Virus record (IMG/VR): IMGVR_UViG_3300013131_000148
Span: 1 to 32,011 of that record
Source: a virus
DNA: 32,011 nt
Strand: one strand, 5' to 3'
Part shown: positions 1 to 32,011 of the stretch, in pieces
Layout: the number at the start of each line of letters is the position of its first letter
Position numbering within the stretch: the stretch's first letter is position 1
Program-made: the position numbers and the translations under genes
The notes under the pieces: generated by a model
What the model saw: only the letters and a program-made list of their open reading frames with translations
Told to the model about the DNA's origin: nothing
Database searches by the model: none

Positions 1-1626
<1,626 letters not shown>

Positions 1627-1640
1627 TCGCCTTGGTTCGT

Positions 1641-1649
1641 TGCTACAAT
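1641..1649 (+). promoter_or_regulatory. Extended -10 promoter (TGCTACAAT)
   Basis: TACAAT at 1644-1649 is preceded by TGC, giving an extended -10 element. No good -35 is seen 16-18 nt upstream. It lies just after the stop of the first gene and about 33 nt before the ATG at 1682. The same 9-mer occurs at 31974-31982. Confidence 0.45.
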
Positions 1650-1681
1650 AGACGGACAACACAACTACCAACGAGGTGACA

Positions 1682-2146
1682 ATGCTCCCCAACAAAGATG
1701 TCCTTGACATGGCTAAGCGCGAATGTAAAGGCGATGCCACTTCCGAAGAAATTGCATGGTTGCACGATAAAGAAAATCGCATCGCTTGGTGCCATGCACT
1801 GATTACGGCTCTTTCAGATTCCGATTCTCAGATGGTTTTTCACAAGACCAGGATTGACATGATGGCCAGAGATGTTGAATTGGGGCTAAAAGACCACAAC
1901 GACTTTGAAGAAGAAAAACTTAAGTTTGACGAATGGCTCCGCAAGGCCCAACGATACCGAAATGGCATCAACAAGCGCCTTTCAGAAGTCAAGACGATTC
2001 TCAGCAATCTTAACTCGCTTGAAATTGTTGAGGAAAACGCGCGTTTGAGCAAAGCAATCATTGAGCATAAAAGGTCTTCGTTCGAGGGCGATTACACCGC
2101 CGAACCGCACGATATTCGTCTGTGGTCGACAATAATCGACAGATAG
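1682..2146 (+). CDS. Helical protein of unknown function upstream of SNF2 helicase
   Basis: A 154-residue protein rich in Lys, Glu and Asp, predicted to be largely alpha-helical with a coiled-coil-like middle (around FEEEKLKFDEWLRKAQRYR). No recognised domain and no signal peptide. The ATG at 1682 is chosen over the GTG at 1676 because a GAGGTG ribosome-binding site overlaps the GTG. Its end overlaps the helicase start (GTG at 2122) by 25 nt, so the two are probably translated from one message. That suggests, without proving, a helper role for the helicase. Confidence 0.75.
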   Translation: MLPNKDVLDMAKRECKGDATSEEIAWLHDKENRIAWCHALITALSDSDSQMVFHKTRIDMMARDVELGLKDHNDFEEEKLKFDEWLRKAQRYRNGINKRLSEVKTILSNLNSLEIVEENARLSKAIIEHKRSSFEGDYTAEPHDIRLWSTIIDR

Positions 2147-4311
2147 ATAAGTACGATGTTGCGCTGCTTGCAAAAGCAGTGCGCGCGCTTGCTCAAGTTT
2201 GCGACGGCGCTGAGTCAACAGACGGAACAGGATTCAACAAACCCGATGCCAGATACGGTACAATGCTTGCGCTTACATCAGAATCAAAATGGAATGATGT
2301 GGTTATTTATGAGGCATGGCGGATGCTTGCCAAATATCAATCACAACTTTCCTCGCTTGGCATAAATTACGACGACATTCCTGCTCCTCGCAGGCCAGAT
2401 AATTTTTCTGTCGGATTCAATGAAATGATTGCCGCAGATGGCGGCTCTGCACGGAATAGCGTTTCCACCAACGGTGAACTGTTTATTATCCGGTGTGAAT
2501 ATGATGACCAATTGATTGATGAGATTCGCAAAATACCCGGAGTATCATGGAATAGTAAAGCACTGGTATGGGTGGCGCCGTTGTCAAGTGAGGCCGAAAT
2601 CGGTAAACTGGTCTCGGAATACAAATTCAACACATCCAAGGAACTCAATCACATGAACATAATGCAACACGAATTGATTGCTGGCGAGCGAAAGATAACC
2701 ACCTCCAAGAGCGGTCGCTTGCTCTTGGATTTTCCGTATCACCCTGATGTGGTGGCGGCAGTAAAGGAAATCCCTGGACGCCTGTGGGATGTCAAGAAAA
2801 GAGTTTGGTCTGTCCCACCGGTCCTTGCAGTTGTTGAGATTGCGGATAGGTACGGATTCTCAATGTCCGAAACCCTGCGCAAGACGCTTCTTACTTCTGC
2901 CGAGCGTGAGGCTGAACTGCTAGAGAAGTCAGCCTCAACTGATGCGGATGTAGAGATTGCAACCCTTTCGGGAACCCTGATGCCGTACCAAAAGGCTGGA
3001 GTTGTTTATGCATCGTCCGTAGGTAGGTGTCTAATCGCTGACCAGATGGGTCTAGGCAAGACCGTAGAGGCCATAGCAACGCTTGAGATGCGAGATGCGT
3101 TCCCGGCGGTGATTGTGTGCCCTGCCTCGCTAAAAGAGAACTGGAGGCGCGAGATAGCAAAATGGCTGCCTCATAGGACGGTCAATGTGGTCTCGGGCAA
3201 AACTGATATTGTCAATGCAGATGTGAACGTGGTGAACTACGACATCTTGTATAAATTTGTGGAGGCAATACAACATCTTGGAGTTAATGGGGTGGTTCTT
3301 GACGAATCCCACTATGTCAAGACTTCTTCCTCCAAGCGGACCAAGGCTGCAAAGGACATTGCGGCAAAGGTTCCAAAGTCTGGCAGCGTGCTGTTGCTAT
3401 CCGGTACCCCTGTTACGAACAGACCATCAGAACTTGTGAGCCAGTTGGAAATCATGGGCATGCTCAGCCGTTTCGGTGGGAAATGGGCTTTCCTGAAGCG
3501 TTATGCCGGTGCTTACCATAACGGGTTCGGCTGGGATACAAGCGGCGCAAGCAACCTCAGTGAACTGAACACCAAACTGCGTCAGAACTGTTATATCCGC
3601 CGCACCAAAGACGAGGTATTGAAAGAACTGCCAGACAAAAGTCGCAACATCGTGCACCTTGAGCCAAGCGGTAAGGGCTACAAGGATTATGCCTCTGCCG
3701 AAGACGACCTGGTGCTATTTCTTAGGGAGCATGGCTATAAGGCAAAAGACTCGTCTGAGCATCTTGCCAGAACCCAGGTCCTGAAGCGCCTTGCTGCATG
3801 GTCAAAGATGGATGCAGTAGAGGAATGGATTGATTCATTCCTTGAGTCATGTGACCGCAAACTGGTTGTGTTTGCCCATAACGTCGATGTCGTAGACCAT
3901 CTTGCAGAAAAGTATGGCAATCTGCGAATCAGCGGCCGCGATACTCTTGAAGAACGACAGGCTGCAGTCGATGCGTTTCAGACTGACCCCAAGGCGCGAG
4001 TCATTGTGCTGAACCTTCAGGCTGGTGGAGTTGGTATTACATTGACAGCGGGTTCTGACGTGGTGTTCGTTCAGATGGGTTGGACCCCAGGCGAGCATGA
4101 CCAAGCCGAAGATAGATGCCACCGAATTGGACAGAAGAATAATGTTCAAGCCTGGTACCTCCTTGCATCGGGAACAATCGATGAAGATATCTACGATTTA
4201 GTAAATGCAAAGCGTGTTGTGGTTGATGCCGTCACTGAAGGTGATGAAATCGAGCAGCAATCTCTTGTTCAGGACCTGATGAGGCGTTTGATGGAGAAGA
4301 AAAGCGACTAG
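2122..4311 (+). CDS. SNF2-family DNA helicase/translocase with two HARP-like repeats
   Basis: A 729-residue superfamily 2 enzyme. Visible motifs: Walker A DQMGLGKT (about residues 306-313), DESH motif II (about 394-397), motif III LLSGTP, and the C-terminal lobe with LQAGGVGITLT and the arginine-finger motif HRIGQ (about 667). Before the motor are two similar repeats (about 118-169 and 198-246) with the pattern hydrophobic-FPYHPDVVAAVKEIPG..WD.K..VW, resembling the HARP modules of SMARCAL1-type annealing helicases. That family rewinds or remodels forked DNA using ATP; the specific role here is inferred. The GTG start overlaps the preceding gene. Unusually, it lies beside lysis and tail genes and not in the replication block. 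Confidence 0.9.
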   Translation: MVDNNRQIDKYDVALLAKAVRALAQVCDGAESTDGTGFNKPDARYGTMLALTSESKWNDVVIYEAWRMLAKYQSQLSSLGINYDDIPAPRRPDNFSVGFNEMIAADGGSARNSVSTNGELFIIRCEYDDQLIDEIRKIPGVSWNSKALVWVAPLSSEAEIGKLVSEYKFNTSKELNHMNIMQHELIAGERKITTSKSGRLLLDFPYHPDVVAAVKEIPGRLWDVKKRVWSVPPVLAVVEIADRYGFSMSETLRKTLLTSAEREAELLEKSASTDADVEIATLSGTLMPYQKAGVVYASSVGRCLIADQMGLGKTVEAIATLEMRDAFPAVIVCPASLKENWRREIAKWLPHRTVNVVSGKTDIVNADVNVVNYDILYKFVEAIQHLGVNGVVLDESHYVKTSSSKRTKAAKDIAAKVPKSGSVLLLSGTPVTNRPSELVSQLEIMGMLSRFGGKWAFLKRYAGAYHNGFGWDTSGASNLSELNTKLRQNCYIRRTKDEVLKELPDKSRNIVHLEPSGKGYKDYASAEDDLVLFLREHGYKAKDSSEHLARTQVLKRLAAWSKMDAVEEWIDSFLESCDRKLVVFAHNVDVVDHLAEKYGNLRISGRDTLEERQAAVDAFQTDPKARVIVLNLQAGGVGITLTAGSDVVFVQMGWTPGEHDQAEDRCHRIGQKNNVQAWYLLASGTIDEDIYDLVNAKRVVVDAVTEGDEIEQQSLVQDLMRRLMEKKSD

Positions 4312-4324
4312 ACCATAGTCCTGC

Positions 4325-4330
4325 TATACG
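4325..4330 (+). promoter_or_regulatory. Possible extended -10 upstream of the lysis cassette
   Basis: TATACG preceded by TGC (4322-4330) lies in the 74-nt gap after the helicase gene and about 55 nt before the first holin-like ATG. No clear -35 is visible, so support is weak. Confidence 0.25.
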
Positions 4331-4385
4331 CATCCTTGGTTGAGACTGTAAGAGGCCGATGTGGCCCTCAACAAAGGAGCGAGTC

Positions 4386-4607
4386 ATGGACAAAAAGAAT
4401 CAGAGCCTGGACCAGGTCATCAAGGGCGGCGCGCTTGGCGTGGTCGTTTATCTTTGCGATAAGTACAACGTCGACCCGACACTGACAGCGTTGTTGATGC
4501 CGCTTGCCGCTTACGCATTTGCTTTGGCAAGCACCAAGATTGGCGACCCGAATGTCGCATCCTTCCTTGCCAAGAAGCCCGAAGCCAAGGAGGCGGCCAA
4601 GAAGTAG
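4386..4607 (+). CDS. Small membrane protein, candidate holin
   Basis: A 73-residue protein with two hydrophobic stretches (GGALGVVVYLC and ALLMPLAAYAFALAS) separated by a short polar turn, and a Lys/Ala-rich charged tail typical of holins. AAAGGAG lies 6-7 nt before the ATG at 4386. It starts the cassette followed by a second membrane protein and the endolysin. By position it could be a holin that permeabilises the cytoplasmic membrane, or one of a holin/antiholin pair. No sequence family is recognised with certainty. Confidence 0.65.
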   Translation: MDKKNQSLDQVIKGGALGVVVYLCDKYNVDPTLTALLMPLAAYAFALASTKIGDPNVASFLAKKPEAKEAAKK

Positions 4608-4619
4608 GTATCGCTACCT

Positions 4620-4658
4620 CGGAGTGTGCGCTCAGTGCGTAAACACTCCGCTGAGCGC
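4620..4658 (+). promoter_or_regulatory. Two mutually exclusive 8-bp hairpins between the holin-like genes
   Basis: Arm a CGGAGTGT (4620-4627) pairs perfectly with a' ACACTCCG (4643-4650). Arm b GCGCTCAG (4628-4635) pairs perfectly with b' CTGAGCGC (4651-4658). The order a-b-a'-b' has no spacer between a and b or between a' and b'. Each hairpin has a 15-nt loop that contains an arm of the other, so only one is likely to form at a time. The element ends 19 nt before the next ATG. Confidence 0.7.
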
Positions 4659-4677
4659 TCACTCTGGCTGAAAGAAG

Positions 4678-4923
4678 ATGGAACTCATCAAAAACGTGAT
4701 ACTACGGATTTTTGCAACATTCGTTGTGACTGGTCTTGGCGTTATCGGCGCAGGCACCATTGCTGGCGTGTCGATGGGGAAGGCCATGTTTATGGCCGGA
4801 ATCGGCGGCGTGGCGAATGTTCTTGAAGGTTTGGCACGCGCGTTTTTGACTGATGGGAAACTTTCTGAAGAAGAAGTCAACGAAGTGTTCAGCAAAGTTG
4901 AGCAAGAAAATCCATCGAACTAG
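4678..4923 (+). CDS. Holin (small phage holin-like membrane protein)
   Basis: An 81-residue protein with a basic N-terminus, two Gly/Ala-rich membrane segments (about residues 8-32 and 37-50) and a charged C-terminal tail (LSEEEVNEVFSKVEQE). This layout matches small holins of Gram-positive phages that sit next to the endolysin. The ribosome-binding site is weak (GAAAG), and the competing hairpins at 4620-4658 lie directly upstream, so its expression may be structure-controlled. The endolysin gene begins 13 nt after its stop. Confidence 0.75.
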   Translation: MELIKNVILRIFATFVVTGLGVIGAGTIAGVSMGKAMFMAGIGGVANVLEGLARAFLTDGKLSEEEVNEVFSKVEQENPSN

Positions 4924-4936
4924 TAGGAGATAGGTA

Positions 4937-5803
4937 ATGTCCGAACTGTACATCAAAAAACTCACCCCGCCAGCCGACGTTTCCGGTCATAAGCCAGGTC
5001 GTTTCCCTGATGCTTTGCTCGCCAAAGTTGACGGTGGTCGCCTTCACTGGCTTGCTGCAAACGCCTGGAAGGCAATGAAGGCAGCCGCCGCGGCAGAAGG
5101 AATGGAACTCAAGCCGACCTCAGCAGGCGACCTTTACCGCTCCTACGACTCGCAACTCAAGGTTTTTCTTGAGCGTTATCAAAAAGAGCCGATTGCCGGT
5201 GCCAGCACTCGCACGTTTGAAGGTGTGAAGTGGTACAAGAAGTCAGAGAAACTGGCCAGCCTTGCTGCGCCTGGTACCTCGCAGCACAATAGCGGTTTGG
5301 CCATAGACGTGCATACAGCAAGCGGCGACCGTCTCAAGTGGATGGTTGCTAACTGCGCAAAGTTTGGTTTCAGTTGGGAAGTTGTCCCAGAAGAACCATG
5401 GCATATTCGTTATACGGAAGGCGATAATGTTCCGGAAGCCGTTAAAGCGTGGATGGCTGCAAATCCAGCAGAAGTCTGTGCTCCTGGCGCTGCAGCACCG
5501 GCCCCGCAGCCTGCGGCTTCACCCGCCCCTGCAGCACCTGCCTCTGTCCCTGCTGGGAATGCAAATGCCGCAGTTAAACGTGGAAAAGCAAACGCTGCTG
5601 CAAATCCAGTTCTTCAACTTGGTTCAAAGGGTAGCGCTGTTCGCACATTGCAAGAACTCCTGAACAAAGCAGGAATTAAGTGTGCAACCGACGGTGATTT
5701 CGGTCCAAAGACTCAAGCAGCGGTGAAAGAATTTCAAAAGAAAGTTGCTCTTCCTGAAAGTGGAATTGTTAACCACAAGACATGGGCGAAGGTAAATCCA
5801 TAG
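4937..5803 (+). CDS. Endolysin: VanY-type D-Ala-D-Ala carboxypeptidase with peptidoglycan-binding domain
   Basis: A 288-residue lysin. The N-terminal catalytic domain (about residues 35-165) has the LAS-peptidase signature SQHNSGLAIDV with zinc ligands H117 and D124, and the EPWHIRY motif with H156. These enzymes cut peptide bonds in peptidoglycan stems or cross-links. An Ala/Pro-rich linker (about 183-208) leads to a PG_binding_1 domain (about 225-287: VLQLGSKGSAVRTLQELL, then DGDFGPKTQAAVKEFQ). There is no signal peptide, so release through the preceding holins is expected. A good AGGAGA site precedes the ATG. Confidence 0.93.
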   Translation: MSELYIKKLTPPADVSGHKPGRFPDALLAKVDGGRLHWLAANAWKAMKAAAAAEGMELKPTSAGDLYRSYDSQLKVFLERYQKEPIAGASTRTFEGVKWYKKSEKLASLAAPGTSQHNSGLAIDVHTASGDRLKWMVANCAKFGFSWEVVPEEPWHIRYTEGDNVPEAVKAWMAANPAEVCAPGAAAPAPQPAASPAPAAPASVPAGNANAAVKRGKANAAANPVLQLGSKGSAVRTLQELLNKAGIKCATDGDFGPKTQAAVKEFQKKVALPESGIVNHKTWAKVNP

Positions 5804-5816
5804 AGAATACTTTGTC

Positions 5817-5822
5817 TATACA
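5817..5822 (+). promoter_or_regulatory. Possible -10 element for the tail tube gene
   Basis: TATACA within GTCTATAC (5814-5821); the same 8-mer occurs just upstream of the ParB operon at 20027-20034. No convincing -35 is seen, so this is tentative. It would give a leader of about 60 nt containing the GTAA hairpin. Confidence 0.35.
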
Positions 5823-5845
5823 CGTAAACGTGTGAGACTTCAAGA

Positions 5846-5861
5846 GCGCCGGTAACGGCGC
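5846..5861 (+). other. GC-rich hairpin with GTAA tetraloop before the tail tube gene
   Basis: GCGCCG pairs with CGGCGC around a GTAA loop, a GNRA-type tetraloop. It lies between endolysin and tail tube genes and lacks a T-run, so it may be a processing or stabilising element for the abundant tail tube mRNA. A smaller 5-bp hairpin (CACGTAAACGTG, 5821-5832) precedes it. Confidence 0.55.
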
Positions 5862-5889
5862 AACTAGCAGATACAAAAGGAGTCATAAC

Positions 5890-6447
5890 ATGGCTGCAAA
5901 TAATTCCACAATCTCATTTGACGTGCATGACTGCAAGGTCTATCCCGTCACTGCAGATGTTGCTGGTGGCATCACTTACGGCGCGGCCGTTGATGTCCCT
6001 GGCATTCAGGAAGTTTCGGTTGAGCCGAACTTCATCAGCGTTGAGTTGAAGGGTGACGGAAAGGTCCTTGCCAAGAAAGGTAAGGTCGACCGTTTGAACT
6101 TCTCAGCAACCTACAGCGAATTGAGCCTCCCGGTTCTTGCAACGCTGTTCGGTGGCTCAGTTGCAACAGGTGGTGCGGGTTCGGCAGAGACTGCGGCATA
6201 CGAGTTCGATGGCGACAGCCTCCCGTACTTCAAGGTTGAAGTGCTCGTGAACGACCTTGAGAGCGACCTCGCCGAAATGGTGTTTGTCCTCAACAAGTGC
6301 CAAATCACTGGTGGCACGATTATGTCGGGCTCGACGGACAACTTCTCGACACCGTCGTTCGACGCAGAGGCAATCCTCCCGACAGCGACTGGCCTTGGTT
6401 TTGGCACAGTCACCTTCCGCGAGTCTTCCACTGGTCTTTCGGAATAA
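5890..6447 (+). CDS. Major tail (tube) protein
   Basis: A 185-residue, beta-rich protein of typical tail tube size, with conserved-looking segments such as FISVELKGDGKVLAKKGKVD and a C-terminal strand region. Position is the main support: it precedes the tail assembly chaperone and tape measure genes, the invariant order in siphoviruses. A strong AAAGGAG lies 8 nt before the ATG, and a long hairpin follows the stop, both fitting a highly expressed structural gene. Tube subunits stack as rings around the tape measure protein. Confidence 0.8.
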   Translation: MAANNSTISFDVHDCKVYPVTADVAGGITYGAAVDVPGIQEVSVEPNFISVELKGDGKVLAKKGKVDRLNFSATYSELSLPVLATLFGGSVATGGAGSAETAAYEFDGDSLPYFKVEVLVNDLESDLAEMVFVLNKCQITGGTIMSGSTDNFSTPSFDAEAILPTATGLGFGTVTFRESSTGLSE

Positions 6448-6463
6448 TAATTAAATAGTTCTG

Positions 6464-6509
6464 CTGGCGCACGCCAGCCTTGAGACTGTGTGTGGTCTCA
6501 AGGCTGGCG
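6464..6509 (+). terminator. 15-bp hairpin, possible terminator with an alternative upstream stem
   Basis: A perfect 15-bp stem (6472-6486 with 6495-6509) closes an 8-nt TGTGTGTG loop. There is no T-run, only TTTGCG, so it may attenuate, protect the 3' end of the tube mRNA, or need a factor. A competing 6-bp hairpin, CTGGCG (6464-6469) with CGCCAG (6472-6477), uses part of the same left arm. Confidence 0.65.
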
Positions 6510-6533
6510 TTTGCGCGTATCCGGGGTGGTGTG

Positions 6534-6539
6534 TAGTCT
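6534..6539 (+). promoter_or_regulatory. Possible leaderless promoter -10 (TAGTCT)
   Basis: TAGTCT fits TANNNT and ends 6 nt before the ATG at 6546, the spacing expected when transcription starts at the start codon. No ribosome-binding site is visible for that ATG. Leaderless genes are common in Actinobacteria. Confidence 0.35.
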
Positions 6540-6545
6540 GTTCAT

Positions 6546-7073
6546 ATGGACTATTCACCAGTAATACTCAAAAACAAAGGCATCCCTTGCGAGTTCGTCA
6601 AGACCCAGAAAGTTGGGGAATCTTGGGAGCGTGTACTTACAGAAAGTGGGGAAGTCGAAAAAATCAGTTATAACATTAAATTCACCAATAATGTTATTTC
6701 AGATGTAGAACTTCATTTTGGTGGACTTGAAGCGTGGCAGGAAAAATTAGAAAAATTTCCAACTACGACAATACGCCAAACCCTGTCTTTTGTATTGGGA
6801 AAAGATGTTTTGGAAGTTGGAGAAGCCATGCTCGATGGCGAGGTGGTGATGTACTCAAATATTGTAGGGACGGCGTGGTCTATAGCCAACGGCGTGGACC
6901 CTACGATAGCGAGTCGTATGCTGCTGCAGAGCGTAGGGCTCGCAAACGAACAAAGGCAATTGCTAAACGAGGAACTCGGGAAGAGTCTAGAAAAAATCGA
7001 TTCCTCCCTTGGGCTGAGTGGTACGGGCTCTGGTCCCAAACGAGCCAGCCGCTCCAAGAATTCTGGGAACTAA
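6546..7073 (+). CDS. Tail assembly chaperone, short form (lambda gpG-like)
   Basis: A 175-residue protein between tail tube and tape measure genes, the fixed position of tail assembly chaperones. The N-terminal part is beta/alpha mixed, followed by a helical region (about residues 75-150), then a Ser/Gly-rich tail. These chaperones coat the tape measure protein before tube polymerisation. The -1 frame stays open past this stop to 7189, right up to the tape measure gene, so a longer frameshifted product is expected. No ribosome-binding site is clear at the ATG; a leaderless start is possible. Confidence 0.75.
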   Translation: MDYSPVILKNKGIPCEFVKTQKVGESWERVLTESGEVEKISYNIKFTNNVISDVELHFGGLEAWQEKLEKFPTTTIRQTLSFVLGKDVLEVGEAMLDGEVVMYSNIVGTAWSIANGVDPTIASRMLLQSVGLANEQRQLLNEELGKSLEKIDSSLGLSGTGSGPKRASRSKNSGN

Positions 7074-7189
7074 GCCCAGCCCAAGTTGGATGCGTTTTTG
7101 AAGCAAAAGGCTGGATGAAAAAGCGCGCAGGCGCTGAACAATTAATGGCCTTTGCTGCTTCAATGGGAATGCAGGTTAATCAAAAGTAG
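6995..7189 (+). CDS. Tail assembly chaperone extension reached by -1 frameshift (gpGT-like)
   Basis: The -1 frame encodes NRFLPWAEWYGLW...MGMQVNQK (64 residues) and has no suitable start of its own near its beginning. A run of six A (6991-6996, in frame GAA AAA ATC) would let the Lys tRNA on AAA slip back one base. That gives a product of about 150 + 64 = 214 residues sharing the N-terminus of the 6546 gene. Programmed -1 shifting at this location is well known in siphoviruses; the precise slip point is inferred and is not a textbook X XXY YYZ heptamer in the zero frame. Confidence 0.55.
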   Translation, partial: NRFLPWAEWYGLWSQTSQPLQEFWELSPAQVGCVFEAKGWMKKRAGAEQLMAFAASMGMQVNQK

Positions 7190-7237
7190 ACGTTTTTGCA
7201 GTTTGCGTATTTGACAGCCTTGTGAGAAAATATCTGC

Positions 7238-10200
7238 ATGCCAGCGTCCGGAACAGGTGGGGTTCCCCCACTTAACGTCTCTATCCGCATCACGACAAGT
7301 GGTGCGCGCGCTGCCGCATCTGCAATGGGCTCCGTAACAAGAGCGTCTGGCGGAATGTCAAGAGGAATGACTGCTGGCGTAATTTCGGCAAGAACACTTG
7401 GTGATGCAATGCGAATGAGTGCATCGCTTATGAAATATACGGTTGCCGGAGCCTTTATGAAGGTTGGCACCGCCGCCGTTCAAGCGGCTAGAAACTTTGA
7501 ACTTTCGTTCTCGCGTATTCGCGGTCTTACCGGAATGGCTGCTGATTCTGTTGAGAGCATGAAAGCAGGCGTTTTGGAAATGGCGACTGCAACGACTCGC
7601 GGTCCAGAAGAACTGGCTGAAGCACTCTACTTCGTCACTTCATCAGGTTTGCGTGATACTGATGTCGCTATGGATGTTTTGAACGCATCGGCAAAAGCAT
7701 CCGCTGCTGGCCTTGGTGAGACAAAGACTGTCGTTGACGCTGTTACGTCAGCAATGAATGCTTATGGTCCGGCAAATTTAAGTGCGGCCCGTGCAACCGA
7801 CGTCCTCGTTGCAACAGTACGTGAAGGTAAAGCAGAAGCCGACACATTTGCACCAGCCTTCTCAAAGGTTCTGCCAGTCGCAGCCGCATTCGGTGCATCA
7901 TTCGAAGACGTTGCGGCAGCAATGGCAGCACTTACACGTTCTGGTATGACTGCCGGGACCGCAGGTATTTATGTGCGTCAGGTCTTGTCCCAGTTGCTAA
8001 AGCCGTCAAAGCAAGCATCCGACATGTTGGCTCAAGTGGGGACAAGCGCAGAACAAGTGCGAGACAATATCCGCGAAAAGGGAATGTTTGTTGCGCTGCA
8101 GGAACTCTCTACGCGGCTTGGCGGAATTGACGAAGGCGCTCCAGCATTTGCAAAAGTATTTGGAAACGTTCGCGCTCTTACCGCAATGCTTCAGTTGGTT
8201 GGTCCTGCCGCAGCAGAAAATGAACTGGTTTTTGAACGTCTACAAAATTCAACAGGTGACTTGTCTGTTGCGTTTGAGGCATATGAAGAGACCATAGATG
8301 CCCAATTTAATAAAGCACTTGCTGCGAGCCGAGTTGCATTGATTGAAATCGGAGATGCCATCAAGCCAGTTGTTACAACTATTTTGAAAATTGCGACTGG
8401 TTTTGCAAAAGTAGCGAAAGTCGTATTGGACAATCCACTTGGCAAGGGAATTCTGACTGTTGTCGCAGGTTTCACACTTCTTGTGGTTTCTATGTCCGCA
8501 GCAATGCAAACAACTTCAGCGCTTATCCGTCTATTTGCAAACATGACAATTACTCTTACTGGAAATCAAATTATGTATAATGCGACAACAAAATCTTTGT
8601 ACCGTTATAGTGGTGCAGCAACAACTGCTGCTGCGTCTACGCATACGCTGACAGTTGCCGGAAGAACATATACAAAAATGTCAATCACTATGGCTGGTGG
8701 AATAAAGAAAGTTGCGCTTGCTCTTAAGGCATTGGTTGCGGCAAATAAAGTGATGCTTGCAATAGTTCTTACGATAGCCGCGGGAATGGCAATATTTAAG
8801 TTTTTTGAAAAAGCATCGAAAAAAGCCAAGGAGGTTTCCGAAGGCGTTTCAAAGATTACTGACATTATGGACGAGGCTGTAAAATTTGCAAAAACCACGT
8901 TTGCCGTCGATGTATCTACAAATCTTGACGACACAGAAACGGCAAATGCAGTAGAAAGAATTGGTGAACAAATTGAAGAAATGTCACCTGGATTTGTCAA
9001 AAAAGTAAAGGGAGTGTTCGAGAACGCTGGTGAAGAGAGTGGCATTCAGTATCTCAATGCGTTAATGAATTCAGTATTCGGCGGAATGACTGAAGATACA
9101 AAAGAAAAATTGTTGGCTTATTTCATGGAAGAGTTCAACATCAAAGAAGAGCAATGGGCTGAGGTTCTTGGCTTTGAAAACATCTCTGGCGATGCAGCAA
9201 CAGACGCTTTTTTGCAATCAGCAGTTCTTGCAGCAGCGGGCGCAGAAGAAGTATTTGCTGATGCAATGACTGCAAAAGGTGGCGCCGGTTTCATCAACAT
9301 GTTTGACCAAATTGCGGAAGAGACGCAGGCAAGTTTTGACAAACTGGAACCTAGTTCATCTAAGACGCGAGCAGCAATGAAGGAATATGGCAATGCGATA
9401 ATTGACGGAGTAACACAAACAGAAGGGTCACTGCAGCCGTTGTTGCTGACCATAAAACAACTTGATGAAACCGGAAGTCTCACTGCCAACAATCTTGACA
9501 ACATATTTGGTAATGCGCTTCATCAACTTGCTGGTGACCTAAATATTGCAAAAGAAGAAAACGCAGACTTTTATGAGATATTTAAGCATGGCGACAATAA
9601 AGACGCCTTAACAAAAATGATTCAGCAGACAACGGGTCTTGGGACCGCGGCGGCTGCAGTTAAATATCAGAATATAAAGAACGAAATTATTGCTATGAGT
9701 AAAACTACTCCATACCTAGAGCAATCCGCCGCCGCCGCCAGGATTTTGGTTAAAGAACTGGGCGGGTCATTAGAAATTTCAGAGGACATCGTTACGGTGA
9801 ATGCTGATGCCGCCGAGTCATATTCTTTGCTGCGCGACGAAATCAAAAATAGCATCGAAGCGTACGCCGAGCAAAAAAATGTAATGAAACAACTTGAAGA
9901 TGTGCAGCGTTCGCTTTTGGGGATTAATCTGACCCAGGAAGAATCGCTTAGGGATGTCTATGACGCATTCTCGGATTTGCGAGATGGAGTTGCTGACGGT
10001 GGTGGATTCAATATTGTGACCGAAGCCGGTCGCAAGAATCGCAAAGAACTGCAGTCCGCAGCAGAGGCAGTAGCCGAGTATGCCAACACCGTTTATGCCG
10101 AAACAGGCGATGCAGCCATGGCTGGTCTTAAGTTCCAAGAAGGGATTATGGGCATTATTGCCAATTCCGGAGCAAAAGGAACAGAAGCGCAGCAACTGCT

Positions 10201-12097
10201 TGTGGATATGGGTTTTACGCCCGATTGGTACGCAAAGTCGCTTATAGCAGGAGAAGAAGAGGTAACTCAACAATCAACAAATATTGGAAAGAACGTCATG
10301 GATGGCGTTTCTATGGGTATTAATGCCAATGCCGCCAATTTGTCTCAAACTCTTATTACAGCCCTTAGGGGAGTACTTATCACGGCGGAAGGAGCACTCG
10401 GAATTAGTAGTCCATCAAAAGTTACTGCCGAATCACTTGGTATCCCAATGGCTCAAGGTGTTGGTGCTGGATTCAAAAAGGAATTGAAAAATCAGAGCGG
10501 TGGAATGGCCAAAGACTTGAATACCGCAGTTTCCAAAATGTATACAGGGAAATACGACCAAAAGAGTGTTCAAAAGTTTTTCAAGAACTTTCTTGAAAAA
10601 AAGAAACAGGTCGAGACGCCAGCACAAGATTTTGTAAAGGCAACTATTGGGCGCATGAAGGAGATTATTGGCTCGTTGGGCAACTACATTAAGTCACAAC
10701 TTAGTTTCCGCGATGCTCAAGCAAATCTTGCCAAGTTAATTAACATGCAGCGCAAGTACGATGATGACCGCAAAAAGTCAGCCCGCGCCGTACAATATGC
10801 CGAAACGCGACGCGGACGTTCTGGAGGCGCTGAGGTAACTGGCTATGAGCAAGCAGAACTAGACCAATTACAAATTGAGTTTGAGCGAGTTTCTAGGGAC
10901 TACGCAATGGGTCGTGCATCATACATAGAACTTGTCGATGCAGAAATTGCTTTGTTTGAGGCTCGCGCTGCCGCAACGGAAATAAATGATGAAGTGATAT
11001 CTTCTCAAAACGATTTTATTGACAAATCAGTAGCGGTCGAAAATAAAAACCTTGAACTTGCGGCCGCAACTGTTGATGTTTTGGCTGCTTATCAAGATGT
11101 TCAAGAGGCATCATATGAACTATATATCAATCATAAAGAACTTGAAGGCGTTTATCAATCGCTTGCTGTCGCAACCGGAATAGCAAGCGGGAAAATCGTT
11201 GTTGGTAGTAAAGATTTGAGCACACTTGGAGAAGATGTTGGCAAACTTGGCGGGTATACGTCAACCGTTGGTGGTTATGTTTCGACACTTGGAAATAATG
11301 TCAGCGTAACTGGACAATCATTCACTACGCAGTTTTACGGACCAAACGGAATCTTTGGCACAATAACCAAAACTGGTGTCAATGTGAAAACCCTGACAGA
11401 TTCAATAGGTGCAAGTTTCACCGACATGTCTCGCGGGCTTCTTGACCCGAATAGCGAAATGTATAAGAACCTGAAGTCCTTAGGACCGGCTATTTTTAAC
11501 GCCATACAAACAGCGGCAAATGAACGGTTTGCAACATCGCCTCTTCATCTTCATATACCGGTAAACGTAACAACAAGCGTTACAGGCGGTGGTGGTAGCG
11601 CGACCGTAACAGACCCTTATAAGGCCTTGACATATGACCAATTTGCACAAAATAACAGAGCAGGAATTCAGGCTTCATTACTTAATGCATACAGGGCAAG
11701 CCTGCAAGGCGGACAGTATCAAGGGGTAAATGTAAGCGCCGCGGTTGCCGCATATGGGAGTACGCCAGGATATTTTGCCGCAGTTGACAAAGCCCTTCAG
11801 GCAGCGTACGCAAGGTATCTTGCTACAAGGGCAGTTGGTGGCCCCGTCAGCGCAATGAATCCATATCTTGTTGGTGAGCGTGGACCTGAAATGTTCGTTC
11901 CGAATACCTCTGGAACAATCGTAACTAATTCAGCACTTGAGCGATATACCCGTACGCGAACAACTGGGGCAGACAAGAATGGCGCTAGCCCATCTAATAA
12001 TATTGTCGTCACCGTCAATAACCCAGTCCCAGCAGCGGCAGAAGATTCAATTACTCGTCGCATGAAGGTCCTGGCCAACAGCGGACTGTTCGGGTGA
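7238..12097 (+). CDS. Tail tape measure protein
   Basis: A 1619-residue protein, the longest gene in the window. Residues about 95-310 match the tape measure (PhageMin_Tail/TP901) core, including TSSGLRDTDVAMDVLNASAK and MAALTRSGMTAGTAG. Hydrophobic segments at about 400-430 and 500-525 are typical, and SSPSKVTAESLGIPMAQGVG (about 1055) is the usual SPSK motif. Long helical stretches follow, and the C-terminus has GGPVSAMNPYLVGERGPEMF, common at tape measure ends. It sets tail length and helps DNA pass the membrane. The ATG has only a weak upstream site; its N-terminus is Gly/Ser/Arg-rich. Confidence 0.95.
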   Translation: MPASGTGGVPPLNVSIRITTSGARAAASAMGSVTRASGGMSRGMTAGVISARTLGDAMRMSASLMKYTVAGAFMKVGTAAVQAARNFELSFSRIRGLTGMAADSVESMKAGVLEMATATTRGPEELAEALYFVTSSGLRDTDVAMDVLNASAKASAAGLGETKTVVDAVTSAMNAYGPANLSAARATDVLVATVREGKAEADTFAPAFSKVLPVAAAFGASFEDVAAAMAALTRSGMTAGTAGIYVRQVLSQLLKPSKQASDMLAQVGTSAEQVRDNIREKGMFVALQELSTRLGGIDEGAPAFAKVFGNVRALTAMLQLVGPAAAENELVFERLQNSTGDLSVAFEAYEETIDAQFNKALAASRVALIEIGDAIKPVVTTILKIATGFAKVAKVVLDNPLGKGILTVVAGFTLLVVSMSAAMQTTSALIRLFANMTITLTGNQIMYNATTKSLYRYSGAATTAAASTHTLTVAGRTYTKMSITMAGGIKKVALALKALVAANKVMLAIVLTIAAGMAIFKFFEKASKKAKEVSEGVSKITDIMDEAVKFAKTTFAVDVSTNLDDTETANAVERIGEQIEEMSPGFVKKVKGVFENAGEESGIQYLNALMNSVFGGMTEDTKEKLLAYFMEEFNIKEEQWAEVLGFENISGDAATDAFLQSAVLAAAGAEEVFADAMTAKGGAGFINMFDQIAEETQASFDKLEPSSSKTRAAMKEYGNAIIDGVTQTEGSLQPLLLTIKQLDETGSLTANNLDNIFGNALHQLAGDLNIAKEENADFYEIFKHGDNKDALTKMIQQTTGLGTAAAAVKYQNIKNEIIAMSKTTPYLEQSAAAARILVKELGGSLEISEDIVTVNADAAESYSLLRDEIKNSIEAYAEQKNVMKQLEDVQRSLLGINLTQEESLRDVYDAFSDLRDGVADGGGFNIVTEAGRKNRKELQSAAEAVAEYANTVYAETGDAAMAGLKFQEGIMGIIANSGAKGTEAQQLLVDMGFTPDWYAKSLIAGEEEVTQQSTNIGKNVMDGVSMGINANAANLSQTLITALRGVLITAEGALGISSPSKVTAESLGIPMAQGVGAGFKKELKNQSGGMAKDLNTAVSKMYTGKYDQKSVQKFFKNFLEKKKQVETPAQDFVKATIGRMKEIIGSLGNYIKSQLSFRDAQANLAKLINMQRKYDDDRKKSARAVQYAETRRGRSGGAEVTGYEQAELDQLQIEFERVSRDYAMGRASYIELVDAEIALFEARAAATEINDEVISSQNDFIDKSVAVENKNLELAAATVDVLAAYQDVQEASYELYINHKELEGVYQSLAVATGIASGKIVVGSKDLSTLGEDVGKLGGYTSTVGGYVSTLGNNVSVTGQSFTTQFYGPNGIFGTITKTGVNVKTLTDSIGASFTDMSRGLLDPNSEMYKNLKSLGPAIFNAIQTAANERFATSPLHLHIPVNVTTSVTGGGGSATVTDPYKALTYDQFAQNNRAGIQASLLNAYRASLQGGQYQGVNVSAAVAAYGSTPGYFAAVDKALQAAYARYLATRAVGGPVSAMNPYLVGERGPEMFVPNTSGTIVTNSALERYTRTRTTGADKNGASPSNNIVVTVNNPVPAAAEDSITRRMKVLANSGLFG

Positions 12098-12102
12098 TAT
12101 AG

Positions 12103-12975
12103 ATGGCTACAGTTCTTCCAAACGTCCTTGAATGGTATGACGTAAACGGGGTCGAACTTGCCACGCATGGCTATATGTTGTCTAGCGTTGAACGTGGAAT
12201 CCCGGCGAAAAAGGGAGAGAATGTCGGGTCAGCAATCATTCATGGCCAGCAGTGGCGCGAAAAACGCCTTGATGTTCGCACTGAGACTTGGACAATTTGG
12301 ATAACCGATAATGACCCAGTAAGCGGCTCTGTTGCAAGTACGGAAGCAGGCCGTCGTTCGCAATTCAATGAAAATTACGACACGGTATTTAATTTGCTCA
12401 ATGAGATGCCAGAACTTCTCACGGTTACACATGTGCGGATAGACCCTTCAAATTCGGCCGTCTATGAGTCAAGGATTGGCTATGGCGAGGTGGTAAGTGC
12501 AATAACTGTTTCAGACCATCGCGACTTGAATCACACAGAATTTAGCGTTGACGTTCAGTTCCCTGACCCGCGTTGGTTTTCGGCAACGTCTGTTAGCGCT
12601 TCGGCTACAAGGACTGCCTCAAATGTCTCTGTCCCAATGCCGGCAACGGCAGTCGGCACTGCCCCAACCACCTATATGACAATCACCTTTACTTCAACAT
12701 CAAGCCTTGCTAATCCAAAATTGACAAACGAAACCTACCCTGACAGCCTGTCCTCTATTGGCTACACCGGAACTATCCCCACGGGACAATCAGTAATTAT
12801 TGATACCGATGCGCTGACTTTGGAGAAAAATGCCGTTAATGATATTTCTAAGTTGTATCGGGCTGGAGCACGCCAGTCATGGTTTGAGATATTCCCAATA
12901 GCCAATGATTTGACATTCTCTGCTACTGGTGGAACTGGTACTGTAACTGTTTCTTATAGGAAGGCGTATTACTGA
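12103..12975 (+). CDS. Distal tail protein-like (minor tail protein)
   Basis: A 290-residue protein directly after the tape measure gene (5-nt gap). The N-terminal part (LEWYDVNGVELATHGY... then WREKRLDVRTETWTIWI and DPRWFSA) fits the Dit/phage tail family, whose hexamer joins the tail tube to the tip. The C-terminal half is a beta-rich Thr/Ser domain, perhaps a galectin-like or carbohydrate-binding module. The stop overlaps the next ATG by one base, so the two are translationally coupled and probably assemble together at the tail tip. Confidence 0.75.
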   Translation: MATVLPNVLEWYDVNGVELATHGYMLSSVERGIPAKKGENVGSAIIHGQQWREKRLDVRTETWTIWITDNDPVSGSVASTEAGRRSQFNENYDTVFNLLNEMPELLTVTHVRIDPSNSAVYESRIGYGEVVSAITVSDHRDLNHTEFSVDVQFPDPRWFSATSVSASATRTASNVSVPMPATAVGTAPTTYMTITFTSTSSLANPKLTNETYPDSLSSIGYTGTIPTGQSVIIDTDALTLEKNAVNDISKLYRAGARQSWFEIFPIANDLTFSATGGTGTVTVSYRKAYY

Positions 12976-15900
12976 TGGCCAAAACAACCTGGGATGTTTG
13001 GGTTGTTCTTGCAAATGACCCAAGTCAAACCATCGCGTATGTCCCGCGCTGGAAAAGCATTCAGTTTTCAGACCAACTCAATGATGTTGGTTCCGCAACA
13101 CTTGAGCACGATTTTTCAGACCCTTTCTTTGCCGCCTTTCAGGTAGATAGGGGGGACTCTCTTTTGGAGGGTCCGTACGCCCTTCAGATTCGCCGTGATG
13201 GCAGTCCAGTTTTTACCTTCTTCATTGAGGATGTTCAGGTAGATAGAGCCGGGACTAGCCAGCCACTGACAATTGGTGGGCGAGGTATTGGCTGTGCTCT
13301 TGAGTGGGGAATCGTTCTGCCAGAAGACTTCAGCAATCAGGCTCGCGCCACCGCGGGTACAACACAGCGCCCCAAATTCTTTGACCGCCTATTCCCTGGT
13401 TATGCATACAACGTCCGCGTGGCCACAACTGCAAATCTTTCGGCCAACTACGCGATAGGTCCACAGTCAGACCAGGCTGGTGCGGGTGCTCGACTCACGG
13501 CCACATCAAACGGTTCAATCAATAACTCTGGTATTGATGGTGTCACCGACCTTGTCGTTGGCGACAATGTTCTCGTTAAGAATCAATCCAATGCTGCCCA
13601 TAACGGTATTTATTGGATTGTCACAGTGGGCGGAGCATCAACACCTTGGGTTGTGCAACGCACTGCTCGTGCTGACGGAAGCCCAATTTCCGACCTAGAA
13701 GTGGGCAACGCAGCCTTTGTCAATGAAGGCACGGTAAATGGATATACATCTTGGTCAATTGCATCAAATGGTGGCCTTTCACAGTCAAACCAAGTTGGTT
13801 CAGTAAGCATCGTATGGACTCAGGTTTCAGTTGGTTCATTTACTGGAATTTCTGCATTTTATATTCTCTTCAAAGAAGCCGACACTGGCTACGAGTACTC
13901 AACCAAAAAAGACACTTTTGGAACCGTCAAAACGCTCTACGGTCGCGGCGGCACAGGATATGCAGTTGACTGGCCGCTAGCGCTCGACAACACATTGAAT
14001 ACCTCCCTTGGCAAAACAGATTCAAAAGGTCGTGTTGTTCGGGATGGTGGCAATTTCAACATTGCTGTTGGCAGAACTGTATTAGACGTTTTGAACGAGG
14101 TGTCAAGCAATACCGGCGTTGACTGGCATGTTGGGCCAACCGGAGTCATCAGTATTGCTGTGCGACCATTCGTAACCGACACTGTTGTTTTTAGTGTGCC
14201 ATTCGGAAGCGACAAAACGTCTGGTTCTGCTGCACTTCTTTTCAGTTTGCCAATGTTGGAAAATGTTGAAACGCGAACATCTGTAACCGATTTGCGAACC
14301 GTTGTTTATGGTTCTGATGGATTCAATCTAGATAGGCAAATTTCTGACCGTACTGGTACATATGGTTTCCGTGAATTATTCATTGAAAATTCGGGAGATG
14401 ATGCTCCCGCTGTTGCCAACATAACAGCCTCTGCTGTTCGTCAGGTACGTGACGGAAAACTTCAGATAACAACTTCATTTGCCGAGCGCGACGGAATGAC
14501 TGCCTGGAATGATTTTGACATAGGCGACAAGGTTCTTGTGGAGATTGACACGGGAACATTTAGTGAGCGCATCATTAGCGCCATTGGCGCATCGGTAGAC
14601 GAAAACGGCGGCGAGACAATCGAGGTTACGTTCGGTGATGTATTTCAAGACATCGCAAGCAATCTAAAATACGCGGCCAACTATGGGCGACTTGGAGCAG
14701 CAGAAATACCAACATTTACCCTGCGCGGCACATCATCTAAACCATCTAAGGCAACCGGAACATCAGTTGGCGCAGAAGTACAAGGCTTAAGCAACAGGGT
14801 TGTTGTCAATTGGGAATCGCCGGACAACTCAAGTGCTGCCCAGTATGAAGCAATTGTATACCGCGAACAGCAAAACAGTGTCGGAGTTACTATTGCATAT
14901 CCAATCACAAATATTTATCGCGATGGCAACATTGCATACTGTACGGTCAGCGCTTCACACGGATTTAGCGATGGAGACTGGGTAAACATTTATGACACGA
15001 CAGACGACTATTTTGACCGCATAACTGTCTTTTTAACGAGCGCTTCTGGTGCTTCATTTACCTTTGATGATGTTGGGCCCGATATTCCATCTGGAACATA
15101 TACATCAGGTGACGTTGTTCGTGTGGTGGAACGCCATTCAACGGTTGTCCCAAGCAATAGAACATCTGCCGGATTTGAAAACCTTGGCGCTCCTGGTCGC
15201 GAGTACAACTTCACCATATTGCCATTTACCTCAAATGGACAGGCTGGCATACCATCAGACCCGTTCCCATTCACCGCATCGGCAAGTGCACAAATTGTGC
15301 TTAATGGAGCGATTCGCTCCAATAACTATGTCACAAATACAAGCGGTTGGACAATCGAGGCTGATGGCAATGCAGAACTTAATCAGGTAACAATACGAAA
15401 CGGCGCATGGGTGCAAGGCACTCTTACGGCACCGACGCTACAAACCGCAACGACTAATCCAAGGATTATCGTCAACTCAAGCGGTCTTTATGCCTACAAC
15501 AACGCTGGCGATATTGTAACTTCAGTTTCGGCTTCTACTGGCGCGCTTTTTTCTTCTTCCGCTTCTATTTCTGGGAACATAACCGGTGGAACTATTGATA
15601 TTGGTGGTAATGATGCAACATCGTTCCATGTTGACGCTGATGGAAATATTTGGCTTGGAGCAGCAACATTTGCATCCGCGCCATTCAGGGTTACGAGTGC
15701 TGGCGCACTTACGGTAACTAGCGCAACAATAACCGGTTATGTCGCCAGTGGCGGCGCAGCAGCCGATGTCAATAATAATGCGACCGAAATCAACGGTGGC
15801 AAAATTTCCGCCAACACCATCAACGCCAATAGAATTACAACCGGAACGCTGAGCGCTAGTCAGATTTCAACTGGGACATTAAGTGCCAATTTTATTTCTG

Positions 15901-16739
15901 GCGGAACAATTTCTGCTTCCGAATTCAATATCAATAGTGGAACATTCAGAGTATTTAGTGACGGTTCAATGGTTGCAACAAGTGCAAACGTTACCGGCAC
16001 GGTAACAACCTCAAACTTGACCGCAACTGGCGGCTCAATCGGAGGTTGGACTGTCAATGGAAGCAGTGACTTAAGAAATGGAAGTGGAACAACAATTCTG
16101 CGTGCAAATGGAACAATTGACATTGGCGGAGACCTCAATTCGAGCGGAGTAGTTTCTGCCGCCAGCAGGGTCACAACTTCTGGATATATGGAAGCGGCAA
16201 ACTATTTTCAAGGAAATTCGTATGCAACGGCCTTTTACGCACCAAACGGAACAATATCGGCAGGCAATGAGGTCGTTGCAGGTTCGGTTGTGAGAGGAAC
16301 ATATTTTGTTGGCTCAGGAACCGTTCAGGACAGTGGAACTGATGTTGTTAGGAGAAACGATGGATATTATCTTAAGAAAACATCACTGCGTGAATATAAA
16401 GAAGATATTCTTTCAGTTACTGGCGCATTGGATTTAATTGACGCTCTTACGCCCCGTACTTTTAAATGGAAACCACGCGAGACAGACCCGGATAATATTC
16501 ACACAACCCAAATCAAGCGTGTTTATAAAAATTATGGATTTATTGTTGAGGAAGTTCAGGAAGTTTCTAACGAACTTGTTCATTGGGACTTCTTTGACAC
16601 AGAAGACGGTCAATTGCTTAAGCCCAGTATGTGGAAAACCGATGACTTTATTGCCATAGGGATTCAAGGGATAAAAGAACTCAAGGTTCAAATTGAGGCG
16701 TTAGAGACGCGCCTTTCTCTGCTAGAATCGGCCACATGA
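12975..16739 (+). CDS. Tail tip/fibre protein with C-terminal S74-type intramolecular chaperone
   Basis: A 1254-residue multidomain protein. The N-terminal part resembles tail-associated proteins that bind the Dit ring (WKSIQFSDQLNDVGSATLEH). Residues about 170-285 form a module seen in phage fibres (VGDNVLVKNQSNAAHNGIYW). A fibronectin-III-like region follows at about 600-770. Beta-repeat fibre sequence (GTLSASQISTGTLSANFISG) covers about 850-1100. The last 120 residues carry the peptidase S74 pattern: SLREYKEDI, then TPRTFKWKPRE, YGFIVEEVQEV and a coiled end IKELKVQIEALETRL. Such domains trimerise the fibre and cut themselves off. It is the likely receptor-binding protein. Confidence 0.88.
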   Translation: MAKTTWDVWVVLANDPSQTIAYVPRWKSIQFSDQLNDVGSATLEHDFSDPFFAAFQVDRGDSLLEGPYALQIRRDGSPVFTFFIEDVQVDRAGTSQPLTIGGRGIGCALEWGIVLPEDFSNQARATAGTTQRPKFFDRLFPGYAYNVRVATTANLSANYAIGPQSDQAGAGARLTATSNGSINNSGIDGVTDLVVGDNVLVKNQSNAAHNGIYWIVTVGGASTPWVVQRTARADGSPISDLEVGNAAFVNEGTVNGYTSWSIASNGGLSQSNQVGSVSIVWTQVSVGSFTGISAFYILFKEADTGYEYSTKKDTFGTVKTLYGRGGTGYAVDWPLALDNTLNTSLGKTDSKGRVVRDGGNFNIAVGRTVLDVLNEVSSNTGVDWHVGPTGVISIAVRPFVTDTVVFSVPFGSDKTSGSAALLFSLPMLENVETRTSVTDLRTVVYGSDGFNLDRQISDRTGTYGFRELFIENSGDDAPAVANITASAVRQVRDGKLQITTSFAERDGMTAWNDFDIGDKVLVEIDTGTFSERIISAIGASVDENGGETIEVTFGDVFQDIASNLKYAANYGRLGAAEIPTFTLRGTSSKPSKATGTSVGAEVQGLSNRVVVNWESPDNSSAAQYEAIVYREQQNSVGVTIAYPITNIYRDGNIAYCTVSASHGFSDGDWVNIYDTTDDYFDRITVFLTSASGASFTFDDVGPDIPSGTYTSGDVVRVVERHSTVVPSNRTSAGFENLGAPGREYNFTILPFTSNGQAGIPSDPFPFTASASAQIVLNGAIRSNNYVTNTSGWTIEADGNAELNQVTIRNGAWVQGTLTAPTLQTATTNPRIIVNSSGLYAYNNAGDIVTSVSASTGALFSSSASISGNITGGTIDIGGNDATSFHVDADGNIWLGAATFASAPFRVTSAGALTVTSATITGYVASGGAAADVNNNATEINGGKISANTINANRITTGTLSASQISTGTLSANFISGGTISASEFNINSGTFRVFSDGSMVATSANVTGTVTTSNLTATGGSIGGWTVNGSSDLRNGSGTTILRANGTIDIGGDLNSSGVVSAASRVTTSGYMEAANYFQGNSYATAFYAPNGTISAGNEVVAGSVVRGTYFVGSGTVQDSGTDVVRRNDGYYLKKTSLREYKEDILSVTGALDLIDALTPRTFKWKPRETDPDNIHTTQIKRVYKNYGFIVEEVQEVSNELVHWDFFDTEDGQLLKPSMWKTDDFIAIGIQGIKELKVQIEALETRLSLLESAT

Positions 16740-16894
16740 CAAAAGAACGAATCCAGCCCGATGCAAATATAGTTATTGCCGAATTGGCCCTTCAGGTGGC
16801 CAATTTAACTCGTGAAAACGCAATCCTGAAGGCCACCATTCAAGCCATGCAAAGCAGCGAAAAAGTCACTGATGGTGAAGAGTTGCAAAACTAA
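16736..16894 (+). CDS. Small coiled-coil protein
   Basis: A 52-residue protein whose ATG overlaps the stop of the fibre gene (ATGA). The middle, NIVIAELALQVANLTRENAI, has heptad spacing of hydrophobic residues typical of a short coiled coil, followed by an acidic tail. Its coupling to the fibre gene suggests a fibre-associated or chaperone role, but similar small proteins next to tail fibres have no assigned function. The replication-region promoter starts inside its 3' end. Confidence 0.6.
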   Translation: MTKERIQPDANIVIAELALQVANLTRENAILKATIQAMQSSEKVTDGEELQN

Positions 16895-16911
16895 TACCCC
16901 GTCTGTATAGT
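16883..16911 (+). promoter_or_regulatory. Sigma-70-type promoter of the early/replication region
   Basis: TTGCAA (16883-16888), a 17-nt spacer, then TATAGT (16906-16911). It sits at the boundary between the tail genes and the replication genes, about 41 nt before the ATG at 16953. The same -35 and spacer length recur at 31954-31982. Confidence 0.7.
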
Positions 16912-16952
16912 GTCAGTAACCAAATAAACCCACAAATAAGTTAGGAGGGCGT

Positions 16953-17819
16953 ATGCCCATAAACTTTGACGATTACATCTCCACCTCACTAAGGTGGTCA
17001 ATGTTCAAGGCAGATTGGCCTGATGCCACTGTCGAATTCACGGAAGGCACTGCCGCTGATGCTGGCGTCCCTGCGTCGTTCAGCAAGAAAGACGAAAAAG
17101 TCTGCATTGCTACGGTGACGCGCTTTAAGGGAGACACTCCATTCATCGGCTACAAATCTGTGTCTGATGCAAAGGGCCGTGACACTGATTCGTGGAATGT
17201 ACTTTGCTCTAAGGCAATGGGGCGCGCGCTTAAGAAGGCTGGAAGCCCAGACAACATGAATGACCTTAAGGTGCTGATGCGCTTCCGCGAAGCAATTGGC
17301 ACAGCCAAAAAGGTTGAGTCAAAAAACGCGCCCGCGCTTATTGAGACGAAAGGCGCTCAGTCACAGCCCGCATCTGTTGTCGGTGGTCAGACGCTAACCC
17401 AGCCAACTCTGCCGATTGAGTCAAAAGAACAGCCCGTAAAGCAGATGTTTGACTGGCGTTCAGCAACTGAACGTGATGAGGCTCATCGCCTGTTTAAGCA
17501 GACATGCTCGGAACTGTCGCCGGAGGAATTGGAGACCTTGCGCGAGTCGCATGACAAGTTGAACAACCGTCAATGGCCAATGGCTAAGGCTGAGTTGAAC
17601 ACCCTCATCATCACACTGGAAGGCATCCGCGCCACTCGCAAGACGAGTGGAAATGTTGACATCATGGCGGTCAAGTCAATGTACGAATTCTCGTCGCCAC
17701 ATATCCAAGAGATTGTGCGTAAAGAACTTGGTTTGCCAGAAACATGGCCAGCAGAAGTCAGTGAGGCTGAATATGACCGCATCGTGGAGATTTTTGAGGC
17801 CGCTTCAGAGGCAGAGTGA
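16953..17819 (+). CDS. Putative phage recombination/ssDNA-associated protein
   Basis: A 288-residue protein opening the replication operon behind a strong ribosome-binding site (TAGGAGGGCG). The N-terminal 115 residues (MPINFDDYISTSLRWSMFK..., WNVLCSKAMGRALKKAG) resemble an actinophage family found beside replication genes and loosely reminiscent of Erf/annealing-type proteins, where the substrate-like phrase LCSKAMGRAL is conserved. A Pro/Gln-rich linker (about 130-165) leads to a helical C-terminal domain. The name is a weak guess from position and pattern; no catalytic motif is visible. Confidence 0.5.
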   Translation: MPINFDDYISTSLRWSMFKADWPDATVEFTEGTAADAGVPASFSKKDEKVCIATVTRFKGDTPFIGYKSVSDAKGRDTDSWNVLCSKAMGRALKKAGSPDNMNDLKVLMRFREAIGTAKKVESKNAPALIETKGAQSQPASVVGGQTLTQPTLPIESKEQPVKQMFDWRSATERDEAHRLFKQTCSELSPEELETLRESHDKLNNRQWPMAKAELNTLIITLEGIRATRKTSGNVDIMAVKSMYEFSSPHIQEIVRKELGLPETWPAEVSEAEYDRIVEIFEAASEAE

Positions 17820-17839
17820 CCACGTACACAGAGGGCAAC

Positions 17840-18178
17840 ATGCCTGACCAATTCATTACGAAGATTGTTGGTGTTTCATTTACACCAAACTATCCAACAA
17901 ACATTTACCTGTTGGCTGAGGAATTAGCCCTTGGGGATGTTATTTGTGACTTGGTCCGCGAGCCAGACAACGAGCATGACTCAAACGCGATTCGCGTGGA
18001 TGTCCATGGCAAAACGCTTGGACATATTCCACGCTTGATATCTATGGTCATAGCACCAAAGATGGATAGTGGTCAGTGCTGGAGAGCGGCACTTCACGCA
18101 ATCCTTGTATCAAGTCAAAACTTCAATCAACCAGGACTAAAAATTAACGTATGGAGACAAGAAAATGCAAATGTTTGA
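17840..18178 (+). CDS. Stand-alone HIRAN-domain protein
   Basis: About 112 residues, nearly all one HIRAN domain: KIVGVSF, then a small helix, LVREPDNEHDSNAIRVDV and GKTLGHIPRLIS. HIRAN domains recognise DNA 3' ends or damaged/stalled-fork DNA and are usually fused to SNF2 helicases such as HLTF/Rad5. Here it is separate, while the SNF2 gene lies 14 kb upstream. The ATG at 17840 has GAGGG 4 nt upstream; a GTG at 17816 overlapping the previous stop is an alternative that adds 8 residues. It overlaps the next gene by 14 nt. Confidence 0.8.
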   Translation: MPDQFITKIVGVSFTPNYPTNIYLLAEELALGDVICDLVREPDNEHDSNAIRVDVHGKTLGHIPRLISMVIAPKMDSGQCWRAALHAILVSSQNFNQPGLKINVWRQENANV

Positions 18179-18716
18179 TGCCGTAAAAGATGCTGACATG
18201 ATTTTGAAAGAAAATATTGGCAAGACCGTAGAACGGCTAGAAAATGAAGCAGAAGAATTCAGCGAGTCCGAGGCTTTTAACGCTCTGGTGGCTCTTTCGG
18301 ACCTAAAGGCAACCGTACGAGAATTTGAGATTCGTATCAATGTCCTACTCACAACATGGATGCGCATCAACGGTGAGAAGGTTCTTGAGTTTGGTGACAT
18401 GACTGCTGAGCGCAAGTTTTCTGCTACTCGTAAGAACTGGCAGCACGGAACGCTGTTGGAGGCCGTAATCAATAAGTCTCTTTCGCAAGAATCAACTGTG
18501 GTGGTTGACCCAGCAAGTGGTGAGGTGATTGACCTAACCACGATTGCAAGGCCAATCATTGACGCCGTAGTGGAGAATGTGACCAAGGCAGCCCGTATTG
18601 GTGACTGGCGTGTAACCGCGCTTAGGTCAATGCTGCCGGGTATGGACCCAGATAACTTTTGTGAAGTCGAGAAGGCAGAGCGAGTATCCATCAGGAAGAG
18701 GAACAATGGCAATTAA
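18165..18716 (+). CDS. Conserved phage protein of unknown function
   Basis: A 183-residue, mostly helical protein with a charged N-terminal half (NIGKTVERLENEAEEFSESEAF) and a segment RNWQHGTLLEAVINKSL. The C-terminal region (GEVIDLTTIARPIIDAVV, then RIGDWRVTALRSMLPGMDPDNFCEVE) resembles actinophage proteins encoded among replication genes. No enzyme motif is seen. It is sandwiched with overlaps between the HIRAN gene and the replication-initiator-like gene, so a role in DNA replication or repair is inferred from neighbours only. Confidence 0.65.
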   Translation: MQMFDAVKDADMILKENIGKTVERLENEAEEFSESEAFNALVALSDLKATVREFEIRINVLLTTWMRINGEKVLEFGDMTAERKFSATRKNWQHGTLLEAVINKSLSQESTVVVDPASGEVIDLTTIARPIIDAVVENVTKAARIGDWRVTALRSMLPGMDPDNFCEVEKAERVSIRKRNNGN

Positions 18717-19383
18717 AATCTTGGATTGGGTTTTTGAAAACTCAAAAGCCCAAGGCATCGAGCGACTCATCCTGCTGGTTATTGCAGACCACTGCAATGC
18801 TGATGGAGAAAACGCATTTCCGCGCGTAAGCGTGATTGCGCGACGAGCAAACGTATCCGAGCGCACTGTGCGACGCAGAATCAACGACCTCGTCGCATTG
18901 GGCGAATTAAAGGTGGTGCAAAGAGAAGGGCGCTCAAGTATTTACAAGATTGTCGTTCCTGGTCTTGATAACGGCCAAGAATCTCCTGAGCCAGAGCAGG
19001 AAGAACCGAAGCCAAAAAACAAGAAGGCAACTCGTGAGCGAAACCCAATCTGGGATGCACTACTCAACTCATGCGATGTTAACCCCGACAAGGTGAACTC
19101 TTCTGAAAAGACACGATACGGCAAACTCGTTAAAGTCCTAAAAGAAATCGATGCGACACCAGAAGAAATTTTTGCGCGCGCAGCAACATACCGCTATAAG
19201 TTTCCAAAAGCCACACTTACGCCAACTGCGTTAGTTAATCGTTGGTCTGAGTGTGACCCATCGCGTGTGGAAATGAATGGGCTAAAGAATGTTGTGCCGC
19301 AAGGATGGAATGCAATCAAGGCTGCACGCGAACAGCGCGAGGTGTCAACAACCAAAGCAAAGGGAGAATTGAATGTCGGATAA
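18706..19383 (+). CDS. Winged-helix replication protein (DnaD/helix-turn-helix type)
   Basis: A 225-residue protein. Residues about 1-85 form a winged helix-turn-helix of the phage replication type: IERLILLVIADHCNADGENAFP, then VSVIARRANVSERTVRRRIN as the recognition helix and LVALGELKVVQREGRSSIY as the wing. An acidic Pro/Lys linker is followed by a helical C-terminal part (GKLVKVLKEIDATPEEIFARA). Such proteins bind the phage origin and recruit helicase-loading factors. The ATG at 18706 is chosen because it begins the domain exactly and follows AAGAGGAA; an upstream in-frame codon at 18661 would add 15 poorly fitting residues. Confidence 0.8.
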   Translation: MAIKILDWVFENSKAQGIERLILLVIADHCNADGENAFPRVSVIARRANVSERTVRRRINDLVALGELKVVQREGRSSIYKIVVPGLDNGQESPEPEQEEPKPKNKKATRERNPIWDALLNSCDVNPDKVNSSEKTRYGKLVKVLKEIDATPEEIFARAATYRYKFPKATLTPTALVNRWSECDPSRVEMNGLKNVVPQGWNAIKAAREQREVSTTKAKGELNVG

Positions 19384-19675
19384 AGAAAGTTTTTATGACC
19401 CAGAAAAGAACTACCTTGGTGTAGGTAGAAACCAAATTCCAGCAGAAACCTCGTTTGAGGAATGGATTGAATTTGGAATGCGTAAGGGTTGGTGTGGACC
19501 TCCGGTTTGCTCAACCCATGATGGAATCCCATTTTCTGAACATGAGGAGTCGGAATGGGAAGAAGGACACGACCCATGCGTGCACGTTATTCGCATGTAT
19601 GAAGATGAAGAACAAAAAGCATCGGTTGAGAAGACACACTCGCCGACCAACTGGAGAAATCACTACACAAAATGA
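19373..19675 (+). CDS. Conserved Cys-containing phage protein (GWCGPPVC motif)
   Basis: A 100-residue acidic protein with ETSFEEWIEFGMRKGWCGPP, VCSTHDGIPFSEHE and DPCVHVIRMY. The pattern C..(P)VC.THDG, with a later DPC.HV, recurs in small proteins of actinophages and looks like a metal site, but no function is known to me. AGGGAGA lies before the ATG. It overlaps the preceding gene by 11 nt and the next by 4 nt (ATGA), so it belongs to the replication operon. Confidence 0.7.
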   Translation: MSDKESFYDPEKNYLGVGRNQIPAETSFEEWIEFGMRKGWCGPPVCSTHDGIPFSEHEESEWEEGHDPCVHVIRMYEDEEQKASVEKTHSPTNWRNHYTK

Positions 19676-20019
19676 CGCTTGACGAAGCAGACGCAATCAT
19701 TGCCGAACTCAATATTTGCTTTCCTGGCAAGCAATTAATTGTCGAGGAAGTTAAACGATGGGAAAGCAACCTTGAAATCTTCCATTATGAGGATGCCAAG
19801 AATGCAGTAAAACACATTGAGAACACAAGCAAGTTCTGGCCGTCTTGGTCTGAATTCAGGGAAGCAATTATGCCCATGCATAAAGAGCGCCTCTGGATTG
19901 AAAAAGAACGCCGTGATGCACAAATCCGTGAACTTGCCCCGGCGCGCACACCCGAAGAAGATGCGCGTATTGGCGAGATAATCAAAGAGATTAGAGAGAA
20001 CCTGTCTAAACGAAAGTAG
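19672..20019 (+). CDS. Helicase loader-like protein (G39P-type fold suspected)
   Basis: A 115-residue helical protein starting in an ATGA overlap. The segment EVKRWESNLEIFHYEDAKNAVKHIENTSKFWPSWSEFREAI matches the pattern of phage helicase-loader N-terminal domains: a Trp, a Tyr/Asp-Ala-x-x-Ala helix, then a P-x-W-x-E-F helix. A charged helical tail follows. Its place right after a winged-helix replication protein supports loading of the replicative helicase, which itself is not in the window. Family assignment is by pattern only. Confidence 0.55.
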   Translation: MTLDEADAIIAELNICFPGKQLIVEEVKRWESNLEIFHYEDAKNAVKHIENTSKFWPSWSEFREAIMPMHKERLWIEKERRDAQIRELAPARTPEEDARIGEIIKEIRENLSKRK

Positions 20020-20029
20020 ATACGTGGTC

Positions 20030-20035
20030 TATACT
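20030..20035 (+). promoter_or_regulatory. Leaderless-type promoter of the ParB/methyltransferase operon
   Basis: TATACT ends 7 nt before the ATG at 20043, so transcription would begin at or next to the start codon. No Shine-Dalgarno sequence is visible and no strong -35 is seen. It suggests that the ParB-CmoA-RusA block is its own transcription unit. Confidence 0.5.
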
Positions 20036-20042
20036 GGCCGGC

Positions 20043-21362
20043 ATGCCAGACAATATTCGCGTTGAAACCGAAGTCGTAGACATCACCAGTCTTAAGCCTT
20101 ATCCAAAAAATCCGCGTCGCGGCGACGTAGATGAGATAGCACAGTCACTCAAGGTAAATGGCCAATACAAGCCAATTGTCGTAAATAAGCGCGACCAGAC
20201 CATTCTGGCGGGCAATCACACGTGGAGAGCAGCCAGAAGCCTTGGGTGGACCCATATTGCCGTTAGTTATGTAGATGTTGATGACTATGGTGCTCAGAAG
20301 ATTGTTCTTGCCGATAACAGAACTTCTGACATGTCTACTTATGACGACACAAAACTTCTTGAATTGCTTGAGTCACTTCCAAGCCTTGACGGGACAGGAT
20401 TTAAGGCGGTTGACCTCGAGCAACTACAAACTTTGATTGACGGCGAAGGCGCTTTTAGCGCACCAAATGAAGGGCGCACAGGCAAAGTTGGAAATGAAAT
20501 TCGTGTATGTGTTGGAACGTACCGCGCGATGGTTGATGACGATGTCTACAAAGATTGGGCAGATGGACTTATTGAGGTTCACGGCGATGACGAAGCGGTG
20601 CTCAAGGAATTGAAGCGCCGCCTGCGTCTCTCCAGCGTTGATTACATCCCGGCCGAACGACCCAAAGGCAAGAAGCCAAAACGCAATATTGACCGCCAAC
20701 AAATGCACTCAGTGATGCTCACGACAGAGAATGTCGATATCAACAGCGTCTTCCCATATCCGATGAATGCCAGACAAGGCGATGTCGGGCTCATATCTGA
20801 ATCACTAGCAAAGAATGGGCAGTTCAGACCAATCGTTGTGAACAAGCGAGACAACTCGATTCTTGTTGGAAACCACACATGGAAAGCAGCCAAAATGCTG
20901 GGCTGGAAAGAAATAGCAACCACATTCATTGACGTGGATGACGAAGCGGCAGCAAAGATTGTTCTTGCAGATAACCGCACCGCAGACCTGGGCTCATACG
21001 ACCATGTCGAACTTGCAGAGATTCTTCAAACCCTTCCCGCATTTGAGGGGACTGGGTACGACGGTGACGACCTCGACGAACTCATGCAGGAGGTTGCAGG
21101 TTGGGGCATCAAGGAAAAACAGACAAAGGTTTCCGATAAACCACGAAACGTGACTGCCACAATCGGCAAGTGGGAGTTCAAGATGGCTCCGGAATATTTC
21201 TCTGAGTGGGAAGAAAAGATGTTCCAAGAATTCGGATATTCGCTAGAAGAAGTATGCGCTGGAATGGTGGCGATGCTTGGCTTGCCCAGTGACGCGTATG
21301 TGGCAACACGCCAGAGAAACTCTAAGAGAAGTAGCCCAAGGCGCACAGCACAAGAGTCATGA
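20043..21362 (+). CDS. Tandem-duplicated ParB-like protein
   Basis: A 439-residue protein made of two copies of one module. Copy 1 (about 1-215) and copy 2 (about 225-425) each start with a ParB/sulfiredoxin-like domain: PYPKNPRRGDVDEIAQSL, PIVVNKRDQTILAGNHTWRA, then KIVLADNRTSD in copy 1, and PYPMNARQGDVGLISESL, GNHTWKA, KIVLADNRTAD in copy 2. Each ends with a similar helical segment (W...L...G......L.L). The box GNHTW(R/K)AA replaces the chromosomal ParB GERRxRA. Phage ParB-like domains may bind DNA, act as nucleases or hydrolyse nucleotides; which applies here is unknown. The stop overlaps the next start (ATGA). Confidence 0.85.
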   Translation: MPDNIRVETEVVDITSLKPYPKNPRRGDVDEIAQSLKVNGQYKPIVVNKRDQTILAGNHTWRAARSLGWTHIAVSYVDVDDYGAQKIVLADNRTSDMSTYDDTKLLELLESLPSLDGTGFKAVDLEQLQTLIDGEGAFSAPNEGRTGKVGNEIRVCVGTYRAMVDDDVYKDWADGLIEVHGDDEAVLKELKRRLRLSSVDYIPAERPKGKKPKRNIDRQQMHSVMLTTENVDINSVFPYPMNARQGDVGLISESLAKNGQFRPIVVNKRDNSILVGNHTWKAAKMLGWKEIATTFIDVDDEAAAKIVLADNRTADLGSYDHVELAEILQTLPAFEGTGYDGDDLDELMQEVAGWGIKEKQTKVSDKPRNVTATIGKWEFKMAPEYFSEWEEKMFQEFGYSLEEVCAGMVAMLGLPSDAYVATRQRNSKRSSPRRTAQES

Positions 21363-22906
21363 AGCCAGTCCTGACGCCGATTGGAGACTTGTCTCCGTCC
21401 GCCTACAACCCGCGCAAGGCAGACGCAGAGAGACTTGACCTTGTTGAGTTGTCTCTGCGCAAGTTTGGATGGCTTTTGCCTATTTATGCGGATGTCAACG
21501 GAGAGATTCTGAGTGGACACCAACGCCACCTGGTTGCTGGTCGCATCGGCGCAACGAAGGTTCCGGTTGTCAGGGTTCCGGTGTTCAAGGTGGACCGACG
21601 TATGGGCATCAACGTCTTATACAACCGTGCTACTAATGACATGTACAAAACACGCTCGACTAAAGAACTCAAGAGCGATTTGCTTGACCGGATTGAAGAC
21701 ATCAACAAAATCAAAGCGCTGCCGGATATACCGGTCGACTCCCCGGAATGGTATCCAATCTTCAATCAAAAGCCTGTCGCCACATTGCGTCTGGCTAAAC
21801 TCAACGAGCGCTGGCCAGAAGCCCACGCAGTACAAATGGCCTCGTACCTCAAGTCCAACGGTCTTCCGCAACTCCCTCTCATCTGCACCCCCGATTACAA
21901 GGTATTGAACGGTCTGGCGCGACTGACATTTGCAATCCAAGAAAGTTGGGACACCTGCAATGTCGTTATGGTCGGACACGAGAACGCAGAGCAGATAAAG
22001 GCGATGCTCAACCTTCTGACGATGGACTACAACATCCAAGAGCGCTATGAGGATTTGCTGCGCTATAACTCCTTCCGACGCAAGAACCAGCGTCAGACCG
22101 CTCTGTCGACTGTGTTCGTGGAGGAGATGGTTCGTCACTACATAAATACCGGCAACCGCGTAAGAGCATTCCAACTTGAGAATCCTCAGCATGTAGAGAT
22201 GTGGAAGAAGTACTACGGGACTCACGTCATTGACTTCGGAGCGGGCCTTTGTGACAAGACAGAAATTCTGTGCGGCATCGGAGTCGACGCCGTCGCATTC
22301 GAGCCTTTCTTTCTCGGGAAGGACAACGAGAACATCGACACCCAAGGAGCGCGCAAACTCACTGCAAAGTTCCTTGAACGAGTCGCTGATGGAACAGAAT
22401 GGGACAGCATCTTTATTTCCCATGTCTTTAACAGCGTTCCGTTCCTTCAGGACCGTTTGCACATTATGGCAATCATCGCGGCTCTTTCTTCAGAGAACAC
22501 AAAGTGTCATTCGGTCGCCGTGTCTTCCGAATCTGACCGCTGGTATAACCACACGCGCGGAGACCTTAAAAAGAGTCATGACACCTCAAGTAGGGGTTTT
22601 ACATTGGATTACGAACCGCGAACAGTTCTATCGGATATTGCCCTGAAACCCAAGGTGCAGAAGTATCACACCGAAACAGAGTTTGAAGAACTGCACATGC
22701 ACGGATTCAAGAGCGTAGAAACATTCATGACCGCAAAGAGCGGCTGCGTTCAGGCAGTTGCGTGGAATGCCAAGAAGGTTGAGCCCGATGCTTTGCGCGC
22801 CGCCCTTGAGTTCGAGTTTGACGTTCCGCATCCAGAAGGTCGAAGGCTTGGCATGGCAGAAGAAGCCAAAGCAGCATTCTCACAAAGGCTTGGCATAAAA
22901 CTATGA
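21359..22906 (+). CDS. ParB-ParB-methyltransferase fusion
   Basis: A 515-residue protein. Residues 1-80 are a ParB-like domain (YNPRKADAERLDLVELSL, EILSGHQRHLVAGR). Residues about 140-207 look like a second, diverged ParB domain (ASYLKSNGLPQLPLICT, KVLNGLARLTFAI). From about 288 a class I SAM-dependent methyltransferase fold begins: HVIDFGAGLCDKTEIL is motif I, DAVAFEPFF the acidic loop and IFISHVFNSVPF a motif IV-like strand. The usual DNA methylase motifs (DPPY, PCQ) are absent, so the substrate cannot be assigned. It is coupled by 4-nt overlaps to the upstream ParB gene and the downstream CmoA-like gene. Confidence 0.82.
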   Translation: MKPVLTPIGDLSPSAYNPRKADAERLDLVELSLRKFGWLLPIYADVNGEILSGHQRHLVAGRIGATKVPVVRVPVFKVDRRMGINVLYNRATNDMYKTRSTKELKSDLLDRIEDINKIKALPDIPVDSPEWYPIFNQKPVATLRLAKLNERWPEAHAVQMASYLKSNGLPQLPLICTPDYKVLNGLARLTFAIQESWDTCNVVMVGHENAEQIKAMLNLLTMDYNIQERYEDLLRYNSFRRKNQRQTALSTVFVEEMVRHYINTGNRVRAFQLENPQHVEMWKKYYGTHVIDFGAGLCDKTEILCGIGVDAVAFEPFFLGKDNENIDTQGARKLTAKFLERVADGTEWDSIFISHVFNSVPFLQDRLHIMAIIAALSSENTKCHSVAVSSESDRWYNHTRGDLKKSHDTSSRGFTLDYEPRTVLSDIALKPKVQKYHTETEFEELHMHGFKSVETFMTAKSGCVQAVAWNAKKVEPDALRAALEFEFDVPHPEGRRLGMAEEAKAAFSQRLGIKL

Positions 22907-23625
22907 CAGTCAAAGATAACTACATACCTACTGGCAAATGGAAGTTTGATGAGAACGTCACTGCGGTATTCCCTGACATGATTTCCCGTTCAATTCCTGG
23001 TTATGGAACTATGCGTGATTCTGTCGTCAGGGTTGCCAAGAAATTCCTGAACTTACAAGAAAGCGGCCTTTACTTACTTGATATCGGCTGCTCCCGCGGC
23101 GACACTATCTACGAGATACTTGACTCTCTTGACCCCATGGTTGAGGTTGGTTGTATTGGTGTTGATTCTTCTGAGGACATGATTCTTTCCGCAGAGCATC
23201 TTTTCCGAGAGTGGGACAACGTCAGTTTTGTGTGTGGCGATGTCACCAACATGGACATTGTGCCGTGCAAATATGCGGTCATTACGTCGGTATTGACGGC
23301 GCAATTCATTCCGCTCGATGTTCGTCAGGAATTCTATAAGAATGTTCATAATGGTCTTTCTCACGATGGCGTTTTTATTGTTGTGGAGAAAGTACTAGGT
23401 GAGACACCCACTTCGCAGGGTTTGCTAGTTGACATTTATCACAACTACAAAAGCGAAAAGGGTTACACAGACGAGCAGATTGAGCAGAAGCGAAAGTCAC
23501 TCCAAGGAGTCCTTGTCCCATTGCGCGCCTCCGAGAACGAGGCGATGCTCAAAGATGCAGGCTTCAACAATGTTCAGCGCTTCTGGCAGTGTCTAAATTT
23601 TGCCGGGTGGATGGCTACAAAATGA
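22903..23625 (+). CDS. cmoA: CmoA-like carboxy-S-adenosyl-L-methionine synthase
   Basis: A 240-residue protein matching CmoA along its whole length. The N-terminal signature W-x-FDE-x-V-x-x-VFPDMI-x-RS-x-PGY is present (residues 13-34), motif I is LLDIGCSRGD (58-67), and the CmoA-specific C-terminal region includes YHNYKSEKGYTDEQIEQKRK and RFWQCLNFAGWMATK. R197 aligns with the E. coli Arg199 that holds the carboxylate of carboxy-SAM. CmoA converts SAM and prephenate to carboxy-SAM, used by CmoB to make cmo5U in tRNA of mostly Gram-negative bacteria. No CmoB is in the window; the coupled upstream gene is a ParB-methyltransferase fusion, a candidate user of the product. Confidence 0.9.
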   Translation: MTVKDNYIPTGKWKFDENVTAVFPDMISRSIPGYGTMRDSVVRVAKKFLNLQESGLYLLDIGCSRGDTIYEILDSLDPMVEVGCIGVDSSEDMILSAEHLFREWDNVSFVCGDVTNMDIVPCKYAVITSVLTAQFIPLDVRQEFYKNVHNGLSHDGVFIVVEKVLGETPTSQGLLVDIYHNYKSEKGYTDEQIEQKRKSLQGVLVPLRASENEAMLKDAGFNNVQRFWQCLNFAGWMATK

Positions 23626-23993
23626 GCAAAAAGACTTACGCGCTGGAGGTTTGGGGTGAAATGTGGACTCTGAACAAAGAGCGAACACTTCATCACTTCA
23701 CTCGCGCCAAAAAGGTCAAGGAATGGCGCGATGCAGCCTGTGTGGCAGCAAAGGCTCGCCGCATCCCGAAGATGAAAGCAATCGAGGTCCGATTCACCCC
23801 CCATCGGGTCGACAAGCGAGGCCTTGCTGATGTTGGTGGGCACTTCCCTGTCGTAAAAGCCATGATTGACGGGCTTGTTGATGCCGGCATCCTTACTGGC
23901 GATGGACCGGATACTGTGCGTAGACTGATATTCGAAGCCCCGGTTGTATCTGGCGAAAGCAAGGCAACTGTAGAGATAACCGAGTTGGAGTAG
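23622..23993 (+). CDS. rusA: RusA-like Holliday junction resolvase
   Basis: A 123-residue protein starting in an ATGA overlap with the CmoA-like gene. It has the RusA family core: VRFTPHRVDKRGLADVGGHF, then VKAMIDGLVDAGILTGDGPD and a final strand EAPVVSGESKATVEI. The acidic residues of LADVGG and of GDGPD fit the metal-binding aspartates of RusA. RusA resolves four-way junctions, as needed for branched phage DNA before packaging. An in-frame codon at 23589 lies inside the previous gene and is disfavoured. Confidence 0.8.
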   Translation: MSKKTYALEVWGEMWTLNKERTLHHFTRAKKVKEWRDAACVAAKARRIPKMKAIEVRFTPHRVDKRGLADVGGHFPVVKAMIDGLVDAGILTGDGPDTVRRLIFEAPVVSGESKATVEITELE

Positions 23994-23996
23994 GAC

Positions 23997-24281
23997 ATGA
24001 TTGAAAGCAAAATCAAAGACGTTCAGAAGATTACTGACCCCGTCGAGCGTGCACGTGTCCTACACTACGAACTTCTCCCAGGCGTGGCAGAGATTCGCCG
24101 TAGCATCATTGAACTCCGCGCCCTTGCAATCAAGGAGTCGTGCGAGTTTGGCGGGAACGATGGAGACGGACTCTCGTACTCTGCGATGGCAGGAGAACTA
24201 ACGGTGTCCAAACCCCTCATCCAGCAGATGGTTGCCCTTGCGCGTAAAATAATCGCAGGCGGCCGCGCACCACTCGAATGA
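23997..24281 (+). CDS. Small helical protein, possibly DNA-binding
   Basis: A 94-residue, helical, charged protein. The C-terminal part (LSYSAMAGELTVSKPLIQQMVALARKIIAGG) has the outline of a helix-turn-helix (AMAGELTVSKPLIQQMV), similar to small actinophage proteins that carry sigma-factor-like HTH regions. Three nucleotides separate it from the resolvase gene, and its stop overlaps the next ATG (ATGA). Confidence 0.6.
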   Translation: MIESKIKDVQKITDPVERARVLHYELLPGVAEIRRSIIELRALAIKESCEFGGNDGDGLSYSAMAGELTVSKPLIQQMVALARKIIAGGRAPLE

Positions 24282-24484
24282 CGTTGTTCTTAATTTTCAT
24301 TGCGGCGGCAGGATGGTTGGCTGCATTCATTCTTCTTGGGATTTTGATGATTCTTTCACTTGCCTTTGGGGCATCCCAAGAGTTGGTCAAAGAAGAACTA
24401 AAGGATACGCTTAAGCGAACACCAAAACACAAGACGCACCTCTGGTCGTCGGCAAAAGAAAAAGAGATTCCATTTGGAGACTGA
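24278..24484 (+). CDS. Small single-span membrane protein
   Basis: A 68-residue protein: a strongly hydrophobic N-terminal half (LFLIFIAAAGWLAAFILLG then ILMILSLAFG), one long or two short membrane segments, followed by a basic, charged cytoplasmic-type tail. It starts in an ATGA overlap. Function unknown; small membrane proteins in early actinophage regions sometimes block superinfection, which is speculation here. Confidence 0.55.
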   Translation: MTLFLIFIAAAGWLAAFILLGILMILSLAFGASQELVKEELKDTLKRTPKHKTHLWSSAKEKEIPFGD

Positions 24485-24752
24485 ACCGAATCCCTATAGA
24501 CGGCAAAACCGTTTTTTTAAGGCAGTAAAAATTGTTGACAGAATTGAAGAATTGGGACTGAAAACATTTACGGTCCGAAACATGGACAAAAAGAACCGAA
24601 TCAAACTGGCAGGCCAAGCAGGCTTCCCGGCCCCATCTGAAAAGACTTGGGATGTCGTGGTCGATTTGTTTTCAAAGAGGGTGGTTAGCCCTTTAGTTCT
24701 GAAGGCGGCAGCGCAAAGTATTGGCAGCGCATGTACGCCTCTGCGGTCGTAA
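24474..24752 (+). CDS. Hypothetical small basic protein (TTG start)
   Basis: A 92-residue protein read from a TTG at 24474, overlapping the preceding gene by 11 nt. It has a basic N-terminus and a helical stretch (FFKAVKIVDRIEELGLKTFTV). The first ATG (24582) would remove this helix, so the TTG or another upstream start is preferred. It overlaps the next ORF by 22 nt. No family recognised. Confidence 0.45.
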   Translation: METEPNPYRRQNRFFKAVKIVDRIEELGLKTFTVRNMDKKNRIKLAGQAGFPAPSEKTWDVVVDLFSKRVVSPLVLKAAAQSIGSACTPLRS

Positions 24753-24937
24753 TAACACAAGCCTTACAGTCATACGCCATAGACCCGAGCGAATGCTCGA
24801 TGTTCACTACGCAAGAAATTCATTACATCTGTACGTCCAACGGAGTATTCATCGACGAAGAAGACATCGTCTTCAAGATTTCCGTTTCCATGTTGGAAGA
24901 ACGACATCTCTGGTCGTATGGTAACCATACAAAATAG
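24731..24937 (+). CDS. Hypothetical small protein
   Basis: A 68-residue acidic protein (ITQALQSYAIDPSECSMFTT, then GVFIDEEDIVFKISVSMLEE) that overlaps the previous reading frame by 22 nt and ends 9 nt before whiB. It looks like mixed helix and strand. No family recognised; support is the uninterrupted frame and its fit in a packed operon. Confidence 0.45.
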   Translation: MYASAVVITQALQSYAIDPSECSMFTTQEIHYICTSNGVFIDEEDIVFKISVSMLEERHLWSYGNHTK

Positions 24938-24946
24938 AGGAGAATC

Positions 24947-25534
24947 ATGACATCAATCAAAAAAGAAAAAGTTAGAACGCAAAATCAAAGGCGCGAACTT
25001 GGCGCATTTACTGCGCCACCCAAAACGCGCGTGTTCGTTCCTCAAGACGTTTTTTTACAGAACAACAAGTACTTGATGGACAAGGTCGTTGAGCCGCCTC
25101 GCAGTGGTTCATGCCAAGGCCAAGATACGAGCCTTTGGTTCCCAATTTCAAACAATGGTGTTTATGGCAAGGCAAACACTCAAAAACAGAGAATGGCAAT
25201 TGATATTTGTAGAGAATGTCCCGTTAAGGCGGAATGCCTTATGTACTCACTTGAATATGAACCGTTTGGCATATGGGGTGGTTTGCCCGAAAGTGCCCGC
25301 GCGTTATTGGCTCGATTTTGGAAAATTGAGAACAAAAGAACTTGGTGCGTTCGTCCTTCCTTCTTGAAGTATAGGAAGGTTGTCGACTATATTGTCCATC
25401 CGACGGATATCAAGTTGATAAAGGACATCGCACGTGAGCAAAATCTTGCACAACCACCTTTTAATGAACGGGCAGGCTTATCAGCCACCGCGCAGCGTCG
25501 AGTCCGTCTCGGATTGGCTGACACAACTAGTTGA
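24947..25534 (+). CDS. whiB: WhiB-family iron-sulfur transcription regulator
   Basis: A 195-residue protein with the four-cysteine WhiB pattern: C56, C88, C91, C97 (C-x31-C-x2-C-x5-C), followed by the GIWGG turn at 108-112. These bind a 4Fe-4S cluster and act with the primary sigma factor; phage versions can alter host transcription and division. It is longer than usual WhiB proteins at both ends: a 50-residue basic/Gln-rich N-terminus and a C-terminal extension with FKVVDYIVHPTDIKL-type helices and AQRRVRLGL. The C-terminal region is also dual-coding, since the next gene starts 101 nt before this stop. AGGAG precedes the ATG. Confidence 0.9.
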   Translation: MTSIKKEKVRTQNQRRELGAFTAPPKTRVFVPQDVFLQNNKYLMDKVVEPPRSGSCQGQDTSLWFPISNNGVYGKANTQKQRMAIDICRECPVKAECLMYSLEYEPFGIWGGLPESARALLARFWKIENKRTWCVRPSFLKYRKVVDYIVHPTDIKLIKDIAREQNLAQPPFNERAGLSATAQRRVRLGLADTTS

Positions 25535-25823
25535 CAAGATTGGCATGAAGATTGTTACCGGTCCTCATGCCTACTACGTGGAGAGTGAAGGGAATCGCGG
25601 CATCACTGCATGTGTGTGCATTGAGACTTCGCATATCGCTTTCCATGTTTGGGACGAAGAAGTTCCGGCGCGCGTACAGTTTGACTTGTACACGTGCTCA
25701 ACTCTCCCCGTAGACACTGTTCTCCGTGAGTGCGAGAAGTTCTTTGATTTGGTGGATTACAACTATGTCGTTTTGAACCGCGAAGACGGTTTCATAATCG
25801 AAAAGACTGGTCAGCGCATTTAG
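25434..25823 (+). CDS. speD: AdoMet decarboxylase-like pyruvoyl enzyme
   Basis: A 129-residue protein like the short bacterial SpeH/SpeD class. GNRGITACVCIETSHIAFHVW, then RVQFDLYTCS match the core: S66 is the would-be pyruvoyl-forming serine, H71 and C88 match the processing/catalytic His and Cys. Differences are Thr instead of Glu before S66, VWDEE instead of TWPE, and two extra residues between His and Cys. The family decarboxylates SAM for spermidine synthesis, and some phage relatives are reported to act on other amino acids, so the substrate is open. The GTG at 25434, behind AAAGGA, is chosen; ATG 25464 is an alternative. It overlaps whiB by 101 nt. Confidence 0.75.
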   Translation: MSKILHNHLLMNGQAYQPPRSVESVSDWLTQLVDKIGMKIVTGPHAYYVESEGNRGITACVCIETSHIAFHVWDEEVPARVQFDLYTCSTLPVDTVLRECEKFFDLVDYNYVVLNREDGFIIEKTGQRI

Positions 25824-25825
25824 TC

Positions 25826-26032
25826 ATGGGCAAGAAGAACAAGAAAGTCTCCCGCGGCGCACAGCAGCGTGAGAGGTTTAATTACCTCACCGGAAAGACT
25901 GAGATTGTTCCCGGCACTAAAGCAGGGAAACGCCGTACCCGCCTTCCATTCGGCGACCCGCTCCGCACCCATGACCTTCACGGCCCAGTCGGCAAGAAGT
26001 CAAAAAAGAGCAGGCAGAGCGAAGAGGATTAA
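25826..26032 (+). CDS. Small basic hypothetical protein
   Basis: A 68-residue, very basic protein (Lys/Arg-rich at both ends) with a central segment FNYLTGKTEIVPGTKAGKRR. Starts 2 nt after the preceding stop, so coupled translation is likely. Charge suggests nucleic-acid binding, but no domain is recognised. Confidence 0.5.
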   Translation: MGKKNKKVSRGAQQRERFNYLTGKTEIVPGTKAGKRRTRLPFGDPLRTHDLHGPVGKKSKKSRQSEED

Positions 26033-26050
26033 TCCCGATATCCTGAAGGT

Positions 26051-26257
26051 ATGGATATCAACCTAACCCAACCCCCAATCAAACAAAGACTCTCAATCCT
26101 GAACGAGTACAACAAGGCAGTCAGGTTTATGGGATTCGAGCAAGCCTCACGCGCTTACCGTCACTCCATGCAGGCTCTGTACGAGAAATACAACCCCGCA
26201 CTCGCGCAGCAGCGCAAGTGGAGAGAGCGCAAGGGTGGATACTCAGAGGATTACTAG
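26051..26257 (+). CDS. Small helical hypothetical protein
   Basis: A 68-residue basic, helical protein (LSILNEYNKAVRFMGFEQAS, YEKYNPALAQQRKWRERKGG). Last gene of the rightward early run; it converges on the minus-strand HAD-like gene, and their stop codons overlap by 4 nt. No family recognised. Confidence 0.5.
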   Translation: MDINLTQPPIKQRLSILNEYNKAVRFMGFEQASRAYRHSMQALYEKYNPALAQQRKWRERKGGYSEDY

Positions 26258-26715
26258 AACGGAAGCCTGAACCAACGGTTCTTTCCACGTGCACAGTCAT
26301 GCACGCTCTCAATCCCAAGACGTGAGTACATCGCCCTGGTGTTGGCGTTCGATTCAATGGCATGGTAAATCGAAGTGTCAGTCCCGTATTTCTTGAATAC
26401 GCGATTCAACATCTGGTGTTCCTTGATTGCCGGAGCATCCTGCCCTTCGATGCCGGTGTCATTGAACAAAGCCTTGTCGGGTTGCCAGTCTGTCTCGTCA
26501 TAAATCCGCTTCAAGGTAGGAATCGCCCACTTGATGTTCCGGGCGGTAATCAGGATGACGAACTCAGGCCGCAACAACTCCACCATCCACTTGTGATATT
26601 TCTCGTGATTGTCTACGAAGTCATGGAACCCGTAGTTACGCATCTCACCGAAGTTTGAAGACAGCGCCACGTTCAAATCCATAAGGACGATACGGTCGCG
26701 CTTTGCTCTGTCCAC
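26254..26715 (-). CDS. HAD-like phosphatase-fold protein with altered catalytic motif
   Basis: A 153-residue protein with the layout of small phage HAD proteins: motif I at VLMDLN (D13-L-N15), motif II at ILITAR (T57), a motif III lysine at PDKALFND (K81) and a motif IV-like AIESNANTRAMY (about 119-130). In active phosphatases motif I is DxDx(T/V) and motif IV has acidic pairs; here the second Asp is Asn and motif IV is ES. It may act as a phosphotransferase/nucleotidase with altered chemistry, or be a non-catalytic binder. Starts at GTG 26715; no good ribosome-binding site is seen. First of three minus-strand accessory genes. Confidence 0.6.
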   Translation of the reverse strand: MDRAKRDRIVLMDLNVALSSNFGEMRNYGFHDFVDNHEKYHKWMVELLRPEFVILITARNIKWAIPTLKRIYDETDWQPDKALFNDTGIEGQDAPAIKEHQMLNRVFKKYGTDTSIYHAIESNANTRAMYSRLGIESVHDCARGKNRWFRLPF

Positions 26716-26789
26716 GTGGACGAGTTTAGCCCTCGTACTTGGTCAGTTGGTCTATGGGCCTGCTCATATTCCCATTTTTTAATTTTGAC

Positions 26790-27458
26790 CTAAAGGATTC
26801 TCTGCCAAACCAGTCGCTTGCCCTTCTTCAGGCATGCATAATGCGCCCCATCAAGGACTTGTTTGCGCCCCGCAATTTTGCACGGCTTATTGTCAAGTGT
26901 GCGAGGAAGAATCTGTCCCGTCACAGTCATAAAGTTTGGGCCGAATGTGTAAACGCTGTCAGGTTTGCCGTCATACATAAAAAACTGTATCTCAAGCGCG
27001 TAGGTACCGACAGGAGTGGTAACAGGAATAATCGGCTGAAACCACGAAATGGATGGGCGACATGGATTCAAGTCATAAAGCGGCTGGCACGAAACATTGA
27101 TGTTCTTAAACTTGTTCCCATCGTCTGATTCACCCTTGCCTAATGGAACGCGAACTCCATTGGGAGAAACAAGGAATGCATCTGCCCGCCACCAATTGGA
27201 ATATCCCTTGTTGTCTATTCCGAGATAGATGAAAGGGATGAGTGTGGGAACTGTTCCCTGCATTGGCCATGTCGGGGTCGATGTCAACGCTGAAATCGTT
27301 GCACCTAGATACAAGGTTGGACAGTTGGAACTAAAGCAATACCCCCGCGAATCAAATGGATTGATTGGTGGGGTTGAATACTCTGGCTTGGCAGATGCCG
27401 GCGAGACGGTCAACGCTTGCGCAAGAACAATGGCTGTTACAGCAATAATTCGTTTCAT
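26790..27458 (-). CDS. Secreted protein of unknown function
   Basis: A 222-residue protein with a clear signal peptide (MKRIIAVTAIVLAQALTVSPASA, cleavage after ASA). The mature part is beta-rich with Cys residues (GYCFSSNC; VSCQPLYDLNPC) that could form disulfides, and a C-terminal tail PCKIAGRKQVLDGAHYACLKKGKRLVW-like in composition, where two Cys flank a Gly/Lys segment as in many exported actinobacterial proteins. It would be exported by the host Sec pathway. AAAGGA lies before the ATG. An exported protein in a phage accessory block may change the host surface; function is unknown. Confidence 0.7.
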   Translation of the reverse strand: MKRIIAVTAIVLAQALTVSPASAKPEYSTPPINPFDSRGYCFSSNCPTLYLGATISALTSTPTWPMQGTVPTLIPFIYLGIDNKGYSNWWRADAFLVSPNGVRVPLGKGESDDGNKFKNINVSCQPLYDLNPCRPSISWFQPIIPVTTPVGTYALEIQFFMYDGKPDSVYTFGPNFMTVTGQILPRTLDNKPCKIAGRKQVLDGAHYACLKKGKRLVWQRIL

Positions 27459-27522
27459 TTTTTTTCCTTTGATGGGATTGTTATTGGCTTTTATGATATC
27501 GGCGAACCGACGACTATCAACC

Positions 27523-28104
27523 TCAACGGTAGGGTGTCCCGTGCGCCCACGCCGTCAAGGCATATCTAACTCCCGATTCAACTGGCAGAACCTCGTGCAG
27601 AGTCCATGAAGGCCAAATGGTCGCCATCCCATGAACCCTGGAGATGGGCGAATCCTCCGGACCTGCGTACAGAACCACCTCGCCCCCCTGATAGTTCCCC
27701 TCATTGGTCAACTGGCAGGTCATGGACAACTTCCGCATCCGCGCCGCCCCATTCGACCAATCCGTATGGGCTCCGTATCCGTCGCCCTTCTGATACTCCA
27801 TTACACGGATAGACGGAACCTCGGAATACTCCAGTTCCCAGATATTCCCTAAGGCGAACGCCCCGTACACCCTGGAAGCCACGCTAGAGCCGTCAGGAAA
27901 CGATATGGCGTGTGGGTCTACCAAATACTCCCTACAGCGCCTTAGAGGCTCTCTAGAGGCCTCCTGACGCGTGTGGACGAGTCCTTGGTGAGATTCCCCG
28001 TGGCGGATAGCCCAATCAGTGATGGTCAGGCACTCGGAAGGGCTGAACAACTTGGTACGAGCCGATATCCCGTCTGATACCACAGCCACCTTCTCAATTG
28101 CCAT
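27523..28104 (-). CDS. 2-oxoglutarate/Fe(II) oxygenase, prolyl-hydroxylase type
   Basis: A 193-residue protein with the double-stranded beta-helix signature: MEYQKGDGYGAHTDW gives H113 and D115, and WTLHEVLPVESGVRYALTAW gives H170 and the 2OG-binding R180. GEVVLYAGPEDSP is the usual strand between them. Members hydroxylate protein side chains (or other substrates) using oxygen, Fe(II) and 2-oxoglutarate; related genes are common in phages of aquatic bacteria. The substrate cannot be read from sequence. Its start faces the divergent metallopeptidase gene across 65 nt. Confidence 0.88.
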   Translation of the reverse strand: MAIEKVAVVSDGISARTKLFSPSECLTITDWAIRHGESHQGLVHTRQEASREPLRRCREYLVDPHAISFPDGSSVASRVYGAFALGNIWELEYSEVPSIRVMEYQKGDGYGAHTDWSNGAARMRKLSMTCQLTNEGNYQGGEVVLYAGPEDSPISRVHGMATIWPSWTLHEVLPVESGVRYALTAWAHGTPYR

Positions 28105-28169
28105 TTCTTACAGTCTCCCTATACTTTTGGTACTATCTTCATCATACAACACCCCTAGACCTACACTCA
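28105..28169. promoter_or_regulatory. Divergent promoter region
   Basis: A 65-nt AT-rich gap between divergent start codons. TATACT (28120-28125) and TACTAT (28130-28135) are -10-like on the plus strand. A -35 partner and the minus-strand elements are not clear. Confidence 0.35.
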
Positions 28170-28730
28170 ATGACTATGAGCCTTCAGAAAACCCGATACC
28201 CCCTTTGGCTGAAAGATTACGTTGTCAAACTCCAAGGCGAACTCAAACTCGCACACTGGACAATCAACTTCGGCAAAACCTACTGCAGCGATGTCGCAAT
28301 GGCGGAGATATCAATCTCCCCAGCACAACACACCGCCGTAATCACAATCTCCAACGAATGGAGAAAGTGGAATCCGTCGGTAATGAGGTCAACCATAGCG
28401 CATGAACTTATGCATTGTCACGTCAACCCCATCAATGAATTGGCAGAAGAACACTTGGAAGAGTTGGCACCCCGCACAGCAGAAGAACGCAAGACGGGAC
28501 TCAATTACGTTAATGAGCGAGTCACAGATGCATTGGCGGAGATGATGGCACCGCACTTGACGCTGCCAAAAATGCCGGTACGCGCACAATCCAAAACATT
28601 GTCGCACGCTCTAGCACACTCTCGCACGCTCAAGTCTAACAAGAAGAACGGAACGGGCAATAAGAAGGGTAAGAAACCCGTAAAAAAACGAGCGCATAAG
28701 CCGTCGAAAAAGGGTGGCAGAAAGAAATAA
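28170..28730 (+). CDS. Putative zinc metallopeptidase with basic tail
   Basis: A 186-residue protein. IAHELMHCHVN carries the HExxH zinc motif (H78, E79, H82), and the glutamates of NERVTDALAEMM (about 115-124) could supply the third ligand. From about 143 the protein is a low-complexity Lys-rich tail (KKGKKPVKKRAHKPSKKGGRKK), likely to bind nucleic acid or surfaces. The ATG at 28170 starts the folded part; a frame extension to 28098 would overlap the oxygenase gene's start and add hydrophobic residues with no support. Substrate unknown. Confidence 0.7.
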   Translation: MTMSLQKTRYPLWLKDYVVKLQGELKLAHWTINFGKTYCSDVAMAEISISPAQHTAVITISNEWRKWNPSVMRSTIAHELMHCHVNPINELAEEHLEELAPRTAEERKTGLNYVNERVTDALAEMMAPHLTLPKMPVRAQSKTLSHALAHSRTLKSNKKNGTGNKKGKKPVKKRAHKPSKKGGRKK

Positions 28731-28820
28731 CCCGTAAATTTGGGCTTGGAACTAAAAAATCGGCTTGTCTGTGCGCGCAGAATTTTTCAAAGAAACGGCG
28801 CGGATTAATCCCACCGTGTC

Positions 28821-28836
28821 TGGAACACCATTTTTT
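28821..28836 (+). repeat. Direct repeat copy 1 (TGGAACACCATTTTTT)
   Basis: Identical 16-mer to copy 2 at 29805-29820. A shared AAACGGC lies upstream (28793-28799). It sits between the convergent metallopeptidase and winged-helix-like genes. Confidence 0.85.
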
Positions 28837-29228
28837 TACACTTTTCGTTTTTGTTTTCGTGATGTACGCCCTCCGGAAAGATATTTTCCGTCGGGCCCAT
28901 GCGCGTTCGGTCGTGCAAATCCTTTCGCAAGATAATCCTTCTCACGTTTCTCCGCACTTGCCAGTGAAATCTTCTTTTCCCACTCAATCATCGCCGCTAT
29001 CCCCTTGGGAGTGATGACAACATTCTTTTCCACGCGCCGTGACCATCCGTTCTCGATGTATCGACGGATGATGAGTTGGATTTCCGACAATGTGGGAACT
29101 TTCCTGTTGCGTGCGACCATTCCATCAGCAGGCGTAACGAAATCAAGGTATACCTGGGCGCTGAATGGTTTACCGATGCGTGTGTAAAAACGCATGATGT
29201 TGAGTACATTCCACTTGTGATTGGTCAT
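28836..29228 (-). CDS. Small winged-helix-like protein
   Basis: A 130-residue basic protein. The first 85 residues have a winged-helix outline: NVLNIMRFYTRIGKPFSAQ, then LSEIQLIIRRYIENGWSRRV as the recognition region and KNVVITPKGIAAMIEWEKK. A Lys/Arg-rich tail ends in RKQKRKV, and this coding end forms one arm of an 18-bp inverted repeat. Its start overlaps the end of the upstream metallopeptidase-like gene by 4 nt, so the two are one operon. Confidence 0.65.
   Translation of the reverse strand: MTNHKWNVLNIMRFYTRIGKPFSAQVYLDFVTPADGMVARNRKVPTLSEIQLIIRRYIENGWSRRVEKNVVITPKGIAAMIEWEKKISLASAEKREKDYLAKGFARPNAHGPDGKYLSGGRTSRKQKRKV
28840..28857 (-). repeat. 18-bp inverted repeat, left arm
   Basis: Reads AAAACAAAAACGAAAAGT on the minus strand; the same 18 bases occur on the plus strand at 29835-29852. 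It is A-rich but not a simple repeat. The arms bracket the two-gene minus-strand cassette. Confidence 0.75.
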
Positions 29229-29758
29229 TTATTTCTCCCGGCCAGTAATCTAGCGAGCATTACGTCCTTTTCCTCCTGTGTGAGTGGTTGTTTCCAGCGC
29301 GTGTGTGTCTTTGAGTACTTGCATTTATGCTTTTTCATCGCGGCCTTTAACTTATTTTGTGTTTCTTCACCGAAAAAGAGTTTTATGAGATGCAGATACG
29401 TGCGGCAGAACTCTCTTCCGTGTCCGGCATACTCCCATGGTGTAAGTACGTGAGCAAGTTCATGTAGGACTACCCACTTGCAGCGCATCTTGCGCGGGAA
29501 TGTGACCCGCGTGAAGTCCGGTTCCCTCTTGGTGATGGCCCGACGGTGTCCCTGTCCTGCTGAGACTTTGAGTTTCTTGGTGCCGGCAATGATTTCCCGC
29601 GCGATTGGGTATTTACTTTGGACATATCGGTTCTCTAAAACACTCCAGAGATAGTCCTCCAGTTGTTCCATGTCCTTGAACTCCATCTTGGGCCACCCGA
29701 ACACCTCCCACTCGGATGCATAGAGCCTGCTGCGCTGGTTATCACGTGGACGCTTCAT
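29225..29758 (-). CDS. SprT/TIGR04338-like putative metallohydrolase
   Basis: A 177-residue protein with VVLHELAHVLTPWEYAGHGREFCRTYLHLI: HExxH at 99-103 and the following HGREF (113-117) offering a third ligand, as in the SprT-like and actinobacterial/phage TIGR04338 metallohydrolases. The N-terminus is mixed charged helix, and the C-terminus is Lys-rich. Related proteins are thought to be zinc proteases; no phage target is known. It is the first gene of a two-gene minus-strand operon bounded by repeats. Confidence 0.75.
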   Translation of the reverse strand: MKRPRDNQRSRLYASEWEVFGWPKMEFKDMEQLEDYLWSVLENRYVQSKYPIAREIIAGTKKLKVSAGQGHRRAITKREPDFTRVTFPRKMRCKWVVLHELAHVLTPWEYAGHGREFCRTYLHLIKLFFGEETQNKLKAAMKKHKCKYSKTHTRWKQPLTQEEKDVMLARLLAGRNK

Positions 29759-29804
29759 AAGAGAGGCCCAAGGAAACGGCTAGAGAAAATAAAACCATTT
29801 TTGC

Positions 29805-29820
29805 TGGAACACCATTTTTT
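29805..29820 (+). repeat. Direct repeat copy 2 (TGGAACACCATTTTTT)
   Basis: Identical to copy 1. The longer block 29765-29836 also aligns to 31815-31886: GGCCnAAGGnAACGGC, AAAATAAA, CTGGAACACCAT, TTTTGGG and GGCAAA are shared with similar spacing. Confidence 0.85.
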
Positions 29821-29834
29821 GGGGACAGGGGCAA

Positions 29835-29852
29835 AAAACAAAAACGAAAAGT
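29835..29852 (+). repeat. 18-bp inverted repeat, right arm
   Basis: AAAACAAAAACGAAAAGT, the exact reverse complement of 28840-28857. Here it is non-coding, whereas the left arm encodes the last residues of the winged-helix-like protein. Confidence 0.75.
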
Positions 29853-29948
29853 ATTTATTCATCATGTTGGTCTCAATTATACAGGAAGCGGGCGCAGAAA
29901 CCAACATTTATTGGAAGAAAAATTTTTGCAAGAATCTTTCACGGGAGG

Positions 29949-29977
29949 TTGTGACGTGTGATAGAGCATGGTACAAT
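29949..29977 (+). promoter_or_regulatory. Sigma-70-type promoter (TTGTGA-N17-TACAAT)
   Basis: TTGTGA at 29949-29954, a 17-nt spacer and TACAAT at 29972-29977, with a TGG extended -10. It would start the right-hand gene run at 30007. Confidence 0.7.
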
Positions 29978-30006
29978 CGAAGTACAACCTAATGAAAGGC
30001 AAGACA

Positions 30007-30216
30007 ATGAAATCACTAACCAAGATTGAAATTGAGGCCCGGATTGAGAAGGCCGTTGACGCCGGCATCATCTCGTTCTGGGAACGCGTGGTCGAGGAAT
30101 TCCCGGATGTTAAATCCGGCGAGTACGACCCAATGTACGAAGGCGTCATGTGGGCTCAGGCCACCGAGTGGATTGAGCACTGGCTTTCACTGAACGGTAA
30201 AGATATTTATGTCTGA
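30007..30216 (+). CDS. Small acidic hypothetical protein
   Basis: A 69-residue protein: a charged helix (TKIEIEARIEKAVDAGIISF) and an acidic aromatic part (MYEGVMWAQATEWIEHWLSL). AAAGG lies 7 nt before the ATG at 30007, which is preferred to in-frame ATGs at 29968 and 29992. First gene after the promoter; its end overlaps the next start by 8 nt. No family recognised. Confidence 0.65.
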   Translation: MKSLTKIEIEARIEKAVDAGIISFWERVVEEFPDVKSGEYDPMYEGVMWAQATEWIEHWLSLNGKDIYV

Positions 30217-30334
30217 GACCGAGACGTGCGAGACGTGCGAAAAATGCGGCAAGACAATCCCGGAAGAAGAAGCGTGCTACGAAATGGCTGCTGTCTCCTG
30301 CCCAGGTTGTTTTCTCGAGCAGTTCAAGGCATGA
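30209..30334 (+). CDS. 41-residue zinc-ribbon-like protein
   Basis: A short acidic protein with Cys at 7, 10, 13, 23, 31 and 34. The pairs C10-x2-C13 and C31-x2-C34 (CEKC and CPGC) make a likely zinc ribbon. It starts inside the previous gene (8-nt overlap), which fits the packed layout. It could bind nucleic acid or a protein partner; no family known. Confidence 0.55.
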   Translation: MSETETCETCEKCGKTIPEEEACYEMAAVSCPGCFLEQFKA

Positions 30335-30373
30335 TAGAATATGATAATCACAACTTAATGATGGAGGTGCCGA

Positions 30374-30646
30374 TTGGCATTCGTAAAAGTATTCATCTAT
30401 TCACTTATCGGTATCGGCGTCTGTGGGGCTCTCGGGCTCGACGGTCCAGTGATGGCAGTTCCGCTTCTCATCGTGGTTCTGATGCCCACCTATATGTTCC
30501 TTGTGTGGGCATGGAAGTCATACCGCTTCCTCTATATGCCTAGCCCAATCCAACTACTGAAAGGATTCATCCGCCAATGGGACTTCGTAAGAAAAGGTCC
30601 AGTCGTCACAAGAGTAAAACGACACCCATCTCCACCTACACCATAA
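30374..30646 (+). CDS. Small membrane protein (TTG start)
   Basis: A 90-residue protein with two membrane segments (FVKVFIYSLIGIGVCGALG and VMAVPLLIVVLMPTYMFLVW), then a basic tail ending VKRHPSPPTP. The TTG at 30374 is chosen because GGAGGTG lies 4 nt upstream and no in-frame ATG precedes the first segment. Function unknown. It overlaps the next gene by 70 nt. Confidence 0.6.
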   Translation: MAFVKVFIYSLIGIGVCGALGLDGPVMAVPLLIVVLMPTYMFLVWAWKSYRFLYMPSPIQLLKGFIRQWDFVRKGPVVTRVKRHPSPPTP

Positions 30647-30822
30647 CGGTGGCGCATGAACCAGGCTCGGAGTGCGACTCGTGCGGGATGCCGCAACCGG
30701 TGCTCATCGAGCAGGAAAACGACGCATGGGTGTGTGAGGTGTGCCTAGGCATGGTCTCCTACAGAGACTTCTATCGAGCGGCACTCATCAACGGTGTTTA
30801 CTCGTGGGGTGATGGGCTGTGA
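30577..30822 (+). CDS. Small zinc-finger-like protein
   Basis: An 81-residue protein with a basic N-terminus and two Cys pairs, CDSC and CEVC, spaced as in a zinc ribbon/treble clef, followed by an aromatic C-terminus (SYRDFYRAALINGVYSWGDG). It overlaps the membrane-protein gene upstream by 70 nt and the next gene by 4 nt. Role unknown; DNA or RNA contact is plausible. Confidence 0.65.
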   Translation: MGLRKKRSSRHKSKTTPISTYTITVAHEPGSECDSCGMPQPVLIEQENDAWVCEVCLGMVSYRDFYRAALINGVYSWGDGL

Positions 30823-31322
30823 AGCAGATTACCGACGACGTAGTCCACAACTACCAAGCAGACCTATGGCGCAGCGCAGTCGAGCGGCACGGAACCACCT
30901 TCCGTGTCCCGGCTGAAGAGCAGCAGCGGCTCGGAGAACTCGTCCGGGGCCTCTATGTCCTCCAGGCATGGCAGGCTCAGGGCTCACAAGGTAATCCTGT
31001 GCGGTTCATGACCGAGTACTCCATCTCGCGGCCCGTTGTAGAAACTCTTATCCCCGCGTTCATCGGCAAACAGAAACTGCTGGAAGCAGCAGTGGAAGTA
31101 AAGCCGGTAAAGCGCGCGGACAAGTGGAAGGCACTTGAGGAGTGGGCAAAGAAGAACACATACCAAGAAGTCTCCACGGAACAACTGGTGGAGATTGCCG
31201 GATTCTCATACCAGACGGTACTGAACTACGTGAAGACTTCTCCCTACTTCCGCAAGATTCAACGCGGACAGTGGGAAGTGCGCGACCCCAAAGAAGACAG
31301 AGAACGAGATAAAACTAAATAA
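30819..31322 (+). CDS. Hypothetical protein with C-terminal HTH-like region
   Basis: A 167-residue protein from a GTG overlapping the previous stop (GTGA). The N-terminal half is helical. The C-terminal part (YQEVSTEQLVEIAGFSYQTVLNYVKTSPYFRKI) has the outline of a helix-turn-helix: TEQLVEIAGFSYQTVLNYV with a following wing. A charged tail follows. It may be a DNA-binding regulator of the right-end genes. Confidence 0.65.
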   Translation: MKQITDDVVHNYQADLWRSAVERHGTTFRVPAEEQQRLGELVRGLYVLQAWQAQGSQGNPVRFMTEYSISRPVVETLIPAFIGKQKLLEAAVEVKPVKRADKWKALEEWAKKNTYQEVSTEQLVEIAGFSYQTVLNYVKTSPYFRKIQRGQWEVRDPKEDRERDKTK

Positions 31323-31332
31323 AGGAAAGTCA

Positions 31333-31575
31333 ATGGCAAAGAAAACAGAATTTAGACAACCACCTGGGCCGCGAAATGGTAGTCCGTTCCAAGTAGCCAA
31401 GTTTGTTGAGAACCTCAAAAACAAACCTGGCGAATGGGCGGTCTACTGCACCGGCAACATCGCTCGCACCGGCCACTCCAAGGCTCAGCAGTACAAGAAG
31501 CGATATCCGGGCACAGAATGGCTCGTGCGTCGAGAGGAAGATGGCTACACCGTCTTTGGTCGATGGGTGGGCTAA
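31333..31575 (+). CDS. Small hypothetical protein
   Basis: An 80-residue basic protein (FVENLKNKPGEWAVYCTGN, SKAQQYKKRYPGTEWLVRRE), likely a small alpha/beta fold. The pattern KPGEWAVY...A..YK.RYPGTEW.VR recurs in short actinophage proteins without known function. AAAGGAAAG precedes the ATG. Confidence 0.65.
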   Translation: MAKKTEFRQPPGPRNGSPFQVAKFVENLKNKPGEWAVYCTGNIARTGHSKAQQYKKRYPGTEWLVRREEDGYTVFGRWVG

Positions 31576-31584
31576 GGTACCGGC

Positions 31585-31821
31585 ATGAAACCACTCACTC
31601 TCGGCATCTCTGTGACCACCTACCGTGAAGGTGTGACTCTGGCAAATCTCATTCGAGAGCACGACGACACCGCAGACGTGCATCTGCATGAGGCCAAGCG
31701 CGGCAATGGCTGGACCATCACCGCACACATCTGCATCCCGCAGGATGAAATTAATCTCTTGCGCCGGCTCATCCGAGAAACCGGCGCGCTGTGCGTAGTG
31801 CGGGACGCGGACCAGGCCTAA
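31585..31821 (+). CDS. Small hypothetical protein
   Basis: A 78-residue protein with alternating strands and helices (TLGISVTTYREGVTLANLIR, WTITAHICIPQDEINLLRRL). Starts 9 nt after the previous stop. Its end overlaps the left part of the copy-3 repeat block. No family recognised. Confidence 0.6.
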   Translation: MKPLTLGISVTTYREGVTLANLIREHDDTADVHLHEAKRGNGWTITAHICIPQDEINLLRRLIRETGALCVVRDADQA

Positions 31822-31857
31822 GGGAACGGCCTCCCCGTAAAATAAATCCGAAATATC

Positions 31858-31873
31858 TGGAACACCATATTTT
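31858..31873 (+). repeat. Direct repeat copy 3 (TGGAACACCATATTTT)
   Basis: One mismatch (A for T) to copies 1 and 2. It is part of a block from 31815 that aligns to 29765 onward, with a conserved upstream GGCCTAAGGGAACGGC and downstream TTTTGGG and GGCAAA. Confidence 0.8.
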
Positions 31874-31887
31874 GGGCCAGAGGCAAA

Positions 31888-31913
31888 TGAGACAAAAAGA
31901 CAAAAGTGTCTCA
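31888..31913 (+). terminator. Hairpin TGAGACA/TGTCTCA, possible terminator
   Basis: A 7-bp stem with a 12-nt A-rich loop between the last small gene and the next promoter. There is no T-run on the plus strand, so termination is uncertain; it may insulate the two transcription units. Confidence 0.4.
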
Positions 31914-31953
31914 AATAAAACTAAAAACAGTGCTTGTGAAATTATGAACAAGG

Positions 31954-31982
31954 TTGCAAAACCAGAAAAAATGTGCTACAAT
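31954..31982 (+). promoter_or_regulatory. Strong sigma-70-type promoter, probably leaderless
   Basis: TTGCAA (31954-31959), 17-nt spacer, TACAAT (31977-31982) with TGC extended -10. The -10 ends 6 nt before the ATG at 31989, and no ribosome-binding site is present, so the transcript probably starts at or next to the start codon. Confidence 0.75.
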
Positions 31983-31988
31983 TGAGTT

Positions 31989-32011
31989 ATGACAACACAA
32001 TATCTATTACA
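31989..32011 (+). CDS. Start of a gene cut by the window edge
   Basis: ATG followed by an open frame (MTTQYLL) to the last base. Support is the promoter placed exactly upstream; nothing can be said of function. Confidence 0.5.

Follow-up and report, generated by a model that had tools for sequence, protein, structure and literature searches.

Here we describe an operon (positions 20043-23625) in a 32-kb IMG/VR virus record, hereafter called the window, that appears to be a phage-encoded carboxymethylation cassette. In this reading, to which we assign a probability of roughly 0.6, a CmoA-like protein would supply carboxy-SAM (Cx-SAM) to an adjacent ParB-ParB-methyltransferase fusion, which we named FusMT, and the most likely acceptor of the carboxymethyl group would be phage DNA. 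The identity of CmoA, its cofactor residues, the operon, the strict association of the two genes, the exclusivity with CmoX and the absence of CmoB were each supported by sequence comparison, and the original prediction of such a system is, taken overall, partly supported.

A paper of December 2025 described a phage system made up of CmoA, a carboxymethyltransferase of the C5 type (CmoX) and a ligase (CmoY), whose products in phage DNA are 5-carboxymethylcytosine and its glycine amide (PMC12783734). The survey in that study began from CmoX and included many contigs with ParB-domain proteins, and its authors reported no candidates for an N6-A or N4-C carboxymethyltransferase (PMC12783734). The proposal that the fusion is the partner coupled to CmoA was upheld by its linkage to CmoA and its exchange with CmoX, but the general idea of CmoA-driven carboxymethylation of phage DNA had already been published (PMC12783734), so that the partner enzyme alone is new. 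We found no report in the open-access literature of a pairing between CmoA and a ParB-methyltransferase fusion.

Results

Three overlapping genes form the operon

The operon consists of three genes on the plus strand that overlap by four nucleotides (ATGA) at both joints (Table 1). The reading frames for the 515-residue fusion and the 240-residue CmoA-like protein were found as they had been described, including their overlap, and an ORF for the double ParB_N protein also lies upstream of the fusion in close relatives. Replication-initiation and helicase-loader-like genes precede the operon in the window, and a RusA-like resolvase gene follows it. No tRNA genes were found in the 32 kb. The presence of a WhiB gene at 24947-25534 suggests an actinobacterial host, since this family of regulators otherwise belongs to the actinobacteria. 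The window is a fragment, and our statements on absent genes therefore rest on longer relatives.

Table 1. Coordinates of the operon genes and of the domains and residue discussed in the text, numbered from the start of the window.
Feature	Position	Strand	Basis
Double ParB_N protein, 439 aa, first operon gene	20043..21362	+	Pfam ParB_N 2.7e-17, two stretches; PHROG 8071 3.7e-101
FusMT, ParB-ParB-methyltransferase fusion, 515 aa	21359..22906	+	PHROG 5475 1.1e-88
First ParB-like domain of FusMT, about residues 1-120, with invariant YNPR and SGHQR motifs	21359..21718	+	PHROG 620; alignment of 66 relatives
Second, degenerate ParB-like domain of FusMT, about residues 132-240	21752..22078	+	Profile-profile match; strand/helix order in model
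Class I SAM-methyltransferase domain of FusMT, about residues 276-471	22184..22771	+	AlphaFold2 model; Foldseek; alignment
Predicted phage carboxy-SAM synthase CmoA, 240 aa	22903..23625	+	TIGR00740 2.6e-45; 1im8/4gek
Arg197 codon of CmoA, equivalent of E. coli CmoA Arg199	23491..23493	+	Alignment

The 240-residue protein is predicted to make Cx-SAM

The assignment of the third gene to the CmoA family was confirmed by sequence and by structure prediction. The match to TIGR00740 extended over residues 11-240 with 154.9 bits, and the best solved structures by sequence were YecO of Haemophilus influenzae (1im8, 2e-35) and CmoA of Escherichia coli (4gek, 1.4e-28). An AlphaFold2 model with a pLDDT of 89 returned 1im8 and 4gek/4iwn as the top Foldseek matches in the PDB, at TM scores of about 0.85, so that the protein belongs to the CmoA family and fold along its full length. 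Its score falls short of the curated TIGR00740 equivalog cut-off of 193.3 bits; since the biochemically proven phage enzyme SpCmoA reaches just 115.6 bits, this cut-off fits the cellular enzymes and does not decide the case of the window protein.

In E. coli CmoA, Arg199 forms a salt bridge with the carboxylate of Cx-SAM, and further contacts to the cofactor have been listed (PMC3663124). The original prediction relied on an arginine, R197, in the place of Arg199. The two residues do align, but this is not decisive, as Glu occupies this position in the proven SpCmoA and an Arg follows four residues later; Arg199 is thus supportive and not a requirement. Besides R197, the alignment showed that the window protein keeps 8 of 12 contact residues (Y34, D60, G62, S64, D88, D113, F135 and E162), and the remaining positions are changed (A70T, N90S, I118V and N132V). 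The E. coli enzyme binds the methionine part through Asn132, which is Val in the window protein and Leu in SpCmoA. The CmoA homologues that accompany FusMT in several other lineages have Ala, Asn, Thr or Glu at the position of Arg199, and those pairs might therefore use another SAM derivative.

The score below the equivalog cut-off, the replacement of N132 by Val and the homologues without Arg199 could also be taken to mean that the 240-residue protein is derived from CmoA and either produces a different SAM analogue or acts as a plain methyltransferase. We regard this as very improbable, as the protein outscores the proven SpCmoA, retains Arg199 and was placed by phylogeny in a clade whose other members adjoin C5/CmoX-type enzymes. 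The prediction that the window CmoA makes Cx-SAM, and that this synthesis is coupled to the fusion, is well supported.

FusMT joins two ParB-like domains to an unusual methyltransferase

The first ParB-like domain of FusMT is of the ParB_N type, with a match to PHROG 620 at 9e-20, and Pfam ParB_N was detected in 17 of 19 FusMT relatives. The second repeat matched the first with a profile-profile probability of 97%, and among the 66 aligned relatives its N184, G185, R188 and R235 are invariant. Within the methyltransferase domain we recognized motif I (DFGAG), E315, an invariant R366, E419, K432 and Q434; across the same 66 relatives these five residues, the SGHQR motif, R235 and R241 are invariant or nearly so. 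Pfam Methyltransf_23 was found in 4 of the 19 relatives. With the Arg of the P-motif and a SAM-methyltransferase domain in one chain, FusMT is a ParB-methyltransferase fusion.

The original prediction held that the fusion lacks standard DNA methylase motifs, and inspection of the 515 residues agreed with it: neither the PC motif of the C5 methylases nor a DPPY-type motif of the amino methylases is present, and the sequence contains no PP dipeptide. FusMT likewise has no C5-MTase domain with the SPPC motif and Arg350 of CmoX, and is not a CmoX. Comparison of its methyltransferase domain with CmoA by profile gave no significant match (2.4% probability). A single local alignment of the two proteins placed the KPKVQK segment of FusMT near the Arg199 segment of CmoA, which is a hint at most. 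PADLOC gave partial matches only, to a Mad2 methyltransferase domain and to ParB domains found in type II methylases, and assignment to a defence system was rejected.

With the AlphaFold2 model of FusMT (pLDDT 85), Foldseek retrieved Noc/ParB structures, Noc being a relative of ParB, together with class I SAM methyltransferases that included CcbJ and ToxA; the top matches contained no DNA methylase. The methyltransferase domain is thus structurally nearer to small-molecule enzymes, including CcbJ, ToxA and UbiE-like proteins, than to DNA methylases, and ParB folds without a part in segregation are able to bind ATP, CTP or GTP (PMC12704722). Both observations would fit a FusMT that carboxymethylates RNA, protein or a small molecule and whose ParB domains act as an NTP-binding switch or scaffold. 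We consider such an acceptor unlikely, because the ParB repeats of FusMT match ParB domains which elsewhere occur in fusions with DNA methylases, the operon lies between replication genes and the resolvase gene, and FusMT is repeatedly exchanged for CmoX, a DNA enzyme, as detailed below.

FusMT and CmoA are neighbors across about nine phyla

A survey for adjacent CmoA and ParB-methyltransferase genes, one of the checks named with the original prediction, recovered the pair in phages and prophages. CmoA lies directly 3' of the fusion in 13 of 13 close contigs, and it adjoins FusMT in all full-length relatives with enough flanking sequence except two; every one of the more distant full-length phage relatives also has it, among them Evaa of Gordonia, HJ05 of Aeromonas and SM1 of Pseudomonas. 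Using a CmoA profile built without any FusMT partner, we detected CmoA alongside FusMT at 46 of 48 testable prophage loci, with three further loci stopping at a contig edge. The hosts of the FusMT prophages are from about nine phyla (Verrucomicrobiota, Lentisphaerota, Bacillota, Bacteroidota, Pseudomonadota, Thermodesulfobacteriota, Chloroflexota, Cyanobacteriota and Sumerlaeota). No CmoA was found next to four loci that share just a ParB domain with FusMT.

The known role of cellular CmoA is in the tRNA wobble modification cmo5U, and PHROG 4752 is annotated as a tRNA methyltransferase, so that the phage CmoA might serve tRNA with the ParB fusion as a chance neighbor. The original prediction had noted that CmoB, the known user of Cx-SAM, is missing from the window, and had named a CmoB elsewhere in the phage as the alternative that would account for CmoA. 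We detected no CmoB (PF08003) in the window, in four related contigs of 77-106 kb or in three cassette-bearing phage genomes, and likewise none in the genomes of 13 of the 15 lysogen hosts, where CmoA therefore cannot serve cmo5U in tRNA. With no tRNA gene in the window and the FusMT neighbor kept at nearly all of the prophage loci, a function in wobble modification is hardly tenable.

Searches for other potential users of Cx-SAM were likewise negative. No C5 methylase (PF00145) was found in the window and 12 related contigs (13 records, including the contigs of 77-106 kb), and no CmoY (AsnS-type amide ligase, PF00733) in 16 records of the window clade, and a canonical CmoX or CmoY elsewhere was accordingly rejected as the explanation for CmoA. 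An N6/N4 methylase (PF01555) was rejected as the Cx-SAM user on the same grounds, with none in the 15 records searched, and FusMT itself does not belong to the amino DNA methyltransferases.

FusMT and C5 methylases replace each other beside CmoA

Among 160 IMG/VR contigs with a phage CmoA, retrieved using phage CmoA queries of two kinds, 58 carried FusMT, 81 a C5 methylase, none both and 21 neither. After clustering at 80% identity, the 21 clusters were divided into 10 with FusMT only, nine with a C5 methylase only, none with both and two with neither (Fisher p=1.9e-4). Surveys that start from CmoA are biased by their queries; a survey that started from FusMT agreed. The complete genomes of the FusMT phages Evaa, HJ05 and SM1 yielded no C5 methylase, and one was present in six of seven other CmoA phages (S-B43, Y3, PaBG, TurkishDelight, SscS-F1 and SPbeta-like). 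Exceptions are four distant FusMT loci with a C5 methylase nearby, two in phages (L040 and L042) and two in prophages (L241 and L242).

In a phylogeny of 56 CmoA proteins we counted 12 changes of partner, of which well-supported branches force at least seven, and the partner label was no more clustered than in shuffles. The repeated changes indicate that the same synthase works with either partner, and the best reading of these sequence data is that FusMT consumes Cx-SAM, replacing CmoX.

That FusMT uses Cx-SAM is nonetheless something we infer, and several of its partner CmoA proteins have no Arg199; FusMT could instead be an ordinary SAM-dependent methyltransferase, with Cx-SAM serving another, unseen enzyme. 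This is distinctly improbable, as the long contigs searched contained no CmoB and no C5 or N6/N4 methylase, FusMT and CmoA are neighbors at almost every locus, and the exclusivity with CmoX would be hard to explain if FusMT did not consume Cx-SAM.

Discussion

The proposed pathway would begin with CmoA turning SAM and prephenate into Cx-SAM, as bacterial CmoA and the CmoA of phage S-B43 do. A phage-borne supply of prephenate was rejected as a general feature, with DAHP synthase in 1 of 26 records and chorismate mutase in none of the 26. FusMT would then take Cx-SAM in place of SAM and transfer the carboxymethyl group. The carboxylate of Cx-SAM should be held by an invariant basic residue, by analogy with CmoB (K91, Y200 and R315; PMC4482062) and CmoX (R350), and R235, R241, R366 and K432 are candidates. 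The acceptor is most likely phage DNA, because the two ParB-like domains, together with the separate double ParB protein, probably bring FusMT onto DNA, and the modification would protect the phage genome from nucleases. As FusMT has neither the C5 cysteine nor a DPPY motif, the product is expected to be other than 5-carboxymethylcytosine, and the absence of both the C5 and the amino catalytic motifs makes a nitrogen or oxygen of a base a likelier target than C5.

The locus resembles the CmoA-CmoX-CmoY system of Synechococcus phage S-B43 (PMC12783734) in having a phage CmoA as Cx-SAM source, an adjacent dedicated transferase and no CmoB, and ParB-domain proteins are often close to systems of the S-B43 type as well. 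Unlike in S-B43, the transferase falls outside the C5-MTases, having neither PF00145 nor the SPPC motif, and the AsnS-type ligase CmoY was not found in the window clade. With the cmo5U pathway of E. coli the cassette shares the CmoA fold and the Cx-SAM-binding residues, and E. coli CmoB, like FusMT, belongs to the class I transferases that have neither C5 nor DPPY motifs, but CmoB itself (PF08003) is absent and FusMT has ParB domains. Phage fusions of ParB with N6/N4 methylases and with Methyltransf_23 have been surveyed (PMC12704722). FusMT shares with these fusions, and with those of PHROG 498, a ParB-CTPase fold joined to a methyltransferase and an occurrence in phages and prophages; it differs from them in its two ParB repeats, its distinct methyltransferase domain (PHROG 5475) and its near-obligate linkage to CmoA. 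Gene 2 of Gordonia phage Evaa and SM1_052 of the Pseudomonas phage are members of PHROG 5475 in the same order of ParB, fusion and CmoA-like genes, although, unlike in the window, the adjacent CmoA homologues are without Arg199.

The locus looks like a second, widespread phage route to the decoration of DNA with carboxymethyl groups, besides the published system (PMC12783734). There is an even chance that FusMT defines a second natural family of DNA carboxymethyltransferases, unrelated to CmoX and acting at a non-C5 position (base N or O) to give an undescribed base modification, in phages and prophages of about nine phyla. If so, two unrelated phage enzymes would spend the same rare cofactor and substitute for each other beside its synthase, a new carboxymethylated base would be added to those of natural DNA, and the gap stated in PMC12783734, that of non-C5 candidates, would be filled. 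PHROG 5475 would gain a function, and a new tool for placing a carboxylate handle on DNA would become available. The pairing also puts the function of one such class of ParB-methyltransferase fusions within reach of a direct test.

CmoA homologues and their possible methylase partners

The predicted carboxy-SAM synthase CmoA was also found apart from the ParB-ParB-methyltransferase fusion. In Alcaligenes phage Afa-NA1, no fusion adjoins a CmoA retaining Arg199, the residue that holds the carboxy-SAM carboxylate in the E. coli enzyme, and a C5 methylase is absent from the 78-kb genome. A D12-class adenine N6 methylase is encoded 2.5 kb downstream, and this is a possible candidate for N6-adenine carboxymethylation.

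Several distant fusion-CmoA cassettes encode a short CmoA homologue carrying KELSLSGVQRP in place of the KRxSLEGVLVP of CmoA, such that Arg199 is replaced by Glu and a new Arg lies eight residues further on. Such homologues possibly employ a different SAM derivative, or the carboxylate-binding Arg may have moved. Part of a 5.5-kb ORF of Maribacter phage Panino weakly resembles CmoA (E 4e-4) and is perhaps a CmoA embedded within a giant phage protein.

Genes accompanying the cassette

A small conserved gene, PHROG 32036, is frequently positioned between the fusion and CmoA genes, and was not seen beside the pair in the window. Its product appeared HAD-like when the N-terminal motif was judged by eye, and Pfam gave no match. 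Elsewhere in the window, a predicted protein combines an extended run rich in threonine with acidic repeats; after these, close to its C-terminus, comes a hydrophobic segment.

DAHP synthase catalyzes the first step of the shikimate pathway leading to prephenate, the co-substrate of CmoA. Its gene was present in only one of the 26 records searched, that of Aeromonas phage HJ05, as the fourth gene after the fusion and the third after CmoA. The fusion-CmoA pair of Paracoccus sp. MKU1 is preceded, approximately 2.6 kb upstream, by an ORF with distant resemblance to AsnS and the AsnS-type amide ligase CmoY, a hint that certain of these cassettes may attach an amine as well.

Features of the window and compared loci (coordinates local to each)
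Feature	Locus	Coordinates	Strand	Match or annotation
PHROG 32036 gene	L104	9517-9969		
PHROG 32036 gene	L040	8621-9073		
PHROG 32036 gene	L055	2633-3115	(-)	
DAHP synthase	L056 (Aeromonas phage HJ05, OQ594355.1)	6257-7420		PF00793, 1e-49
Threonine-rich predicted protein	window	49-1626		
Short CmoA homologue, altered Arg199 segment	L043	10090-10737		
Short CmoA homologue, altered Arg199 segment	L044	9509-10153		
Short CmoA homologue, altered Arg199 segment	L048	1996-2649		
CmoA with Arg199	L061 (Alcaligenes phage Afa-NA1, PV550095.1)	5971-6723		
D12-class adenine N6 methylase	L061 (Alcaligenes phage Afa-NA1, PV550095.1)	9196-10515		
5.5-kb ORF	L066 (Maribacter phage Panino)	3852-9341		tRNA methyltransferase
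Distant AsnS/CmoY-like ORF	L284 (Paracoccus sp. MKU1)	3840-5318
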